Of a stretch of DNA of 64,000 nt, positions 1 through 64,000 are shown one piece after another. How positions within the stretch are numbered: the stretch's first letter is position 1; every line of letters begins with the position of its first letter. Source of the stretch: Microbacterium marinum (GTDB taxonomy: Bacteria > Actinomycetota > Actinomycetes > Actinomycetales > Microbacteriaceae); the NCBI RefSeq assembly GCF_014204835.1, contig NZ_JACHMD010000001.1:1116001-1180000 (forward strand), given 5' to 3'. Position numbers and translations under genes: made by a program. The notes beneath the pieces are model-generated. The model searched no databases. It was not told the DNA's origin and saw nothing but the letters and a program-made list of their open reading frames with translations.

Positions 1-79
1 GCAGCAGCTGGTGGCTGGTCTTCTCCCTCACCGGAGCCGCCGGCGGGGCGGCGATCGGGTGCGCGGTGTGTACGGCCAT
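1..79 (-). CDS. Start of an unidentified gene leaving the left edge (partial)
   Basis: An ATG at 79 reading leftward opens a frame with no stop to the window edge. The first residues are MAVHTAHPIAAPPAAPVREK, a Pro/Ala-rich start of the kind seen at the cytosolic N-terminus of membrane proteins. A minus-strand GATACT box at 91-96, 11 nt before the ATG, could be its -10, which would make it divergent from manA. Only 26 codons are visible, so the product cannot be named. Confidence 0.3.
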   Translation of the reverse strand, partial: MAVHTAHPIAAPPAAPVREKTSHQLL

Positions 80-106
80 GGTGAAAGCAGAGTATCGCGC
101 GCACCC

Positions 107-112
107 TAGGCT
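107..112 (+). promoter_or_regulatory. -10 box of manA, leaderless promoter
   Basis: TAGGCT ends 6 nt before the manA GTG. That gap places the transcription start on the start codon. The same geometry recurs at many genes in this window. Confidence 0.55.
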
Positions 113-118
113 GGAGCC

Positions 119-1258
119 GTGCTGGAGACCCTCTCGAACGCGCCACGTGACTATTCCTGGGGATCGGTCGACCTGATCCCTCAGCTGCAGGGACGCGAGC
201 CCAGCGGCATCCCCGAAGCGGAGATCTGGTTCGGGGATCACCCGGGCAGTCCCGCTCGGGTGGCGGGTCACCAGACCCTCGCGGAGGTGAGGTCGGCGGC
301 GGGCAAGGCGCCCCTCCCGTACCTCCTCAAGATCCTCGCCGCGTCCTCCTCCCTGTCGATCCAGGCGCACCCGTCGGTGGCGCAGGCGGTGGCGGGATTC
401 GAGCGGGAGGATGCCGCGGGCATCCCGGTCGACGCTCCTGAGCGCACGTACCGCGATCGCAACCACAAGCCGGAGATCATCGTCGCGCTCAGCGAGCGGT
501 TCCGCGCCCTGGTCGGGCTTCGTCCCGTGGCGCGCACGCGGGAGCTGCTCGGAGCCCTGGGTGAGGCCGGCGGCGTGGCTTCCCTGCGCGAGGCGCTCGC
601 CGGAGCGGATGCCGCGTCGGCGCTGCGCGAGGTCATCGCGCAGATGCTGGAGGGCGGGTCCGCCGACGTCGTCTCGGATGTGTCGGCCGCGATCGTCGTC
701 GCTGACGCCCCCGGTTTCGAGGAGGAACTCGACGTCCTCCGAGCGATCGTGCGCGATTTCCCCGGCGACCCCGGCATCGTCGTCGCGCTCCTCATGAACC
801 TCGTGGTGCTCCACCGGGGCGAGGCCGTGTTCGCGCCGGCCGGAGTCCTCCACGCCTATCAGGACGGTCTGGGTGTCGAACTCATGGCGGCCAGCGACAA
901 CGTGCTTCGGGGCGGGTTGACTCCGAAGCACATCGATGTCGCCGAGCTCCTCCGCATCGTCGACACCCAGCCGGGCGTCCCCGCGATCCTCGGGCGACGC
1001 GACGCGGCGGAGCCGATGGTCTTCGACGTGGGGGTGGCGGATTTCCGGCTGCGGCGGGTCACGTCGTCCTCGGACGGCGAGGTCGCGATGGCGCTCGCGG
1101 GACCGACGATCGTCCTCGCCGTGTCGGGCGGCCCTTCCGTGGCGACGGCCGGGCGGGAGATCGATCTCGCCCCGGGCGAGGCGGCTTACGCCGACGACGA
1201 GACGGAGCTCATCCTGCGCGGAGAGGGAACGGTCTACGTCGCCGAGCCCGGTAGCTGA
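119..1258 (+). CDS. manA: Mannose-6-phosphate isomerase, class I
   Basis: Cytosolic zinc enzyme interconverting fructose-6-P and mannose-6-P, which feeds GDP-mannose for wall glycans and mannosylation. The 379 residues show the type I cupin-fold landmarks: a QAHP zinc-ligand segment near residue 80, HKPE near residue 118, and the ELMAASDNVLRGGLTPKH block near 260, which carries catalytic residues. The GTG start is chosen because the family N-terminus (LSNAPRDYSWGS) begins at once and a TAGGCT -10 box sits 6 nt upstream, implying a leaderless mRNA. No manB lies beside it, although M. tuberculosis has manA and manB in the same neighbourhood. Identification is secure. Confidence 0.93.
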   Translation: MLETLSNAPRDYSWGSVDLIPQLQGREPSGIPEAEIWFGDHPGSPARVAGHQTLAEVRSAAGKAPLPYLLKILAASSSLSIQAHPSVAQAVAGFEREDAAGIPVDAPERTYRDRNHKPEIIVALSERFRALVGLRPVARTRELLGALGEAGGVASLREALAGADAASALREVIAQMLEGGSADVVSDVSAAIVVADAPGFEEELDVLRAIVRDFPGDPGIVVALLMNLVVLHRGEAVFAPAGVLHAYQDGLGVELMAASDNVLRGGLTPKHIDVAELLRIVDTQPGVPAILGRRDAAEPMVFDVGVADFRLRRVTSSSDGEVAMALAGPTIVLAVSGGPSVATAGREIDLAPGEAAYADDETELILRGEGTVYVAEPGS

Positions 1259-1324
1259 TCCCGCGACACGCCGTGGCGCCCTCAAGAAGATTCAATGTCG
1301 GGTTGAGGGTTTACGATTTGCGAC

Positions 1325-1353
1325 TTGACCGGAGCGAATCACACGGGTGTAAT
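1325..1353 (+). promoter_or_regulatory. Promoter of whiB2
   Basis: TTGACC at 1325-1330 and TGTAAT at 1348-1353 are separated by exactly 17 bp, and the -10 is embedded in an AT-rich run (TGTAATTAA) that stands out in this GC-rich DNA. It predicts a start near 1360 and a leader of about 40 nt containing GGGAGAGC just before the whiB2 ATG. Confidence 0.65.
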
Positions 1354-1400
1354 TAAGGCCACGGCCGCATCGCGGCAGGGTCTACAGGTGGGAGAGCAAG

Positions 1401-1721
1401 ATGACGGGTTACCGTTCCGGCGTTCCCGAGAATTGGTTCGTCGACCCGGTCAATCTCGGTGTCCCGGGCGTCCGTCGCCCGGTCGAGACCGACGAAGAGA
1501 CCGCTCTCGCGTGGCAAGCCGACGCGCTGTGCGCCCAGACCGATCCCGAGGCCTTCTTCCCCGAGAAGGGCGGCTCCACCCGCGACGCGAAGCGCATCTG
1601 CACCTCGTGCGACGTGCGGGGCGAGTGTCTCGAATACGCGCTGCAGAACGATGAGCGCTTCGGTATCTGGGGCGGGCTGAGCGAGCGTGAGCGTCGCAAG
1701 CTGAAGCGCCGCGCGTCCTGA
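1401..1721 (+). CDS. whiB2: WhiB-family [4Fe-4S] regulator, WhiB2/WhmD type
   Basis: Iron-sulfur transcription factor of the WhiB2/WhmD class, linked to septation and cell division in mycobacteria (WblB/WhiB in Streptomyces). The 106 residues carry the four cluster ligands Cys44, Cys67, Cys70 and Cys76 (C-x22-C-x2-C-x5-C), the GIWGG turn at 88-92, and a basic tail (SERERRKLKRR) used for DNA binding. A GGGAG Shine-Dalgarno lies 8 nt before the ATG and a -35/-10 pair with a 17-bp spacer lies upstream. Proximity to manA and an Rv3259-like gene matches whiB2 (Rv3260c) of M. tuberculosis, which supports this subtype over the other Wbl paralogues. Confidence 0.9.
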   Translation: MTGYRSGVPENWFVDPVNLGVPGVRRPVETDEETALAWQADALCAQTDPEAFFPEKGGSTRDAKRICTSCDVRGECLEYALQNDERFGIWGGLSERERRKLKRRAS

Positions 1722-1737
1722 CGGATTCACGCCATCC

Positions 1738-1770
1738 CGGGCGTCGCTGCCGTTTCGACGGCACCGCCCG
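1738..1770 (+). terminator. Putative terminator after whiB2 with a UUCG loop
   Basis: TGCCGT (1748-1753) and ACGGCA (1758-1763) form a 6-bp stem around TTCG, extended by an outer CGGGC/GCCCG pairing across an asymmetric internal loop. It lies between whiB2 and the next gene. There is no T-run, as is usual in actinobacteria. Confidence 0.5.
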
Positions 1771-1787
1771 CCTAGGCTGACCTGGTC

Positions 1788-4655
1788 ATGCCCGCCCGAG
1801 TACACGCGCTGCTGGTCGTGCGCCCATCCGGGCGCGGCCCGACCGATCTGCATCTGAGCCGCACCCTGCGTGCGCTCGCTTCGCAGACCCGGCGTGCCGA
1901 CCTGCTTACGGTGGTGCTGTGCGGCCCGGATGACCGTCTGCGCGAGCTCGCGGCGGAGTCCGGTGCCGAAGCGGTGATCGTCGCCTCGCGGGGGACGAGC
2001 TTCGCGGAAGCCCTGCGCCTGGCCAGCCGTCGCGTCGCCGGCGACGCGGTGTGGCTGCTCGCGCAGGACACCGCGCCGGCGCCCGACGCACTGGCCCGCC
2101 TCACGGGGGCTCTCGAGACGGCTCCGTCGGTGGCCATGGCCGCACCGAAACTCGTCGGGTGGGACGACCCCGCGCAGATCGTGTCGCTCGGCGTCACGAT
2201 GACCCGCACCGGCCGGAGCGTCGGACTGGCCGATGGTGAGCTCGACCAGGGGCAGCACGACGCCGTCGAAGACGTCTTGGGCGCCGACGTCCGCGGAGTC
2301 CTCGTCCGCTCGCAGGTCTGGGCGGCGCTCTCCGGGCTCGACCCCGCGCTCGCCGGCAGCGACGAAGGGCTCGATCTCGGTGTCCGCGCCCGACTGGCCG
2401 GAGGCCGGGTGACGCTCGCCCCGGGTGCGCTCGTCGCCGTCGCCGGGGACGGTGTCGCCGGCGCCCCCACGGCTCGCACCGCGCGCGCACGCGGACGACG
2501 CGCGTACGCGGAGCGCACCGCGCAGCTGCACCGCCGGTTGGCCTACGCGCCGTCGTTCGCGGTCGTTCTCCACTGGCTCGCGCTGCTTCCGCTCGCGCTC
2601 TGGCGTTCTCTCGGTCATCTGGTGGCCAAGCATCCCGGCAGGATCGGCCCCGAGTGGGCGGCCGCACTGACGGTGCTGTTCCGCATCCCCTCGCTCATCC
2701 GCGCACGCCGGCTCATCTCACGCGTGCGCCGTGTGTCGTGGACGCAGCTCGCGCCACTGCGCATCGGGCGGCGCGAGTTGCAGCAGCGCCTGGACGACGG
2801 CGGTCCCTCGGCGGGATCGCGGGAAGAGCTCCGCTTCTTCAGCGGGGGTGGTGCGTGGGTGGTCCTGGGTGCTTTGGCGACGTCCGTCCTCGCGTTCGCG
2901 TCCCTCCTCGCGTGGCCGGTGCTCGGCGGCGGCGCACTGGCGCCTCTGCGTGCCGGGGTCATCGCGCTCTGGACGGATGCCGCATACGGACCGCGCGCGC
3001 TCGGATGGGATACGACGGGTCCGGCGGATCCGTTCGCGGCGGTGATCGCCGTCATCGGTTCCCTCTCGCCCGCCGAACCCTCCCGAGCGCTCGTGATCCT
3101 CTGGGTCCTGGCGCTCCCGCTGGCGGCGCTGGGAGCGTGGTTCGCGGCGACGCGGGTCACCGACCGTTCCGTGCTCCGCGCGGCGGTGGCCTTCGCGTGG
3201 GCGGTGGCGCCGACCTTCCTCGTCGCGTTGACCGACGGGCGACCGGCAGCCGTGATCCTGCATCTGACGCTGCCGTGGCTTTTCTACACCGGCGCCGCAG
3301 CACGCCGCTCCTGGAGCAGCGCCGGCCTGGCGTCGGTTCTCCTCGCCGTCGCCGTCGCCTGTGCGCCGGCGCTTGCTCCCGCGGCCGCCGTCCTCTGGCT
3401 GGCCGGACTCGTCCTCACGATCGCCCTCCGACGGGGTCGGGGGGCGGGCCGCATCGCGTGGCTCGTGGTGCCGACGGTGGCGATGTTCGCTCCGCTCGCG
3501 TGGCGGCAGATCTCCGACGGCAACCCCGCCGGGCTCCTCGCGGATCCGGGGCGCGCCATCTGGGCGGCTCCGTTCGGCGTGGAGCCGCTCGACCGGCTCC
3601 TGCTGGTGTTCGGGTATCCCTCGGCGGATGCCGCAGGGTGGACGGCCGTCCTCCAGGGGCTCTTCCCCGAGGGGTCCTCCGTCGCGTGGCTCGCTCTCGT
3701 GTTCACTGCCCCTGTTCTGCTGCTGGCCGCAGCGGGGCCCGTCCTCGGACGGCTCGTCCCCGCCGTGCTGGGAGTGATCACGGCTCTCTCGGGCATCGTG
3801 ACGGCGATCGTCGCGTCGGGCATCTCGGTGGCGGTCGGGCTGTCCGGCCCGGTGGCGCTGTGGTCCGGCTCCGCGCTGAGCCTGGCGTGGGCGGGCCTGC
3901 TGATGTCCGCAGCCGCGGGCCTGGACGGCGTCCGTCGGGCGGACGGGGTAACGGTGCGTCGGGGTGCGCCGATCGCGGCCTCGGTCCTCATCGTCTTCCT
4001 CGCCGTGGGCTCCCTGCCGACGCTGTCGGCGCCCGTCCGCGGCGAGGCATCCATCGCCGACGGCCCTGCCAGCACCCTGCCCGCGTACGTGAAGACGGCG
4101 GGGAGCGAGGGCGAGCGCGCCGGCGAGCAGACGGCCACGCTCGTGCTCACCGCGGGGGAGGACGCCGGGTTCACGGCATCCGTCGTCTGGGGGGCGAGCG
4201 AAACGCTCGGCGGTCAGACCACGCTCCAGTCCACCCGTACCGCCCTGTCGGACGGCGACACCGCGCTCGCGCACGTCACCGCCGATCTCGTCAGCTCGGC
4301 CGACGGCGACGTGGTGAGCGTTCTCGCCCGACACGGCGTCGCCTACGTTCTGATCGACGAAGCGCGGGACGAGAGCGACGTGGCGCGGGCGGCGCGTCTG
4401 AACGCGCAGAACGTCCTCGACCAGCGGAGCGACCTCATCAGTGTCGGCAGCACCGCGCGCGGTGAGCTCTGGAGCGTGGGGGGCTCCATCGCGGAACGCA
4501 GCGCCGATGAGTCGGCCGGTCCGACGGGCAGCCGCATCGCCCTCCTCCAGCTGGGCGTCATCGCGATCGCCCTGCTCCTGGCCGTGCCCACCCGGACGAG
4601 TCTGCGCGACGCGCGTCGGCACCCCCGCGTGATCGGATCGAGGAGGAACGCATGA
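1788..4655 (+). CDS. Large membrane-bound family 2 glycosyltransferase
   Basis: A 955-residue two-part protein. Residues 1-240 resemble a GT-A (GT2) domain: a Rossmann-like start (VHALLVV), the WLLAQDTAPAPDALARL segment where these enzymes place the acidic metal/donor site, and an acceptor-side LGADVRG loop. Residues 250-750 contain many hydrophobic segments typical of polytopic membrane glycosyltransferases. A soluble extracytoplasmic region follows to about 915, then one last transmembrane helix and a basic end. It probably adds a sugar to an envelope polymer, but the substrate cannot be read. TAGGCT at 1773-1778 lies 9 nt before the ATG. Its last 4 nt (ATGA) overlap the next gene, so the two are translationally coupled. 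Confidence 0.75.
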   Translation: MPARVHALLVVRPSGRGPTDLHLSRTLRALASQTRRADLLTVVLCGPDDRLRELAAESGAEAVIVASRGTSFAEALRLASRRVAGDAVWLLAQDTAPAPDALARLTGALETAPSVAMAAPKLVGWDDPAQIVSLGVTMTRTGRSVGLADGELDQGQHDAVEDVLGADVRGVLVRSQVWAALSGLDPALAGSDEGLDLGVRARLAGGRVTLAPGALVAVAGDGVAGAPTARTARARGRRAYAERTAQLHRRLAYAPSFAVVLHWLALLPLALWRSLGHLVAKHPGRIGPEWAAALTVLFRIPSLIRARRLISRVRRVSWTQLAPLRIGRRELQQRLDDGGPSAGSREELRFFSGGGAWVVLGALATSVLAFASLLAWPVLGGGALAPLRAGVIALWTDAAYGPRALGWDTTGPADPFAAVIAVIGSLSPAEPSRALVILWVLALPLAALGAWFAATRVTDRSVLRAAVAFAWAVAPTFLVALTDGRPAAVILHLTLPWLFYTGAAARRSWSSAGLASVLLAVAVACAPALAPAAAVLWLAGLVLTIALRRGRGAGRIAWLVVPTVAMFAPLAWRQISDGNPAGLLADPGRAIWAAPFGVEPLDRLLLVFGYPSADAAGWTAVLQGLFPEGSSVAWLALVFTAPVLLLAAAGPVLGRLVPAVLGVITALSGIVTAIVASGISVAVGLSGPVALWSGSALSLAWAGLLMSAAAGLDGVRRADGVTVRRGAPIAASVLIVFLAVGSLPTLSAPVRGEASIADGPASTLPAYVKTAGSEGERAGEQTATLVLTAGEDAGFTASVVWGASETLGGQTTLQSTRTALSDGDTALAHVTADLVSSADGDVVSVLARHGVAYVLIDEARDESDVARAARLNAQNVLDQRSDLISVGSTARGELWSVGGSIAERSADESAGPTGSRIALLQLGVIAIALLLAVPTRTSLRDARRHPRVIGSRRNA

Positions 4656-6043
4656 CCCGTTCGAGCTCCCGCATCAGGATCGCGGTCGGCGCGGTCATCA
4701 GCGCAGCGGCGATCGCCGCCGTCGCCCTCGCCGTGCCCGCGTCCTGGCCCACGTCGCACCGCTCGGCGCTGTCGGTGACGGCCGATCCCGAGCCGTCGAC
4801 CTCGCTCCTGGCCTGCGGGGGCGGGGTGCTCGCCATCGGCCGGGATGCCGCGGACGTCTCCGCACTCGCCTCCGCCGCACCCCAGCGTCTCACCGTCGGG
4901 GTGACACCGGGTGCGCCCGACCCCGAGGTTGCGGACATCGCCCCGGCGGATGTGCCGGGCGCCCCTGCGGCCGGCTCGTTCGCCGCCGAGCCGATCGACC
5001 GGGAGCGAACCGATCTCGCCGCCGCCGGATCCGCCACCGTCGACGACGCCGACCTGGCCGGCTTCGCGGCAGCCGCCTGCACGCCGCCGACGATGGAGTC
5101 CTGGCTCGCCGCCGGAAGCGGACTCACCGGCGCGGCCGACCTCGTGGTGCTCGCGAACCCGGGCGACGTGGCATCCCGTGTCGAGCTCACCGTCTTCGGG
5201 GCTGCGGGCCAGATCGCTCCCGACGCCGGTTCCGGCGTCCTCGTCCCACCGCGATCCCAGCGTGTCGTCCCGCTGGCGGCGCTCGCGCTCGGCGAGCAGA
5301 GCCCGGTGGTGCTCGTGACGGCGACTCAGGCTCCGGTGCAGGCCACCCTGCAGTCCTCCCTGACCCGCACCCTCGTTCCGGGCGGGATCGATCAGAGCGT
5401 GCCGACCGCCCTGCCCGCCGCACGGCAGGAGATCCCCTCCTTCACCGCAGTCGGCGGGGACTCCACCGCAGACACGCTGGTCCGCGTCCTCGCACCGTCG
5501 AACGCAGCCACCGCGACCGTGACCGTGACGTCCATCGACTCCGGCGAGCAGGTCTACCGCACCGATCCGCTCGCCCTCGAGGCGGGGATCCCGCTGGAAG
5601 TCGATGTGGCGACCCTTCCGACGGGCAGGTACAGCGCCACCGTCGAGGCGGACGCGCCGGTCGTCGCCGCGCTCTGGGCGGCGACGGGTGTCGGAGAGGG
5701 GTCCGACTTCGCCTGGTATGTCGCCGCGGAGAGCATCGATGTGCCGAGCCTGCTCGCGGTTGCCGCGGGCCCCGATCCCCGGCTCGCGGTCGTCGCCGAC
5801 CCCGACGAGGATCGGACGATCGTCCTGACCGAGGATGCCGGTGCCGGCACGTCCCGCGAGATCACGGTCCCCGCGGGCGACGCGGTCTCCGTCGCCCTCG
5901 ACGGCGGGACGACCTACCGGCTGGATCCCGGCGAGGGCGGTGTGCACGCGAACGTCACCTTCGCGGGCAGCGGAGCGCTTGCCTCGTACCCGGTCGTGCC
6001 GGCCGATGCGGCCGCCGCTCCCGTGGTCGTGCGCCCCCGCTGA
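4652..6043 (+). CDS. DUF5719-family envelope protein
   Basis: A 463-residue protein with one N-terminal membrane segment (residues about 10-32, RIAVGAVISAAAIAAVALAV) followed by an exported Thr/Val/Ala-rich beta domain. It matches the actinobacterial DUF5719 family found directly after this membrane glycosyltransferase. The ATG overlaps the glycosyltransferase stop (ATGA), so the pair is probably made together and may act together outside the membrane, perhaps as an accessory subunit; that role is inferred from context only. No catalytic motif is visible. Confidence 0.7.
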   Translation: MTRSSSRIRIAVGAVISAAAIAAVALAVPASWPTSHRSALSVTADPEPSTSLLACGGGVLAIGRDAADVSALASAAPQRLTVGVTPGAPDPEVADIAPADVPGAPAAGSFAAEPIDRERTDLAAAGSATVDDADLAGFAAAACTPPTMESWLAAGSGLTGAADLVVLANPGDVASRVELTVFGAAGQIAPDAGSGVLVPPRSQRVVPLAALALGEQSPVVLVTATQAPVQATLQSSLTRTLVPGGIDQSVPTALPAARQEIPSFTAVGGDSTADTLVRVLAPSNAATATVTVTSIDSGEQVYRTDPLALEAGIPLEVDVATLPTGRYSATVEADAPVVAALWAATGVGEGSDFAWYVAAESIDVPSLLAVAAGPDPRLAVVADPDEDRTIVLTEDAGAGTSREITVPAGDAVSVALDGGTTYRLDPGEGGVHANVTFAGSGALASYPVVPADAAAAPVVVRPR

Positions 6044-6053
6044 CGGGACGCGC

Positions 6054-6476
6054 TCAGAATCGGAAGCGGTCGGGGCCGAGGTCCCAAGGATCGCGGTCGA
6101 GGTACTCGGCGGCGGCGCGGAAGACGCAGCTCTCGATCATCATCCGACGGTGCAGGTCGTCGCTGCGGTGCAGTCGCGCGAGACGCTCGATCGGCAGTCG
6201 GAACAGCACGATGCGGCGCTCGTCGGAGAGCACGGCCCACCGAGGGATGCCGTCGGCGTCGGCGGCGGGAGGCATCCACCCGACGTCGAACCGCACCTCG
6301 CGCAACTCCGGCCATGCGCTGCGCAGGAACTCGACGGCGGTGCTCACCGTCAGGTCGAACTTCTCGGCGCGCGTCTCGATCGCCGGCAACGGCGGCCGGA
6401 CGACGGGGCTGCGGTCGACCCGTCCGTGTCGGCCGTGTCGGTCGGGACGGGACGCCGCGCGTGCGCGTCGCCTCAC
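6054..6476 (-). CDS. Zincin-like metallopeptidase-family protein without HExxH (Rv3259-like)
   Basis: A 140-residue protein similar to the actinobacterial 'metallopeptidase family' (PF06262-like) whose mycobacterial member is Rv3259. The GTG start at 6476 is preferred because GGAGG lies 7 nt before it and the family core (FDLTVSTAVEFLRSAWPEL) follows after a short Arg-rich tail. Where zinc members have HExxH, this protein reads HRRMMIESCVFRAAAEYL, so zinc ligands are missing and it is probably not a protease. It ends tail-to-tail with the DUF5719 gene and diverges from the DUF3499 gene, the arrangement seen around Rv3258c-Rv3259. Confidence 0.7.
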   Translation of the reverse strand: MRRRARAASRPDRHGRHGRVDRSPVVRPPLPAIETRAEKFDLTVSTAVEFLRSAWPELREVRFDVGWMPPAADADGIPRWAVLSDERRIVLFRLPIERLARLHRSDDLHRRMMIESCVFRAAAEYLDRDPWDLGPDRFRF

Positions 6477-6496
6477 TCCGTGACCTCCGCGCTCAT
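6473..6496 (-). CDS. Possible seven-codon leader ORF (MSAEVTE)
   Basis: A minus-strand TAGGAT (+ strand 6503-6508) sits 6 nt before an ATG that opens MSAEVTE and stops at 6475-6473. That stop overlaps the GTG of the zincin-like gene (GTGA). The Shine-Dalgarno GGAGG of the downstream gene lies inside the mini-ORF. It may be a coupled leader peptide, or just a normal leader that happens to begin with ATG. Confidence 0.3.
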   Translation of the reverse strand: MSAEVTE

Positions 6497-6609
6497 GACG
6501 CCATCCTATGCGCCGCGTCGCACGCGGATCAGTCTGCGGGGGAGTGCCGCGGCGCGTGACCGGCGCGGCATCGCGAACCGGACGGAACCGCCCGGTAGCG
6601 TGGCGGACG

Positions 6610-6816
6610 ATGCTCGGAAGACTCTGCTCCAAGGTGGCCTGTGCGCGGGAAGCCGTCACGACGTTGACCTACGACTACGGCGACCAGATGGCCGTCGTCG
6701 GACCGTTGGGTGCGGGGAACGACCCTCACGCGCACGACCTGTGCGCGATCCACACCGGCCGACTCTCGGTGCCCAAGGGCTGGGTGGTCGTGCGTCACGA
6801 GACCCTGCGCGCCTGA
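6610..6816 (+). CDS. DUF3499-family small protein (Rv3258c-like)
   Basis: A 68-residue protein, start LGRLCSKVACAREAVTTLTY, with Cys residues (C6, C11 and a later one in DLCAIHTGRLSVPKGW) suggestive of a metal site. It matches the conserved actinobacterial DUF3499 family, function unknown. The ATG at 6610 is chosen over longer in-frame versions because TAGCGT at 6596-6601 ends 8 nt upstream and the family begins here. It faces away from the zincin-like gene, keeping the Rv3258c-Rv3259 pairing. Confidence 0.75.
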   Translation: MLGRLCSKVACAREAVTTLTYDYGDQMAVVGPLGAGNDPHAHDLCAIHTGRLSVPKGWVVVRHETLRA

Positions 6817-6915
6817 TCCGTCAGCGCGCCGCGCCGCGCCGACCCGACGCGAACCGCTCCGCCGCGAGCCGTCACGGGACGGAATGCGTCGGCTCGTGCG
6901 TGGGAGGATGGGCTC

Positions 6916-8373
<1,458 letters not shown>

Positions 8374-8388
8374 GCCGGCAGAGGAGGT

Positions 8389-8421
8389 CACCTCTCTTTT
8401 GAATTGATCAAAAGAGAGGTG
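8389..8421 (+). promoter_or_regulatory. 14-bp perfect palindrome, probable FurA operator
   Basis: CACCTCTCTTTTGA (8389-8402) is repeated inverted as TCAAAAGAGAGGTG (8408-8421) around a 5-nt spacer. The A/T-rich centre is exceptional in this DNA and is the kind of site Fur/PerR-type regulators bind. It covers the -35 element and spacer of the furA promoter, consistent with autorepression of furA-katG. The same hairpin could also end ahcY transcription. Confidence 0.7.
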
Positions 8422-8427
8422 TACGCT
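8399..8427 (+). promoter_or_regulatory. furA-katG promoter
   Basis: TTGAAT (8399-8404) and TACGCT (8422-8427) are 17 bp apart, and the furA ATG begins 6 nt after the -10. The -35 lies inside the palindrome. This geometry fixes the furA start at 8434 and predicts a leaderless message. Confidence 0.6.
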
Positions 8428-8433
8428 GAAGTC

Positions 8434-11242
<2,809 letters not shown>

Positions 11243-11251
11243 TCGCACCTC

Positions 11252-11287
11252 CCGCACGGCCCGTTCCTCTCGGAGCGGGCCGTGCGG
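11252..11287 (+). terminator. Terminator after katG
   Basis: CCGCACGGCCCG (11252-11263) pairs perfectly with CGGGCCGTGCGG (11276-11287) around a 12-nt loop. It lies 10 nt after the katG stop and separates furA-katG from mtrA. No T-run follows. Confidence 0.7.
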
Positions 11288-11380
11288 CGTCTCCCCGCCG
11301 GTGGCGGCGGTCGGATACTGTGGAACCACCCGACGGCGGGCCACCTGCATTCCGCCAGACCTGAAGGACGTACCGCCCGC

Positions 11381-12064
11381 ATGACATCGCGCATCCTGGT
11401 TGTCGACGACGACACCGCCCTGGCCGAGATGATCGGCATCGTGCTGCGCACGGAAGGGTTCGACGTCGTCTTCTGTGCGGACGGGGCTGCCGCGGTCGAC
11501 ACCTGGCGCGACGAGCGACCGGATCTCATCCTCTTGGACCTGATGCTGCCCGGGCTCGATGGCATCGAGGTGTGCACGCAGGTGCGTGCCGAGTCCGGCG
11601 TGCCGATCATCATGCTCACCGCGCGCACCGACACCGCCGACGTCGTGCGCGGACTCGAATCCGGGGCCGACGACTACATCGTCAAACCCTTCAACCCCAA
11701 GGAACTGGTCGCCCGCATCCGCACGCGTCTGCGCCCGGCGGCGACCGAGTCGCCGAGTGAGACGCTGCGCATCGGCGATCTGTCCGTCGACGTCGCCGCG
11801 CACGAGGTCCGTCGGGCGGATGGTCCCATCGCGCTCACGCCGCTCGAGTTCGAGCTGCTCGTCGCCCTGGCATCCAAGCCTCAGCAGGTGTTCACCCGCG
11901 AGATGCTGCTCGAGCAGGTGTGGGGCTATCACTACAAGGCCGACACGCGCCTGGTCAACGTGCACGTGCAGCGCCTGCGCGCGAAGGTCGAAAAAGATCC
12001 CGACAACCCCCAGATCGTGACGACCGTGCGCGGCGTGGGCTACCGCGCCGGCGCCGCGGTGTGA
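11381..12064 (+). CDS. mtrA: Two-component response regulator MtrA
   Basis: OmpR/PhoB-type regulator controlling cell-wall metabolism, osmotic response and replication/division genes in actinobacteria. The 227 residues have a receiver domain with the acidic pocket VVDDD (7-11), phospho-Asp in LILLDLMLPG (about Asp53), the switch Thr in MLTARTD and the Lys in IVKPFNPKEL. A C-terminal winged helix follows (LTPLEFELLVALASKPQQVFTREMLLEQVWGY). The ATG at 11381 has GAAGGA about 12 nt upstream. It is followed after 16 nt by mtrB and lpqB, the conserved actinobacterial operon. Confidence 0.95.
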   Translation: MTSRILVVDDDTALAEMIGIVLRTEGFDVVFCADGAAAVDTWRDERPDLILLDLMLPGLDGIEVCTQVRAESGVPIIMLTARTDTADVVRGLESGADDYIVKPFNPKELVARIRTRLRPAATESPSETLRIGDLSVDVAAHEVRRADGPIALTPLEFELLVALASKPQQVFTREMLLEQVWGYHYKADTRLVNVHVQRLRAKVEKDPDNPQIVTTVRGVGYRAGAAV

Positions 12065-12080
12065 ACAGCGCCCGGGAGTC

Positions 12081-13769
12081 GTGCCGGTGTCGGTGACCAC
12101 CCGCACCGGCACTCACACGGTGGTGCCCGCGTGGCGGGACTGGCGATCGTGGGGGAGGCGCATCGCGCTCGCGTGGCGGCGATCGCTGCGCTTCCGAACG
12201 CTGGCGGCCACCCTCACGCTGACGGCATTGACGATCCTCATCGCCCTCGTGTGGATGTCGTTGGCGATCCAGAACGACCTGTACGAGTCGCGCTCGGCTC
12301 AGGTGCAGGATGCCGCGAAGCGGGCGACGCAGGCCGCCCAGACGACCCTCGACGCGGCCGTGGTGGAGGGCGACCCGGTCGCCCTGCAGGTGCTGATGGA
12401 CGAGGTGCGCCGCGAGATCCTGTCGCGCCAGGGCGGAACCACGATGGTCGCCGTCTTCCGCATCGATGACGAGCCATCCGCGATCGCCCCGCAGGGCTTC
12501 GAAGGCGGCGGGCTGACGGCGTCGATGATCAGTCCCGCGCTCCAGGAGAGTGTCCAGCTCACCGGCGATCGGCAGTGGTGGCAGTCGATCGCCCTTCCCG
12601 ACGGCGACGAGGGCGAGACCCCCGGCATCCTCGTCGGGCAACAGCTTGTGGTCCCCGAGGCGGGTGCCTACGAGCTCTACTTCGCCTACGACCTCGCCTC
12701 CGAGCAGCAGACGCTCCAGTTCGTGCAGGTGACGCTGTGGGTCGTCGGCATCGCCCTGCTCGTGCTGATCGGCGGCATCTCGCTGTTCGTCCTGCGATCG
12801 GTGACCGTGCCGATCGCCCAGGCCGCCGAGACCAGTGCGAAGCTCGCCTCCGGGGATCTCGCGGTGCGGCTGCCGGTGCGAGGCGAGGATGAGTTCGCCA
12901 CACTGGGCCGCTCCTTCAACGCGATGGCGGACAGCATCGAGAGCCAGATCAAGGAGCTCGCGGAGCTTTCCCTCGTGCAGCAGCGTTTCGTCTCGGACGT
13001 GTCGCACGAGCTGCGCACTCCGCTGACGACGATCCGCCTGGCAGCCGACATGATCAACGACCAGCGGGACGAGTTCGAACCGGCGACGGCGCGAGCGGCG
13101 GAGCTGCTGCACGCCCAGGTGCAGCGGTTCGAGCTGCTGCTGGCCGACCTGCTGGAGATCAGCCGGTACGACGCGGGCTCGGTCCAGCTCGAGACGGAGG
13201 CCACCAGTCTCGCCCACCTCGCCGAGGACGTCATCGAGTCGATGCGACAGCTCGCCGAGCAGCACGGGACGGATGTCCGGCTGGTGGCGCCCGGCGGATA
13301 CTCGCCGGTGGAGATGGACCCGCGCCGGGTGCGACGCATCGTCCGCAATCTGCTCGGCAACGCCATCGAGCATGGCGAGGGACGCCCGATCGTGGTGACC
13401 GTCGACAGCGACCAGCGTGCCGTCGCCCTCGGGGTCAGGGACTTCGGGATGGGGATGAGCGCCGAGGACGCTGAGCGCGTGTTCGATCGGTTCTGGCGCG
13501 CGGATCCCTCCCGCCGCCGCACCATCGGGGGGACGGGCTTGGGGCTCTCGATCGCGCTGGGCGACGCGCGCCTGCACGGCGGGACGCTGTCGGTGTGGTC
13601 CGAGCCCGGTGGCGGAACGAACTTCGTGCTGACGCTGCCCCGACGCCTCGGGGATAACCTCGTCGGCGCCTCTCCCGTCGAGGTCGAACCTCCCGGTGGA
13701 GCGCTCACTCTGGAGGACCTCGGATTGACGCAGCCCATCTCACTACCGTCCCGGGAGGTCGACTCATGA
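12081..13769 (+). CDS. mtrB: Sensor histidine kinase MtrB
   Basis: Membrane partner of MtrA, 562 residues. A basic N-terminus leads into a first transmembrane helix (about 38-62), an extracytoplasmic sensor of about 150 residues, a second helix (about 213-236), then HAMP, HisKA with the phospho-acceptor box FVSDVSHELRTPLTTIRL, and HATPase with the N box (RRIVRNLLGNAIEHGEG), DFGMGMS and GGTGLGLSIALG. GTG start 16 nt after mtrA. The stop overlaps lpqB (ATGA). In mycobacteria MtrB localises to septa and poles and LpqB modulates it. Confidence 0.94.
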   Translation: MPVSVTTRTGTHTVVPAWRDWRSWGRRIALAWRRSLRFRTLAATLTLTALTILIALVWMSLAIQNDLYESRSAQVQDAAKRATQAAQTTLDAAVVEGDPVALQVLMDEVRREILSRQGGTTMVAVFRIDDEPSAIAPQGFEGGGLTASMISPALQESVQLTGDRQWWQSIALPDGDEGETPGILVGQQLVVPEAGAYELYFAYDLASEQQTLQFVQVTLWVVGIALLVLIGGISLFVLRSVTVPIAQAAETSAKLASGDLAVRLPVRGEDEFATLGRSFNAMADSIESQIKELAELSLVQQRFVSDVSHELRTPLTTIRLAADMINDQRDEFEPATARAAELLHAQVQRFELLLADLLEISRYDAGSVQLETEATSLAHLAEDVIESMRQLAEQHGTDVRLVAPGGYSPVEMDPRRVRRIVRNLLGNAIEHGEGRPIVVTVDSDQRAVALGVRDFGMGMSAEDAERVFDRFWRADPSRRRTIGGTGLGLSIALGDARLHGGTLSVWSEPGGGTNFVLTLPRRLGDNLVGASPVEVEPPGGALTLEDLGLTQPISLPSREVDS

Positions 13770-15442
13770 TGTCGGTGCGCAAGGCCGCCACCGGCGCCCT
13801 CGCCCTGGTTCTCGCCGGTGTGATGGCCGCCTGCTCCGGGCTTCCCGTCGACGGTCCGGTCCATGTCGGCCGGGCGATCGACGAGGTCGAGGGGATCCCG
13901 GAGTTCTCGTTCGTGCCCGACGGACCGGTGGCCGACGCGACACCGCAGCAGGTCGTCGAGGGGTTCATCGCCGCGGGCTCGGGCCCGCGACAGAACTGGT
14001 CCGTGGCGCAGCAGTTCCTCACCCCGTCCTTCCGTGACACCTGGAAGCCGCAGGCGGGCGTCACCATCTACGCGGCGGGGGACCGCACGATCGATGTCGT
14101 CTCCGACGAGCAGATCACGGTGACCGTCGACCCGGTCGCGACCGTCGACGCCAGCGGCGCGTACCGTCCGGGCGGGGCGGGACCCATCGCGCTCTCCTAC
14201 GAACTCGTGCAGGAAGAAGGCCAGTGGCGGATCGCCCAGGCCCCGGACGGCATCGTGCTCGACGCGAATCGGTTCAGCACCGTGTTCCGCAGCTACCCGC
14301 TCGCCTACTTCGACAGCGGGTGGTCCTCGATCGTCCCCGACGTACGCTGGTTCCCGGTGACCAACGCGGCCACACGGATCGCGGATGCCGTCGTGACCGG
14401 TTCGCCCAGTCCCTGGCTGTCGGGAGCGGTGCGGTCCGCCTTTCCCGACGACGTCTCGCTGACTCAGCCCTCGGTTCCGGTGGATGCCGGGGTGGCCCAG
14501 GTCTCCCTCGACGCGAGCGCACGCGATCTCCCACCCGCCACGCTGGCACGGATGCAGACCCAGCTTGAGCAGAGCCTGTCGACGGCGGGGATCCTCGACG
14601 TCCAGATGCTCGTGGGGGACGAGGTGCTCGACGTGCCCTCCGTCGACGTCGACGAGCACCGGGTGGATGTGCGACCGCTCGTCCTCGCGGAAGGCCGCTT
14701 GGGCTTCCTGTCCGGGGCGGAGGTGGAGGAGCTCCCGGAGCTGAGTGCGGCACTCGCCGAGACCGACCCGGAGTCGATCGAGGTCGACGCCGACCGGACG
14801 ACGGCCGCGGTGCGCACCACGACGGGCGCGGTGGTCCGCGTGCAGGCCGACGGGACGGTGACCGAGCTCGACACACGCGCGGGCATGACGGCGCCGAGCA
14901 TCGACCCGTTCGGCCACATCTGGACCGTGCCCGCATCGTCGCCCACCGAGGTCGTCGCCTATGCGCCGGACGGTGGGGCGCGGACGCTCGCCGGCGGATG
15001 GCCGGGAGCGACGGATGTCGCAGCGATGCGGGTCTCCCGTGACGGCACCCGCGTCGCGGCGCTCGTGCGGGACGGCGGTGAGCCGGCGGTCTGGGTGGCG
15101 GGGGTGATCCGCGACGACGCGGGCGCCCCGGTGGGACTCGGCGACCCGCTTCCGGTCGCGATGCTCGCCGGTGACGGGGTGGAGCTCACCTGGCTGGGCG
15201 GGTCGACCGTCGCGCTCATCTGGACGGACGGCGAGCAGCGGGTGATGCGAGAGCAGCCGATCGGCGGGGAGGGGACCGAGGTCCGGGCTCCCGACGGCGT
15301 CGTCTCGATCGCGGGCGGCAATCAATCCGGCAGCGTCCGCCTCCGCACGGGCGAAGGCGGCCTGTTCGTCCAACGCGGCTCCTGGCAGTTCCTCGCCCCC
15401 GACGTCACGGTCCTCGCCGTCCAGCAGGGCGTCCCCGGCTGA
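13766..15442 (+). CDS. lpqB: Lipoprotein LpqB, accessory to MtrAB
   Basis: A 558-residue exported lipoprotein that modulates MtrB and membrane homeostasis in mycobacteria. The signal peptide runs MMSVRKAATGALALVLAGVM with a lipobox ending MAAC (Cys23). It is followed by a GerMN-type domain and, in the second half, repeated beta-strand elements ending in short GG/WT turns consistent with the LpqB beta-propeller. The ATG overlaps the mtrB stop by 4 nt. Position and length match the family. The lipobox is slightly non-standard, with Met at -3. Confidence 0.92.
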   Translation: MMSVRKAATGALALVLAGVMAACSGLPVDGPVHVGRAIDEVEGIPEFSFVPDGPVADATPQQVVEGFIAAGSGPRQNWSVAQQFLTPSFRDTWKPQAGVTIYAAGDRTIDVVSDEQITVTVDPVATVDASGAYRPGGAGPIALSYELVQEEGQWRIAQAPDGIVLDANRFSTVFRSYPLAYFDSGWSSIVPDVRWFPVTNAATRIADAVVTGSPSPWLSGAVRSAFPDDVSLTQPSVPVDAGVAQVSLDASARDLPPATLARMQTQLEQSLSTAGILDVQMLVGDEVLDVPSVDVDEHRVDVRPLVLAEGRLGFLSGAEVEELPELSAALAETDPESIEVDADRTTAAVRTTTGAVVRVQADGTVTELDTRAGMTAPSIDPFGHIWTVPASSPTEVVAYAPDGGARTLAGGWPGATDVAAMRVSRDGTRVAALVRDGGEPAVWVAGVIRDDAGAPVGLGDPLPVAMLAGDGVELTWLGGSTVALIWTDGEQRVMREQPIGGEGTEVRAPDGVVSIAGGNQSGSVRLRTGEGGLFVQRGSWQFLAPDVTVLAVQQGVPG

Positions 15443-15532
15443 CGTCTCCTCCCCAGCGCGTCTTCGGTAACGGATCGACACCGCGACGGATCCTTCGGCT
15501 CACCACCCCGGCATCCGGCGGTTCGATCGAGT

Positions 15533-16171
15533 GTGGACTCCTTCGGTGAACGCGTGGCCCAGGCTCTCGTCGAGGCGCTCGCCGTGGTCTTCCCGACCTG
15601 GTGCGCGGGATGCGACGAGGTCGACGTCTCGCTGTGTGATGCGTGCCGCGCGGGCCTCGCGGCGCAGCCGGTGAGGCGTCACCTCGGCAACGCGCTGGAG
15701 GTGCGGAGTGCCCTGCGCTTCGAAGGAGTCGCCGCCCGTGTGCTGCGGGCGCTGAAGGAAGAAGGCCGGACGGGCTTGGCGCGCCCGCTCGGACACGCGA
15801 TGGCAGCGGCCTGGGTCTACGACGACGCCGTGGCCGTACCGGTGCCTTCCTCGCGCGCCTCGATGCGTCGGCGCGGGTTCGCCGCGACCGAGCTGCTCAC
15901 GAAGCGGGCGGGGCTGCGGACCGCGCGACTGCTGGTCCCTGCCCGGCGCGCCGCAGACCAGCGGGGTCTGAGCCGCACGGAGCGGATGGCGAACATGTCG
16001 GGCGCGTTCGTCGCACGGCCCGCTGAAGGTGTCCGTGTCGTTCTCATCGACGATGTCGTGACCACCGGTGCCACCCTCCTCGACGCGCGACGGGCCCTGC
16101 GCGATGCGGGGGCGATCGTGCTCGGAGCGGTCACCGCCATGGACACGCCGCGTCGTCGGAGGACTGAATGA
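15533..16171 (+). CDS. comF: ComF-family phosphoribosyltransferase-like protein
   Basis: A 212-residue ComF homologue (Rv3242c-like). A zinc ribbon CAGCDEVDVSLCDAC (residues about 24-38) precedes a type I PRTase fold. The PRPP-binding loop is VVLIDDVVTTGATLLDARRA (about 170-189) and RRGFAATELL matches the ComF consensus (KRGFNQ-type). ComF is needed for DNA uptake in Bacillus and Haemophilus; its role in actinobacteria is not settled. GTG start (15533) without a strong ribosome-binding site; a GTG two bases earlier is in another frame. It sits between lpqB and hpf as in M. tuberculosis. Confidence 0.85.
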   Translation: MDSFGERVAQALVEALAVVFPTWCAGCDEVDVSLCDACRAGLAAQPVRRHLGNALEVRSALRFEGVAARVLRALKEEGRTGLARPLGHAMAAAWVYDDAVAVPVPSSRASMRRRGFAATELLTKRAGLRTARLLVPARRAADQRGLSRTERMANMSGAFVARPAEGVRVVLIDDVVTTGATLLDARRALRDAGAIVLGAVTAMDTPRRRRTE

Positions 16172-16213
16172 AATTCACGGTCCTCGGAGGATGACATCGG
16201 GTGAACGGCGCAC

Positions 16214-16265
16214 TACCGTGGGGGGACACAAGGCGAACCGAGGTCCGCCCTTGACCGGGCGGACC
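16214..16265 (+). promoter_or_regulatory. hpf promoter and leader hairpin
   Basis: A TACCGT -10 candidate (16214-16219) would start transcription near 16226. The leader then contains a perfect 9-bp hairpin, GGTCCGCCC (16242-16250) and GGGCGGACC (16257-16265), just before the strong AAGGAGG Shine-Dalgarno of hpf. The hairpin leaves the ribosome-binding site free but is close enough to influence initiation. Confidence 0.4.
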
Positions 16266-16282
16266 GGAACAAGGAGGTCACG

Positions 16283-16945
16283 ATGGAGATCAGTATCGTC
16301 GGCGTGGGAGTGAGCGTCAGCGACCGATTCCGCTCAGTTGCCGAGGAGAAGTCCGCCCGAATCGAGCACCTCGCGCCCCGTGCGCAGCGACTCGACATCA
16401 AGGTCACGCATCGCGCCTATCACAACGGATCCCGCGAGGACGAGACCGTGGAGGTGACACTCACCGGCAAAGGCCCGCTGGTGCGGGCCGAGGCCGTCGA
16501 CGGCGATAAGTTCGCCGCTCTCGATCTGGCTGTGACCAAACTCGCCGAACAGATCCGGCGCGCCAAGGAGAAGCGCGTCGATGCGCGCAACCACCCGCGC
16601 GGCGCGAAACTCGAGAAGGGGAGCGGCACGCTCACCGGCATCGACGTCCAGCCGGCCTCCGTCGACGTCATCCGCGCCGTCGCCACCGGCGAAGTGCCCA
16701 TCATCACCGGGAACGAGGACGAAGAGGACTACACCCCCGTCGTGATCCGCACCAAGCGCTTCGACGCGGAGTGGATGACCGTCGAGGACGCCGTCGACCG
16801 GATGGAGCTCGTCGGACACGACTTCTTCCTGTTCATCGACGCGCGGAGCGACCAGCCCAGTGTCGTCTACCGCCGCAAGGGCTGGGACTACGGCGTGATC
16901 TCCCTCACCACGACAGCGGCGCCGGAGGCCGAGCTCGCAAGCTGA
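16283..16945 (+). CDS. hpf: Ribosome hibernation-promoting factor, long form
   Basis: A 220-residue long HPF that pairs 70S ribosomes into inactive 100S dimers in stationary phase or stress. Residues 1-100 form the ribosome-binding HPF/YfiA domain (start MEISIVGVGVSVSDRFRSV, beta-alpha-beta-beta-beta-alpha pattern). An acidic linker (ITGNEDEEDYTPVVI) leads to the C-terminal dimerisation domain (KRFDAEWMTVEDAVDRMEL, HDFFLFIDA, VVYRRKGWDYGVI). AAGGAGG lies 7 nt before the ATG, the strongest ribosome-binding site in the window. A hairpin sits in the leader and a 23-bp terminator follows the gene. Confidence 0.94.
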   Translation: MEISIVGVGVSVSDRFRSVAEEKSARIEHLAPRAQRLDIKVTHRAYHNGSREDETVEVTLTGKGPLVRAEAVDGDKFAALDLAVTKLAEQIRRAKEKRVDARNHPRGAKLEKGSGTLTGIDVQPASVDVIRAVATGEVPIITGNEDEEDYTPVVIRTKRFDAEWMTVEDAVDRMELVGHDFFLFIDARSDQPSVVYRRKGWDYGVISLTTTAAPEAELAS

Positions 16946-16948
16946 CCC

Positions 16949-16998
16949 GGACAGCAGAGGGGGCGGGTGCCATGCGGCATCCGCCCCCTCTGCTGTCC
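16949..16998. terminator. Strong bidirectional terminator between hpf and the beta-lactamase-fold gene
   Basis: An 18-bp perfect stem (16949-16966 with 16981-16998; GGACAGCAGAGGGGGCGG and its complement) is extended by a G-T pair and an inner TGCC/GGCA, leaving an ATGC tetraloop. It lies between convergent genes and can stop both. Confidence 0.88.
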
Positions 16999-17006
16999 AG
17001 GTCGGA

Positions 17007-17837
17007 TCAGCCGGCGCGCAGCGCGGCGACGATCCCGTCGCTGAAGGGCGGCCAGGCTCGCGCGGCCCACTCGCCGAAGGGTCGATCCGTGAGCGCGACG
17101 ACCGCGGCGCCCGCCTCGGGGTCCACCCAGAGGAACGTGCCGGCCTGGCCGAAGTGGCCGAAGGTGCGCGCGGAGTTGGTCGATCCCGTCCAGTGGGGGG
17201 ACTTGCTCCCGCGGATCTCGAATCCCAGGCCCCAGTCATTGTGCTCCTGCACGCCGAAGCCGGGAAGGACGCCCCGCCGCTCCGGGAAGACCACGCTGGT
17301 CGCGCGCTGGAGCGTGCCGCGGTCGAGGAGCCGGGGCTGCTGCAGTTCGGCGGCGAACCGCGAGAGGTCACCGCTCGTCGACCATCCGCCGGCCGCCGGC
17401 GAGCCGGCGATCGTGGTCTGCGTCATCCCGAGGGGGTCGAAGACGGCTTCGCGCGCGTACTCGTCGAACCCGATGCCCGTCTCGGACTCGAGCAGGTCGC
17501 CGAGGACCTCGAAACCGGTGTTGGAATAGAGCCTGCGCTTCCCCGGCTCCGCTCGCACCTCTCGTGAGGAGAAGTCGTAGCCGGCGGTGTGCGCGAGGAG
17601 ATGCTCAACCGTCGACCCGGCCGGGCCCGCGGGCTGATCGAGGGACAGCGCGCCCTCCTCGATCGCGACGAGCAGGGCGTAGGCGCTCAAGGGCTTGGTG
17701 ACCGAGGCGAGACGGTACCGATGATTCTGATCGCCGGCGGATGCCGCGACATCGCCGCCTGCCGTGATGACGGCGACCGACACGCGCGGTGCCGGCCACT
17801 CCATCGCCGTCGCGGCTGCGTCTTGGAGAGCGCTCAT
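17007..17837 (-). CDS. Serine hydrolase of the beta-lactamase / class C penicillin-binding fold
   Basis: A 276-residue protein with the SxxK nucleophile motif in [14 protein letters not shown] (about residue 44), the second motif YSN in [13 protein letters not shown], and a late [13 protein letters not shown] block in the position of the KTG-like third motif. It has no signal peptide, so it may be a cytosolic esterase or peptidase rather than a resistance enzyme. The ATG shares one base with the stop of the upstream coiled-coil gene (TGATG), so the two are translationally coupled. Substrate unknown. Confidence 0.8.
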
Positions 17838-19162
17838 CAGTCGAAGATGCCGTCGAGGATGCTTCCGATCATGAGACCGCCGAGGAGGCCGCCGACCATG
17901 TCTCCGCCGCCCATCCCGCCTCCGCGACGTCCGCCCCCGTAGCCGCCGGAGTTCCACTCGTCGGGCCGCGACGAATCGATGTCGCGCTGGGCGAGTTCGA
18001 GAGCCTGACCGGCGAGCTGACCTGCGCGCCGCGCGAGGTTCATGGCCCGCTCCCGGTCGTCCTCGGGAATGGGGCCGGCGAACGCCATGAGGTCGGAGCG
18101 GATGCGTTCGGCTTCTGCGAGACGGGTCCGGGCGTCGGCGCCGATCCATCCGCGGTGCCCGGAGATGACGCTGCGCGCGACACCGATCTGGCGGTCCGCG
18201 TCGTCGATGGCGTGGCGGACGTGCGCCTCGGCGGGGATCGGGCGCTCCGCGCGTTCCCGCGCCTTGGCGACGGCGGCGTCCAGTGCCGCGTTGGCCGTGC
18301 GGAGGCGGCTGAGTTCGGTGAACGGGTCGGGCTTGCTGCCGGCCGGCGTGAGAGACCGCAACGCCGTCTCGAGCTCTGCTGCGGCCGCGCCGACCTCGGG
18401 AGTCGACCGCAGCGGCTGCGCCACGACGAGGTCCTCGCGCGAGTCCTCGACGATCGCCGTGAGCGTGGACTCGGCACGCAGCGCTTCGATCTCGAAGGTG
18501 TCGACGGCCTCGACCAGCGTCGACGCGCGGCGGGACGCCTCGATCGCCGTTTCGAGGGCGAGGTTCGCCTGCTCGCGGTGCCCGTCGTCTCGGCGCCGCT
18601 CCGACACGGCCGCGCTGTGCTCGGCGAAGTCGAGGAGCTGGGCGGCCTCGGTCGCGTTGCCGCGCACTGTGCGCATCGCGGCATCCGAATACCGCTGCGA
18701 CAGGCGCTCGAGTGTGGTGTTCAGTGCGGGGAGGCGCTCGCGCATCCGCGTCACGTCGCGGCGGATGCCCTCGATGATCTCGGGCGCGCGACGGGCGCGG
18801 GCGATCGCCTCGCCGAGCGACTCGGTCCGGTCGTCGAGGAGGTCTTCGGCCCACTCGCACAGCTGGACGATGCGGGCGTTGCGCGTACGCAGTTCCTCGG
18901 GGGTGTCGGGGATCTCGTCGAAGTTCAGCTGGTTGAGGTGGAAAGCCTCGCCCAGGTGCTGCCGGACGGCGGAGAGCGCATCGCGCAGATCCTTCGTCGC
19001 ATCCCGGCCGAGTTCGATCTCGGCGTACGCGAGCTCGTCGTCGGTGACGCGGATGCGTTCGTCCGCGGCGACCAGAGCCGCTCCCGCCTTCCGACTCAGT
19101 TCGGCGTCCTGCGCCTCGATCTCCGCGTCCTCGCGCTTGCGTCTGCCCCAGAAACCGGCCAT
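17837..19162 (-). CDS. Long coiled-coil protein with a glycine-rich tail
   Basis: A 441-residue, mostly helical protein rich in Ala, Glu and Arg with long heptad-like stretches. It ends in a Gly-rich segment ([20 protein letters not shown]) and a short hydrophobic C-terminus ([17 protein letters not shown]). The charged start [19 protein letters not shown] has no signal peptide. It resembles the helical parts of actinobacterial TPM-domain proteins, but no TPM domain is seen, so no function is assigned. TAAGAT (minus, + strand 19169-19174) lies 6 nt before the ATG, so the message is probably leaderless. It is divergent from secA and coupled to the hydrolase. Confidence 0.65.
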
Positions 19163-19312
19163 GGGCCGATCTTACGTGTCCTCTCAGGCGCGGAGCTGTC
19201 CAGCACCTTCGAAGGTCACAGACCGATAACATGGCGGAGTATGTCCGCGCGCCCGTGTGCGCGGGATCCTCGACACCGTCCGTCGAGGCGACCCGACAGA
19301 TGGAGATCCTCC

Positions 19313-22102
<2,790 letters not shown>

Positions 22103-22108
22103 TCCCGC

Positions 22109-22140
22109 GTCGGTCGGTGGCGATCAGGCCACCGGCCGAC
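22109..22140 (+). terminator. Terminator after secA
   Basis: GTCGGTCGGTGGC (22109-22121) pairs with GCCACCGGCCGAC (22128-22140) around a 6-nt loop with a single G-T pair. It begins 7 nt after the secA stop. Confidence 0.72.
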
Positions 22141-22162
22141 GATTGGACCGGGTGCGCCCAGA

Positions 22163-22168
22163 TATTCT
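22163..22168 (+). promoter_or_regulatory. -10 box of the aminotransferase gene
   Basis: TATTCT ends 6 nt before the ATG at 22175, implying a leaderless transcript independent of secA, whose terminator lies just upstream. Confidence 0.5.
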
Positions 22169-22174
22169 GATCCG

Positions 22175-23398
22175 ATGACACCCCGCATCCTCGATCAGTC
22201 GTCCAAGCTCAAAGACGTCCTTTACGAGATCCGCGGGGCAGCACTGGTCGAGGCCGATCGGCTGCAGGACGAGGGCCACACGATCCTGAAGCTGAACACG
22301 GGCAATCCCGCGGTGTTCGGATTCGAGGCTCCGTTCCAGATCGTGCGCGACATGATCGAGGCCATCCCGCAGGCGCACGGCTACTCGGACTCCCGGGGCA
22401 TCATGTCGGCGCGGCGCGCCATCGTGTCGCGGTACGAGCAGGTGCCGGGCTTCCCGAAGTTCGATCCCGACGACGTCTACCTCGGCAACGGCGTCTCCGA
22501 GCTCATCACGATGACGATGCAGGCGCTGCTCGACGAGGGTGACGAGGTGCTGATCCCCGCTCCGGACTATCCGCTGTGGACAGCCATGACCAGCCTCGCG
22601 GGGGGAACCCCGGTGCACTACCGCACCGACAGCGACGCCGGATGGCAGCCGGATCTCGAGGACATCCGCGCCAAGGTCACCGATCGGACGAAGGCCATCG
22701 TCGTCATCAACCCGAACAATCCGACGGGCGCGGTGTACACCCGCGAGGTGCTCGAGGGCATCGTCGAGATCGCGCGCGAGCGGGAGCTGCTGCTGCTCTC
22801 GGACGAGATCTACGATCGGATCCTGTTCGACGACGCGGTTCACATCCCGCTGGCGACGCTGGCGCCGGATCTGCTGTGTCTCACCTACAACGGTCTGTCG
22901 AAGACCTACCGGGTCGCCGGGTACCGATCGGGCTGGATGGTCATCACGGGTCCGAAGAAGCACGCGGCGGGGTTCCTGGAGGGTATCCAGCTCCTCGCCT
23001 CGACGCGGCTGTGTCCCAACGTCCCGGCGCAGTTCGCCGTCCAGGCCGCGCTGTCGGGGGTGCAGTCCATCGATTCGCTCATCGCGCCGACCGGTCGTCT
23101 GCACGAGCAGCGGGATGCCGCGTGGGAGGGGCTGACGTCGATCCCGGGTGTCACCTGCGCGAAGCCGCAAGGGGCGTTGTACGCCTTCCCTCGGCTCGAC
23201 CCGAACGTGTACGAGATCCATGACGACGCGAAGTTCGTGTACGACTTCCTCGTCGCAGAGCATGTCCTGCTGGTGCAGGGGACCGGATTCAACTGGCCGA
23301 CGCCCGATCACATCCGCATCGTCACCCTTCCGGAGGCTCGGGTGCTCACCGAGGCGATCGAGCGTCTGGGCAACTTCCTCGCGTCGTATCGGCAGTAG
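22175..23398 (+). CDS. alaA: PLP-dependent class I aminotransferase, AlaA type
   Basis: A 407-residue fold-type I aminotransferase of the glutamate-pyruvate (AlaA/YfbQ) group. Landmarks are the N-terminal KLKDVLYEIRGAALVEADRLQDEGHTI segment (split here as KLKDVLYEIRGA and ADRLQDEGHTI), LNTGNPAVFGF, VINPNNPTGAVY (cofactor phosphate/Asn), LLLSDEIYDRI (PLP ring Asp and Tyr), and the Schiff-base Lys in CLTYNGLSKTYRVAGYRSGW. It interconverts alanine/2-oxoglutarate and pyruvate/glutamate, giving alanine for protein and peptidoglycan. Substrate is inferred from family resemblance; a related valine or aspartate aminotransferase cannot be excluded. Confidence 0.85.
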   Translation: MTPRILDQSSKLKDVLYEIRGAALVEADRLQDEGHTILKLNTGNPAVFGFEAPFQIVRDMIEAIPQAHGYSDSRGIMSARRAIVSRYEQVPGFPKFDPDDVYLGNGVSELITMTMQALLDEGDEVLIPAPDYPLWTAMTSLAGGTPVHYRTDSDAGWQPDLEDIRAKVTDRTKAIVVINPNNPTGAVYTREVLEGIVEIARERELLLLSDEIYDRILFDDAVHIPLATLAPDLLCLTYNGLSKTYRVAGYRSGWMVITGPKKHAAGFLEGIQLLASTRLCPNVPAQFAVQAALSGVQSIDSLIAPTGRLHEQRDAAWEGLTSIPGVTCAKPQGALYAFPRLDPNVYEIHDDAKFVYDFLVAEHVLLVQGTGFNWPTPDHIRIVTLPEARVLTEAIERLGNFLASYRQ

Positions 23399-23400
23399 CG

Positions 23401-23838
23401 TCAGAGCAGGGCGAGGGAACTGGCGCGCCAGCGGCCGTCCCAGCCTTCGAAGCGCATGGCGACGGCCCGCGTGCGAACGGGGCCCGCGACGACCACGACG
23501 GCTTCGACAACACCGTCGGCAGGTTCGCAGAGTCGCTGGCTGAGGATCGAGTGCGCGGGGCGCACCGCGGTCACGCCTCGGGCGCTTCGCGCTCGGGCGG
23601 ACAGGTTCGCGCGGGTCACCAGGGCGCGATACGCATCCTCCCCGAGCCAGCGGGCCAACTGGTCGACCTCGCGGACTCCGGCGAGGACCTCGAGGACGCC
23701 GATGGTCAGGTTCTTGACGAGCGGTTCCACGTCGGGCAGATCCTTCGCCGAGGTGTGCTGCGGCGCGAAGTATTCGGCGACGTCGAGCGAACTCCCCGAC
23801 CGGGGGACGGGGGCATCGTGGATTGCGTGGTGGGCCAT
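23401..23838 (-). CDS. Rv3235-family protein
   Basis: A 145-residue protein with a long N-terminal tail, then LTIGVLEVLAGVREVDQLARWLGEDAYRALV and a beta-rich end containing VEAVVVVAGPVRTRAVAMRFE. This matches the actinobacterial family named after Rv3235, which lies near secA in mycobacteria too; its function is unknown. The ATG at 23838 is preferred over an upstream ATG because GAGAGGAA lies about 6 nt before it. It is convergent with the aminotransferase (2 bp apart) and divergent from the next gene. Confidence 0.7.
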   Translation of the reverse strand: MAHHAIHDAPVPRSGSSLDVAEYFAPQHTSAKDLPDVEPLVKNLTIGVLEVLAGVREVDQLARWLGEDAYRALVTRANLSARARSARGVTAVRPAHSILSQRLCEPADGVVEAVVVVAGPVRTRAVAMRFEGWDGRWRASSLALL

Positions 23839-23979
23839 GTCGGTTCCTCTCGTCGACAGGACGGGGGCTTTTCGCAAGTGGACCCGAGTACAGCACAGCC
23901 GTGCGCGACGGCGGATGAGAATGCTCCAACATGTGGACAGAACCCCCGCGGGCCGGCGGGATCATCTACCGTCGGCCGG

Positions 23980-24576
23980 GTGCGCTGGGATCGCTTCTTC
24001 GAAGACCTCGAGGATCAGCTCGACTCCGAATGGGAGGCCGAGCGGATCGCTCTGGACACCGAGGCTGAGCGCCTGCGCCTGTCCCGGGTTGGTCTGCTCG
24101 AGCGGCTCACCGCGGTGGCGCGCGACGTCCCCGCCGCGGTGAGCGTCGATCTGTGCGACGGCACCGGGATCACCGCTCCGCTGGCGGCGGTCGGCCCCGA
24201 TTGGGTGGCGCTCGCGTCCGACGGCGGTCGCTCCGGTGCGATCCTCGTCCCCTGGGCGTCCATCGCGGCGATCGGGATGCCGCACGCCGACCTGCTGCGG
24301 ACGGCGCACGGTGCGAGCCCCGGGCGATTGCAGGAGCGGATGACTCTCGGTTTCGTGCTGCGCGACCTCGTCCGGCGACGCGTTCCCGTCACCGTGGCGA
24401 CGACCGGAGGCAGGACCTACACCGGCACGATCGACCGCGCGGCATCCGACCACCTCGACATGGCCCTGCACGATCGGGACGAACCGCGTCGGGCGGACCG
24501 CGTGACGGGACATCGGCTGGTGCCGCTGGCCGCCGTCGTCACGGTGCGACTCGATTCTCCCGTCGCGCTCGTGTGA
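23980..24576 (+). CDS. Conserved hypothetical protein
   Basis: A 198-residue soluble protein, not recognised to function. An N-terminal helix rich in acidic residues (DRFFEDLEDQLDSEWEAERI) is followed by Ala/Leu helices and a beta-rich second half (VPVTVATTGGRTYTGTIDRA) that looks like an Sm-like or small barrel fold. TACCGT at 23967-23972 lies 7 nt before the GTG, suggesting leaderless expression. Codon use is ordinary for this genome. Homologues near secA are my recollection of Microbacteriaceae genomes, not something checked. Confidence 0.55.
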   Translation: MRWDRFFEDLEDQLDSEWEAERIALDTEAERLRLSRVGLLERLTAVARDVPAAVSVDLCDGTGITAPLAAVGPDWVALASDGGRSGAILVPWASIAAIGMPHADLLRTAHGASPGRLQERMTLGFVLRDLVRRRVPVTVATTGGRTYTGTIDRAASDHLDMALHDRDEPRRADRVTGHRLVPLAAVVTVRLDSPVALV

Positions 24577-24582
24577 GCGCGG

Positions 24583-24933
24583 TCAGCGACCCTGACGCTT
24601 CTTGTAGGGCTTCGGCTGGCCCTTGACGATCGGCGCACGACCCTTGCCCTTCGAGGCCTTCGCTTTGCCTCCGGCGGGGACCGGCGGGGCGGGTGCCGGT
24701 TCGGGTGCGTCCGCGATGAGTCGCGGAGCGTCGCGGAGCAGGGCGGTTCCGGCGGGAGTCAGGGTCGTCGGCCTCTCGCGGTCGATCAGGCGCTCGCCGA
24801 CCTCGGCCTCCAGCTTGTCGATCGAGGTGTAGAGCGACGCGAGCGGGATGCCCAGCGCGATCGCGGCGCGGGGGAAGTGCAGATGCTCGGCCACGACGAC
24901 GAAGCGCTGGAGGTGGGTGATGTTCATCGTCAC
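24583..24933 (-). CDS. Stand-alone LysR-type DNA-binding domain with a basic tail
   Basis: A 116-residue protein. Residues 5-65 are a complete LysR winged helix (ITHLQRFVVVAEHLHFPRAA, SLYTSIDKLEAEVGERLIDR, TLTPAGTALL). The effector-binding domain of some 200 residues that normally follows is absent. In its place is a Pro/Ala spacer and a Lys/Arg-rich tail (KAKASKGKGRAPIVKGQPKP then KKRQGR), suited to nucleic-acid binding. The GTG start overlaps the DacC stop (GTGA), so it is probably translated with dacC; an ATG two codons later is possible. It has an orderly tail rather than an abrupt end, so it does not look like a recent truncation. Confidence 0.75.
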   Translation of the reverse strand: MTMNITHLQRFVVVAEHLHFPRAAIALGIPLASLYTSIDKLEAEVGERLIDRERPTTLTPAGTALLRDAPRLIADAPEPAPAPPVPAGGKAKASKGKGRAPIVKGQPKPYKKRQGR

Positions 24934-26261
24934 CAGTCTGCGAGATCACCCGGGTGGGTCAGGCGCCACCACGCCGAGGGCTCGGGGATGTCCTCGGCCA
25001 GGACGACCCGAGCCGACTGCGCACCCGAGGGTGTCGTCCACACCAGCTCGCCGACGCCCGTTCCGGCCGTCTGGTGAACGGGGGCGGTGGCACGCAGCTC
25101 GACGTCGATGGGGGCGTCCGACCAGACGCGCACCGCAGGAGAGCCTGCCACCACCACGGCCGACGATTCGCCCCAGACGGTTTCCACCGTTCCCACCCGC
25201 TGCCGTGGCTCGGTGAGGGCGATCTGACGGAAGCCGTCACGGATGCTGGCGAGCAGCGCGCGCACGTTGCCGTCCACGCTCGCCCGGGTCGATCCGCCGA
25301 GGATGACGCCCACCACGTCGAGCCGCTGCCCGCCGGGCGCGTCGATTCGAGCCGTGAAGAGGAGGTTGAACTGCTCCATCCCGAGGTTCCCGGTCTTGAG
25401 CCCGGTGACGCCGTCGACGCCCAGGAGAGCGTTCGTGGACTGGACGCGGTCGATGCCGCGGATATCGAACGACGTCGTCGCCGCGATCTCGGCGACCACC
25501 GGGTTGGCGGACGCGATCCTTGCGAGCGCGAGGAGGTCCTCCGGCGTCGCGGTGTTCGCGGGCGAGATGCCCGTCGGGTCGACGATCACCGTGTCGTCCA
25601 GTCCCTGCTCCGACAGCCAGCCGCGTGCCGCGCCGAGGTACCCGGAGGTCGACCCGAACGCCCAGGTCGCCAGCGCGTCGGCGTAGTTGCTGGCCGAGGG
25701 AATGAGCATGACGCTCAGCGCGTCGCGCAGCGACATCGTGATGCCCGTCGGCATCGGGACGATCGTCGCGCCTCGGACGTAGTAGTCGTCGTACAGGTCG
25801 TGGGCGGCCTTGCCGAAGGTGATGGTCGGACCGGCTTCGTTCGGGGCGATGGGATACGCATCGAGGATCGTCAGCGCGGTGACGAGCTTCGCGATACTCG
25901 CGATGGGTCGCGGCTCCGACCCGCCCACCGCTGCGGACATTGTGCCACCCGTCTGGACGCTCTCATCGAACCCCGTGACGACGACGGCCGCGGCGGCCCG
26001 CGTCGGCATCGCGAGCGTCACGGGCTCCGTGGTCGGCGGCTCCGGCGCGCTGGCGAACAGCGTCGCGGCCGGCAGGGGAGCGGACAGGGCCCACACGACG
26101 TACCCGCCGACCGCGGCGGCCAGCAGGGCGAATACCGTGAGGACGACCACCGGACCGCGCCAGCGCCGGGTGCGGGCGGGGGGAGACGCGGCATCCGCTT
26201 CGGGATCGAAGAGCGCGCTGATCTCCGTCAGTGCGTCGCTGTGGTCGCGCGGCACGGTCAT
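24930..26261 (-). CDS. dacC: D-alanyl-D-alanine carboxypeptidase (low-molecular-weight PBP, S11/DacC type)
   Basis: Membrane-anchored, externally facing enzyme trimming the last D-Ala of peptidoglycan stem peptides. The protein has 443 residues from the chosen ATG at 26261 (GGGGGGAA Shine-Dalgarno 4-11 nt upstream). A cytosolic tail of about 38 residues leads to one transmembrane helix (VVVLTVFALLAAAVGGYVVW) and an S11 transpeptidase domain with all three motifs: SxxK in IASIAKLVTALTIL, SxN in SASNYADAL, and KTG in TGLKTGNLG. A beta domain completes the C-terminus. The missing C-terminal amphipathic helix is replaced by N-terminal anchoring. It overlaps the LysR-domain gene (GTGA). Confidence 0.88.
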   Translation of the reverse strand: MTVPRDHSDALTEISALFDPEADAASPPARTRRWRGPVVVLTVFALLAAAVGGYVVWALSAPLPAATLFASAPEPPTTEPVTLAMPTRAAAAVVVTGFDESVQTGGTMSAAVGGSEPRPIASIAKLVTALTILDAYPIAPNEAGPTITFGKAAHDLYDDYYVRGATIVPMPTGITMSLRDALSVMLIPSASNYADALATWAFGSTSGYLGAARGWLSEQGLDDTVIVDPTGISPANTATPEDLLALARIASANPVVAEIAATTSFDIRGIDRVQSTNALLGVDGVTGLKTGNLGMEQFNLLFTARIDAPGGQRLDVVGVILGGSTRASVDGNVRALLASIRDGFRQIALTEPRQRVGTVETVWGESSAVVVAGSPAVRVWSDAPIDVELRATAPVHQTAGTGVGELVWTTPSGAQSARVVLAEDIPEPSAWWRLTHPGDLADW

Positions 26262-26321
26262 TCGGTTCCCCCCGGTCCGATTGGCTCCCCTCATCATGCC
26301 TGATGAGGGATGCCGCGGAGG

Positions 26322-26594
26322 TCACTCCGTGCGCCGGCTGCCCCGTCCCCACAGCTCGGGGAAGCTCGCCGCGTTCGACTCGTGCCACAGCGCGTGACGG
26401 CGGGCGTTCTCCGCCTGGTCATCCAGGTAGTCCTCGACGCTCTGCGGCTCGATCCGCCACGCTCCCGGCGTGCCGAGCTTCGCGCCGCGCAGCCGACCGT
26501 CGAGGACGAGGGCGACGATCTCGTCGACCTCGAGCTGGAGCATCTCGGCGACCTGTGCGGGTGTCAGCATGCGCGAGTTCGGGTTTTCGGGCAT
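26322..26594 (-). CDS. Small helix-turn-helix (MerR/excisionase-like) DNA-binding protein
   Basis: A 90-residue protein whose residues 8-60 (RMLTPAQVAEMLQLEVDEIV, RGAKLGTPGAWRIEPQSVED) match the HTH_17/excisionase-like winged helix also seen in BldC. The short C-terminal tail contains HALWHESNAASFPELWGRG. CATAAT on the minus strand (+ strand 26601-26606) ends 6 nt before the ATG. It is divergent from the SAF/CpaE-like pair and may regulate it; that link is contextual only. No integrase or phage gene is nearby, so an excisionase role is unlikely. Confidence 0.7.
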   Translation of the reverse strand: MPENPNSRMLTPAQVAEMLQLEVDEIVALVLDGRLRGAKLGTPGAWRIEPQSVEDYLDDQAENARRHALWHESNAASFPELWGRGSRRTE

Positions 26595-26600
26595 GTCGCC

Positions 26601-26606
26601 ATTATG
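26601..26606 (-). promoter_or_regulatory. -10 box of the small HTH gene
   Basis: CATAAT on the minus strand, 6 nt before the ATG at 26594, is the closest match to TATAAT among the leaderless promoters in this window. Confidence 0.45.
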
Positions 26607-26644
26607 GGCGCCGTCGGAGGGTGGGGCGCCGACGCACGCCGGGC

Positions 26645-26653
26645 TGTGGATAA
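26645..26653 (-). promoter_or_regulatory. Perfect DnaA-box match (TTATCCACA)
   Basis: The + strand reads TGTGGATAA, the complement of the consensus DnaA box, in the intergenic region between the divergent HTH and SAF genes. The overlapping GATAAT (26649-26654) could instead be a -10 box for the SAF gene, giving a leader of about 30 nt. The two readings are not exclusive. Confidence 0.35.
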
Positions 26654-26692
26654 TCCGGGGCGAGGCCGAGCGTGCTCGGTCAGCATGTGGTC

Positions 26693-27322
26693 ATGACCAG
26701 TCCTGAGTCCCTCCGGCCGCGGCCCCGGCCTTTCTGGGCCGACGCGCGATTCCTTCTCGGGATCGCCCTGATCGTGATCTCGGTGGCGGGCGTCTGGCTT
26801 GTCGTGGCGAGTGCGCGCCAGACCGCGCCGGTGTTCGCCGCGGCCCGGACGATCGTCCCAGGAGAGTCGGTGTCGGCCGATGACCTCCGCGTGGTGGAGG
26901 TGGCGCTCGGTGGCGCGGGCGACGTCTACGCATCGCCGACGTCGCTGGCGCCCGGTGCGGTGGCGACGCGGACCATCGAAGCGGGCGAACTCGTGCCGCG
27001 AGGTGCGATGGGAGAGGCGTCCGCGTCGACGACGACGACCGTCGTCATCGCGACGGTCGGTGACGTCTCGGCCACCGTCGCCCCGGGCTCGGTCGTGGAA
27101 GTCTGGGCGGCACCGGCGGCGGACCGCGGCGACTACGGCACGCCGCGCATCCTGGTCCCGTCGGCAACCGTGGTGTCGGTGTCACGTGACGATGCGGTGG
27201 TCTCGGGGACGCAGGTCTCGATGGAGCTCGTCATCCCGCGAGCCGACGTAGCGGCGACACTCACGGCGCTGGGCGACGGATCGGGCCTGTCCGTCGTCCC
27301 CGTGGCGGGGGCGACGCCGTGA
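26693..27322 (+). CDS. SAF-domain membrane protein (CpaB/RcpC-like)
   Basis: A 209-residue protein. A short cytosolic tail and one transmembrane helix (FLLGIALIVISVAGVWLVVA, residues about 22-41) precede an external SAF domain (VFAAARTIVPGESVSADDLR, TRTIEAGELVPRGAM). It is the domain order of CpaB/RcpC, which assist Flp/Tad pilus assembly. The ATG at 26693 is preferred; an in-frame one at 26672 would add seven unconserved residues. It overlaps the next gene (GTGA). No secretin, CpaF, TadB/C or Flp pilin gene is in the window. Confidence 0.72.
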   Translation: MTSPESLRPRPRPFWADARFLLGIALIVISVAGVWLVVASARQTAPVFAAARTIVPGESVSADDLRVVEVALGGAGDVYASPTSLAPGAVATRTIEAGELVPRGAMGEASASTTTTVVIATVGDVSATVAPGSVVEVWAAPAADRGDYGTPRILVPSATVVSVSRDDAVVSGTQVSMELVIPRADVAATLTALGDGSGLSVVPVAGATP

Positions 27323-28560
27323 AGGTCGTGATCGCCGTCGACGGGTTCGCCGGGGAGGAGCTCGCCGAGCGTCTTCGCCTCGACGGCGTGGAGGTCGGCA
27401 CGGTCGTCGGTCGAACGGCGCCGTCGGCGGCGACGGCGGATGCGCTCTCGGCGCCCGAAGCCGCGGAGCTGCTCGCCGTGCTCGGACGCGCGGACGTCCT
27501 GCTGCTGGAGGGGCGGCCCGGTGCGCTCTCCGCGGAACTGATCGCTGCCTGTGACCGCTTCGCCGTGCGCATCGTCGCGCTGTGCGAGCGGACCTCGGAT
27601 GCGCGCCGGGCCGCGTCTGTCGGGATCGACGTGCGATCCATCGACGACCCCGTCGCGAACCTGCTGAGCGCGGCGCCCGCACGGGACGATCCCGAACCCA
27701 CGCGAGGGCGGGTGATCGCGGTCTGGGGTCCGCACGGCGCGCCGGGACGCACGACCGTCGCGATCGAGGTGGCCTGCGCTCTCGCGACGGGCTCCCGCCA
27801 CGTCGCCCTCATCGACGCCGACTCGCATGCGCCATCGGTCGCGCTGGCAGCGGGCCTCGCAGATGAGGGGCCGGGCTTCGCCGCCGCGTGCCGCCAGGCA
27901 GAGCGTGGCGCGCTGACCGTCAGCGAACTCGCCCGTATCGCCGTCAGCGTCGGGGACGTCGACGTGCTGACCGGCCTGAACCGACCGGGTCGATGGCCGG
28001 AGTTGAGCGCGGCGCGCGTGACGGACGCACTGGAGGTGAGCCGGTCGTGGGCGGATGATGTCGTCGTCGACGTCGCGGCGTCGCTGGAGCGTGACGAGGA
28101 GATCGTGAGCGATCTCGTGGACGGGCCGCGTCGCAACGCCGCCACGCTCGCGTGCCTCACCGCCGCGGACAGTGTGGTGGCCGTCGTCGCGGCCGACCCG
28201 GTCGGGATCGCCCGATTCGTCCGTGCCTGGCCGGACGTGAGGGCCGCGATCGGCACAGTGCCCGTGCGGGTCGTCGTCAACAAGACCCGCTCATCCGTCC
28301 TCGGCATCGATGCGCGCGGCCAGATCCGGCGCACGCTCGAGCGCTATGCCGGGATCGGCGACGTGTCCTTCCTGCCCTGGGACCCGAAGGGGGTGGATGC
28401 CGCCATGCTCGCCGCCCGGCCGGTGGCGCACGCGGCTCCGCGGTCGGCCTTGGCCACGGCGGTCCGCCGAATGGTCACCGAGAACCTCTCGGCGCAGCCC
28501 CGAGCAGTCGTTCCCGAGCCGCGTCCGCGCGCTCTGCGGCGACTGGCGCGCGCCGGCTGA
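27319..28560 (+). CDS. CpaE/MinD-like P-loop protein with an atypical Walker A
   Basis: A 413-residue protein. Residues 1-125 resemble the receiver-like N-terminus of CpaE. Residues 135-390 resemble a ParA/MinD ATPase (VIAVWGPHGAPGRTTVAIEV, HVALIDADSHAPSVALAAGL). In the P-loop the lysine of GK(T/S) is replaced by Arg (GAPGRTT) and the signature lysine of the deviant Walker A is also absent, so nucleotide hydrolysis is uncertain. GTG start overlapping the SAF gene. CpaE helps place Tad pili at cell poles; here the pair stands without other tad genes. Confidence 0.72.
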   Translation: MKVVIAVDGFAGEELAERLRLDGVEVGTVVGRTAPSAATADALSAPEAAELLAVLGRADVLLLEGRPGALSAELIAACDRFAVRIVALCERTSDARRAASVGIDVRSIDDPVANLLSAAPARDDPEPTRGRVIAVWGPHGAPGRTTVAIEVACALATGSRHVALIDADSHAPSVALAAGLADEGPGFAAACRQAERGALTVSELARIAVSVGDVDVLTGLNRPGRWPELSAARVTDALEVSRSWADDVVVDVAASLERDEEIVSDLVDGPRRNAATLACLTAADSVVAVVAADPVGIARFVRAWPDVRAAIGTVPVRVVVNKTRSSVLGIDARGQIRRTLERYAGIGDVSFLPWDPKGVDAAMLAARPVAHAAPRSALATAVRRMVTENLSAQPRAVVPEPRPRALRRLARAG

Positions 28561-28604
28561 GTCTTCGGGTGGCACGGGCGAACGGGGCGGGTGGGCGCGC
28601 ACTC

Positions 28605-28610
28605 TAGGGT
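28605..28610 (+). promoter_or_regulatory. -10 box of pdtaS, leaderless
   Basis: TAGGGT ends 6 nt before the pdtaS GTG at 28617. Confidence 0.5.
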
Positions 28611-28616
28611 GGAAGC

Positions 28617-30110
28617 GTGTCCACCCTCAGCGACCTCGTCTATGCCCAGGGCCGATCCCACGCAGCGGACGTCGAATGGCTCCACCGCCTCGCCGGCGAC
28701 GGGCAGCTGCTGGCGGACCTCGCGTTCGCCGACATCGTCATCTGGGTGCCGACCGCAGACGATTCCTTCATCGCTGTCGCGCACGCCCGGCCCGGCGGCG
28801 CCGCCACGCTGTTCTATCGCGACATCGTGGGCGACCTCGTCCGGCCGCAGTGGCGCACGCAGGTGAAGGACGCCTTCACCCAGGCTCGTGTCGTGGACTC
28901 GGCGTCGCCCGACTGGTTCGAGGAGACGCCGACCCGAGTGCGTGCCGTGCCGATCGTGCGCGAGCGCGGCACGGAAGGATCGGCGCCGACGGTGATCGGC
29001 GTGCTCACCCGACACACCAACCTCGGCGAAGCACGGACGCCCTCACGGCAGCAGATCACCTTCAACGACTGCGCCGACGACCTGTTCGGCATGGTCGCCT
29101 CGGCCGACTTCCCCGACCTCACGGCGCCGACCTCGCCACGCCGGGGCGCGCCGCGTGCGTCGGACGGTCTCATCCGTCTCGACGTCGACGGCATCACGAC
29201 GTTCGCCAGCCCCAACGCGCTCTCCGCCTTCAACCGGCTCGGGTTCGATGACGAGCTCGAGGGGGAGGCTCTCATCGAGGTGGCCACGGCGATCCTGCCG
29301 GCATCCCGCCAATTCGATGAGTCCCTGCCGATCGTGATGGCCGGCCGCGCGCCCTGGCGTGCGGACCTCGAGGCCCGAGGGGTGACCGTGTCGTTGCGCA
29401 CGATCCCGCTGCGCGAGAACGGGAACCGGATCGGCGCGATCGTGCTCTGCCGTGACGTGAGCGAGATCCGTCACCAGGAGCAGGAGCTCATCACGAAGGA
29501 CGCGACGATCCGCGAGATCCACCACCGCGTCAAGAACAACCTCCAGACCGTCGCCTCGCTCCTGCGGATCCAGGCGCGCCGCACGCACTCCGACGAGGCG
29601 CGGGACGCGCTCACGCAGGCGATGCGACGGGTGTCCGCCATCGCCGTCGTTCACGACACGCTGTCGGAGGGCCTCACACAGAGCGTGGACTTCGACGACG
29701 TCTTCGACCGGGTTCTCAAGCTGGTGGCCGAGGTGGCCGCCGCGCCCAACACGCGCGCGCGAACGCTGAAGACCGGAGCGTTCGGCACCCTGCCCAGCGA
29801 GTACGCCACCCCGCTCGCACTGGCGCTGACCGAGCTCGTCACCAATGCGGTCGAGCACGGCCTCGCCGACAAGGAGGGCGAGGTGGAGATCGTCGCCGAG
29901 CGCGATGAGGAGCGCCTCGAGGTGCGCGTGCGCGACACCGGCGTCGGTCTGCCCGAGGGCCAGGTCGGCCGAGGGCTCGGGACGCAGATCGTCCGGACGC
30001 TCATCCAGGGGGAGCTCAGCGGGACGATCGACTGGCACACGCTCGTCGGGAGCGGAACCGAAGTGACCATCGAGATCCCGATGCGCTACATCGAACGCAG
30101 CCGGGGCTGA
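28617..30110 (+). CDS. pdtaS: Sensor histidine kinase PdtaS (GAF-PAS-HisKA_2)
   Basis: Soluble cytosolic kinase, 497 residues, of the type that phosphorylates the RNA-binding antiterminator PdtaR (ANTAR domain). An N-terminal GAF-like domain (about 10-150) and a PAS domain (about 175-285) are followed by HisKA_2, with the phospho-His in IREIHHRVKNNLQTVASLL, and an HATPase domain (ALTELVTNAVEHGL, VRDTGVGLPEGQVGRGLGTQ). No transmembrane segment is seen. GTG start with TAGGGT 6 nt upstream. It is close to whiB1, as Rv3220c is to Rv3219. The partner PdtaR is not in this window. Confidence 0.92.
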   Translation: MSTLSDLVYAQGRSHAADVEWLHRLAGDGQLLADLAFADIVIWVPTADDSFIAVAHARPGGAATLFYRDIVGDLVRPQWRTQVKDAFTQARVVDSASPDWFEETPTRVRAVPIVRERGTEGSAPTVIGVLTRHTNLGEARTPSRQQITFNDCADDLFGMVASADFPDLTAPTSPRRGAPRASDGLIRLDVDGITTFASPNALSAFNRLGFDDELEGEALIEVATAILPASRQFDESLPIVMAGRAPWRADLEARGVTVSLRTIPLRENGNRIGAIVLCRDVSEIRHQEQELITKDATIREIHHRVKNNLQTVASLLRIQARRTHSDEARDALTQAMRRVSAIAVVHDTLSEGLTQSVDFDDVFDRVLKLVAEVAAAPNTRARTLKTGAFGTLPSEYATPLALALTELVTNAVEHGLADKEGEVEIVAERDEERLEVRVRDTGVGLPEGQVGRGLGTQIVRTLIQGELSGTIDWHTLVGSGTEVTIEIPMRYIERSRG

Positions 30111-30134
30111 GGGTGACGGCGGTGGGCCGGCGCG

Positions 30135-30383
30135 TCAGGAGGCGCGACGGGCGCGCGCAGCGCGGCGCTTGAGGGCGCGACGCTCGTCTTCCGAGAGTCC
30201 ACCCCACACGCCCGAGTCCTGACCGGTCTCAAGGGCGTACTGCAGGCAGAGCTCGGTGACGGTGCAGCGGGCGCAGACAGCCTTGGCCTTCTCGATCTGG
30301 TCGACGGCCGGACCCGTGTTCCCGACGGGGAAGAAGAGTTCGGGGTCGACGGTCAGGCAGGCTGCTTTGTCGCGCCAATCCAT
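30135..30383 (-). CDS. whiB1: WhiB1-type [4Fe-4S] regulator
   Basis: An 82-residue WhiB protein of the essential, NO-sensitive WhiB1/WblE class. Cluster ligands are Cys9, Cys37, Cys40 and Cys46; GVWGG is at 58-62, followed by SEDERRALKRRAARARRAS, the basic DNA-binding tail. The start MDWRDKAACLTVDPELFFPV is diagnostic of this subtype. AGGAG lies 8 nt before the ATG. The promoter is about 120 nt upstream, leaving a long leader with a stable hairpin. It is convergent with pdtaS, reproducing the Rv3219-Rv3220c neighbourhood. Confidence 0.93.
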   Translation of the reverse strand: MDWRDKAACLTVDPELFFPVGNTGPAVDQIEKAKAVCARCTVTELCLQYALETGQDSGVWGGLSEDERRALKRRAARARRAS

Positions 30384-30457
30384 AGCGGTGCTCCTAGGTG
30401 GGGATGGGAGGTCGGGATGTGCGACGCCGGGCGACGTCGACTAACCTGAGGTGGTGT

Positions 30458-30473
30458 GCGAGCTGATGCTCGC
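30458..30473 (-). promoter_or_regulatory. Hairpin in the long whiB1 leader
   Basis: GCGAGC (30458-30463) and GCTCGC (30468-30473) form a 6-bp stem with a 4-nt loop inside the roughly 120-nt leader predicted for whiB1. Function unknown. Confidence 0.35.
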
Positions 30474-30506
30474 CCCACGGCGCTGTGGGAGCACACTTGC
30501 CCTCTC

Positions 30507-30535
30507 ATAGTCCCATGCTCCGGCATGTGAATCAA
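30507..30535 (-). promoter_or_regulatory. Promoter of whiB1
   Basis: On the minus strand TTGATT (+ strand 30530-30535) and GACTAT (30507-30512) are 17 bp apart in a locally AT-rich stretch. The predicted start near 30500 leaves a leader of about 117 nt before the whiB1 ATG, unlike the leaderless genes around it. Confidence 0.55.
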
Positions 30536-30603
30536 GGGTTAACGGAGTATTTCGGCGCTTCGACGCGCCCAGCGGCGCAACCGGCGCCCGAGGAGGGGAT
30601 CGG

Positions 30604-31014
30604 ATGCGGACCACCGGCATCGAGAAGGCGGCGTCCGTCTACCTGGCACTCGAGGCTGTGGCCGTCCTCGCGCTGTCCACGTGGGAGATGCTCGCCCTGA
30701 TCTCGGGCGACAGCGCCTCCGTGCCGAGCTCGATCGCCCTGCTCGTGCTCACGGTCGTCGCCGCCGCCGCCGTCGCCGCTTTCGCCGTCGTGGTCTGGCG
30801 CGGCGGCTCGTGGGGCAGATCCGGCGGCATCGTCGTGCAGCTGCTGATCCTCGCCGTCGCCGGCGGCACGCTCACCGGCCCCGACGCCGACGGTTCCATC
30901 GCGCTGGCCATCGCGGCGCCCGCCCTCGTCGGATTGGCGCTGCTCATCGCGGCATCCCGCGCCGCCGGCCCCCGCACCCGCCTCGAGACGGCGGCCGACG
31001 AGGACGAGGTCTGA
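30604..31014 (+). CDS. Small four-helix integral membrane protein
   Basis: A 136-residue membrane protein with four hydrophobic segments (about 10-33, 42-64, 75-92, 97-115) and an acidic tail (RLETAADEDEV). GGAGGGG lies about 6 nt before the ATG. It lies next to whiB1, where mycobacteria also have a small membrane gene (Rv3217c neighbourhood). No catalytic motif or known domain is recognisable. Confidence 0.65.
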   Translation: MRTTGIEKAASVYLALEAVAVLALSTWEMLALISGDSASVPSSIALLVLTVVAAAAVAAFAVVVWRGGSWGRSGGIVVQLLILAVAGGTLTGPDADGSIALAIAAPALVGLALLIAASRAAGPRTRLETAADEDEV

Positions 31015-31021
31015 GCGCTGC

Positions 31022-31486
31022 TCAGACGCCGAGTGCGGAGCGGATCCGGGCCACGTGGCCCGTGGCCTTCACGTTGTACAGCGCGTGGGTGAGGGTGCCG
31101 TCCTCGTCGATGACGAAGGTGGAACGGATCACACCCTCGACCACCTTCCCGTAGTTCATCTTCTCGCCCCAGGCGCCGTACGCCTCGTGGACGGCGTGGT
31201 CGGGATCGCTCAGCAGGTCGTAGGGCAGGGCGTCCCGCTCGCGGAACTCGCGGAGCTTCGCCGGCTCGTCGCGCGATACGCCGACCACCGTGTAGCCCGC
31301 ATCGCGGAGGGGCTCGACGCTGTCGCGGAAGTCGCACGCCTCGGTGGTGCACCCGGGCGTCATCGCCGCCGGGTAGAAGAACGCGATCACCTTGTGTCCT
31401 CGCAGGTCGCTGAGGGCGACCGGGTCGCCGTCCTGGTCGACGAGGGCGAAATCGGGGGCGGGCTGACCTGGCTCGAGACGCGGCAT
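31022..31486 (-). CDS. bcp: Thioredoxin-dependent thiol peroxidase (Bcp/PrxQ)
   Basis: Cytosolic atypical 2-Cys peroxiredoxin of 154 residues, reducing H2O2 and alkyl hydroperoxides with thioredoxin. The active site reads AAMTPGCTTEACDFRDS: the peroxidatic Cys is about residue 46 and the resolving Cys is five residues later, the PrxQ spacing. The fold begins PAPDFALVDQDGDPVALSDL. On the minus strand TAGACT (+ strand 31493-31498) lies 6 nt before the ATG, so the transcript is probably leaderless. It overlaps nothing and ends 8 bp from the membrane gene. Confidence 0.94.
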   Translation of the reverse strand: MPRLEPGQPAPDFALVDQDGDPVALSDLRGHKVIAFFYPAAMTPGCTTEACDFRDSVEPLRDAGYTVVGVSRDEPAKLREFRERDALPYDLLSDPDHAVHEAYGAWGEKMNYGKVVEGVIRSTFVIDEDGTLTHALYNVKATGHVARIRSALGV

Positions 31487-31522
31487 CCGTCCAGTCTAGG
31501 CACCGCGCTCGGCGCCGAGCGC

Positions 31523-32560
31523 TCAGGCGAACGTCGCGAGCAGCCGCTGCAGGGAGTCCAGGCGCGCGGCGCCGCGTTCGCCGAGACGGCCCTCCGCTAC
31601 GGCCTCGGCGAGCGCGCAGTCGGGCGCGTCGGGCAGGTGGGTGCATCCCCGCGGGCACTCCTGTGCGACCTCCGCGAGGTCGGTGTAGGCGCGGAGGATG
31701 TTCGCCGGGTCGACGTGTCCGAGACCGAACGAGCGGACGCCGGGGGTGTCGATGACCCACCCCTTCCCGGCCGGTCCTTCATAACGGAGCGACACCGCGG
31801 AGCTGGAGGTGTGGCGCCCGCGACCGGTGACCTCGTTCACGTGGCCGGTGGCACGGAGCGCGTGGGGGACGAGGGCGTTCACCAGCGTGGACTTCCCGAC
31901 GCCGGAGTGACCGACGAAGACGGTCGCGTGTCCCGCGAGCCGCTCTCCGATGAGCTCTACCGGCATCGCCTCGTGCCCGCTCGTGAATACCTCCAGGTCG
32001 TCGAGACCCTCGAAGTGCGCGAGGAAGTCGGTCGGATCGGCGAGGTCGGTCTTCGTGACGACGAGGAGGGGGTGGATCCCGGCATCCAGCGCGGCGATCA
32101 GATAGCGGTCGACGAGTCGCGGGCGGGGCTCCGGATCGGCCGCGGCGACCACGATGAGCATCTGGTCGGCGTTGGCGACGATGATCCGCTCGACCTGATC
32201 GGTGTCGTCGGCGCTACGACGCAACAGAGAGGTCCGATCCTGGATGCCGACGATGCGGGCGAGCGTGCCCTCGTCGCCCGACGTGTCACCCACCACCCGG
32301 GCCACATCGCCGTTGACGATCGGCTGCTTGCGCAGTTCGCGCGCACGGGACGCGAGGATCTGGTGCTCGTCGGGACCGTCCTCGTCCACGAGGACGGTGT
32401 AGCGGCCGCGGTCGACGCCCAGGACGCGGGCGTTGCGCGCGTCGGCGTGCGCGGGCCGGCGCTTGGTCCGCGGACGGTTCGCCTTCGGGTTGGGGCGGAC
32501 GCGGATGTCCGCCTCGTCGTAGTCGAGGTCGTCATCGTCGCCGTCGTCGAGCCAACTCAC
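31523..32560 (-). CDS. rsgA: Ribosome small-subunit-dependent GTPase RsgA
   Basis: A 345-residue circularly permuted GTPase acting late in 30S maturation. An acidic then basic N-terminal tail leads to an OB-fold domain ([16 protein letters not shown]). The permuted G domain follows in the order G4 ([10 protein letters not shown]), G1 ([18 protein letters not shown]) and G3 ([10 protein letters not shown]). The zinc domain has [20 protein letters not shown], with three Cys and one His. The GTG at 32560 overlaps the aroA stop (GTGA), so aroA and rsgA are coupled; an upstream ATG would extend into aroA and is not needed. Confidence 0.94.
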
Positions 32561-33873
32561 GCGAGCATGTCCGCCCACAGCTGCGGAAACTCCGGCATGG
32601 TCTTCGCCGTCGTGCCGATGTCGTCGACCTCGACGCCGGCGACCCGCAGGCCGATGACGGCGCCAGCGGTCGCGAGGCGGTGATCGTGGTGGGCACGCCA
32701 GAGGCCGCCATGCAGAGGACGGGGGATGACACGGATGCCGTCGTCGAGCTCTTCCGCTTCGCCGCCGAGCTCACGCAGGTTGCCGACCAGGGCGGAGATG
32801 CGGTCGGTCTCGTGGCCACGGATGTGGCCGATCCCGTGGAAGGTCGTGGGACTGTCGGCGAATGCGGCCAGGGCGAACAGGGTCGGCGTGAGCTCGCTGG
32901 CGGCCGACAGGTCGAGGTCGACCCCGACGATCCCCTCACCGGCGCTGACGGTCAGGGCGCCGCCGCGTCGGTGCGCGCGGGCGCCCATGACGGGGAGGAT
33001 GTCGGCGAGCAGTGCGCCGGGCTGGGTCGAGTGCGCCGGCCAGCCGGGGATGGTCACCGAGCCGCCCGTGAGGACCGCCGCGGCGAGGAAGGGGGCCGCG
33101 TTCGACAGGTCGGGCTCGATGGCCACGTCCTTTCCGCGGATCGGCCCCGCCGGTACGAGCCACTCGTTCGGCGCGGGGTGCTCGACGTGGACCCCCCGAC
33201 GGGCGAGGGCCTCGATGGTCATCTCGATGTGGGGGAGGCTCGGGAGACGCTCGCCCTCGTGGATGAGGCGGAGGCCGACGTCGAAGCGCGCCGCGGCCAG
33301 GAGCAGACCGGAGACGAACTGGCTCGACTGGCTCGCGTCGATCGTCACCTCGCCGCCGCGGAGGTGACCGTGTCCGCGGATGTCGAACGGGAGTGCCCAC
33401 GTTCCGGCGTCGTCGATGTCGGCACCCACTTCGCGGAGCGCCTGGATCATCGCGCCCATGGGGCGGTGCAGGGCGGTCGAATGCGCCGTCACGTGGACAT
33501 CGCCCACAGCGAGACCGGCGATCGGGGTCACGAAGCGCATGACGGTGCCGGCCTGCCCGCAGTCGATCGTGGTGCCGCCCGCGAACGTCGCCGGCGGGGT
33601 GACCTCGAGGTCGGGGCCGAAGGGGTTGTCGCCCGGAACGGTCTCGACGACGACGCCCAGGGCGCGCAGCGCGGTCACCATCCGGGCGGAGTCGTCGGAG
33701 TGCAGGGCGCCGGTGAGCAGGCTCGGACCGTCGGCCAACGCGGCGAGGACGAGCTCGCGGTTCGTGATCGACTTCGACCCCGGCACGGCGACGGTCGCCT
33801 CGACGGGCGCACCGGGCGTGGGGGCCTCCCACGGGGTGGGCGTCGGAGCGGGGGAATACGAGTCGGCGGTCAT
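32557..33873 (-). CDS. aroA: 3-phosphoshikimate 1-carboxyvinyltransferase (EPSP synthase)
   Basis: Sixth step of the shikimate pathway, joining PEP to shikimate-3-phosphate; 438 residues. Landmarks are [17 protein letters not shown] (substrate-binding Lys, Ser, Arg), [18 protein letters not shown] (PEP-site loop), [30 protein letters not shown] and [11 protein letters not shown]. The active-site Gly in the PEP loop is preserved. Start at 33873: minus-strand TAGGCT (+ strand 33881-33886) ends 7 nt before it. Divergent from sigH and coupled to rsgA, the aroA-rsgA/sigH order of M. tuberculosis. Confidence 0.96.
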
Positions 33874-33880
33874 CGGTTCC

Positions 33881-33886
33881 AGCCTA
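33881..33886 (-). promoter_or_regulatory. -10 box of aroA-rsgA
   Basis: TAGGCT on the minus strand ends 7 nt before the aroA ATG, implying a leaderless bicistronic message. Confidence 0.5.
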
Positions 33887-33953
33887 CTGAACCGCAGAAC
33901 GAGCGCCGAAGGAGAGGGATGTTCGCGACGATTGACGTACCCCTGTCCGTCGA

Positions 33954-33976
33954 CTCGCCAGACGTAGACTGGCGAG
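33954..33976 (+). promoter_or_regulatory. 8-bp inverted repeat over the sigH -10 box
   Basis: CTCGCCAG (33954-33961) and CTGGCGAG (33969-33976) are perfect complements 7 nt apart. The -10 candidate TAGACT (33965-33970) lies across the spacer and right arm, 8 nt before the sigH ATG. A protein bound here would block the promoter, so it is a candidate operator. Confidence 0.45.
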
Positions 33977-33978
33977 CG

Positions 33979-34572
33979 ATGAACGATCAGGCGGCTGACG
34001 ACCCGCGTACCCAGTTCGAGGAGCAGGCGCTGCCCTTCATGGACCAGCTCTATGCGGCGGCGATGCGTATGACGCGCAATCCCGCGGACGCGGCGGACCT
34101 CGTCCAGGAGACGTTCGTGAAGGCGTTCTCCGCGTGGGCGTCGTTCACGCAGGGGACGAACCTCAAGGCCTGGCTGTACCGCATCCTCACGAACACGTAC
34201 ATCAACACGTATCGCAAGAAGCAGCGTGAGCCCTATCAGGGCACGATCGACGAGCTCGAGGACTGGCAGCTCGGCGGCGCGGAGTCGACCACGGCCTCTT
34301 CGGCCCGATCGGCCGAGGCCGAGGCGATCGACCACATGCCGGCATCCGTCGTCAAGGACGCCCTGCAGGCTCTTCCCGAGGACTTCCGACTCGCCGTCTA
34401 CCTGGCGGACGTCGAAGGGTTCGCGTATCAGGAGATCGCGGACATCATGAAAACCCCCATCGGAACGGTCATGAGCCGCCTTCACCGAGGCAGGCGGCAG
34501 CTGCGAGACCTGTTGTCCGACTACGCGAGAGAGCGCGGCATCGACGTGCCCGCCACGAGGAGTGCGAAATGA
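33979..34572 (+). CDS. sigH: ECF sigma factor SigH/SigR type
   Basis: Thiol-oxidative and heat-stress sigma factor, 197 residues. Region 2 contains [20 protein letters not shown] and [13 protein letters not shown], then [20 protein letters not shown]; region 4 contains [20 protein letters not shown] and [10 protein letters not shown]. The match to M. tuberculosis SigH and Streptomyces SigR is close along the whole length. The ATG at 33979 is preferred (TAGACT 8 nt upstream); an in-frame ATG at 33919 would add 20 residues. The stop overlaps the anti-sigma gene (ATGA). Targets in relatives include thioredoxin and mycothiol-recycling genes. Confidence 0.93.
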
Positions 34573-34814
34573 CCGACTGCGGTTGCGACAAGGCGCGCAA
34601 GGACCTGGAGGAGTACCTGCGCAACGAAGTGTGCAAGACGGAGCACTCCGACATCACGGAGCACCTCGAGAAGTGCGAGGCCTGCCGGAATGAGGCGCTC
34701 GTGGCCACCACCCTCACCGCGGTCGTCGCCCGCGCCTGCAAGGAGACCGCTCCCGAGGAACTGCGCGACCAGGTGCTCAGCCGCCTGCGCGCGGAGCAGG
34801 CCACCCACCACTGA
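34569..34814 (+). CDS. rshA: Zinc-binding anti-sigma factor RshA/RsrA type
   Basis: An 81-residue redox-sensing ZAS-family anti-sigma factor of SigH. The zinc/thiol site is [12 protein letters not shown] (HxxxCxxC, about residues 32-39), with further Cys in the N-terminal [10 protein letters not shown] and NEVCKTEH. In relatives, disulfide formation expels zinc and frees the sigma factor. Coupled to sigH by an ATGA overlap, which keeps the two proteins in stoichiometry. It is followed immediately by a bidirectional terminator. Confidence 0.92.
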
Positions 34815-34818
34815 GCGG

Positions 34819-34844
34819 GTCCCCGCTTTCGCTCAGCGGGGGAC
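34819..34844. terminator. Bidirectional terminator between rshA and the lipid kinase gene
   Basis: GTCCCCGCT (34819-34827) pairs with AGCGGGGGAC (34835-34844) with one bulged G and a 7-nt loop. It begins 5 nt after the rshA stop and includes the stop codon of the convergent kinase gene. Confidence 0.6.
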
Positions 34845-35735
34845 GAACACGGTGAGTGCGCCCGGCTCCACATCGACCCGGAGGGGCAGCGAACCCAATG
34901 GCTCGCCGTCCGCATACGCGGTGACGCCGACCGCCCGGAGGGTCACGGCGGAGACGCGGTAGGTCGACACCTCGGGTTCGCCTGCATGAGTGCCGGCGTA
35001 GACCTTCCTCAGGAGTCGGAGCAGCCGCAGACGCCCGGCCGAGCGCACCAGGGTGACGTCGAGGAGACCGTCGTCCGGAGCGGCATCGGGACAGATCGGG
35101 ATGCCGCCGCCGTACGAGCGCGTGTTGCCCACCGCCGCCACGAGCAGGTCCTCCGCGACGCGCACCGTGTCGCCGCCTGGGAGCTCGAGTTCGAGTTCGT
35201 AGGGGATCGCGCGCAGCACCAGGAACTCGCGCAGGATGGCGATCGTGTAGCGTAGGGGCCCGCGCGGCCAGCGCATCCGGTTCGCCCGGTCGTTGACCTT
35301 CGAGTCGAACCCGCTTGCGAGGACCGTGCTGAACCACGACACGCGACCGTCGGGTGCTGTGACCCGAGCGAGGTCGATGTGCCGAGAGGCGCTGCCGATC
35401 ACGGCATCCGCGGCGGCGTCGGCGTCTCGGTCTCCGAGGCCGAGGGTGCGGGCGAGATCGTTGCCGGTCCCGGTCGGAACGACTCCCAGCGGGATGCCGG
35501 ACCCGTGGAGCTCCCGGAGTGCGAGGCCGACCGTGCCGTCGCCCCCGGCGACGAGGATCCCGTCGCCCGGATCGCGGGAGAGCGCGCGGACGGCGTCCGC
35601 CGTGCCCGCCGCATCAACCGGTTCACACGTGCGAACGTCGACCCCCGCGCTCCGAAGCCTGTCGGCGACGCGCTGCGCGAGAGCAGACCCCGACCCGGCG
35701 GGCGCGGCGGGATTGACGATGAAGCCGACGCGCAC
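34833..35735 (-). CDS. Diacylglycerol-kinase-family lipid kinase
   Basis: A 300-residue soluble protein of the DAGK/sphingosine kinase/NAD kinase superfamily. The nucleotide-binding site is GILVAGGDGTVGLALREL, then PLGVVPTGTGNDLARTLGLG. The second domain has GNTRSYGGGIPICPDAAPDD, matching YegS/DgkB-type lipid kinases. It probably phosphorylates diacylglycerol or a related membrane lipid. The GTG at 35735 lies 11 nt after the kgd stop with no clear ribosome-binding site, so it may depend on translation from kgd. Confidence 0.87.
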   Translation of the reverse strand: MRVGFIVNPAAPAGSGSALAQRVADRLRSAGVDVRTCEPVDAAGTADAVRALSRDPGDGILVAGGDGTVGLALRELHGSGIPLGVVPTGTGNDLARTLGLGDRDADAAADAVIGSASRHIDLARVTAPDGRVSWFSTVLASGFDSKVNDRANRMRWPRGPLRYTIAILREFLVLRAIPYELELELPGGDTVRVAEDLLVAAVGNTRSYGGGIPICPDAAPDDGLLDVTLVRSAGRLRLLRLLRKVYAGTHAGEPEVSTYRVSAVTLRAVGVTAYADGEPLGSLPLRVDVEPGALTVFVPR

Positions 35736-35746
35736 CGGGATGCCGG

Positions 35747-38700
35747 TCAGAAGTGGAGGGACTGCTCGACGATCGCGGCCTGCTCGCGAGCGTGCACCTT
35801 GGGCGACCCGGTCGCCGTCGATGCGGCGGCGGCGCGCGAGATGCGGCGGATGGTGCGACCGTGGAGGTGCTTGACGACCTCGAGCGCGATGAAAGGCCAC
35901 GCGCCCTGGTTCTCGGGCTCCTCCTGAACCCAGAACAGCTCCGCGTTCGGGTAGCTGTCGAGGATCGCGTTGAGCTCGTCGACCGGGGCCGGGTAGTACT
36001 GCTCCAGCCGCACGAGGGCCACCCGATCGTTCGGGTTCTTCTCGAGCTCGGCGACGAGATCCCAGTGGATCTTGCCGGAGTGGAGCAGGACGCGCGTGAC
36101 GGCGCCGCGGTCGAGACCGCGCTGGTCGTCGATCACCGGCTGGAACTTGCCCTCGAGGAAGTCCTCGACAGGGCTCGTCGCGCTGCGCAGTCGCAGCATC
36201 GCCTTCGGCGTGAAGACGATCAGCGGGCGACGCGGGCGGGCGTAGGCCTGGCGACGCAGCAGGTGGAAGTACGACGCCGGCGTGGAGGGACGGGCCACCG
36301 TCATGTTGTCCTGCGCGCACATCTGCAGGTACCGCTCGATCCGGGCCGAGGAGTGGTCGGGTCCCTGGCCTTCGTAGCCGTGGGGAAGCAGGAGCGTGAC
36401 GCTGGACTGCTGGCCCCACTTCTGCTCGGCGGAGGAGATGAACTCGTCGATGACCGACTGCGCACCGTTGGCGAAGTCGCCGAACTGCGCCTCCCACAGG
36501 GTGAGGGTGTCGGCGCGCTCCACGGAGTAGCCGTACTCGAAGGCCATCGCCGCGTACTCGCTGAGGAGCGAGTCGTACACGTAGAAGCGACCCTGGTTCT
36601 CGCTGACGTTCGACAGCGGCAGCCATTCCTGGCCGTTCGTCCGGTCGTGGAGGACCGAATGGCGCTGCACGAAGGTGCCGCGCCGCACGTCCTGGCCGGC
36701 CAGGCGCACGTTCGATCCCTCGGCGAGGAGCGTGCCGAAGGCGAGCAGTTCGCCGAAGCCCCAGTCGATCTTGCCGTTGCGGCTCATCTCGTGACGCTTG
36801 TCGAGCAGCTGCTGGAGCTTGGTGTGGACCGTGAAGCCCTCGGGCTTGTTCACGAACGCATCGCCGATGCGTTCGATCAGCGCGCGGGCGACACCGGTCG
36901 TGTCGGGCTCCCCGGCGACAGGAACCTCCGGCGTCTCCTCGGAGACGATCGGCGAGGTGCCGGTCTGGGCGGCGTGCGTCTCGGCGAAGGCGATCTCCAG
37001 ACGGTTCTGGAAGTCCTGCTTGGCCTTGTCGTACTCCTCCTCGGTGATGTCGCCGCGACCGACGAGCGCCTCGGTGTAGAGCTTGCGCACCGAGCGCTTC
37101 GCCTCGATGAGGTTCGTCATGAGGGGCTGGGTCATCGAGGGGTCGTCGCCCTCGTTGTGACCACGGCGCCGGTAGCAGACGAGGTCGATGACGACGTCGC
37201 GGTTGAACTCCTGCCGGTAGCGGAAGGCCAGCTCGGCGACGTGGACAACGGCTTCGGGGTCATCGCCGTTCACGTGGAAGATCGGCGCCTGGATGGTCTT
37301 CGCGACGTCGGTGGCGTAGATCGAGGACCGGGCGTCGAGGGGGAGCGTTGTGAATCCGAGCTGGTTGTTCACGACCACGTGGATGGTGCCGCCGGTGCGG
37401 TAGCCGCGCAGGCGCGACATCTGCAGCGTCTCCATCACCACGCCCTGGCCCGCGAAGGCCGCATCACCGTGGACGAGGATCGGCAGCCACGAGAACGAGC
37501 CGATGGGCAGGCGGTCCTGCTTCGCGCGGACGATGCCCTCCAGCACGCCGTCCACCGTCTCGAGGTGGGACGGGTTGGCGGCCAGGTAGACCGGGAGTTC
37601 CTCGCCGCCGTCGGCCACGAAGGTGCCCTGCGTTCCGAGGTGGTACTTGACGTCGCCGGAGCCGCTCTTGGAGCCGATGGCGACGGAGCCCTCGAACTCA
37701 CGGAAGATCTGGCTGTAGGTCTTGCCGGCGACGTTGGTGAGGACGTTGAGGCGGCCACGGTGCGCCATGGCGATGGCGGCGCCGTCGAGTCCGATGCCGG
37801 CTGCGCCCTGCAGGATCTGGTCGAGGAGGGGGACGAGGGACTCGCCGCCCTCGAGGCTGAAGCGCTTCTGCCCGACGTACTTGGTCTGCAGGAACGTCTC
37901 GAAGGCCTCCGCCTCGTTCAGCTTGCCCAGCACACGCAACTGCTCGTCGTGAGTGGGCTTCTGGTACTTGACCTCGAGGTTCGCCTGGAACCAGGCGCGC
38001 TGCTCGGGATCCTGGATGTGCATGTACTCGATGCCGATCGTGCGGCAGTACGAGTCGCGGAGGATGCCGAGGATGTCGCGCAGCTTCGAGGTGCGCTTGC
38101 CGCCGAAGCCGTTCGTGACGAACTCGCGGTCGAGGTCCCAGAAGGTCAGACCGTGGTTCTCGATCTCGAGGTCGGGGTGGGTGCGCTGGACGTACTCGAG
38201 GGGGTCGATGTCGGCCATCATGTGGCCGCGGACGCGGAACGAGTTGATGAGCTCCTGGACCCGGGCGGTCTTGTCGACCCGCTCGGCGATGTCCACCTTG
38301 ATGTCGCTCGACCACCGGATCGGCTTGTACGGGATGCGGAGGGCCGCGAAGATGTCCTCGTAGAAGTCGTTCTGGCCGATCAGGAGCTGGTGGACGATCT
38401 TCAGGAACTCGCCGGAGCCCGCGCCCTGGATCACGCGGTGGTCGTACGTGCTGGTCAGCGTGATGGTCTTGCCGATGCCGAGTTCGCCGAGTGTCTTCTC
38501 GCTCGCGCCCTGGAACTCGGCCGGGTAGTCGAGGGCACCGGCGCCGATGATGCAACCCTGCCCCTTCATGAGGCGGGGGACGGAGTGGACCGTCCCGATG
38601 CCGCCGGGGTTCGTGAGGGAGACGGTCGTCCCCTGGAAGTCGGCGGCGGTGAGCTTGTTGCCGCGGGCGCGGCGGACGAGGTCCTCGTAGGCGGCGAGGT

Positions 38701-39460
38701 ACTCGCCGAAGGTGAGGGACTCGGCGCGCTTGATGCTCGGAACCATGAGCGCGCGGGTGCCGTCGGGCTTGGGCAGGTCGATCGCGATGCCGAGGTTGAT
38801 GTGCGCGGGCGCGACGACCGACGGCTTGCCGTCGACCTCGGCGTAGAACACGTTCTGGGTCGGGAATGCCTTGAGCGCCTGGATCAGCGCCCACCCGATG
38901 ATGTGGGTGAAGCTCACCTTGCCGCCGCGCGTGCGCGACATGTGGTTGTTGATGACGATGCGGTTGTCGATCATCAGCTTCGCGGGCACCGTGCGGACGC
39001 TCGTGGCCGTGGGGACGGTCAGCGACTCGTCCATGTTCGCGGCGAGGGTCTTGGGGAGTCCGCGCAGGGGGGTGACCTTGTCTTCACCGGCTGCCTGCTC
39101 GGACGCGGGCGCCGACTTCGGTGCCTCGGCGGGGATCGGCTGCGGCGCGGCGGGGCGGGCGGTCGTGCGGGCCACGGGCTGGGCGCCGGAGGCGGCCTCG
39201 GCCTTGGGGGCCGCGGCATCCGCCTTCGGGGCTGCCGTCTCGGCCTTCGGTGCAGGGGTGTCCGCCTTCGGCGCGGCCGCCGGGGTGGATGCCGCCGGGG
39301 TGGAGCCCTCAGGCGTGTAGGCCTCGAGGATCGGCCACCACTCCTTGTCGACGGAGTTCTTGTCGCGGCTGTACTGCTCGTACAGCTCGGCGACGAGCCA
39401 TTCGTTGGCTCCGAACTCCCCGTCGTTCGTAGTTCCCACGCCGGTCGCCTGACTGGACAC
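35747..39460 (-). CDS. kgd: Multifunctional 2-oxoglutarate decarboxylase/dehydrogenase (Kgd, SucA-SucB fusion)
   Basis: TCA-cycle enzyme of 1237 residues fusing an E2-like acyltransferase domain to the thiamine-diphosphate E1, the actinobacterial architecture. The N-terminus ([20 protein letters not shown]) is the E1-type tail. A low-complexity Pro/Ala/Lys linker (about 50-115) carries PKAE/PKAD repeats. The E2-like domain ends [20 protein letters not shown] (acyltransferase His). The E1 part has [33 protein letters not shown] (thiamine-diphosphate/Mg) and [20 protein letters not shown]. There is no lipoyl domain. It starts at GTG 39460. Confidence 0.96.
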
Positions 39461-39630
39461 GGATCCGCCTGCTTTCGTCGTTGACGTTCAGAATGTGCGG
39501 AGCCCGCGCGGCCACGCGCACAGAGAACAAGGGTATCCCAGGTTGCGCGCCCGCCGACCGCTCGCGATCCCCCCGGAAGGCGGGGCGCGGGGCCGTCGCC
39601 GAGGATCGGCCCGCCACCGGGTCCGGTGGG

Positions 39631-39636
39631 TAGCGT
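39631..39636 (+). promoter_or_regulatory. -10 box of guaB1
   Basis: TAGCGT ends 7 nt before the ATG at 39644, fixing that start over an in-frame GTG at 39626, which lies upstream of the predicted transcription start. Confidence 0.5.
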
Positions 39637-39643
39637 GGACGTC

Positions 39644-41098
39644 ATGCACTTCTCCGGCGAGCGTCCCACAGTCGATCTCACCTACTCGGACGTCTTCCTC
39701 GTTCCGCGGCGGTCGGGGGTCGCGAGCCGCCTCGACGTCGACCTGGCGCCGAGGGACGGCACGACCGCGACGCTGCCGCTCGTCGCGTCGAACATGAACT
39801 CGGTCACCGGGCCTCGGCTCGCGGCGGCGCTCGCCCGGCGCGGCGGCCTCGCCGTCCTGCCCCAGGACATGCCGCTGCAGGAGGTCGACCGGGCGATCCG
39901 CTGGGTGAAGGAGCAGCCGGTGGTCTGGGATTCGCCGCTCGTGCTGCCTCCCGACGCCCTCGTCTCCGACGCGGCCGCGCTCCTCCCGCCGGCATCCGGT
40001 CACGGGATCGTCGTCGCCGCAGGCGGTCCGCAGGTGCACGTCGACGACATCGTCGGGATCGTCTCCGCGGAACGGCTGGGAACGGCACTCCCCGACGCGC
40101 GGCTCGGGGACCTCGTGCGCAGCCGCGCGATCTCTATCGACGCCGACGACGTCCCGTCTCCGCGGGCGGCGTTCGACCTCCTCGTCGCGGCCGATGCCGA
40201 TCTCGCCGCCGTCGTCCACCACGGCCATCTGGTCGGGACGATGTCGCAGCGCACCGCCCTTCGGGCGACGCTGTACCAGCCCGCGATCGACGGCGACGGC
40301 CGGCTCATCGTGGCGGCCGCCGTGGGGATCAACGGCGATGTCGGCGCGAAGGCCGAGGCGCTGGCGGCGGCCGGCGTTGACGTCCTCGTCGTGGACACCG
40401 CGCACGGCCACCAGGAGAGCATGCTCCGCGCACTCCGGACCGTGGCAGGCCTCGGCCTCGGTCTTCCCGTTGTGGCCGGCAACATCGTCACGGCGGAGGG
40501 AGTCGCCGATCTCGTCGACGCGGGCGCGACCATCCTGAAGGTCGGAGTCGGACCCGGCGCGATGTGCACCACCCGCATGATGACCGCGGTCGGCCGCCCG
40601 CAGTTCTCCGCGGTCCTCGAAACGGCGGAAGCCGCGCGGGCCGTGGGCGCCCACGTCTGGGCTGACGGCGGCGTCCGGTATCCGCGCGACGTCGCGCTCG
40701 CGCTCGCCGCCGGCGCGGCATCCGTGATGATCGGCTCCTGGTTCGCCGGAACGATCGAGGCGCCGGGTGAGCTCCGCGTCGATCCCGACGGGCGGGTGTA
40801 CAAGGAGTCCTGGGGGATGGCATCCACCAAGGCCGTGCAGGGCCGATTCGGGCGGCTCGACGCGTACGAGCGGGCGCGGAAGGAACTGTTCGCCGAGGGC
40901 ATCTCGTCCTCGCGGATCTACCTCGATCCGCTCCGGCCGAGCGTCGAGGACCTCGTCGACATGATCACTTCCGGCGTCCGCTCCTCCTTCACCTATGCGG
41001 GGGCTGCGACGGTGCCGGAATTCCACGAACGCGCGACGGTCGGCCTGCAGTCCGCCGCCGGGTACGAGGAAGGCAAGGCCCTCCCCGTCAGCTGGTGA
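39644..41098 (+). CDS. guaB1: GuaB1-type IMP dehydrogenase/GMP reductase-family enzyme with CBS domains
   Basis: A 484-residue TIM-barrel enzyme with an inserted CBS pair (about 95-205). The nucleophile loop is KVGVGPGAMCTTRMMTAVGR (catalytic Cys), preceded by VDVLVVDTAHGHQESMLRAL and followed by the phosphate-binding VWADGGVRYPRDVALALAAG. The mycobacterial GuaB1 orthologue has been shown to be a GMP reductase converting GMP to IMP, so that activity is the likeliest here; classical IMP dehydrogenase GuaB2 is elsewhere. The start is fixed by TAGCGT 7 nt upstream. Divergent from kgd. Confidence 0.88.
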   Translation: MHFSGERPTVDLTYSDVFLVPRRSGVASRLDVDLAPRDGTTATLPLVASNMNSVTGPRLAAALARRGGLAVLPQDMPLQEVDRAIRWVKEQPVVWDSPLVLPPDALVSDAAALLPPASGHGIVVAAGGPQVHVDDIVGIVSAERLGTALPDARLGDLVRSRAISIDADDVPSPRAAFDLLVAADADLAAVVHHGHLVGTMSQRTALRATLYQPAIDGDGRLIVAAAVGINGDVGAKAEALAAAGVDVLVVDTAHGHQESMLRALRTVAGLGLGLPVVAGNIVTAEGVADLVDAGATILKVGVGPGAMCTTRMMTAVGRPQFSAVLETAEAARAVGAHVWADGGVRYPRDVALALAAGAASVMIGSWFAGTIEAPGELRVDPDGRVYKESWGMASTKAVQGRFGRLDAYERARKELFAEGISSSRIYLDPLRPSVEDLVDMITSGVRSSFTYAGAATVPEFHERATVGLQSAAGYEEGKALPVSW

Positions 41099-41199
41099 CC
41101 GGGAGCTCGCCGGGACGCGACGCGCAGAGGCGAGGTCGGGCACCGGTGCGCGGGGCGGTGATGCGGGTGGATGCCGCGCGCGTGCGGGCGCGCGTGCCG

Positions 41200-41205
41200 T
41201 AGAAT
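41200..41205 (+). promoter_or_regulatory. -10 box of the leader ORF and CNNM operon
   Basis: TAGAAT is 10 nt before the ATG of the leader ORF at 41216 and about 80 nt before the first CNNM gene, giving the operon a translated leader. Confidence 0.45.
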
Positions 41206-41215
41206 CGTCCGCACA

Positions 41216-41284
41216 ATGGACGACCCTCCCAGTAGACCTTCGCCCCACCGACCCTTCCCCCTGATGAACGGGGGTGACGTGTGA
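41216..41284 (+). CDS. Proline-rich leader peptide upstream of the CNNM genes
   Basis: A 22-codon frame starting ATG GAC GAC CCT CCC and reading MDDPPSRPSPHRPFP for its first 15 residues. It has six Pro in 22 residues, with acidic residues directly before the first two. Its TGA (41282-41284) shares a base with the ATG of the CNNM gene (41284) and overlaps the alternative GTG at 41281. Its last codons run through a CCCCC/GGGGG hairpin that contains the Shine-Dalgarno of the CNNM gene. Acidic/proline-rich starts of this kind in MgtL of Salmonella cause Mg2+-dependent ribosome pausing or release. The regulatory reading is inference. Confidence 0.55.
   Translation: MDDPPSRPSPHRPFPLMNGGDV
41257..41274 (+). 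promoter_or_regulatory. Hairpin sequestering the CNNM ribosome-binding site
   Basis: CCCCC (41257-41261) pairs with GGGGG (41270-41274) around an 8-nt loop. The G-run with the following TGA is the best Shine-Dalgarno for the CNNM gene, so the hairpin hides it unless ribosomes moving through the leader ORF open it. Confidence 0.5.
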
Positions 41285-42612
41285 TGGACTACGTCATGTT
41301 GGGCGTGGGGCTCCTCCTGACGATCGGCACCGGTCTGTTCGTGGCGAGTGAATTCGCGCTCGTCAACCTCGACCGAGCCGACCTCGAAGCGCGGCGCGCG
41401 GCCGGCGAGTCCCGCCTGTCGCTGACGATCAACGCGCTGCGGATCACGTCGACGCACCTCTCGAGCGCGCAGCTCGGCATCACGCTGACCACGCTCCTCA
41501 CCGGTTACACGATGGAACCGGCGCTCTCGAACCTCCTCAGCCCCGTGCTCGCCGCGTGGGGGATTCCTGAAGAGGCGTCGCGACCGATCTCGACCGTGGT
41601 GGCGATGGTCGTCGCGACCGTGTTCTCGATGATCATCGGCGAGCTCGTCCCGAAGAACTTCGCCCTCGCCGTTCCGCGGCAGACGGCGAAGCTCGTCATG
41701 GGGTTCCAGACCGTCTTCACGACCGTCTTCCGGCCGGCGATCGTGCTGCTCAACGGCAGCGCGAACGGCGTTCTGCGCTCGATGGGCATCGAGCCCAAGG
41801 AGGAGCTGTCGGGCGCTCGAACCGCCGAAGAGCTCTCCAGCCTCGTCCGTCGATCCGCGAGCGCCGGCGTCCTCGAGGAGGACACCGCGTCGCTGCTGGA
41901 TCGCACCCTCACGTTCTCGCGTCTCACGACGGCCGATGTCATGACTCCGCGGCCGAGCGTGCACGCCGTGGCATCCGATGACAGCGTCGAAGACGTCATC
42001 CAGCTGGCTCGGCGAACGGGCCACAGCCGCTTCCCGGTCTATGCCGAGTCGATGGACGACATCACCGGGATCGTGCACCTCAAGCAGGCCGTGTCCGTGC
42101 CGCGTGAGCGCCGCGCCGACGTTCCCGCTGCCGCCATCGCCGAGGAGCCGCTGCGCGTGCCCGAAGCGGTGCACCTCGACGGACTGATGTCGGAGCTGCG
42201 CTCCCGCGGGTACCAGATGGCGATCGTCGTCGACGAGTACGGCGGGACGGCCGGCGTGGTCACGCTCGAGGATCTCGTGGAGGAGATCGTCGGCGAGGTG
42301 CTCGACGAGCACGACCGCAGCCGCGCCGGCGTCGTCCGCGCTGCCGGGTCGATCATCTTCCCGGGTGACCTTCGCCCCGACGAGGTGCTTGACCGCACCG
42401 GCATCCGTGTGCCCGAAGGCGATGTCTACGACACCGTCGGCGGCTTCATCATGGCCACGCTCGAGCGCATCCCCGCCGTCGGCGACGAGATCCAGATCGA
42501 GGACGGCACGATCGCGGTGCAGCGCATGGACGGCCGTCGCGTCGACCGAGTGAAGTTCGTGCCCGTCCCCGTGCCGGCGGGTGCCGAGGTCGAAGGAGGT
42601 GATCGTCGATGA
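41281..42612 (+). CDS. CNNM/CorC-family transporter-associated protein, full length (DUF21-CBS-CorC_HlyC)
   Basis: A 443-residue membrane protein of the CNNM/CorB (HlyC/CorC, 'hemolysin') family, prokaryotic members of which transport or export Mg2+. The DUF21 membrane domain (residues 1-190) has [35 protein letters not shown] and [17 protein letters not shown] pair follows ([32 protein letters not shown]), then a CorC_HlyC domain (about 345-430). Start GTG 41281 or ATG 41284; both overlap the stop of the leader ORF. The stop overlaps the second CNNM gene (ATGA). Confidence 0.88.
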
Positions 42613-43661
42613 GCGATTGGGCCGGTATCGCCTGGTTGGTCGTCCTCCTGGTCGCCAACGCGTTCTTCGTCGGCGCCGAGTTCGCCGTCATCTCCGCGCG
42701 CCGATCGCAGATCGAGCCGCTCGCCGAGAAGGGGTCCCGCGCCGCCAAGACCGCGCTGTGGGCGATGGAGCACGCGACGCTCATGCTCGCAACCTGTCAG
42801 CTCGGCATCACGATCTGCTCGCTGCTGATCCTGAACGTGTCGGAGCCGGCGATCCACCACCTGCTCGCGGTGCCGCTCGAGTTCCTCGGCTGGCCGTACG
42901 CGGTCGTCGACGTCGTCGCGTTCGTGATCGCCCTGCTGCTCGTGTCGTACCTCCACGTGGTGTTCGGTGAGATGGTCCCCAAGAACCTCGCGTTCTCGGT
43001 GCCTGATCGCGCGGTGCTCCTGCTTGCGCCGCCGCTCGTGTGGGTCTCGCGGGTCTTCCACCCCGTGATCGTCGCGCTCAACTGGATCGCGAACCACATC
43101 GTCCGCCTGTTCCGCGTCGAGCCGAAGGACGAGGCCGCCTCGACCTTCACGCTCGACGAGGTCGCCACGATCGTGAATCAGTCCCGAATGGAGGGCGTGC
43201 TCGATGACGCCTCCGGCGCGGTCGCCGCGGTGGTCGAGTTCACCGACAAGAAGGCGGGCGACATCGCCGTCCCGCTCGGGGAGCTCGTGACGCTCCCCGA
43301 GACGACCACGCCCGACGAGATCGAGCGCGCCGTCGCGCGTCACGGATTCTCGCGGTACGTGATCGTCGACGAGGAGGGGATGCCGCTCGGCTACGTCCAC
43401 CTGAAGGATGTCCTGCGCGCGGCGGAGGGCCCCGATTCGGAGGCGAACGTCGCCCGTCCGATCAAGCCGAAGCGCATCCACCACATGCTGCCGATCAGCG
43501 AGACCACCGACCTCGAGGACGCACTGGCGCTCATGCGACGCTCCAGCCGTCACCTCGCGCAGGTGCGCAACGCCGCCGGCGACACGACGGCGGTGCTGTT
43601 CCTGGAGGACATCATCGAGGAGCTCGTCGGAGAAGTGCACGACGCCACCCGGCGGTTCTGA
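42609..43661 (+). CDS. Second CNNM-family protein, short form (DUF21-CBS)
   Basis: A 350-residue paralogue of the preceding protein, coupled to it by an ATGA overlap. The DUF21 domain has FFVGAEFAVISARRSQIEPL, LATCQLGITICSLLI and GEMVPKNLAFSVPDRA. It ends after the CBS pair (HGFSRYVIVDEEGMPLGYVH, VLFLEDIIEELVGEVHD) and lacks the CorC_HlyC domain. The two proteins may form a heterodimer, since CNNM proteins work as dimers. Paired long and short copies are common in actinobacteria. Confidence 0.87.
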   Translation: MSDWAGIAWLVVLLVANAFFVGAEFAVISARRSQIEPLAEKGSRAAKTALWAMEHATLMLATCQLGITICSLLILNVSEPAIHHLLAVPLEFLGWPYAVVDVVAFVIALLLVSYLHVVFGEMVPKNLAFSVPDRAVLLLAPPLVWVSRVFHPVIVALNWIANHIVRLFRVEPKDEAASTFTLDEVATIVNQSRMEGVLDDASGAVAAVVEFTDKKAGDIAVPLGELVTLPETTTPDEIERAVARHGFSRYVIVDEEGMPLGYVHLKDVLRAAEGPDSEANVARPIKPKRIHHMLPISETTDLEDALALMRRSSRHLAQVRNAAGDTTAVLFLEDIIEELVGEVHDATRRF

Positions 43662-43668
43662 CCCCGCA

Positions 43669-43712
43669 CGACGACGCCCGCCACCCGCGCGATGCGGGGG
43701 CGGGCGTCGTCG
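43669..43712. terminator. Strong bidirectional terminator after the CNNM pair
   Basis: CGACGACGCCCGCC (43669-43682) pairs with GGCGGGCGTCGTCG (43699-43712). An inner CCCGC/GCGGG stem extends it past one bulged A. It lies between convergent genes. Confidence 0.8.
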
Positions 43713-43725
43713 CGTACGCAGGGGA

Positions 43726-44799
43726 TCAGTGGCGGCGTGCTCGCGCGTACTGCGCAGGCCAGAGCGAAGCGGCACCCGGCGCATTCAGCTCACCGGCTGC
43801 GCGGAGGCCGAAGTGCGGGTCGCGGAGCCACTCGCGGCCGATCATCACGGCATCCGCCAGACCGTCGCGCAGCACCTGCTCCGCCTGCGGGCCGTCGGTG
43901 ATCTCTCCGACCGCGGTCGTGAGGAGCCCCGTCCCCTCGCGCACGGTGGCCGCGAAGGGGACCTGGTAGCCGGGGCCGGTGGTGATCTTCTGGTGAGCCA
44001 CGAGCCCACCCGTCGAGATGTCGATGACGGCGGCGCCGCGCTCGGCGACCCACGCGGCGACGGTGGCCGTCTCCTCGACACCCCAGCCTCCCTCGGCCCA
44101 GTCGGTGGCCGAGAACCGGACCGCGATGACGCGGTCGGGCGCGGCGGCGCGCACGGCCTCGACGACGCGGAGGAGGAACCGCGCCCGGTTCTCGAGCGTC
44201 CCGCCGTACTCGTCGCTCCGCTGGTTGGACAGCGGCGAGAGGAACTCGTGGATCAGGTAGCCGTGGGCGCCGTGCACCTCCAGCACGTCGAAGCCGGCCT
44301 CGTCGGCGCGGCGCGCCGCCGCACCGAACGCGGCGACGAGGTCGTCGATGCGCGGGACGGTCAGTTCCGCCGGTTCCGCGTATCCATCGAAGGCGAGGGC
44401 GGACGGAGCCTCCGTGACCCACCCGCCGCGCTCGGCCGGCACGCTCCCGCGCTCGTCCAGGAGCGGGCTCCACGTCGACGCCTTCCGGCCGGCGTGCGCG
44501 AGCTGGATGCCGGCGGCGGCGCCACGGGCGTGGATCGCGGCGACGATCGGCTGCCACGCATCCCGCTGGGCGTCGTTCCAGATACCGGTGTCCTCGGGGG
44601 TGATCCGCCCCTCGGGGACGACCGCGCTGGCCTCGGCGATGACCAGTCCCGCCCCGCCCGAGGCGAACTGCGCGAGGTGCACGTGGTGCCAGTCGTTCGG
44701 GACTCCGTCCGTCGCGGTGTACTGGCACATCGGGGAGACCCAGAGGCGGTTCCGGACGGTGAGCCCGTCGAGGTCGAGGGGCGTGAACAGCAGGCTCAT
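43726..44799 (-). CDS. Old yellow enzyme, NADPH dehydrogenase of the YqjM class
   Basis: A 357-residue FMN-dependent ene-reductase (TIM barrel). It begins LLFTPLDLDGLTVRNRLWVS, then SPMCQYTATDGVPNDWH, where the Cys near residue 26 typifies the YqjM/thermophilic-like class. FMN/substrate segments are AGIQLAHAGRKA, GFDVLEVHGAHGYLIHEFLS (catalytic region), NQRSDEYGGTLENRARFLL and ADAVMIGREWLRDPHF. It reduces activated C=C bonds of unsaturated carbonyls or quinones; the physiological substrate is unknown. GGAG lies about 7 nt before the ATG. Divergent from nnrD. Confidence 0.92.
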   Translation of the reverse strand: MSLLFTPLDLDGLTVRNRLWVSPMCQYTATDGVPNDWHHVHLAQFASGGAGLVIAEASAVVPEGRITPEDTGIWNDAQRDAWQPIVAAIHARGAAAGIQLAHAGRKASTWSPLLDERGSVPAERGGWVTEAPSALAFDGYAEPAELTVPRIDDLVAAFGAAARRADEAGFDVLEVHGAHGYLIHEFLSPLSNQRSDEYGGTLENRARFLLRVVEAVRAAAPDRVIAVRFSATDWAEGGWGVEETATVAAWVAERGAAVIDISTGGLVAHQKITTGPGYQVPFAATVREGTGLLTTAVGEITDGPQAEQVLRDGLADAVMIGREWLRDPHFGLRAAGELNAPGAASLWPAQYARARRH

Positions 44800-44816
44800 G
44801 CGGTACTCCGTCGCAG

Positions 44817-44822
44817 TAGGGT
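44817..44822 (+). promoter_or_regulatory. -10 box of nnrD, leaderless
   Basis: TAGGGT ends 6 nt before the ATG at 44829. Confidence 0.5.
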
Positions 44823-44828
44823 GGCGCC

Positions 44829-45641
44829 ATGACAGGGCGCGGGTGGACCGGGGCGGACGTGGCCGCCGTGCTTCGGATGCCAACGGCATCAGATGACAAG
44901 TATTCCCGCGGTGTGGTCGGCATCCGAACCGGTTCCGATGCCTATCCGGGCGCCGCCGCCCTCGGTGTCGAGGCCGCGTGGCGCACCGGCGTCGGTATGG
45001 TCCGCTACGTCGGGCTCCGCCGGGCGGAGGATCTCGTCCTCGCACGCCGACCCGAGACGGTGACCGCCGCCGGGCGCGTCCAGGCGTGGGTGGTCGGCTC
45101 CGGGACCGACCCCGACGCGCGGACCGAGGCGGAGACCGCGGAACTCCGTGAGCTGCTGCAGGGCCCCGTTCCCGTCGTGGTGGATGCCGGTGCGCTGAGC
45201 CTCGCGATCGCGGCATCCGCTCCGCTGATCGTCACCCCGCACGGGCGCGAGCATGCCCGGCTGCGGTCGCTGCTCGGGCTGGACCCGGATGACGCCGATG
45301 CCGTCGTGGAGACCGCCGACGCGCTGGGCGGCGTGGTCGTCCGAAAGGGTGCCCGCACACTGGTCGCCGCCCCGGGTGGTGGCCTGATCGCCGTGGACGC
45401 GCCGACCTCGTGGCTGGCGACGGCGGGGACCGGCGACGTGCTGGCGGGGATCATCGGCGCCCTCGTCGCGACGGTCGACGCCGGCGATGCTGATGCCCTG
45501 CGCTCGGCGGCGGTGTCGGGCGTGTGGATCCACGGCGACGCGGCTCGCCGCGCGTCGATCGCCCGTGACGGTGGTCCGATCACCGCACTCGATGTCGCCG
45601 AGCACGTCCCGGCGGTGGTCGGGAGTCTCCTCGCGCGGTGA
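44829..45641 (+). CDS. nnrD: ADP-dependent NAD(P)H-hydrate dehydratase
   Basis: A 270-residue ribokinase-fold repair enzyme converting (S)-NAD(P)HX back to NAD(P)H. The characteristic residues are present: KYSRGVVGIRTGSDAYPGAA at the N-terminus, VDAGALS, VTPHGREHARL (phosphate loop), and the GTGDVLAGIIGALVA motif near residue 198. The epimerase domain that is often fused (NnrE) is absent, so a separate epimerase must exist elsewhere. TAGGGT lies 6 nt before the ATG. It probably has no operon partner. Confidence 0.9.
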   Translation: MTGRGWTGADVAAVLRMPTASDDKYSRGVVGIRTGSDAYPGAAALGVEAAWRTGVGMVRYVGLRRAEDLVLARRPETVTAAGRVQAWVVGSGTDPDARTEAETAELRELLQGPVPVVVDAGALSLAIAASAPLIVTPHGREHARLRSLLGLDPDDADAVVETADALGGVVVRKGARTLVAAPGGGLIAVDAPTSWLATAGTGDVLAGIIGALVATVDAGDADALRSAAVSGVWIHGDAARRASIARDGGPITALDVAEHVPAVVGSLLAR

Positions 45642-45663
45642 GATCCGGCACGGGGCGCCTCCG

Positions 45664-45669
45664 TAGGAT
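45664..45669 (+). promoter_or_regulatory. -10 box of the GT87-like gene
   Basis: TAGGAT ends 6 nt before the GTG at 45676. Confidence 0.45.
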
Positions 45670-45675
45670 GAGGGG

Positions 45676-46887
45676 GTGAGGAATCGGGCCGTGCTGTGGG
45701 TCGGGTTCGTGGTCGTCCACGTGATCGTCGCGACGCTCGGCTTCGTCCTGCCGAACGAGCCGATGGGTGATGTCTACAGGGTGTACGAGCCGTGGTCGAC
45801 GGCCGCCTGGGAGGGTCGCGGTGTCGTCGGGATCACCGAGCACTGGGTCTACCCGCAGCTCGCTCTGCTGCCGATGCTCATCGCGCACGGCCCCGGCGTG
45901 CTCCTGGGCGATTACACCGTGGGATGGGCGGTGATGGTCACCGCCGTCGACGCCGTCGCCTTCGCCGTGCTCCTCGGGCGCGGCCACTCCCGGGGTCGGG
46001 TGATCGCAGCGGGGTTCTGGCTGATCGCGATCGTGTGCCTGGGGCCGGTGGGGATGTACCGCATCGACGGCGTGACCGTGCCGATCGCGATCCTCGCGCT
46101 GCTGTGGCTCGTGGGGCGACCGTGGCTCGCCTCGCTGCTGCTGGCGGCGGCGACCTGGATGAAGGTGTGGCCTGCGGCTCTCCTGGCTGCGGCACTCGTC
46201 GCGCTCCGGCGTCGCAGCGCGGTGGTCGGGGGAGCAGTGCTCGTCAGTGCCGCGGTCCTGGCATCCGTCCTCGTCGCGGGTGGACCTGAGCACGCGCTCG
46301 GCTTCGTCTCGGGGCAGACCGGCCGTGGCCTGCAGGTCGAGGCGCCGATCAGCGGCGTGTTCCTGTGGGGTGCGCTTCTCGGCGTCGACGGCTTCTGGGT
46401 CTACTACGACCAGGAGCTCCTGACGTTCCAGGTGACCGGCACACAGGTCGACGTCGTGATCGGTGCGATGACGCCGATCCTCGCGCTCGCCGCGGTCGGC
46501 ATCGCGGCCCTCGGTGCGGTGAAAGCCCGACGCGGAGCCCGATTCGTCCAGCTGTTCCCGGTGATGGCGTTGTCGCTGGTGACGGCGCTCATCGTCTTCA
46601 ACAAGGTCGGGTCCCCGCAGTTCCAGACCTGGCTGTTCCCGGTGATCGTCCTCGGGCTGGCGATCGATCGCCGTCGGTGGTGGATGCCGGCGCTCGTCGT
46701 GCTGGCCGCCGCGGCCCTCACCCAGCTGGTCTACCCGGTGCTGTACATGGGGATCCTCTCCCCTGAGCCGCTCGCGGTCACCGTCCTCACGGTGCGCAAC
46801 CTCCTGCTCGTGGCACTGTTGGTGTGGATGGTCGTCCGTCTGGCGCGCGTGCCCGTCCCGCCACGGCTCCTCGATCCCGTCCCCTGA
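45676..46887 (+). CDS. DUF2029/GT87-like polytopic membrane protein
   Basis: A 403-residue membrane protein with about ten hydrophobic segments. The loop after the first helix carries Asp in MGDVYRVYEPWSTAAWEGRG, the position of the catalytic Asp in GT-C mannosyltransferases of family 87. WMKVWPAALLAAAL is also typical. It could transfer a polyprenyl-phosphate-linked mannose to an envelope lipid or glycan; the acceptor cannot be deduced. TAGGAT lies 6 nt before the GTG. Confidence 0.7.
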   Translation: MRNRAVLWVGFVVVHVIVATLGFVLPNEPMGDVYRVYEPWSTAAWEGRGVVGITEHWVYPQLALLPMLIAHGPGVLLGDYTVGWAVMVTAVDAVAFAVLLGRGHSRGRVIAAGFWLIAIVCLGPVGMYRIDGVTVPIAILALLWLVGRPWLASLLLAAATWMKVWPAALLAAALVALRRRSAVVGGAVLVSAAVLASVLVAGGPEHALGFVSGQTGRGLQVEAPISGVFLWGALLGVDGFWVYYDQELLTFQVTGTQVDVVIGAMTPILALAAVGIAALGAVKARRGARFVQLFPVMALSLVTALIVFNKVGSPQFQTWLFPVIVLGLAIDRRRWWMPALVVLAAAALTQLVYPVLYMGILSPEPLAVTVLTVRNLLLVALLVWMVVRLARVPVPPRLLDPVP

Positions 46888-46901
46888 ATCCGGAGGTCCT
46901 C

Positions 46902-47243
46902 ATGCTCATCGCCTTCTCCGTCGCCCCGTCCGGGACCGGCCGCACCGACGGCTCCGTGCACGACGCCGTCGCCGCGGCGGTGTCCGTCGTCCGCTCGTCG
47001 GGTCTGCCGCATCGCACCTCGTCGATGTTCACGGAGATCGAGGGGGAGTGGGACGAGGTCATGGCCGTCGTGAAGGCGGCGGTGGATGCCGTGCAGCCGT
47101 TCGGCTCGAGGGTGTCCCTCGTCCTCAAGGCGGACATCCGCCCGGGTCGCTCCGGCGAGATCGACGGCAAGCTCGAGCGCCTGGAGGCGGCGATCGAATC
47201 GATTCGTCCCGCAGTGGGCGACGGGAGTACGATCTCGGAGTGA
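46902..47243 (+). CDS. Thiamine-binding protein of the MTH1187/YkoF-like family
   Basis: A 113-residue ferredoxin-like protein (PF01910-type): start MLIAFSVAPSGTGRTDGSVH, then SGLPHRTSSMFTEIEGEWDE and VSLVLKADIRPGRSGEIDGK. Family members bind thiamine or its precursors in the cytosol. CGGAGG lies 5 nt before the ATG. The stop overlaps the GTG of the MFS gene (GTGA), so the two are coupled, which hints that the transporter handles a thiamine-related compound; this is inference. Confidence 0.8.
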   Translation: MLIAFSVAPSGTGRTDGSVHDAVAAAVSVVRSSGLPHRTSSMFTEIEGEWDEVMAVVKAAVDAVQPFGSRVSLVLKADIRPGRSGEIDGKLERLEAAIESIRPAVGDGSTISE

Positions 47244-48469
47244 CGACGACCTCCCCCTCCCGACGCACCACAACCGGAGCGCTCCTCGCGCTCGCCATCG
47301 GCAGCTTCGGGATCGGGATGACGGAATTCGTCGTCATGGGGCTGCTGCCCGAGATCTCGCGAGAGCTCCTCCCGACGGTCTGGGCCGCGAGCCAGGAGGA
47401 TGCCATCGCGCAGGCGGGCTGGCTCATCACGCTGTACGCCCTCGGCGTCGTGATCGGGGCACCGACGATCGCCGGGTCCGTCGCGAGGTTTCCGCGCCAC
47501 CGCGTGATGGTGCTGCTGGCGCTCGCGCTGACCGTCTTCAACGCACTGACCCTCATCCTGCCGACGTTCGAGCTCGTCGCGGCATCCCGCCTTCTCGCGG
47601 GCCTGCCCCACGGTGCGTATTTCGGGATCGGCGCGCTCGTCGCCGCGGAGGTCATGGGACCGGGCAACCGCGCGAAGGGCGTCGCCTTCGTCCTCACCGG
47701 ACTGACCGTCGCGAACGTCGTCGGTGTCCCGCTCGGGACCTTCCTGGGCCAGAATCTGGGCTGGCGGTGGGCCTTCCTGCTCGTCGTGGTCATCTTCGCC
47801 CTCGCCACCGCGGCGATCGCGCTCACCGTCCCTCACCGGGCGGGCGAGCCTGCACGGACGCTGCGGGCCGAGCTCGGGGTCTTCCGCGTCGGGCAGGTCT
47901 GGTTCGCCCTGGGCATCGGCGCCGTCGGCTTCGGCGGATTCTTCGCCGTGTACACGTACGTGGCCACCCTCGTCACCGAAGCGGCGGGCGCGCCCGCGTG
48001 GAGCGTTCCCCTCGTCCTCATCATCCTCGGCGTCGGCATGACGGTCGGGAACCTCGTGGGCGGTCACCTCGCCGACCGAGACCTCACTCGGGCCCTGTTC
48101 GGGCTGATGGGTGGACTCATCCTGTCGCAGCTGCTCCTCGCGCTGACGGCCGGATGGATCGTGAGTCTCGTGTTCTTCGTGTTCGCCGTCGGGTTCACGT
48201 CGTCGGCGGTGAGCCCCACCATCCAGACGCGGCTCATGGACGTCGCCGGCGACAACCAGTCCATCGCCGCGGCGCTCAATCACTCCGCGCTGAACATGGG
48301 CAACGCGCTCGGCGCAGCCCTGGGCGGTGCCGTGATCGCGGCGGGGCTCGGGTACACGGCCCCGGTGTGGGTCGGGCTCGTCCTCGCGCTCGGCGGGCTC
48401 GGCATCGCTGCGGTCAGCTTCAGCCTCGAGCGGCGACGCGCCTCCCGGCCCGAACTCGCCCGGGTCTGA
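47240..48469 (+). CDS. MFS exporter of the AraJ/CmlR-like DHA1 group
   Basis: A 409-residue transporter with 12 predicted helices. The first helix has the group signature IGSFGIGMTEFVVMGLLPEI, the second half-helix region has YALGVVIGAPTIAGSVARFP, and the family motif RLLAGLPHGAYFGIG follows, as in arabinose-efflux and chloramphenicol-exporter-like proteins. The GTG is coupled to the thiamine-binding gene (GTGA overlap). Substrate unknown; a drug-efflux function should not be assumed. Confidence 0.85.
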   Translation: MTTTSPSRRTTTGALLALAIGSFGIGMTEFVVMGLLPEISRELLPTVWAASQEDAIAQAGWLITLYALGVVIGAPTIAGSVARFPRHRVMVLLALALTVFNALTLILPTFELVAASRLLAGLPHGAYFGIGALVAAEVMGPGNRAKGVAFVLTGLTVANVVGVPLGTFLGQNLGWRWAFLLVVVIFALATAAIALTVPHRAGEPARTLRAELGVFRVGQVWFALGIGAVGFGGFFAVYTYVATLVTEAAGAPAWSVPLVLIILGVGMTVGNLVGGHLADRDLTRALFGLMGGLILSQLLLALTAGWIVSLVFFVFAVGFTSSAVSPTIQTRLMDVAGDNQSIAAALNHSALNMGNALGAALGGAVIAAGLGYTAPVWVGLVLALGGLGIAAVSFSLERRRASRPELARV

Positions 48470-48520
48470 CACGTCCTCCGGCGCCGCGCAAGCCCATCCC
48501 GGCCCGGGCCTGCCGCTGGT

Positions 48521-48526
48521 TAGCCT
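48521..48526 (+). promoter_or_regulatory. -10 box of the SRPBCC gene
   Basis: TAGCCT ends 6 nt before the ATG at 48533. Confidence 0.45.
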
Positions 48527-48532
48527 GGCACC

Positions 48533-49015
48533 ATGTCCCGGAACACGCGCCTGCTGGCCTGCACACCCGACGACGTCTTCCGCGTCCTCGCGGACGGATG
48601 GCTCTTCCCCTCCTGGGTCGTCGGAGCGTCGCGGATGCGTGATGTCGCCGAGGAGTGGCCCGCCCCCGGGTCTCGGCTCCATCACTCGTTCGGGGTGTGG
48701 CCGGTGCTCATCGACGACGCGACGGAGGTCGTCGTCTACGACCCCCCGCGCCGACTGGTGCTGACGGCGAAGGGGTGGCCCCTCGGGGAGGCCCGCGTCG
48801 ACATCCAGGTGAAGCCGCACCCGGAGGGCTGTCTCGTCCGGATCCAGGAGGAGGCCGTCGCCGGCCCCGGGAGCCTCGTCCCACGCCCCGTGATGGATGT
48901 CGCGCTGCAGCTGCGCAACGCGGAGACACTCCACCGCCTGGCGTACCTCGCCGAAGGGATGGCGTCTCGCCCGACAGAGGAGACCACCGCCGAAGCAGAG
49001 GACGCCGACGCGTGA
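48533..49015 (+). CDS. SRPBCC-family (START-like) lipid-binding-fold protein
   Basis: A 160-residue protein with the SRPBCC pattern: an opening CTPDDVFRVLADGWLFPSWV, central beta strands (RLHHSFGVWPVLIDDATEVV) and a C-terminal helix (MDVALQLRNAETLHRLAYLA). These folds hold hydrophobic ligands. It is coupled by GTGA to the following FAD enzyme, suggesting the two handle the same lipophilic compound, perhaps a carotenoid or polyketide-like molecule (inference). The acidic tail EETTAEAEDADA is probably disordered. Confidence 0.75.
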   Translation: MSRNTRLLACTPDDVFRVLADGWLFPSWVVGASRMRDVAEEWPAPGSRLHHSFGVWPVLIDDATEVVVYDPPRRLVLTAKGWPLGEARVDIQVKPHPEGCLVRIQEEAVAGPGSLVPRPVMDVALQLRNAETLHRLAYLAEGMASRPTEETTAEAEDADA

Positions 49016-50463
49016 GCCGACGTGATGCCGTCGTCGTCGGCTCGGGCCCGAACGGTCTGGCCGCCGCCGTCACCCTCGCGCGGGCGGGGCTGGCGGTCAC
49101 CCTCATCGAGAAGGCTGATCATCTCGGCGGCGGGGCGAGCACGGCCGAACTGACCCTCCCCGGCTACCGCCACGACGTCTGCTCGGCCGTGCACCCACTC
49201 GCGTTCGAATCGAGGTTCTTCCAGGAGTTCGGACTCGCGCGGCGCGTGGAATTCGCCGTTCCCGACGCGTCGTTCGCGCAGCCGCTGGATGACGGGCCCG
49301 CCGCGATCGCCTACCGCGATCTGGAGCGCACCGGCGACACCCTGCGGGGTGACGGCGACGCGTACGCGCGGCTCCTGCGCCCGTTGGTCGATCGGCACAG
49401 CGAGGTCGCGGAGTTCACGGGGCATCCTCTGCTGCGGCTGCCGCGGCATCCGTCCGCGGCCGCCTGGTTCGCCGCCCGCGCGGCAGAGCAGGGGAGTGCG
49501 CTGTGGAACACGCGGTTCACGGGCGATGCTGCACCGGCACTGCTGACCGGTGTCGCCGCACACACGATCCTCCCGCTGCCGAGCCTCGCCGCAGCCGGCG
49601 CGGGGCTCGCCCTTTCGACCTACGGTCACGCGCTCGGGTGGCCGATCCCGATCGGCGGGAGCCAGGGCATCGTCGATGCGCTGGTCGACGACTTCCGCGC
49701 CCACGGCGGCGAGATCGAGACCGGGCGAGAGGTCACCTCGCTCGCGGAGCTGCCTCCAGCACGCGCCGTCCTGCTCGACGTCGTCCCGAGTGCGCTGCTG
49801 CGGATCGCCGGCGACCGGCTTCCCTCCGCGTATCGCGGCGCGCTCGAGCGGTTCCGGTACGGCGGGGCCGTCGCGAAGGTCGACTTCGCTCTGAGTGCGC
49901 CCGTCCCGTGGCGCGACCCGGCGGTGGGGGAGGCGGGAACCGTCCACGTCGGTGGCACGCGCGCCGAGATCGCGGCATCCGAGAACCTCATCTCCCGAGG
50001 CGGACTGCCCGAACGGCCCTACGTGCTTGTGGCACAGCCCTCGCTGTTCGATCGGACGCGTGCTCCCGCCGGCGCGCACACGCTCTGGGCGTACACGCAC
50101 GTTCCGGCGGGGAGCGGAGCCGATCGCGCCGACGCCGTCATCTCGCAGATCGAGCGGTTCGCGCCCGGGTTCCGCGACGTGATCGTCGCGACGCGCTCCC
50201 GCACGGCGATCGAGGTCGCCGACGAGAACCCGAACTACCCCGGCGGCGACATCGCCGCGGGCTCACCGGGGCTGTGGCAGCTGCTGAAGCGCCCCGTCGT
50301 CTCCTCCGACCCGTGGCGGACGCCGGCCGGCGGGATCTACCTGTGCTCGGCGTCGACGAGCCCGGGGCCGGGTGTGCACGGACTGGCGGGGTGGTACGCG
50401 GCTCGGAGTGCGCTCCGCCACGAGTTCGGCACCACGATCTCGCCCGACCTCTCGCCCCGCTGA
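49012..50463 (+). CDS. FAD-dependent phytoene-desaturase/amine-oxidase-like oxidoreductase
   Basis: A 483-residue flavoprotein. The N-terminal dinucleotide fold reads DAVVVGSGPNGLAAAVTLAR and continues AGLAVTLIEKADHLGGGAST. The C-terminal FAD motif is GGIYLCSASTSPGPGVHGLAG. It belongs to the CrtI-like NAD(P)/FAD oxidoreductases that include PYROXD2-type enzymes rather than the core carotenoid desaturases, since no crt genes are nearby. GTG start overlapping the SRPBCC stop. Substrate unknown. It ends only 1 bp from the convergent metX. Confidence 0.85.
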   Translation: MSRRDAVVVGSGPNGLAAAVTLARAGLAVTLIEKADHLGGGASTAELTLPGYRHDVCSAVHPLAFESRFFQEFGLARRVEFAVPDASFAQPLDDGPAAIAYRDLERTGDTLRGDGDAYARLLRPLVDRHSEVAEFTGHPLLRLPRHPSAAAWFAARAAEQGSALWNTRFTGDAAPALLTGVAAHTILPLPSLAAAGAGLALSTYGHALGWPIPIGGSQGIVDALVDDFRAHGGEIETGREVTSLAELPPARAVLLDVVPSALLRIAGDRLPSAYRGALERFRYGGAVAKVDFALSAPVPWRDPAVGEAGTVHVGGTRAEIAASENLISRGGLPERPYVLVAQPSLFDRTRAPAGAHTLWAYTHVPAGSGADRADAVISQIERFAPGFRDVIVATRSRTAIEVADENPNYPGGDIAAGSPGLWQLLKRPVVSSDPWRTPAGGIYLCSASTSPGPGVHGLAGWYAARSALRHEFGTTISPDLSPR

Positions 50464-50464
50464 G

Positions 50465-51667
50465 TCAGGACGCGAGCAGCCGGCGCAGGTGAGCGCCCAC
50501 GGCGGCGGTCTCGATGAGGAATCCGTCGTGGCCGAAGTCGCTGGAGAGCACGACGGCCCCGTCATCGATCGTCGTCGGGATGCCGCGGAAGATGCGATGC
50601 TGCCCGTCGACCGGGAACAGGCGGTCACTGTCCACCCCGAGCACCAGCGTGCGCGCACGCACCCGGGCGAGCGCCTCCTCGACGCCGCCGCGCCCGCGCC
50701 CGACATCGTGGGAGTTCATGGCCTCGACCAGGGTGATGTAGCTGTTGGCGTCGAACCGGCGGGTGAACCGGTTGCCGTGGAAGTCGAGATAGCTCTCGAC
50801 CGCATACCGCCCGCCCTCGCCGAACGGGCTCTTGTCGGACTGCCACGAGCGCTGGAATCGCTGGTTAAGCTCGGTCGGGGTGCGGTAGTTCAGCAGGGCC
50901 ATGCGGCGGGCGAGCGCCAACCCGCGGTGGGGACCGTCGCCGTCGGCGGCGTCGTAGTACTCGCCGCCCGCGAAACGCGGGTCGACCTGGATCGCGGCGA
51001 GCTGCACGGAGTTCAGGGCCACCTGGTCGGCCGTCGTCGTGGGTGGGGAGCACAGCACCGCGAGTCGCTCGACGCGCTCGGGATGCCCGACGCCCCACTC
51101 GAGGGCGTGCATGCCGCCCATGGAACCGCCCACCACGGCCGCCCAGACGTCGATGCCGAGCGCATCCGCGAGCATCGCCTGCGCCGCGACCTGGTCGCGG
51201 ATCGTCAGAAACGGGAACCGCGAAGCCCACTCGTAGCCGTCGGGCGCGATGCTCGACGGGCCGGTCGAGCCCTGGCATCCGCCCAGCATGTTCGGGGCCA
51301 CCACGAACCAGCGGTCGGTGTCGATCGCGGCGCCCGGGCCGACGACGTCGCCCCACCAGCCGTCCGTGGCGTGCCCGGGGCCGGCATCGCCGCGCACGTG
51401 GCTGTCGCCGGTCAACGCGTGGAGGACGAGCACGGCGTTGTCGCGCGCGGGGGAGAGCTCGCCCCAGGTCTCGTACGCGAGGCGGATGCCGGGCAGGCTC
51501 GCCCCACTCTCGGTGGTGAACGACCCGAAGGCGGCGAAGCGGCGATCGCCGATCGGGTCGCCGTCACGCCACGCACCGGTGGCGGGGGGACGCCCGAGGA
51601 GAAGTCGCGCGTCGGCCTCGGTCACCGGTGCCGAGGGCACCGTGTCTTCCGAGGTCTGCCAGTCCAT
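50465..51667 (-). CDS. metX: Homoserine O-acetyltransferase
   Basis: First committed step of methionine synthesis by direct sulfhydrylation: acetyl-CoA plus L-homoserine gives O-acetylhomoserine. The 400-residue alpha/beta-hydrolase-fold enzyme has the oxyanion segment HALTGDSHVRGDAGPGH, the nucleophile Ser in VVGGSMGGMHALEWG, Asp in LGVDSDRLFPVDGQ and the catalytic His in SDFGHDGFLIE. It supplies metY (53.5 kb), but the two are separated by three unrelated genes. GAGAAT (minus) 6 nt before the ATG is a weak -10. No SAM riboswitch is evident upstream. Confidence 0.95.
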   Translation of the reverse strand: MDWQTSEDTVPSAPVTEADARLLLGRPPATGAWRDGDPIGDRRFAAFGSFTTESGASLPGIRLAYETWGELSPARDNAVLVLHALTGDSHVRGDAGPGHATDGWWGDVVGPGAAIDTDRWFVVAPNMLGGCQGSTGPSSIAPDGYEWASRFPFLTIRDQVAAQAMLADALGIDVWAAVVGGSMGGMHALEWGVGHPERVERLAVLCSPPTTTADQVALNSVQLAAIQVDPRFAGGEYYDAADGDGPHRGLALARRMALLNYRTPTELNQRFQRSWQSDKSPFGEGGRYAVESYLDFHGNRFTRRFDANSYITLVEAMNSHDVGRGRGGVEEALARVRARTLVLGVDSDRLFPVDGQHRIFRGIPTTIDDGAVVLSSDFGHDGFLIETAAVGAHLRRLLAS

Positions 51668-51832
51668 ACGACCATTCTCCCGGCCGATGGGGAGGGTCAG
51701 CGCAGTGTTACGGGGGGCACGGACACCTTCGAAAGTTTCCGCCGAAAGGCGGGCGCGGGACCTTCGGACCCGTCGTTAGCGTCGGGGAGATCACCATTCT
51801 GTGACCTGATCGCTCCACCGGAAGAGACCCTG

Positions 51833-52639
51833 ATGATACGTTCCTGGCGCCGCACCGCCTCCCTCACGATGGTTACAGCGCTCCTGGCGTCGACCATCGT
51901 GGCATTCCCCTCCATCGCATCGGCGGACGACGAGGTCGACGCGGCCTCGATCGCCGTCGCTGCGCAATCACTGGCGAATCTGGATGAGTCACTGCTCCTT
52001 GCTGCATCCGATGGAGCCGGGACCGGGACGGTGCAGACCAGCCAGGGCACTATCGGTGTCCCGTCGCGGTTGACGGACGGGGTGTCTATACACTCTCCCG
52101 GGCGGTCGCCCTTGACGATCGATCTCCCCGAGGCGGACGCGGCGGGCGATGCCGTCCTCCTCCAGGGTGGGGCGGTGACCTACCCGGGTGAGTCCCTGAC
52201 CAATTCTGTGATCGTCGGTGACGCGGGTGTGCAGATGCTGACGACGATCACTTCCGCCGACGCGCCGGAGCATCTCGAGTACGACGTCGACCTCGGCGTC
52301 GGCGAGTCGTTGCGATCGACCGAGGACGGCGCCGCGGTCGTCGCCGCTGACGACACTGTCCTCGCCGTGGTCGCGGATGCCTGGGCACTCGACGCGGACG
52401 GCGACCCTGTCGCGACGCACTACGAGATCGAGGGCTCCACGCTCATCCAGGTCGTCGATCACCGCGCGGCGGGGGTCGCCTACCCGGTGGTGGCGGATCC
52501 GATCTGGATCGCTCCGTGGGTGTTCAAGTGCCTCCTGGGCCTCGGGCTCAAAGGGCCGCAGATCACGCAGGCCTTCGCCACCGGCACGATCTGGGGTGGC
52601 CTCGGCGCGGCCGTGCTCGCCTGCGCACTGGGCAAGTGA
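51833..52639 (+). CDS. Secreted precursor-like protein with a short hydrophobic two-cysteine C-terminal domain
   Basis: A 268-residue exported protein. The signal peptide (about 1-31) has an Arg-rich n-region, the hydrophobic core MVTALLASTIVAFPSIA and an ASA cleavage site. A beta-rich domain (about 60-215) ends in the YPVVADP motif (217-223) that recurs in many actinobacterial surface proteins. Then comes a 45-residue tail (224-268) of Gly, Ala, Leu and Ile with Cys233 and Cys264 and no other Cys in the mature protein. The size, hydrophobicity and placement of this tail resemble bacteriocin-like C-terminal domains (for example halocin-C8-type), but no motif proves it. GGAAGAG precedes the ATG. 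Coupled to the next gene (GTGA). Confidence 0.65.
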   Translation: MIRSWRRTASLTMVTALLASTIVAFPSIASADDEVDAASIAVAAQSLANLDESLLLAASDGAGTGTVQTSQGTIGVPSRLTDGVSIHSPGRSPLTIDLPEADAAGDAVLLQGGAVTYPGESLTNSVIVGDAGVQMLTTITSADAPEHLEYDVDLGVGESLRSTEDGAAVVAADDTVLAVVADAWALDADGDPVATHYEIEGSTLIQVVDHRAAGVAYPVVADPIWIAPWVFKCLLGLGLKGPQITQAFATGTIWGGLGAAVLACALGK

Positions 52640-52911
52640 TCGCCGTGCAACCTGAGGAGCTGGCACGGAGGATCGCGAAGGTCGATTCTCAGATCGCGGC
52701 GCACCCGCTGTCCAGCGAACGCGTTACGCAGGCGCATGCCGTCATCGAGGCGCACGGGGGCACGGACGACTCCGATGCGATCTCGCGCGAGTTGGCCTCT
52801 CGAGGGCTCCCGAGTCTGGTGGAGCTCGGCCGTATCCAGGCGCGGAGCTCGTTCAGCTGGTGGCGGCTCCACCGCAAGCGGCGAGCACTGCTCCGTCGCG
52901 CGGATCGCTAG
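52636..52911 (+). CDS. Small cytosolic basic protein coupled to the secreted precursor gene
   Basis: A 91-residue, mainly helical protein of unknown family (begins VIAVQPEELARRIAKVDSQI, ends in a very basic WWRLHRKRRALLRRADR). The GTG overlaps the stop of the secreted protein gene (GTGA), so the two are made together. If the secreted tail is antimicrobial, this could be an immunity or chaperone protein, but it has no membrane segment, unlike most bacteriocin immunity proteins. Its TAG stop shares a CTAG palindrome with the convergent gene. Confidence 0.55.
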   Translation: MIAVQPEELARRIAKVDSQIAAHPLSSERVTQAHAVIEAHGGTDDSDAISRELASRGLPSLVELGRIQARSSFSWWRLHRKRRALLRRADR

Positions 52912-53381
52912 GCGACCCGCGCGCGGCGGACCGAGGAGACGATCGAGTCCAGCACAGCGTTCGACTGACGCAGCAGCGGGCGGGACGCGGCATCCTCGAC
53001 CAGACGGTCCATGAGCAGCTGGGTCCTCGACACGATGGGATGCCAGTAACCGCCGGGGTGGTGCCGGTCCAGATCCAGGCGCAGTGACCCGTGGTCCGTC
53101 GTGAGCACGGCGGTGCCGGGCGCCAGGTCGAGGTCCGGGTCGGTCTGCGTGATCATGACCAGGACGGAACTCCACAGGCCCGAGAACGCGCCGGGGAACG
53201 GGAACCGTGTGGTCCTCAGGTCCAGGGTGGCACCCCGGATCTCGGTCCAGTCGACCTGCTGCGTCACGGCGGGTCCATCTCGGTGACTGATGGTGTCCAC
53301 GCCGAGGACGAGGTGACGCCGACCGGGATCGCCGATCGCGAGCCCGTCAGGCACAGCGTGAAGAGGTCCGTAGCGTTTCAT
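52908..53381 (-). CDS. Hypothetical protein with a PH-like beta fold
   Basis: A 157-residue soluble protein, not recognised. It is strongly beta-patterned (LVLGVDTISH, GATLDLRTTRFP, GTAVLTTDHGSLRLDL) and ends in a helix, like small PH-like bacterial domains. The ATG at 53381 is chosen because GAGGGAA lies 4-10 nt upstream; the earlier start at 53414 would begin in the metY terminator. The stop codons of this gene and its convergent neighbour use the same CTAG. Confidence 0.55.
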   Translation of the reverse strand: MKRYGPLHAVPDGLAIGDPGRRHLVLGVDTISHRDGPAVTQQVDWTEIRGATLDLRTTRFPFPGAFSGLWSSVLVMITQTDPDLDLAPGTAVLTTDHGSLRLDLDRHHPGGYWHPIVSRTQLLMDRLVEDAASRPLLRQSNAVLDSIVSSVRRARVA

Positions 53382-53413
53382 CGTCTTCCCTCGAGCGTAT
53401 CGGGCCGGACGCA

Positions 53414-53450
53414 CGACACCCCGCCGCGGGCGGACCCGGGCGGGGTGTCG
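53414..53450. terminator. Terminator after metY
   Basis: CGACACCCCGCC (53414-53425) pairs perfectly with GGCGGGGTGTCG (53439-53450). An inner CGGG/CCCG stem extends it. It lies 20 bp past the metY stop. Confidence 0.78.
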
Positions 53451-53469
53451 GTCTCCTGAGGAGGGGAGG

Positions 53470-54792
53470 TCAGGCGCGGGCGGCCTCCGAGAGGCGGCGC
53501 GCGGCGGCGAGGGCCTGGTCGAGGTCGGCCTTCAGGTCGTCGATGTTCTCGAGGCCGACCGACAGACGGACGAGGCCCGGCGTGACGCCCGAGGTGAGCT
53601 GCTGCTCCGGCGTCAGCTGCGAGTGCGTCGTGGATGCCGGGTGGATCACGAGCGAGCGCACATCGCCGATGTTGGCGAGGTGGCTGAACAGGGTCAGCGA
53701 GTTGACGAACTCGCGGCCGGCCTCGACGCCGCCCTTGAGCTCGAACGACAGCACCGCGCCGACGCCCTTCGGCGCATAGCGGTTCGCCGCCGCGTACCAG
53801 GGCGAGGTGGGCAGGCCCGAGTAGTTCACGGAGGCGACGTCGGGGTGGTTCTCCAGCCACTCGGCGATCTCCTGCGCGTTCTGCACGTGACGCTCGATGC
53901 GCAGCGAGAGGGTCTCGACGCCCTGGATGAGGTTCCACGCGCTCTGCGGGGAGATGGCCGAACCCAGGTCGCGCAGCAGCTGCACGCGCGCCTTGATGAT
54001 GTACGCGAGGGCGTCGCCGACGGCCGCGGTGTAGACCGCGCCGTGGTACGACTCGTCGGGGGTGGTCAGGCCCGGGAAGCGGTCGGAGTGCTCCGACCAC
54101 GGGAAGGTGCCGCCGTCGATGATGGCGCCGCCGATGGTCGTGCCGTGGCCGCCGAGGAACTTCGTCACCGAGTGGACGATGATGTCGGCGCCGTGCTCGA
54201 ACGGGCGGATGAGATACGGGGTCGCGATCGTGTTGTCGACGATGAGCGGCACGCCCGCCTCGTGGGCGATGTCGGCGACCGTGCGGATGTCGAGCACGTT
54301 GATCTGCGGGTTGCCGATCGTCTCGGCGAAGAACAGCTTCGTGTTCGGCCGGACGGCGCGGCGCCACTCTTCGGGGTCATCCTGGTTCTCGACGAACGTC
54401 GTCTCGATGCCGAGCTTGGCGAGCGTGTACTTGAACAGGTTGTAGGTGCCGCCGTAGATCGAGCTGGACGAGACGATGTGGTCGCCGGCTTGCGCGATGT
54501 TGAGGACCGCGAACGTCTCTGCCGCCTGACCGGATGCCACGAGGAGGGCGCCGGTGCCCCCTTCGAGCCCCGCGAGGCGCTGCTCGAGCACGTCCTGGGT
54601 GGGGTTCTGGATGCGGGTGTAGATGTTGCCGAACTCGGCCAGCGCGAACAGATTCGCGGCGTGGTCGGCATTGTCGAACACGTACGACGTCGTCTGGTAG
54701 ATCGGGGTGGCGCGGGCCTTCGTGACCGGGTCCGGAGCGGCACCGGTGTGGATCTGCTTGGTCTCGAAGCGCCAGTTCTCGGGTGCGGACAT
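53470..54792 (-). CDS. metY: O-acetylhomoserine sulfhydrylase (O-acetyl-L-homoserine aminocarboxypropyltransferase)
   Basis: Cys/Met-metabolism PLP enzyme, 440 residues, making homocysteine from O-acetylhomoserine and sulfide. It opens ENWRFETKQIHTGAAPDPVT, has the cofactor segment LLVASGQAAETFAVLNIAQA, and the PLP Lys in DIIVHSVTKFLGGHGTTIGG. The length and the inserted region typical of MetY (rather than MetB, about 390 residues) decide the call. It uses the product of metX. The divergent 151-bp promoter region with the SDR gene holds two CGTTACG elements; no riboswitch was seen. Confidence 0.95.
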   Translation of the reverse strand: MSAPENWRFETKQIHTGAAPDPVTKARATPIYQTTSYVFDNADHAANLFALAEFGNIYTRIQNPTQDVLEQRLAGLEGGTGALLVASGQAAETFAVLNIAQAGDHIVSSSSIYGGTYNLFKYTLAKLGIETTFVENQDDPEEWRRAVRPNTKLFFAETIGNPQINVLDIRTVADIAHEAGVPLIVDNTIATPYLIRPFEHGADIIVHSVTKFLGGHGTTIGGAIIDGGTFPWSEHSDRFPGLTTPDESYHGAVYTAAVGDALAYIIKARVQLLRDLGSAISPQSAWNLIQGVETLSLRIERHVQNAQEIAEWLENHPDVASVNYSGLPTSPWYAAANRYAPKGVGAVLSFELKGGVEAGREFVNSLTLFSHLANIGDVRSLVIHPASTTHSQLTPEQQLTSGVTPGLVRLSVGLENIDDLKADLDQALAAARRLSEAARA

Positions 54793-54848
54793 GACGGGCT
54801 CCCTACGGTCGGGTGGGGTGGGGTGCGACGGATGCCGCGACTGCTCCG

Positions 54849-54902
54849 ACGTTACGAGGCGGCGGCATCCTGGACAACGACGCGGACACGTGACGTAACG
54901 TG
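54849..54902. promoter_or_regulatory. Two oppositely oriented CGTTACG elements between metY and the SDR gene
   Basis: CGTTACG at 54849-54855 and its complement CGTAACG at 54894-54900 face each other 38 bp apart; the second is within CACGTGACGTAACGTG. These AT-containing motifs stand out in the divergent promoter region and could be sites for a regulator of either gene. Confidence 0.35.
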
Positions 54903-54931
54903 CGGGGACGGCCGGGCCCTGCGCGACTCGC

Positions 54932-54937
54932 TAGCGT
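54932..54937 (+). promoter_or_regulatory. -10 box of the SDR gene, leaderless
   Basis: TAGCGT ends 6 nt before the ATG at 54944. Confidence 0.5.
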
Positions 54938-54943
54938 GGTCGC

Positions 54944-55729
54944 ATGGCGAATCGACGTGCAGTGGTGACCGGTGCGAGCTCGGGGATCGGCGAGGCGACG
55001 GTGCGGGCACTCCGCGCGTCGGGATGGGACGTCGTGGGCGTGGCGCGGCGCGCGGCGCGCCTGGAGGCGCTGGATGCCGAGCTGGGATCGCGGTCGTTCG
55101 CCGCCGATCTCACCAACGAGGCGGACGTCACGGCGCTCGCCGCCCACCTCTCCGAGACGGGACCGGTCCACGCCTTCGTGCACGTGGCCGGGGGAGCGCG
55201 GGGCACCGATCGGGTCGAGGAAGGGAACCCTGCCGACTGGCGGTGGATGTTCGAGGTGAATGTCCTGTCGGCCCAGCTGCTCGCCGCGGCGCTGCTGCCG
55301 CTGCTGCGGCGCGCGAGCCACGACGGCGGTCACGCCGATGCGGTGTTCGTGACCTCGACCGCCGCGCAGACCGCGTACGCGGGCGGCGGCGGGTACAACG
55401 CCGCGAAGGCCGGCGAGTCGATGCTCGTGCACGCGCTGCGGCTGGAATTGAACGGCGAACCGATCCGCGTCGTCGAGATCGCGCCGGGCATGGTGTTCAC
55501 CGAGGAGTTCTCCCTCAACCGGCTCGGCGGCGATCAGGCCGCGGCCGAGGCGGTCTACGACGGGGTCGCCGAGCCTCTCGTCGCCGCAGACGTCGCCGAC
55601 GTCATCGCCTACGCGATGAATGCGCCGGGTCACGTGAACCTCGACCTCGTCACGATGCGACCCGTCGCCCAGTCGGCGCAGCACCTGCTCGCGCGGGGCC
55701 CGCTGCAGCCGCGCGACCCCTCGATCTGA
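54944..55729 (+). CDS. Short-chain dehydrogenase/reductase
   Basis: A 261-residue classical SDR. The cofactor motif is VTGASSGIGEATVRALRASG with ARRAAR after beta-2, which favours NADP(H). HVAGGARG replaces the usual NNAG. The catalytic residues are in VFVTSTAAQTAYAGGGGYN (Ser, Tyr) followed by AAKAGESMLVHALRLEL (Lys). It resembles the YdfG/serine-3-dehydrogenase-like group; the substrate is unknown. The stop TGA abuts the TCA of the convergent MFS gene, with no bases between. Confidence 0.88.
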   Translation: MANRRAVVTGASSGIGEATVRALRASGWDVVGVARRAARLEALDAELGSRSFAADLTNEADVTALAAHLSETGPVHAFVHVAGGARGTDRVEEGNPADWRWMFEVNVLSAQLLAAALLPLLRRASHDGGHADAVFVTSTAAQTAYAGGGGYNAAKAGESMLVHALRLELNGEPIRVVEIAPGMVFTEEFSLNRLGGDQAAAEAVYDGVAEPLVAADVADVIAYAMNAPGHVNLDLVTMRPVAQSAQHLLARGPLQPRDPSI

Positions 55730-57211
55730 TCAGGCGGGCGGCGCGTCGGCGAACGCCACCTTCGGGACGACGAGGAGCAGAAGCGCGGCCAGGAAGCCGC
55801 CGGCGGCGCAGATCGCCCAGACGGTGATGTAGCCCCCGAGGGAGCTGGCGGTGTGCCCGGCCACCGTGCCGACCCCGGCGGCGAGGACGACACCGAACAC
55901 CGCCGACGAGAAGGCACCGCCGATCGTCTTGGTGGTGTTCGTCATCCCCGACGCCTCGCCCGTGTGTCCGAGCGGCGCCGCGGCCGCCGCGGCCGCGGGC
56001 ATCGCGCCCACGAGAGCGCCGCAGCCGATGCCGGCGATCGAGAGGTTCAGCAGCACCTGCCACAACTCGAGGTGGAACGGCAGGAACAGCGTGTATCCCA
56101 CACCGACGAGGAGCGCGGCGGCGATCAGCATGAGGCGAGGGCTGATGCGACGGGAGGTGAGCGAGAAGATCACGGCGCCGACGATGAGCGAGACGAGGTA
56201 CAGGCCGATGACGTACGAGCGTTCGGAGGCATCGAGTCCGAGACCGTAGCCGAGAGCGGGATCCGTGCCGGCGTACGTCGAGAGCGGCCCTTGGGCGCCG
56301 AGCAGGCTGATGCCGATCAGGAACGCCGTCGCCTGCACGGGCCACATCTCCGGCCGGATCAGCACCCGGATGTCGATGATGGGATTCTGCTGTCGCAGCT
56401 CGTACCAGACGAAGACGGCGAGCAGCGCGACTCCCAGGGCGAGCAGGCCCGCGACGCCCCACCAGGCGCCTCCGCCCAGATCGAGCTCCCCGATCAGTCG
56501 CATCCACGCCAGGGCGCCGGTGACGAGCAGGAGCCCCCAGGCGAGGATCACCGTCCCGAGGGTGTCGATCGACCTCGCGCCGGAGGGCGTGGACTCGGGA
56601 ACGAACACCCAGATCACGACCGCGACGAGCGTGACGGCGATCGCCGGCACCATGAGGGTCAGAGCGAGGTCGCCCGTCGCCGCGTAAACGCGGCCCGCGG
56701 CGAGCGCGCCGATGATGGCTCCGGCTTCGAGACCGACGACGAGCAGTCCCGCCGCGCGGCGAGTGAGGGAGACGCCGCGGTTCTGCTCACGGCCGCGCTC
56801 GAAGATGAGAGCGATCTCGAGCGGCAGCCACACGACGTAGAAGCCCTGGAGCGACCAGAACAGCAGGAACGACCAGAAGGAGTCCGCGAAGACGAGGCCC
56901 CACGAGGCGAGCGCAGTGAGGATCGCCGCCAGCAGCAGGATCTTCTTGTGCCCGAACATGTCGCCGAGCTTGGCGAGGATGGGGACGACGATCGCCGACA
57001 GGAGCAGCTGGCCGGCCTCGAACCAGTTGACGTCGGCGTCGCGGATGCCGAGTTCGAGCACGATGTCGCTGAAGAGGGGGATGTAGTACCCCTGCAGGAT
57101 GCCGCTGACGATCTCGACCACGATGAACCAGCCGATGAGGCTCGCGGTGATCCCCATGGCTGAGGTCCGCAGCGTGGAGGTGGCGAGGGGAGACGCGGTC
57201 GGGCTGGTCAC
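55730..57211 (-). CDS. MFS transporter, DHA2-like with about 14 helices
   Basis: A 493-residue transporter. GIRDADVNWFEAGQLLLSAI and LGDMFGHKKILLLAAIL (the conserved loop-2/3 motif, G-x3-D-x-G-H-K) mark the MFS. RNRGVSLTRRAAGLLVVGLEAGAI lies at the centre of the first half, and the total length supports 14 rather than 12 helices. Substrate unknown. The start is GTG at 57211 with a minus-strand TAGGCT (+ strand 57219-57224) 7 nt before it, so the transcript is probably leaderless. Confidence 0.82.
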   Translation of the reverse strand: MTSPTASPLATSTLRTSAMGITASLIGWFIVVEIVSGILQGYYIPLFSDIVLELGIRDADVNWFEAGQLLLSAIVVPILAKLGDMFGHKKILLLAAILTALASWGLVFADSFWSFLLFWSLQGFYVVWLPLEIALIFERGREQNRGVSLTRRAAGLLVVGLEAGAIIGALAAGRVYAATGDLALTLMVPAIAVTLVAVVIWVFVPESTPSGARSIDTLGTVILAWGLLLVTGALAWMRLIGELDLGGGAWWGVAGLLALGVALLAVFVWYELRQQNPIIDIRVLIRPEMWPVQATAFLIGISLLGAQGPLSTYAGTDPALGYGLGLDASERSYVIGLYLVSLIVGAVIFSLTSRRISPRLMLIAAALLVGVGYTLFLPFHLELWQVLLNLSIAGIGCGALVGAMPAAAAAAAPLGHTGEASGMTNTTKTIGGAFSSAVFGVVLAAGVGTVAGHTASSLGGYITVWAICAAGGFLAALLLLVVPKVAFADAPPA

Positions 57212-57218
57212 GTTCGGG

Positions 57219-57224
57219 AGCCTA
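57219..57224 (-). promoter_or_regulatory. -10 box of the MFS gene
   Basis: TAGGCT on the minus strand ends 7 nt before the GTG at 57211. Confidence 0.45.
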
Positions 57225-57259
57225 GCGGCGCGGCGCCGCTCCGACGCTTTGGCCGGGTC

Positions 57260-57303
57260 GGGCGTTTCGTCTCGCCCCGCGAGCGGAGCGAGACGAAACG
57301 CCC
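57260..57303. repeat. 15-bp inverted repeat (copy 1 of a repeated GGGCGTTTCGTCTCG element)
   Basis: GGGCGTTTCGTCTCG (57260-57274) and its perfect complement (57289-57303) flank a 14-nt loop, just past the 3' end of the HNH pseudogene. It can act as a terminator. The same 15-mer occurs once more at 58765-58779 on the other side of that gene. Confidence 0.7.
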
Positions 57304-57316
57304 GAGCGGAGCGGGG

Positions 57317-58629
57317 TCAGAACGGGGGGAGTGTGAGGTCGGCAGGGGTGAAGGCGACGGCCGGGGTGGGTGCGTCTTCTCTGTAGGTCCTGCCGAGGGG
57401 TGAGGTCCATTCGAGGACGCCACCCGACAGTTGTCGGACCCTCCAGCTCGTGAATTGCTTCATCGAGTGATGTCGCTGGCACAGGTGGCAAAGGTTGCAG
57501 GTGTGGGTCTTCCCGCCGAGCGCGTGATCCACGTTGTGGTCGATTTCGCAGCGTATCGCGGCTTGCCGGCATCCCGGGAACCTGCAGTGTTGGTCGCGGG
57601 CCTGCAGGTAGCGGCGCATCTTCTCCGGGACCCGGTACGAGTCGACTGCGAGTACCGAGCCGGTGACGGGATGGGTGACGAGTCGCTCCCATTGCGTGTT
57701 CCCGCCGGCGAGGACGCGGGCGGTGGCGGGGTCGATCGGTGAACGACCCACCAGGTCGCAGGATCGTGGTCGTCGCCGGCGAGTGCGTGGGCGGGGATGA
57801 CGACCTGGATGCGGGCTCGGATCTTTCCGAGCGGCCCGGCGGTGGTTCCGCTGGTGTCGTCGAGGGCAGGGGTTCCTGCGAGGAGGAGGTCGGCGAGGAG
57901 GTCTGCGCGGACCTGCTCCATGGTGCGCGCGTCAGTGGCGACGATTTCGGCGTCTACACCCGCGGCGCGTTCGCCACGGGTGTCGACGATCGCCCGCCCC
58001 ATCCGGGTGAGCCGGTCGTGGATGCCTTCCGCGAGGGCGGTGGGCATCTTCGCGATCAGCTCGCTCATCCCGTCTGAGGTGGGCACGATCCGCACGCACC
58101 GCCCGGCGGCGGCTTCCTCGTGGCGTTCCTGGAACGACCGGGGGTGCAGGTGCTGCGCGAGCATCTCGAGGGTCGGGCGGACCCGGTTGGGGGTGTCGCG
58201 TTCGCACTTCGGGATTGCGGCGTCCGCGAACACGCCCCGCAGGTCGGGCGGCAGCACACTCCCCGCGGCGACGATCGTCAGCACGTGCGCGCGCACGATG
58301 CGCCCGGCTTCCCACGCCTCGAGGGCGGTGGGGTAGTCCTCCACGATCGTGCGGGCCTCGTCGATCCGGCGCTGCATCGTCCTGTCCGCGACCCGCATGA
58401 TCGCGCCGAGCTCCGCCGCGATCGACCGCAGCACCATGTCCTGCTCACGGACCCGAGCGGGTGAGCCCGCCGCCGTTTGCTCGGCCAGGGCGGCCGCTGC
58501 AGCGAGCAGCCGGACTTCGCGGATCTGCACGGCAGTGGCATCCTGAGCCAGCCCTTCGAGCCCGTGCGCGAGCCCGGCAAGAGACGCCATGAAAGCGTCC
58601 GATCCGGGAGTCTCTGCGGGGCTGGTCAT
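57317..58629 (-). pseudogene. Frameshifted DUF222/HNH endonuclease of the 13E12 repeat family
   Basis: Two frames join into one 13E12-type protein. From 58629 the first gives DUF222 (GAIMRVADRTMQRRIDEART, then FQERHEEAAAGRCVRIVPTS) as far as AGDDHDPAT. At about 57750 the frame is lost, and the true continuation LVGRSPIDPATARVLAGGNT lies one frame over, running through the HNH core (CRFPGCRQAAIRCEIDHNVD and CHLCQRHHSMKQ) to 57317. Restoring one base in ACCTGGTGG rejoins the frames. The HNH residues themselves are intact. It is therefore either a recent pseudogene or a sequencing error. A copy of a 15-nt repeat lies on each side. Confidence 0.85.
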
Positions 58630-58764
58630 ACCTCCATTGTGGCGAGGGGTTCCGACATTGAGCGGGCCGAATCGACCCTCTCAACCCCAGATCAACATGA
58701 GAGAACATTCATCTTCGAGCGTCCAGATCGCGCAACTTTGGCGCCGTGGCATCCGCGATTCGCT

Positions 58765-58806
58765 GGGCGTTTCGTCTCGGTCGCTGCGCGTCCTCGCTCA
58801 GCGACC
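58765..58806. repeat. GGGCGTTTCGTCTCG repeat (copy 2) with a GGTCGCTG hairpin
   Basis: The exact 15-mer of 57260-57274 recurs at 58765-58779. It runs into an inverted repeat GGTCGCTG (58779-58786) and CAGCGACC (58799-58806), followed by GAAA that partly complements the TTTC of the 15-mer. It resembles a REP-like palindromic element. Confidence 0.6.
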
Positions 58807-58829
58807 GAAATCGCGAGTCCCGCGCGGCC

Positions 58830-58835
58830 TATCCT
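58830..58835 (+). promoter_or_regulatory. -10 box of the phosphoribosyltransferase-ung operon
   Basis: TATCCT at 58830-58835 would start transcription near 58842, leaving a short leader with AAAGGA before the GTG at 58861. Confidence 0.45.
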
Positions 58836-58860
58836 GGAGATCTCCGACGAAAGGATGCCG

Positions 58861-59358
58861 GTGACCGAGCGAGAGACGCTGACCTGGGACGGCTTCGGCC
58901 TGGCGACCCGTGACCTGGCGCGATCGATCGTCGCCGACGGGTTCGCGCCCGATGTCGTCGTCGCGATCGCCCGCGGCGGACTCCTGCCCGCCGGTGCGAT
59001 CGCGTACGGACTCGGCGTCAAGAGCTGCGGTGCGCTGAATGTCGAGTTCTACACCGGCATCGGCACGGTCCTCGACGCACCCGAACTCCTCCCGCCCGAC
59101 CTGGACCTGGGCTACCTGCCAGGGAAGCGCGTGCTCCTCGTCGACGACGTCGCCGACAGCGGCCGCACGCTCGCGCTCGCGGTCCGCATGCTCGAAGATG
59201 CCGGTGCCGACGTCCGCTCCGTCTGCATCTACACGAAGCCCGGCTCGGTGGCGACCCCCGACTACTCCTGGCGCGAGACCGATCTCTGGATCAACTTCCC
59301 GTGGTCGTTCCAGGGAACCGTCGCGCAGGAGGACGCCGGCCTGCCTGCGAGCGCCTGA
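58861..59358 (+). CDS. Purine-type phosphoribosyltransferase
   Basis: A 165-residue type I PRTase. The PRPP loop is [20 protein letters not shown], preceded by [20 protein letters not shown] and followed by the C-terminal DLWINFPW, the pattern of xanthine/hypoxanthine PRTases (Gpt-like) in purine salvage. The exact base is unproven. The GTG at 58861 is preferred because AAAGGA is 5 nt upstream; an ATG at 58855 in the same frame would have no spacer. The stop overlaps ung (TGATG). Confidence 0.8.
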
Positions 59359-60041
59359 TGGCGAAGAGTCTCGCCGACCTGGCGGCCTCCGGGCTCATGG
59401 ATGCCGCGTGGGCGGACGCCCTCGCCCCCGTCGCGGACGACATCGCCGCTCTCGGGGACCGCCTGCGTGCGGCCGAGGGCGGGTACCTCCCCGCCGGAGA
59501 CCACGTCCTCCGCGCGTTCTCCCGTCCGCTGGGACATGTCAAAGTCCTCATCGTGGGGCAGGATCCCTACCCCACGCCGGGTCACCCCATCGGTCTGTCG
59601 TTCGCCGTGGAGCGGCACGTGCGCCCCCTGCCTCGGAGTCTCGCGAACATCTACGCCGAGCTCGAGTCCGATCTCGGCATCCCGCGCGCGGAGCACGGCG
59701 ACCTCTCGGCGTGGAGCGACCAGGGGGTCATGCTCCTGAACCGGGTGCTCACGGTCAGCCCTGGGCTCGCCGGCTCGCATCGCGGGTGGGGGTGGGAGAA
59801 GGTCACCGAGCACGCGATCCGCACGCTCGTCGCGCGGCGCTCGCCGCTGGTCGCGATCCTCTGGGGCCGGGATGCCGCGAATCTCCGGCCGCTGCTGGGG
59901 GACACGCCGATCGTCGAGTCCGCCCACCCGTCGCCGCTGTCGGCGCGGCGTGGCTTCTTCGGGTCGAGACCCTTCTCCCGCGCGAACGAGCTGTTGGCGG
60001 ACCAGGGGACGGAACCCGTCGACTGGCGGGTCGCACCCTGA
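59358..60041 (+). CDS. ung: Uracil-DNA glycosylase, family 1
   Basis: Base-excision repair enzyme removing uracil from DNA, 227 residues. The water-activating loop is [20 protein letters not shown] (catalytic Asp in [10 protein letters not shown]) and the DNA-intercalation motif is [17 protein letters not shown]. The ATG shares a base with the upstream stop (TGATG), so ung is translated with the PRTase. The start is set by that coupling and by the [21 protein letters not shown]-terminus. Confidence 0.96.
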
Positions 60042-60045
60042 CCCG

Positions 60046-60051
60046 TATGCT
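60046..60051 (+). promoter_or_regulatory. -10 box of the GNAT gene, leaderless
   Basis: TATGCT ends 6 nt before the ATG at 60058, just after the ung stop. Confidence 0.45.
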
Positions 60052-60057
60052 GGCCGC

Positions 60058-60684
60058 ATGTTGGAGGACGAGTACGACCGCGACCGGCGTCGTCTTCCCC
60101 GGCATCTGCGCTCGCGGCCCGAGCCGGAGCGTCCTTTCGCCTTCGAGCTGAGGCCTGCCGTCCGCACCGACATGGCGGACGTCCGCGAGATCTACAACTA
60201 CTACGTGACCAATTCGGTCGTCACGTTCGACGAGAAGCGCTGGACGCATCGTCGATGGGTGGAGAAGTTCGATCACCTGTCGAAGCTCGGACTGCCTTTC
60301 CTCGTGGCGGTCTCGCCGGCAGGCCAGGTGCTCGGCTACGGCCTCGTCTCGCCGTGGACCGGGGGCAAGAGCGGGTACCGCTACACCGTCGAGAACTCCA
60401 TCTATCTCGGTCAGGCCGCCGCGGGGAAGGGGCTCGGCAGGGCGCTGCTGGAAGCCCTCATCGCGGCGTGCGAGGAACGCGGCATCCGCGAGATGGTCGC
60501 CGTGATCAGCGACAAAGGCGCCGAAGCGTCGGTCGCGCTCCACGAGAAGCTCGGCTTCGTCGAGGTGGGACGAATGGGCAAGGTCGGGTACAAGTTCGGG
60601 CGCACCCTCGGCACGGTCTACCTGCAGAAGCACCTGACGCCGGTCAAACGGCCGTCGCTCCTGTCCCGACTGCGCTCGCGCTGA
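60058..60684 (+). CDS. GNAT-family N-acetyltransferase (PAT/phosphinothricin-acetyltransferase-like)
   Basis: A 208-residue protein whose residues 30-190 form a GNAT fold of the Pat/YncA subgroup: DVREIYNYYVTNSVVTFDE at the start, YTVENSIYLGQAAAGKGLGR (acetyl-CoA loop Q/A-x3-GKGLGR), SVALHEKLGFVEVGRMGKVG at the end. Members acetylate amino acids or small amines such as methionine sulfone. No substrate is implied here. The charged first 30 residues (EDEYDRDRRRLPRHLRSRPE) are not conserved. Confidence 0.85.
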   Translation: MLEDEYDRDRRRLPRHLRSRPEPERPFAFELRPAVRTDMADVREIYNYYVTNSVVTFDEKRWTHRRWVEKFDHLSKLGLPFLVAVSPAGQVLGYGLVSPWTGGKSGYRYTVENSIYLGQAAAGKGLGRALLEALIAACEERGIREMVAVISDKGAEASVALHEKLGFVEVGRMGKVGYKFGRTLGTVYLQKHLTPVKRPSLLSRLRSR

Positions 60685-60686
60685 CA

Positions 60687-60703
60687 GCGCCCGGTCAGGG
60701 CGC
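60687..60703. terminator. Short terminator between the GNAT and inhibitor genes
   Basis: GCGCCC (60687-60692) pairs with GGGCGC (60698-60703) around a 5-nt loop between convergent genes; it includes the stop codon of the inhibitor gene. Confidence 0.4.
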
Positions 60704-61069
60704 GTCGGCGGCGCAGGGTTCGCCACGGTCCCGGACGGCGTCGATGAGATCGCGCCACGCGCCACCGGCTTCCGCGTCGGCGAGGACCGCGCGTCGCTCG
60801 CCGGGCACCGCGTCGCCCCGAACCGGAGCGCCGGCAATCGCCGCCTCGCCGCTGCGTACATCATCCGCGGCGGTGATCTCCCACGTGAACTGGTCGGCGC
60901 CCGGCGCCTCGCCGGATGGTCGCTCCGCCTCCCAGGGGCACGCCGAGACGAGGTCGAACCATTCGGTGGCCTCGCTGCCGGCCGCGCTGACCCGCCAGGC
61001 CCGTCGGAGCCCCGCGAAGCCTCCGGTGCGCACGACGAGGATCGTCAGGTGCTCAGCTGTTGGCGACAT
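60695..61069 (-). CDS. Emfourin-type protealysin inhibitor
   Basis: A 124-residue small protein downstream of an M4 protease. Features of the emfourin family are HLTILVVRTGGFAGLRRAW at the start (beta-strand hairpin), then WFDLVSACPWEAE and a polar C-terminal domain containing DQFTWEITA. In Serratia, emfourin is encoded next to protealysin and inhibits it tightly. Here the ATG lies 17 nt inside the protease reading frame in another frame, so the inhibitor is probably synthesised with the enzyme. Confidence 0.78.
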   Translation of the reverse strand: MSPTAEHLTILVVRTGGFAGLRRAWRVSAAGSEATEWFDLVSACPWEAERPSGEAPGADQFTWEITAADDVRSGEAAIAGAPVRGDAVPGERRAVLADAEAGGAWRDLIDAVRDRGEPCAADAP

Positions 61070-62111
61070 CTCCCGTGACTCCGACGCCCTGCCACGCGGT
61101 GCGCACGGCGGCGGCCTCCTCCGACTCCTCACCGTACTCCCGCCCGGCGGTGTCGATCGTCGCGGCGGCGAACTCGGCGAAGCTCGACGCGGGGGAGAGC
61201 GTGCCGGAGGTGAGGGTCCGGTACCAGATCGTCCCCGCGCGCTCCCACGCGAAGCCGCCGAGTGCGAGCGCGACCAGGTGGAAGGCCTTGTTCGGGATGC
61301 CGGAGTTGATGTGCACGCCGCCGTTGTCACCGGAGGTCTCGACGTAGTCGCGCATGTGGGCCGGTTGCGGGTCGCGGCCCAGCACGTCGTCGTCGTAGGC
61401 GGTGCCGGGTGCGGCCATCGACCGCAGCGCGGAACCGCTGACCGCGTCGGTGAAGATGCCGGCGCCGATGAGCCACGTCGCCTCCGCTGCGGACTGGCCG
61501 CGCAGGTGCTGCTCGGTCAAAGCACCGATGACGTCGGCGATCGACTCGTTGAGGGCGCCGGACTGCCCCGAGTAGTCCAGGCCGCCGGCGTGCTCGATGA
61601 CACCGTGTCCGAGCTCGTGGGCGATCACGCTGACCGATTGCGTGAAGCCGGAGAAGATCTCTCCGTCCCCGTCGCCGAAGACCATGCGGCTTCCGTCCCA
61701 GAAGGCGTTGTCGTAGTCGCGACCGTAGTGCACGGAGGCGTTCAGCGGCCCGCCCGCGGCATCCAATCCGATCCGCTCGAAGGCCTGCCACAGGAAGTCG
61801 AAGGTGGCACCGAGGCCGTCGTACGCCTCATCGACGGCGGTGTCGCCGGTCGGCGCCCCACCCTCGCTGCGGACCAGGACGCCGGGGAGCTCCTCCCGGC
61901 CCATGGCATCGGAGATCCGTCGGTCGGGGTCGGGACTGGCGGCGAGGACGAGGGCGTCACCGTCGACGGAGAGGTCAATGTGCGCCGGCATCGGTCGATA
62001 CGCCCGCGGCAGGGCGAGGGTCGCGCGTGCGGCGGCGACAGCGGCGGGGAAGCGATCGACGGGAGCTGCCGCGAGTCGGGCGAGCAGGTAGGGAGGGACG
62101 ATCGCGTGCAT
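61053..62111 (-). CDS. M4-family metalloprotease, protealysin-like, without a signal peptide
   Basis: A 352-residue thermolysin-like zinc protease. The first 40 residues (HAIVPPYLLARLAAAPVDRF) are the short propeptide of protealysin-type enzymes. The zinc motif is VIAHELGHGVIEHAGG (HExxH), with the third ligand in ALNESIADVIGALTEQHL (the Glu of NExxxD), and the later catalytic His in GGVHINSGIPNKAFHLVA. No secretion signal is present, suggesting a cytosolic or non-classically exported role. Minus-strand TAGCGT (+ strand 62118-62123) lies 6 nt before the ATG. The inhibitor gene follows, overlapping. Confidence 0.92.
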   Translation of the reverse strand: MHAIVPPYLLARLAAAPVDRFPAAVAAARATLALPRAYRPMPAHIDLSVDGDALVLAASPDPDRRISDAMGREELPGVLVRSEGGAPTGDTAVDEAYDGLGATFDFLWQAFERIGLDAAGGPLNASVHYGRDYDNAFWDGSRMVFGDGDGEIFSGFTQSVSVIAHELGHGVIEHAGGLDYSGQSGALNESIADVIGALTEQHLRGQSAAEATWLIGAGIFTDAVSGSALRSMAAPGTAYDDDVLGRDPQPAHMRDYVETSGDNGGVHINSGIPNKAFHLVALALGGFAWERAGTIWYRTLTSGTLSPASSFAEFAAATIDTAGREYGEESEEAAAVRTAWQGVGVTGDVANS

Positions 62112-62117
62112 GGCCCC

Positions 62118-62123
62118 ACGCTA
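62118..62123 (-). promoter_or_regulatory. -10 box of the M4 protease-emfourin operon
   Basis: TAGCGT on the minus strand ends 6 nt before the ATG at 62111. Confidence 0.5.
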
Positions 62124-62148
62124 GCCCCGACCGGCGACACCGGCGCGG

Positions 62149-62943
62149 TCAGCGCCGCGGATCGATCACCGGGATCGAGGCCAGCAGGCGGCGGGTGTAG
62201 GCGACCTGCGGCTGGAGCAGCACCTTCTCGGTCGGCCCCTCCTCGACGACCCTGCCGTCCTTCATCACGATCACGTCGTCGCACAGGCTCTGCACGACGC
62301 CGATGTCGTGCGAGACCATGACGAGGGTCAGGCCGTCGCGCGCACGGAGCTCCCGGATCAGATCGAGGATCTGCGCCCGCACGGTCACATCCAGCGCGGA
62401 CAGCGGTTCGTCGCCCACGAGAAGCCGCGGACGGTGGACGAGCGCCCGGGCGAGTGCGATGCGCTGTCGCTGGCCGCCCGAGAACTCGTGCGGATAGCGG
62501 TCCGCGCTGTCGGAGGGGAGTCCCACGTCATCCAGCACCTGCCGGACCCGTGCGCGCCGGTCCACGTCCACGCCCAGTGCCCACAGCGGCTCGCCGACGA
62601 TGCGGCCGACGCTCATCCGCGGGTCGAGCGACGCATAGGGATCCTGGAAGACGATGCCCGTCTCGCGCCGGAGCCAGTGCAACGACGTGGCGGATGCCGC
62701 GGCATCCACATCCCGCCCGTCGAAACGGACCGTCCCCGATGTCGGTACGTCGAGTCCCAGCAGCAGCCGCACGAGGGTCGATTTGCCGGAGCCGGACTCT
62801 CCGATCACCCCGAGGGCCGAACCGGCGCGCACGTCCACATCGGCGTCCTCCAGTGCCGTGGCGAAGGTCCGTCGCGCGAACAGCGCGGTCCGCGGCAGGG
62901 GATGCCGGCGGGTGAGCCCACGTGCGGTGACGAGATCGGTCAT
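62149..62943 (-). CDS. Peptide ABC importer ATPase, OppF/DppF type
   Basis: A 264-residue ATP-binding subunit of the dipeptide/oligopeptide/nickel importer family. Walker A is [20 protein letters not shown], the signature is EFSGGQRQRIALARAL, and Walker B is RLLVGDEPLSALDVTVRAQI. TGIVFQDPYASLDPRMSVGR and the C-terminal VAYTRRLLASIPVIDP are characteristic of the OppF branch. It is the last gene of the operon as read leftward, coupled to the OppD-type ATPase by ATGA. Confidence 0.9.
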   Translation of the reverse strand: MTDLVTARGLTRRHPLPRTALFARRTFATALEDADVDVRAGSALGVIGESGSGKSTLVRLLLGLDVPTSGTVRFDGRDVDAAASATSLHWLRRETGIVFQDPYASLDPRMSVGRIVGEPLWALGVDVDRRARVRQVLDDVGLPSDSADRYPHEFSGGQRQRIALARALVHRPRLLVGDEPLSALDVTVRAQILDLIRELRARDGLTLVMVSHDIGVVQSLCDDVIVMKDGRVVEEGPTEKVLLQPQVAYTRRLLASIPVIDPRR

Positions 62944-63731
62944 CGGGTTCCCCCCGGTTTCCACAGCGTGGCGGTCGCGTCGCGGAGGAGGCCCTGGGTC
63001 ACGGGCGAGGTCGGAGACGTCAGGAGGGTCGCGAGCAGGCCTCGCTCGACGACCCGGCCGCCGTCGAGGACGACCGCATCGTCCGCGACCTGCGAGAGGA
63101 CCGCGAGGTCGTGCGTGATGAAGACGAGCGACATGCCGTCGTCGTCGACGAGCTGAGCCAGCAGGTCGAGGATCTCGGCCTGGATCGTCACGTCGAGGGC
63201 CGTCGTCGGCTCATCCGCGATCAAGAGGCGGGGGCGGCAGGCGAGAGCCATCGCGATCGCCACGCGCTGACGCTGCCCTCCGGAGAGCTGGTGCGGGTAG
63301 CGACGGACGAGGCGCTCCGGATCGGGCAGGCGCACGCGGCGCGCTTCTTCGATGGCCCGCGCCCACGCGTCGCGCCGCGAGACGCCTCGCTGGTGGATGC
63401 GGATCGACTCGGCGATCTGCCGACCGACGGTGCGGATCGGGTTGAGCGCGGTCTGCGGCTCCTGGAAGACCATCCCGATCTCGTCGCCGCGGATGCCGGC
63501 CAGCCGGCGCTCCGGCATCCCGAGGATCTCGCGTCCCTCCCACCGGACGCTGCCCGAGACCGTCGCGCCGTCGGGGAGGAGACCAAGCAGCGCGAGGGAG
63601 GTGAGGGACTTTCCCGACCCGGACTCGCCGATGAGCCCCATCCGCGCGCCGGGATCGACGACGAAGGACACGTCGTCGACGACCCGTCGACCCGCGATGT
63701 CGATGGTGAGGCCACGGACGTCCAGGCTCAT
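62940..63731 (-). CDS. Peptide ABC importer ATPase, OppD/DppD type
   Basis: A 263-residue ATPase partner. Walker A is [20 protein letters not shown], the Q loop is [20 protein letters not shown], the signature is [16 protein letters not shown], and Walker B is [20 protein letters not shown]. It overlaps the permease gene by ATGA upstream and the OppF-type gene downstream, so the module is one operon. The specificity would come from the substrate-binding protein, which is outside the window. Confidence 0.9.
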
Positions 63732-64000
63732 GCCGTCACCGCCGGGGTGTGCATGGTGGCGGCGCGGTGCGACCCTCCCCGCCGGGAGAGCGTCGGATCG
63801 GTGGCGTCCCGGAGACCGTCGCCCAAAAGATTGAAGCCCAGCACCGTGAGGGTGATGGCCAGACCCGGCCAGACGACCGATCCCGGGTGCACGGTGATGT
63901 ACTGCTGGAGCTCTGCCAGCAGCAGGCCCCACGAGGGCTCGGTGACCGTCGCCCCGAAGCCGAGGTACGACAGCCCCGCCTCGGCGAGGACGGCGACGGC
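63728..64000 (-). CDS. Peptide ABC importer permease, DppC/OppC type (partial)
   Basis: The last 90 residues of an integral membrane permease that leaves the right edge. The visible part contains the EAA-loop-flanking AEAGLSYLGFGATVTEPSWG, followed by LLAELQQYITVHPGSVVWPG and LAITLTVLGFNLLGDGLRDA. This order (LSYLG-F-G, W-G, G-D-x-L-R-D) is diagnostic of the DppC/OppC subunit. The stop overlaps the ATPase start (ATGA). The start lies beyond the window. Confidence 0.88.
   Translation of the reverse strand, partial: AVAVLAEAGLSYLGFGATVTEPSWGLLLAELQQYITVHPGSVVWPGLAITLTVLGFNLLGDGLRDATDPTLSRRGGSHRAATMHTPAVTA

Follow-up and report, generated by a model that had tools for sequence, protein, structure and literature searches.

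A conserved, putatively near-leaderless ORF overlaps a CNNM-type gene in Microbacteriaceae and is a candidate ribosome-based Mg2+ switch

The translation of a CNNM-type gene in Microbacterium marinum is almost certainly coupled to that of a short leader ORF, which starts at or near the predicted 5' end of the mRNA and terminates on the CNNM start codon. We found this leader in a window of 64,000 nucleotides, the whole stretch of DNA analysed here (contig NZ_JACHMD010000001.1), and its MDDPP start recurs before CNNM genes at nearly all of the Microbacteriaceae loci compared. The best explanation of the whole, and a finely balanced one, is a coupled leader on which ribosomes pause or drop off, with Mg2+ as the likeliest signal. 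The elements of the locus are the following, in window coordinates.

41200..41205, + strand: -10-like element TAGAAT, 3' end 10 nt upstream of the leader ATG
41216..41284, + strand: leader ORF, predicted to be leaderless or nearly so, with 22 codons, six prolines and an MDDPP start
41216..41236, + strand: conserved leader start M-D-D-P-P-S-R, with the rare codons CCT (Pro4), AGT (Ser6) and AGA (Arg7)
41242..41248, + strand: GCCCCAC in the leader, complement of the GTGGGGC in CNNM codons 8-10
41257..41274, + strand: arms of a weakly conserved local hairpin over the CNNM Shine-Dalgarno, CCCCC (41257-41261) and GGGGG (41270-41274), with an 8-nt spacer
41270..41277, + strand: CNNM Shine-Dalgarno GGGGGTGA, within the leader ORF
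41282..41286, + strand: TGATG, in which the leader stop (TGA, 41282-41284) overlaps the CNNM start (ATG at 41284)
41284..42612, + strand: CNNM/CBS/CorC_HlyC gene, alternative start GTG at 41281
41305..41311, + strand: GTGGGGC in CNNM codons 8-10; codons 7-9, GGC GTG GGG, are nearly invariant synonymously
42609..43661, + strand: second CNNM/CBS gene, overlapping the first

This anatomy agrees with a preliminary description of the locus, which had named TAGAAT upstream of a 22-codon ORF (41216-41284) with MDDPP and six prolines, a leader stop overlapping the CNNM start (TGATG), and a CNNM-type gene pair. The first gene of this pair encodes the CNNM transmembrane domain, a CBS pair and CorC_HlyC, and is followed by the second CNNM gene; the top PDB sequence matches of its product are entitled 'Magnesium and cobalt efflux protein CorC' and 'Hemolysin, contains CBS domains'. 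The upstream neighbour belongs to the IMP-dehydrogenase/GMP-reductase family, and no Shine-Dalgarno is seen upstream of the leader ORF in the window. Among the 56 gene-like starts in the window, an overlapping leaderless ORF of this kind is found at the CNNM start only. A looser pattern (MDD only) has two sites in the genome of the window, the CNNM leader and a 107-codon ORF starting with MDDEVF. The same genome holds two more CNNM-like genes (L002 and L004), and this pattern search found no MDD leader before either of them. An inverted repeat, CGTCC/GGACG, which flanks the leader ATG (41206-41222), was set aside because relatives do not keep it, as judged by eye.

Within Microbacterium, we collected 115 CNNM loci (35 from 119 genomes searched and 80 from contigs, with overlapping origins), which hold 94 distinct leaders. 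MDDPP is the start in all 115 loci, and MDDPPSCRRSPHRP is the most frequent opening of 14 residues. The leaders range from 21 to 31 codons, and despite these different lengths 113 of the 115 overlap CNNM by 1 nt. The distance between the two ATGs amounts to 65, 68, 71, 77, 89, 92 or 95 nt, all of which keep the frame; the sole exception, 72 nt, comes from two records that probably represent one genome (L010, L041). A stop/start overlap and a frame kept through evolution, the marks of a coupled leader, are thus both found. In a scan for leaderless ORFs, 115 of 115 true CNNM starts scored, compared with none of 4466 false anchors; since, in addition, CNNM is the only case among the 56 starts in the window, the leader exceeds what chance would provide.

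Beyond Microbacterium, our set comprises 66 loci from 48 other genera of the family. Their leaders start with MDDPP in 53 cases and with MD[E/H/A]PP in six, four have other starts (MDDDH, MDDHSP, MNDDH with a GTG start, and MEPPS), and the scan returned none for three, although one of these, L205, has MDDPP and lacks a -10 match. In L202 and L205, which represent two genera, a DDPP-like leader start, a TTG-start GDPPS form in the case of L202, lies close behind the apparent stop of the upstream gene and without a -10 match, and these leaders may be translated from operon mRNA. Altogether, MDDPP or MD[EHA]PP is present in 174 of the 181 family loci, Microbacterium included, and with it the N-terminal acidic and/or Pro-rich nascent chain that is expected of an intrinsic ribosome destabilization (IRD) sequence. 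The MDxPP leaders outside Microbacterium span 14-63 codons and overlap CNNM by 1-13 nt in 57 of the 61 loci scored, where the nearest in-frame ATG, GTG or TTG was taken as the CNNM start. Under a stricter scan, 51 of the 66 loci were positive, as were 2 of 1614 false anchors. Across 168 MDDPP loci, the -10 element ends 10 nt before the ATG in 136, 9 nt in 27, 8 nt in three, and 7 and 11 nt in one each, so that TAnnnT ends 9-10 nt before the ATG in 163 (with spacings of 6-12 nt allowed in the search), implying a predicted 5' end about 2-4 nt ahead of the leader ATG. The preliminary description had suggested asking whether a Pro/acidic ORF with a TGATG overlap is conserved at the peptide level across Microbacteriaceae; this is the case, given MDDPP in 115 of 115 and 53 of 66 loci and the third-position bias described below.

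We also searched for the motif independently of the gene. We detected a pattern of a -10 element, 7-11 nt and ATGGAYGAYCCYCC in 156 of the 249 family genomes, spread over 53 of 78 genera; the reversed pattern was absent from all of the family genomes. Among the sites listed, 122 were checked, which leaves aside genomes without a listed CNNM position as well as G168, where the leader sits at the end of one contig and CNNM at the end of another. 106 of them are located 28-177 nt upstream of the previously located CNNM of the genome; of the remaining 16, the 15 that were retrieved all overlap the start of another CNNM gene, a second paralogue as judged by translation, while the sequence of the last was not retrieved. 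Four more sites (L264, L265, L267 and L268) are each followed by CNNM. As a CNNM gene follows nearly every checked site, the paralogue included, the motif tracks the gene family and not a place in the genome. This bears on the simplest alternative, namely that coupling is constitutive, the leader merely delivers ribosomes, and MDDPP is just a good leaderless start: such a general start should precede other genes as well, yet 121 of the 122 checked sites precede CNNM. We consider this alternative improbable, although the overlapping arrangement is indeed kept more widely than the peptide.

In other families of the order, a leaderless ORF ends at the CNNM start in 23 of 42 loci (false anchors, 3 of 1158), and in other orders of the class in 2 of 21. 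The overlapping leader thus seems older than the MDDPP start. In the family that we label f14 (11 matches, of which L274 was omitted as it had no upstream sequence), all 10 scanned leaders, four of them within the 42, end on or at most 2 nt from the CNNM start position with different peptides, which again would suit mere coupling; nine of the 10 start with MSS and five contain DPPS. In family f6, the CNNM copies most similar to that of the window carry MDDPPSHMP.. or MDDPSHKP.. leaders (five loci, two read by eye), and locus L304 has MDDPPRV. The main f6 CNNM genes have leaderless leaders of a different kind, with an M[DE]S start in 12 of 23 and a later EPSS or EPSR in 13 of 23 (L283, L285-L287, L290, L291, L293, L294, L297, L298 and L300-L302; L289 yielded no leader). 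The codons of this later stretch, GAG CCY TCY AGT/AGA, resemble Microbacterium DPPS in peptide and codons alike. The motif [DE]P[PS][SRP] is present in 18 of the 33 f6 and f14 leaders, compared with 2.4 expected from residue shuffling; this excess is no independent test, because the motif was picked after viewing the leaders.

The conservation of the leader start lies in its peptide. We compared codons 2-5 in 41 of the 48 non-Microbacterium genera, using leaders that match M[DEN][DEHAN]P (which drops L190, L195, L211 and L222 with other starts, and L202, L205 and L221 without a leader by scan), and counted 0, 1 and 53 deviations from the consensus at codon positions 1, 2 and 3, respectively; choosing leaders by a peptide pattern favours the consensus residues of codons 2-4 but leaves codon 5 unbiased. 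As nearly all changes fall on third positions, the leader peptide start is, by this substitution pattern, under selection. The same excess of 53 to 1 across 41 genera makes it very improbable that what is conserved is a nucleic-acid element, i.e. a protein or RNA binding site or a structured RNA, in which the ORF is incidental. Such an element would account for the nucleotide-level constraint and the rare AGT and AGA codons in Microbacterium, for the invariant GGC GTG GGG in CNNM and for the GAGCCYTCYAGT-like stretches in f6 leaders; against it, the reading frame is maintained across length changes, Microbacterium encodes Ser6 by AGT and 23 of the 41 other genera by TCT, and Rfam covariance models gave no gathering-score match in four loci and a single chance-level match, on the opposite strand, in the window region. 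An M-box riboswitch was likewise not matched by Rfam in the window region or in the four loci. Selection on a conserved N-terminus would also be expected of a micro-protein working in trans, but beyond the N-terminus the leaders differ in sequence and in length, with 14-63 residues in other genera, and the peptide stops on or close to the CNNM start; we regard this explanation as scarcely credible.

The codons of the leader start are unusual as well. In Microbacterium, Asp2 and Asp3 keep the common GAC (92 and 94 of 94 leaders) while codons 4-8 are rare, which is a further point against mere coupling; 13 of the 41 other genera have GAT at Asp2. Ser6 is AGT in 90 of 94 Microbacterium leaders and TCT in 23 of the 41 other genera, both of them rare codons, and codon 8 is AGA in 66 of 94, compared with 0.2%. 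Relative codon adaptiveness in Microbacterium is 0.97-1.0 at codons 2-3 and then drops, with values of 0.05, 0.10 and 0.013 at codons 4, 6 and 8, respectively, whereas that of the gene body is 0.76. Most other leader positions also use rarer codons than the gene body, with the deepest Microbacterium dips at codons 4, 6 and 8. Given this leader-wide rarity and the GAT at Asp2 elsewhere, an A+T-rich 5' end accounts for part of it; in the coupling-only explanation, the rare codons may hold the 5' end unstructured, and the leader codons do lower structure. To judge from their usage, the rare Pro4, Ser6 and Arg codons likely form a slow-decoding patch.

The main rival to Mg2+ is a pausing switch that senses proline or EF-P status at the PP pair (CCU/CCC), whether through the activity of EF-P, the charging of Pro-tRNA or the modification of tRNA-Pro. 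In its favour, 82 of the 94 Microbacterium leaders and 29 of the 41 other genera use CCT for Pro4, compared with 1.7% of the Pro codons in CNNM gene bodies, and Pro5 is CCT or CCC in 93 of 94 Microbacterium leaders, with CCG in 8 of the 41 other genera. One of the four aberrant leaders, MEPPS, retains PP, and a passage in PMC8092293 reports that Salmonella mgtP responds to charged tRNA-Pro. However, the other three (MDDDH, MDDHSP and MNDDH) lack PP at codons 4-5 and keep the acidic residues, in a scan that favoured acidic starts; furthermore, the Ser and Arg codons are rare too, and the downstream gene belongs to a Mg2+ transporter family. We deem this rival unlikely. That the signal is Mg2+ we regard as possible, leaning slightly towards doubt, and that the MDDPP start acts via ribosome pausing or destabilization as probable.

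The preliminary description had further proposed that the CCCCC/GGGGG hairpin hides the CNNM Shine-Dalgarno and acts as the gate. The arms exist and can pair, but the Shine-Dalgarno is not unusually inaccessible and coevolution is weak. Its unpaired probability is 0.27, compared with 0.29 in 44 control gene starts, while the CNNM start codon is somewhat more buried (0.21 compared with 0.41 in the controls). The z-scores of the fold against shuffled sequences are +0.55 (41212-41300), -1.49 (41250-41300) and -0.40 (41204-41330). Native pairs of leader tail and Shine-Dalgarno exceed chimaeras in stability by a small margin (z -1.95; 93 of 94 leaders), and tails of species with a GGGGG Shine-Dalgarno fold about 3 kcal/mol worse with GGAGG ones, which leans towards the hairpin; permutations of the tail-SD complement were not significant (89 of 94 leaders). 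Given this control-like accessibility, weak coevolution and z-scores within chance, we reject a sequestering hairpin as the main conserved feature. What stands of the proposed Mg2+ leader is thus the conserved, peptide-selected Pro/acidic ORF that overlaps CNNM, without the Shine-Dalgarno hairpin as its gate.

A second candidate structure is a long-range helix, in which RNAalifold on the 94 leaders pairs the leader GCCCC with the CNNM GGGGC. In 83 of the 94 leaders, those that have the extension CCCC[AG]C, GTGGGGC in CNNM pairs with GCCCCAC in the leader at a mean probability of 0.84; the other 11 lack this extension. CNNM codons 7-9 (41302-41311) read GGC, GTG and GGG in 95, 97 and 97 of 97 Microbacterium genes, unlike most other conserved Gly and Val codons of CNNM, which vary; as CNNM codons 1-14 are no different from the rest of the gene in their mean top-codon share, this constraint is confined to codons 7-9. 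When codons were randomized for 60 of the 94 leaders, those of CNNM turned out to stabilize the region (z -1.4) and those of the leader to destabilize it (z +1.16), with z +0.31 for both together. Because both arms are nearly invariant, there is no covariation by which the helix could be scored or confirmed, and its support consists of the synonymous invariance of codons 7-9 and the stabilizing CNNM codons, nothing else. Relatives outside Microbacterium do not retain the helix, as judged by eye. A strong sequestration of the CNNM start after drop-off finds no support, since the accessibility of the Shine-Dalgarno equals that of controls and the leader codons destabilize the region.

The coupled leader with ribosome pausing or drop-off would work as follows. 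The near-leaderless ORF, whose anatomy and conservation are observed, would hand its ribosomes to CNNM through the stop/start overlap, and Asp-Asp-Pro-Pro-Ser with its rare Pro, Ser and Arg codons would be an inherent site at which elongation is slow or unstable. Ribosomes that pass DDPPS would traverse leader segments able to pair with the CNNM start region, open it and terminate on the CNNM start, whereupon CNNM would be translated. After drop-off at DDPPS, the downstream RNA may fold over the CNNM start region and keep CNNM low. Mg2+ stabilizes the ribosome, and low Mg2+ destabilizes it. Low Mg2+ would hence lead to drop-off with CNNM OFF, and high Mg2+ to read-through with CNNM ON, which is the coherent reading given the effect of low Mg2+ on ribosomes. 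This sign is also the expected one because the literature describes bacterial relatives of the CNNM/CorB kind as exporters of Mg2+, which the CNNM of the window likely is, by analogy, as well; provided that Mg2+ is the signal, we are fairly confident of it.

Several observations count against this model: MDDPP has two acidic residues only, the rare codons extend past codons 4-8, Asp2 is GAT in 13 of the 41 other genera, the main f6 CNNM leaders lack the MDDPP start (M[DE]S in 12 of 23), and among the 66 family loci, four have other starts and three none by scan. As for the export sign, an exporter or tolerance role among bacterial CNNM relatives is indicated for MpfA in PMC5122736, while animal CNNMs, which count against it, are reported in PMC8726484 to stimulate cation entry via TRPM7. 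More tentatively, leaderless overlapping leaders may sense Mg2+ order-wide by drop-off at an acidic-Pro-Ser rare-codon patch and drive exporters, with a sign opposite to that of MgtL and with the same physical sensor as in enterobacteria but an independent origin; we hold this generalization to be rather doubtful.

The leader combines features of several known systems. The cysteine attenuator uORFs of mycobacteria are leaderless short ORFs that gate a downstream operon; like the leader described here, they are actinobacterial, but they are polycysteine and sense amino acids. MgtL, the leader of mgtA in E. coli and Salmonella, is likewise a very short ORF with an acidic/Pro start (MEPDPTPLP) before a Mg2+ transport gene. 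In E. coli, its codons read gaa cct gat ccc acg cct ctc cct cga cgg aga; in a make-up similar to that of the leader in the window, CCT and CCC Pro codons are followed by Arg codons (CGA CGG AGA), which are rare in E. coli. MgtL acts on transcription, by termination in the untranslated stretch before mgtA, and turns the importer ON at low Mg2+. Whereas it ends 140 nt before mgtA in E. coli, the leader of the window is near-leaderless and overlaps CNNM; a short acidic/Pro-start ORF is found before a Mg2+ transport gene as in MgtL, and the untranslated gap of MgtL is absent, with an overlap in 113 of 115 Microbacterium loci. The expected sign, ON at high Mg2+, is the opposite one, and we draw the likeness without a claim of homology. 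The translation of MgtL is destabilized under low Mg2+, as cited in PMC12421838.

Similarly, according to passages in PMC8092293, MgtQ of Salmonella mgtC-mgtB is a short ORF whose acidic residues lower its own translation, with alternative stem-loops over the ribosome-binding site of a Mg2+ transporter gene; unlike the leader described here, it is intergenic, has eight codons, and its reduced translation favours mgtB, an importer, at low Mg2+. In YoaL-YoaE/MgpA of E. coli and Salmonella, the leader ORF overlaps a CorC-domain gene (by 13 nt for yoaL/yoaE in E. coli) that is induced by high Mg2+, and replacement of the YoaL start by a stop lowers MgpA translation (in part of PMC12421838); YoaL differs in its 52 residues (MDRHRRHFSIRP...), the lack of a DDPP start and the TerC-type target. 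In the same source, Salmonella CorC and MgpA are described, in passages, as induced by high Mg2+ and most probably involved in Mg2+ efflux; CorC is said to carry a ribosome-destabilizing N-terminus, and ON at high Mg2+ is the sign suggested for it (PMC12421838). Finally, the M-box/uORF loci pe20 and rv1535 of M. tuberculosis are actinobacterial and Mg2+-linked, with a conserved small uORF and a translational platform, but their Mg2+ sensor is a riboswitch aptamer, their uORF carries a Shine-Dalgarno of its own, and the genes serve uptake (passages in PMC12810186).

Among the titles, opening parts of abstracts and passages of the open-access literature searched, we found no description of an MDDPP/CNNM leader. 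To our knowledge, ribosome drop-off as a Mg2+ sensor has been described for a few enterobacterial import genes. Leaders that respond to ribosome behaviour and coupled uORFs are thus known already, whereas the leaderless, exporter-linked and overlapping form appears to be new. If the interpretation is true, the drop-off principle also governs export, in leaderless mRNAs, with reversed logic and throughout one actinobacterial family. The leader would then offer a small model for changing acidic residues, proline pairs, rare codons and coupling independently of each other, and a handle on the regulation of bacterial CNNM genes.

Two further observations concern the spread of the leader. A record titled Planococcus sp. 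APC 4015 (L093) encodes a CNNM that is 80% identical to that of the window and has the same leader type; it is probably a mislabelled or contaminated actinobacterial contig. The second CNNM paralogue of some Microbacteriaceae (L250-L263 and L266) has its own MDDPP leader, mostly with His beside or replacing Ser. In L258 and L259, this leader (MDDPPSHMP) is nearly identical to those of the family f6 copies, a likeness that suggests transfer or an old duplication.
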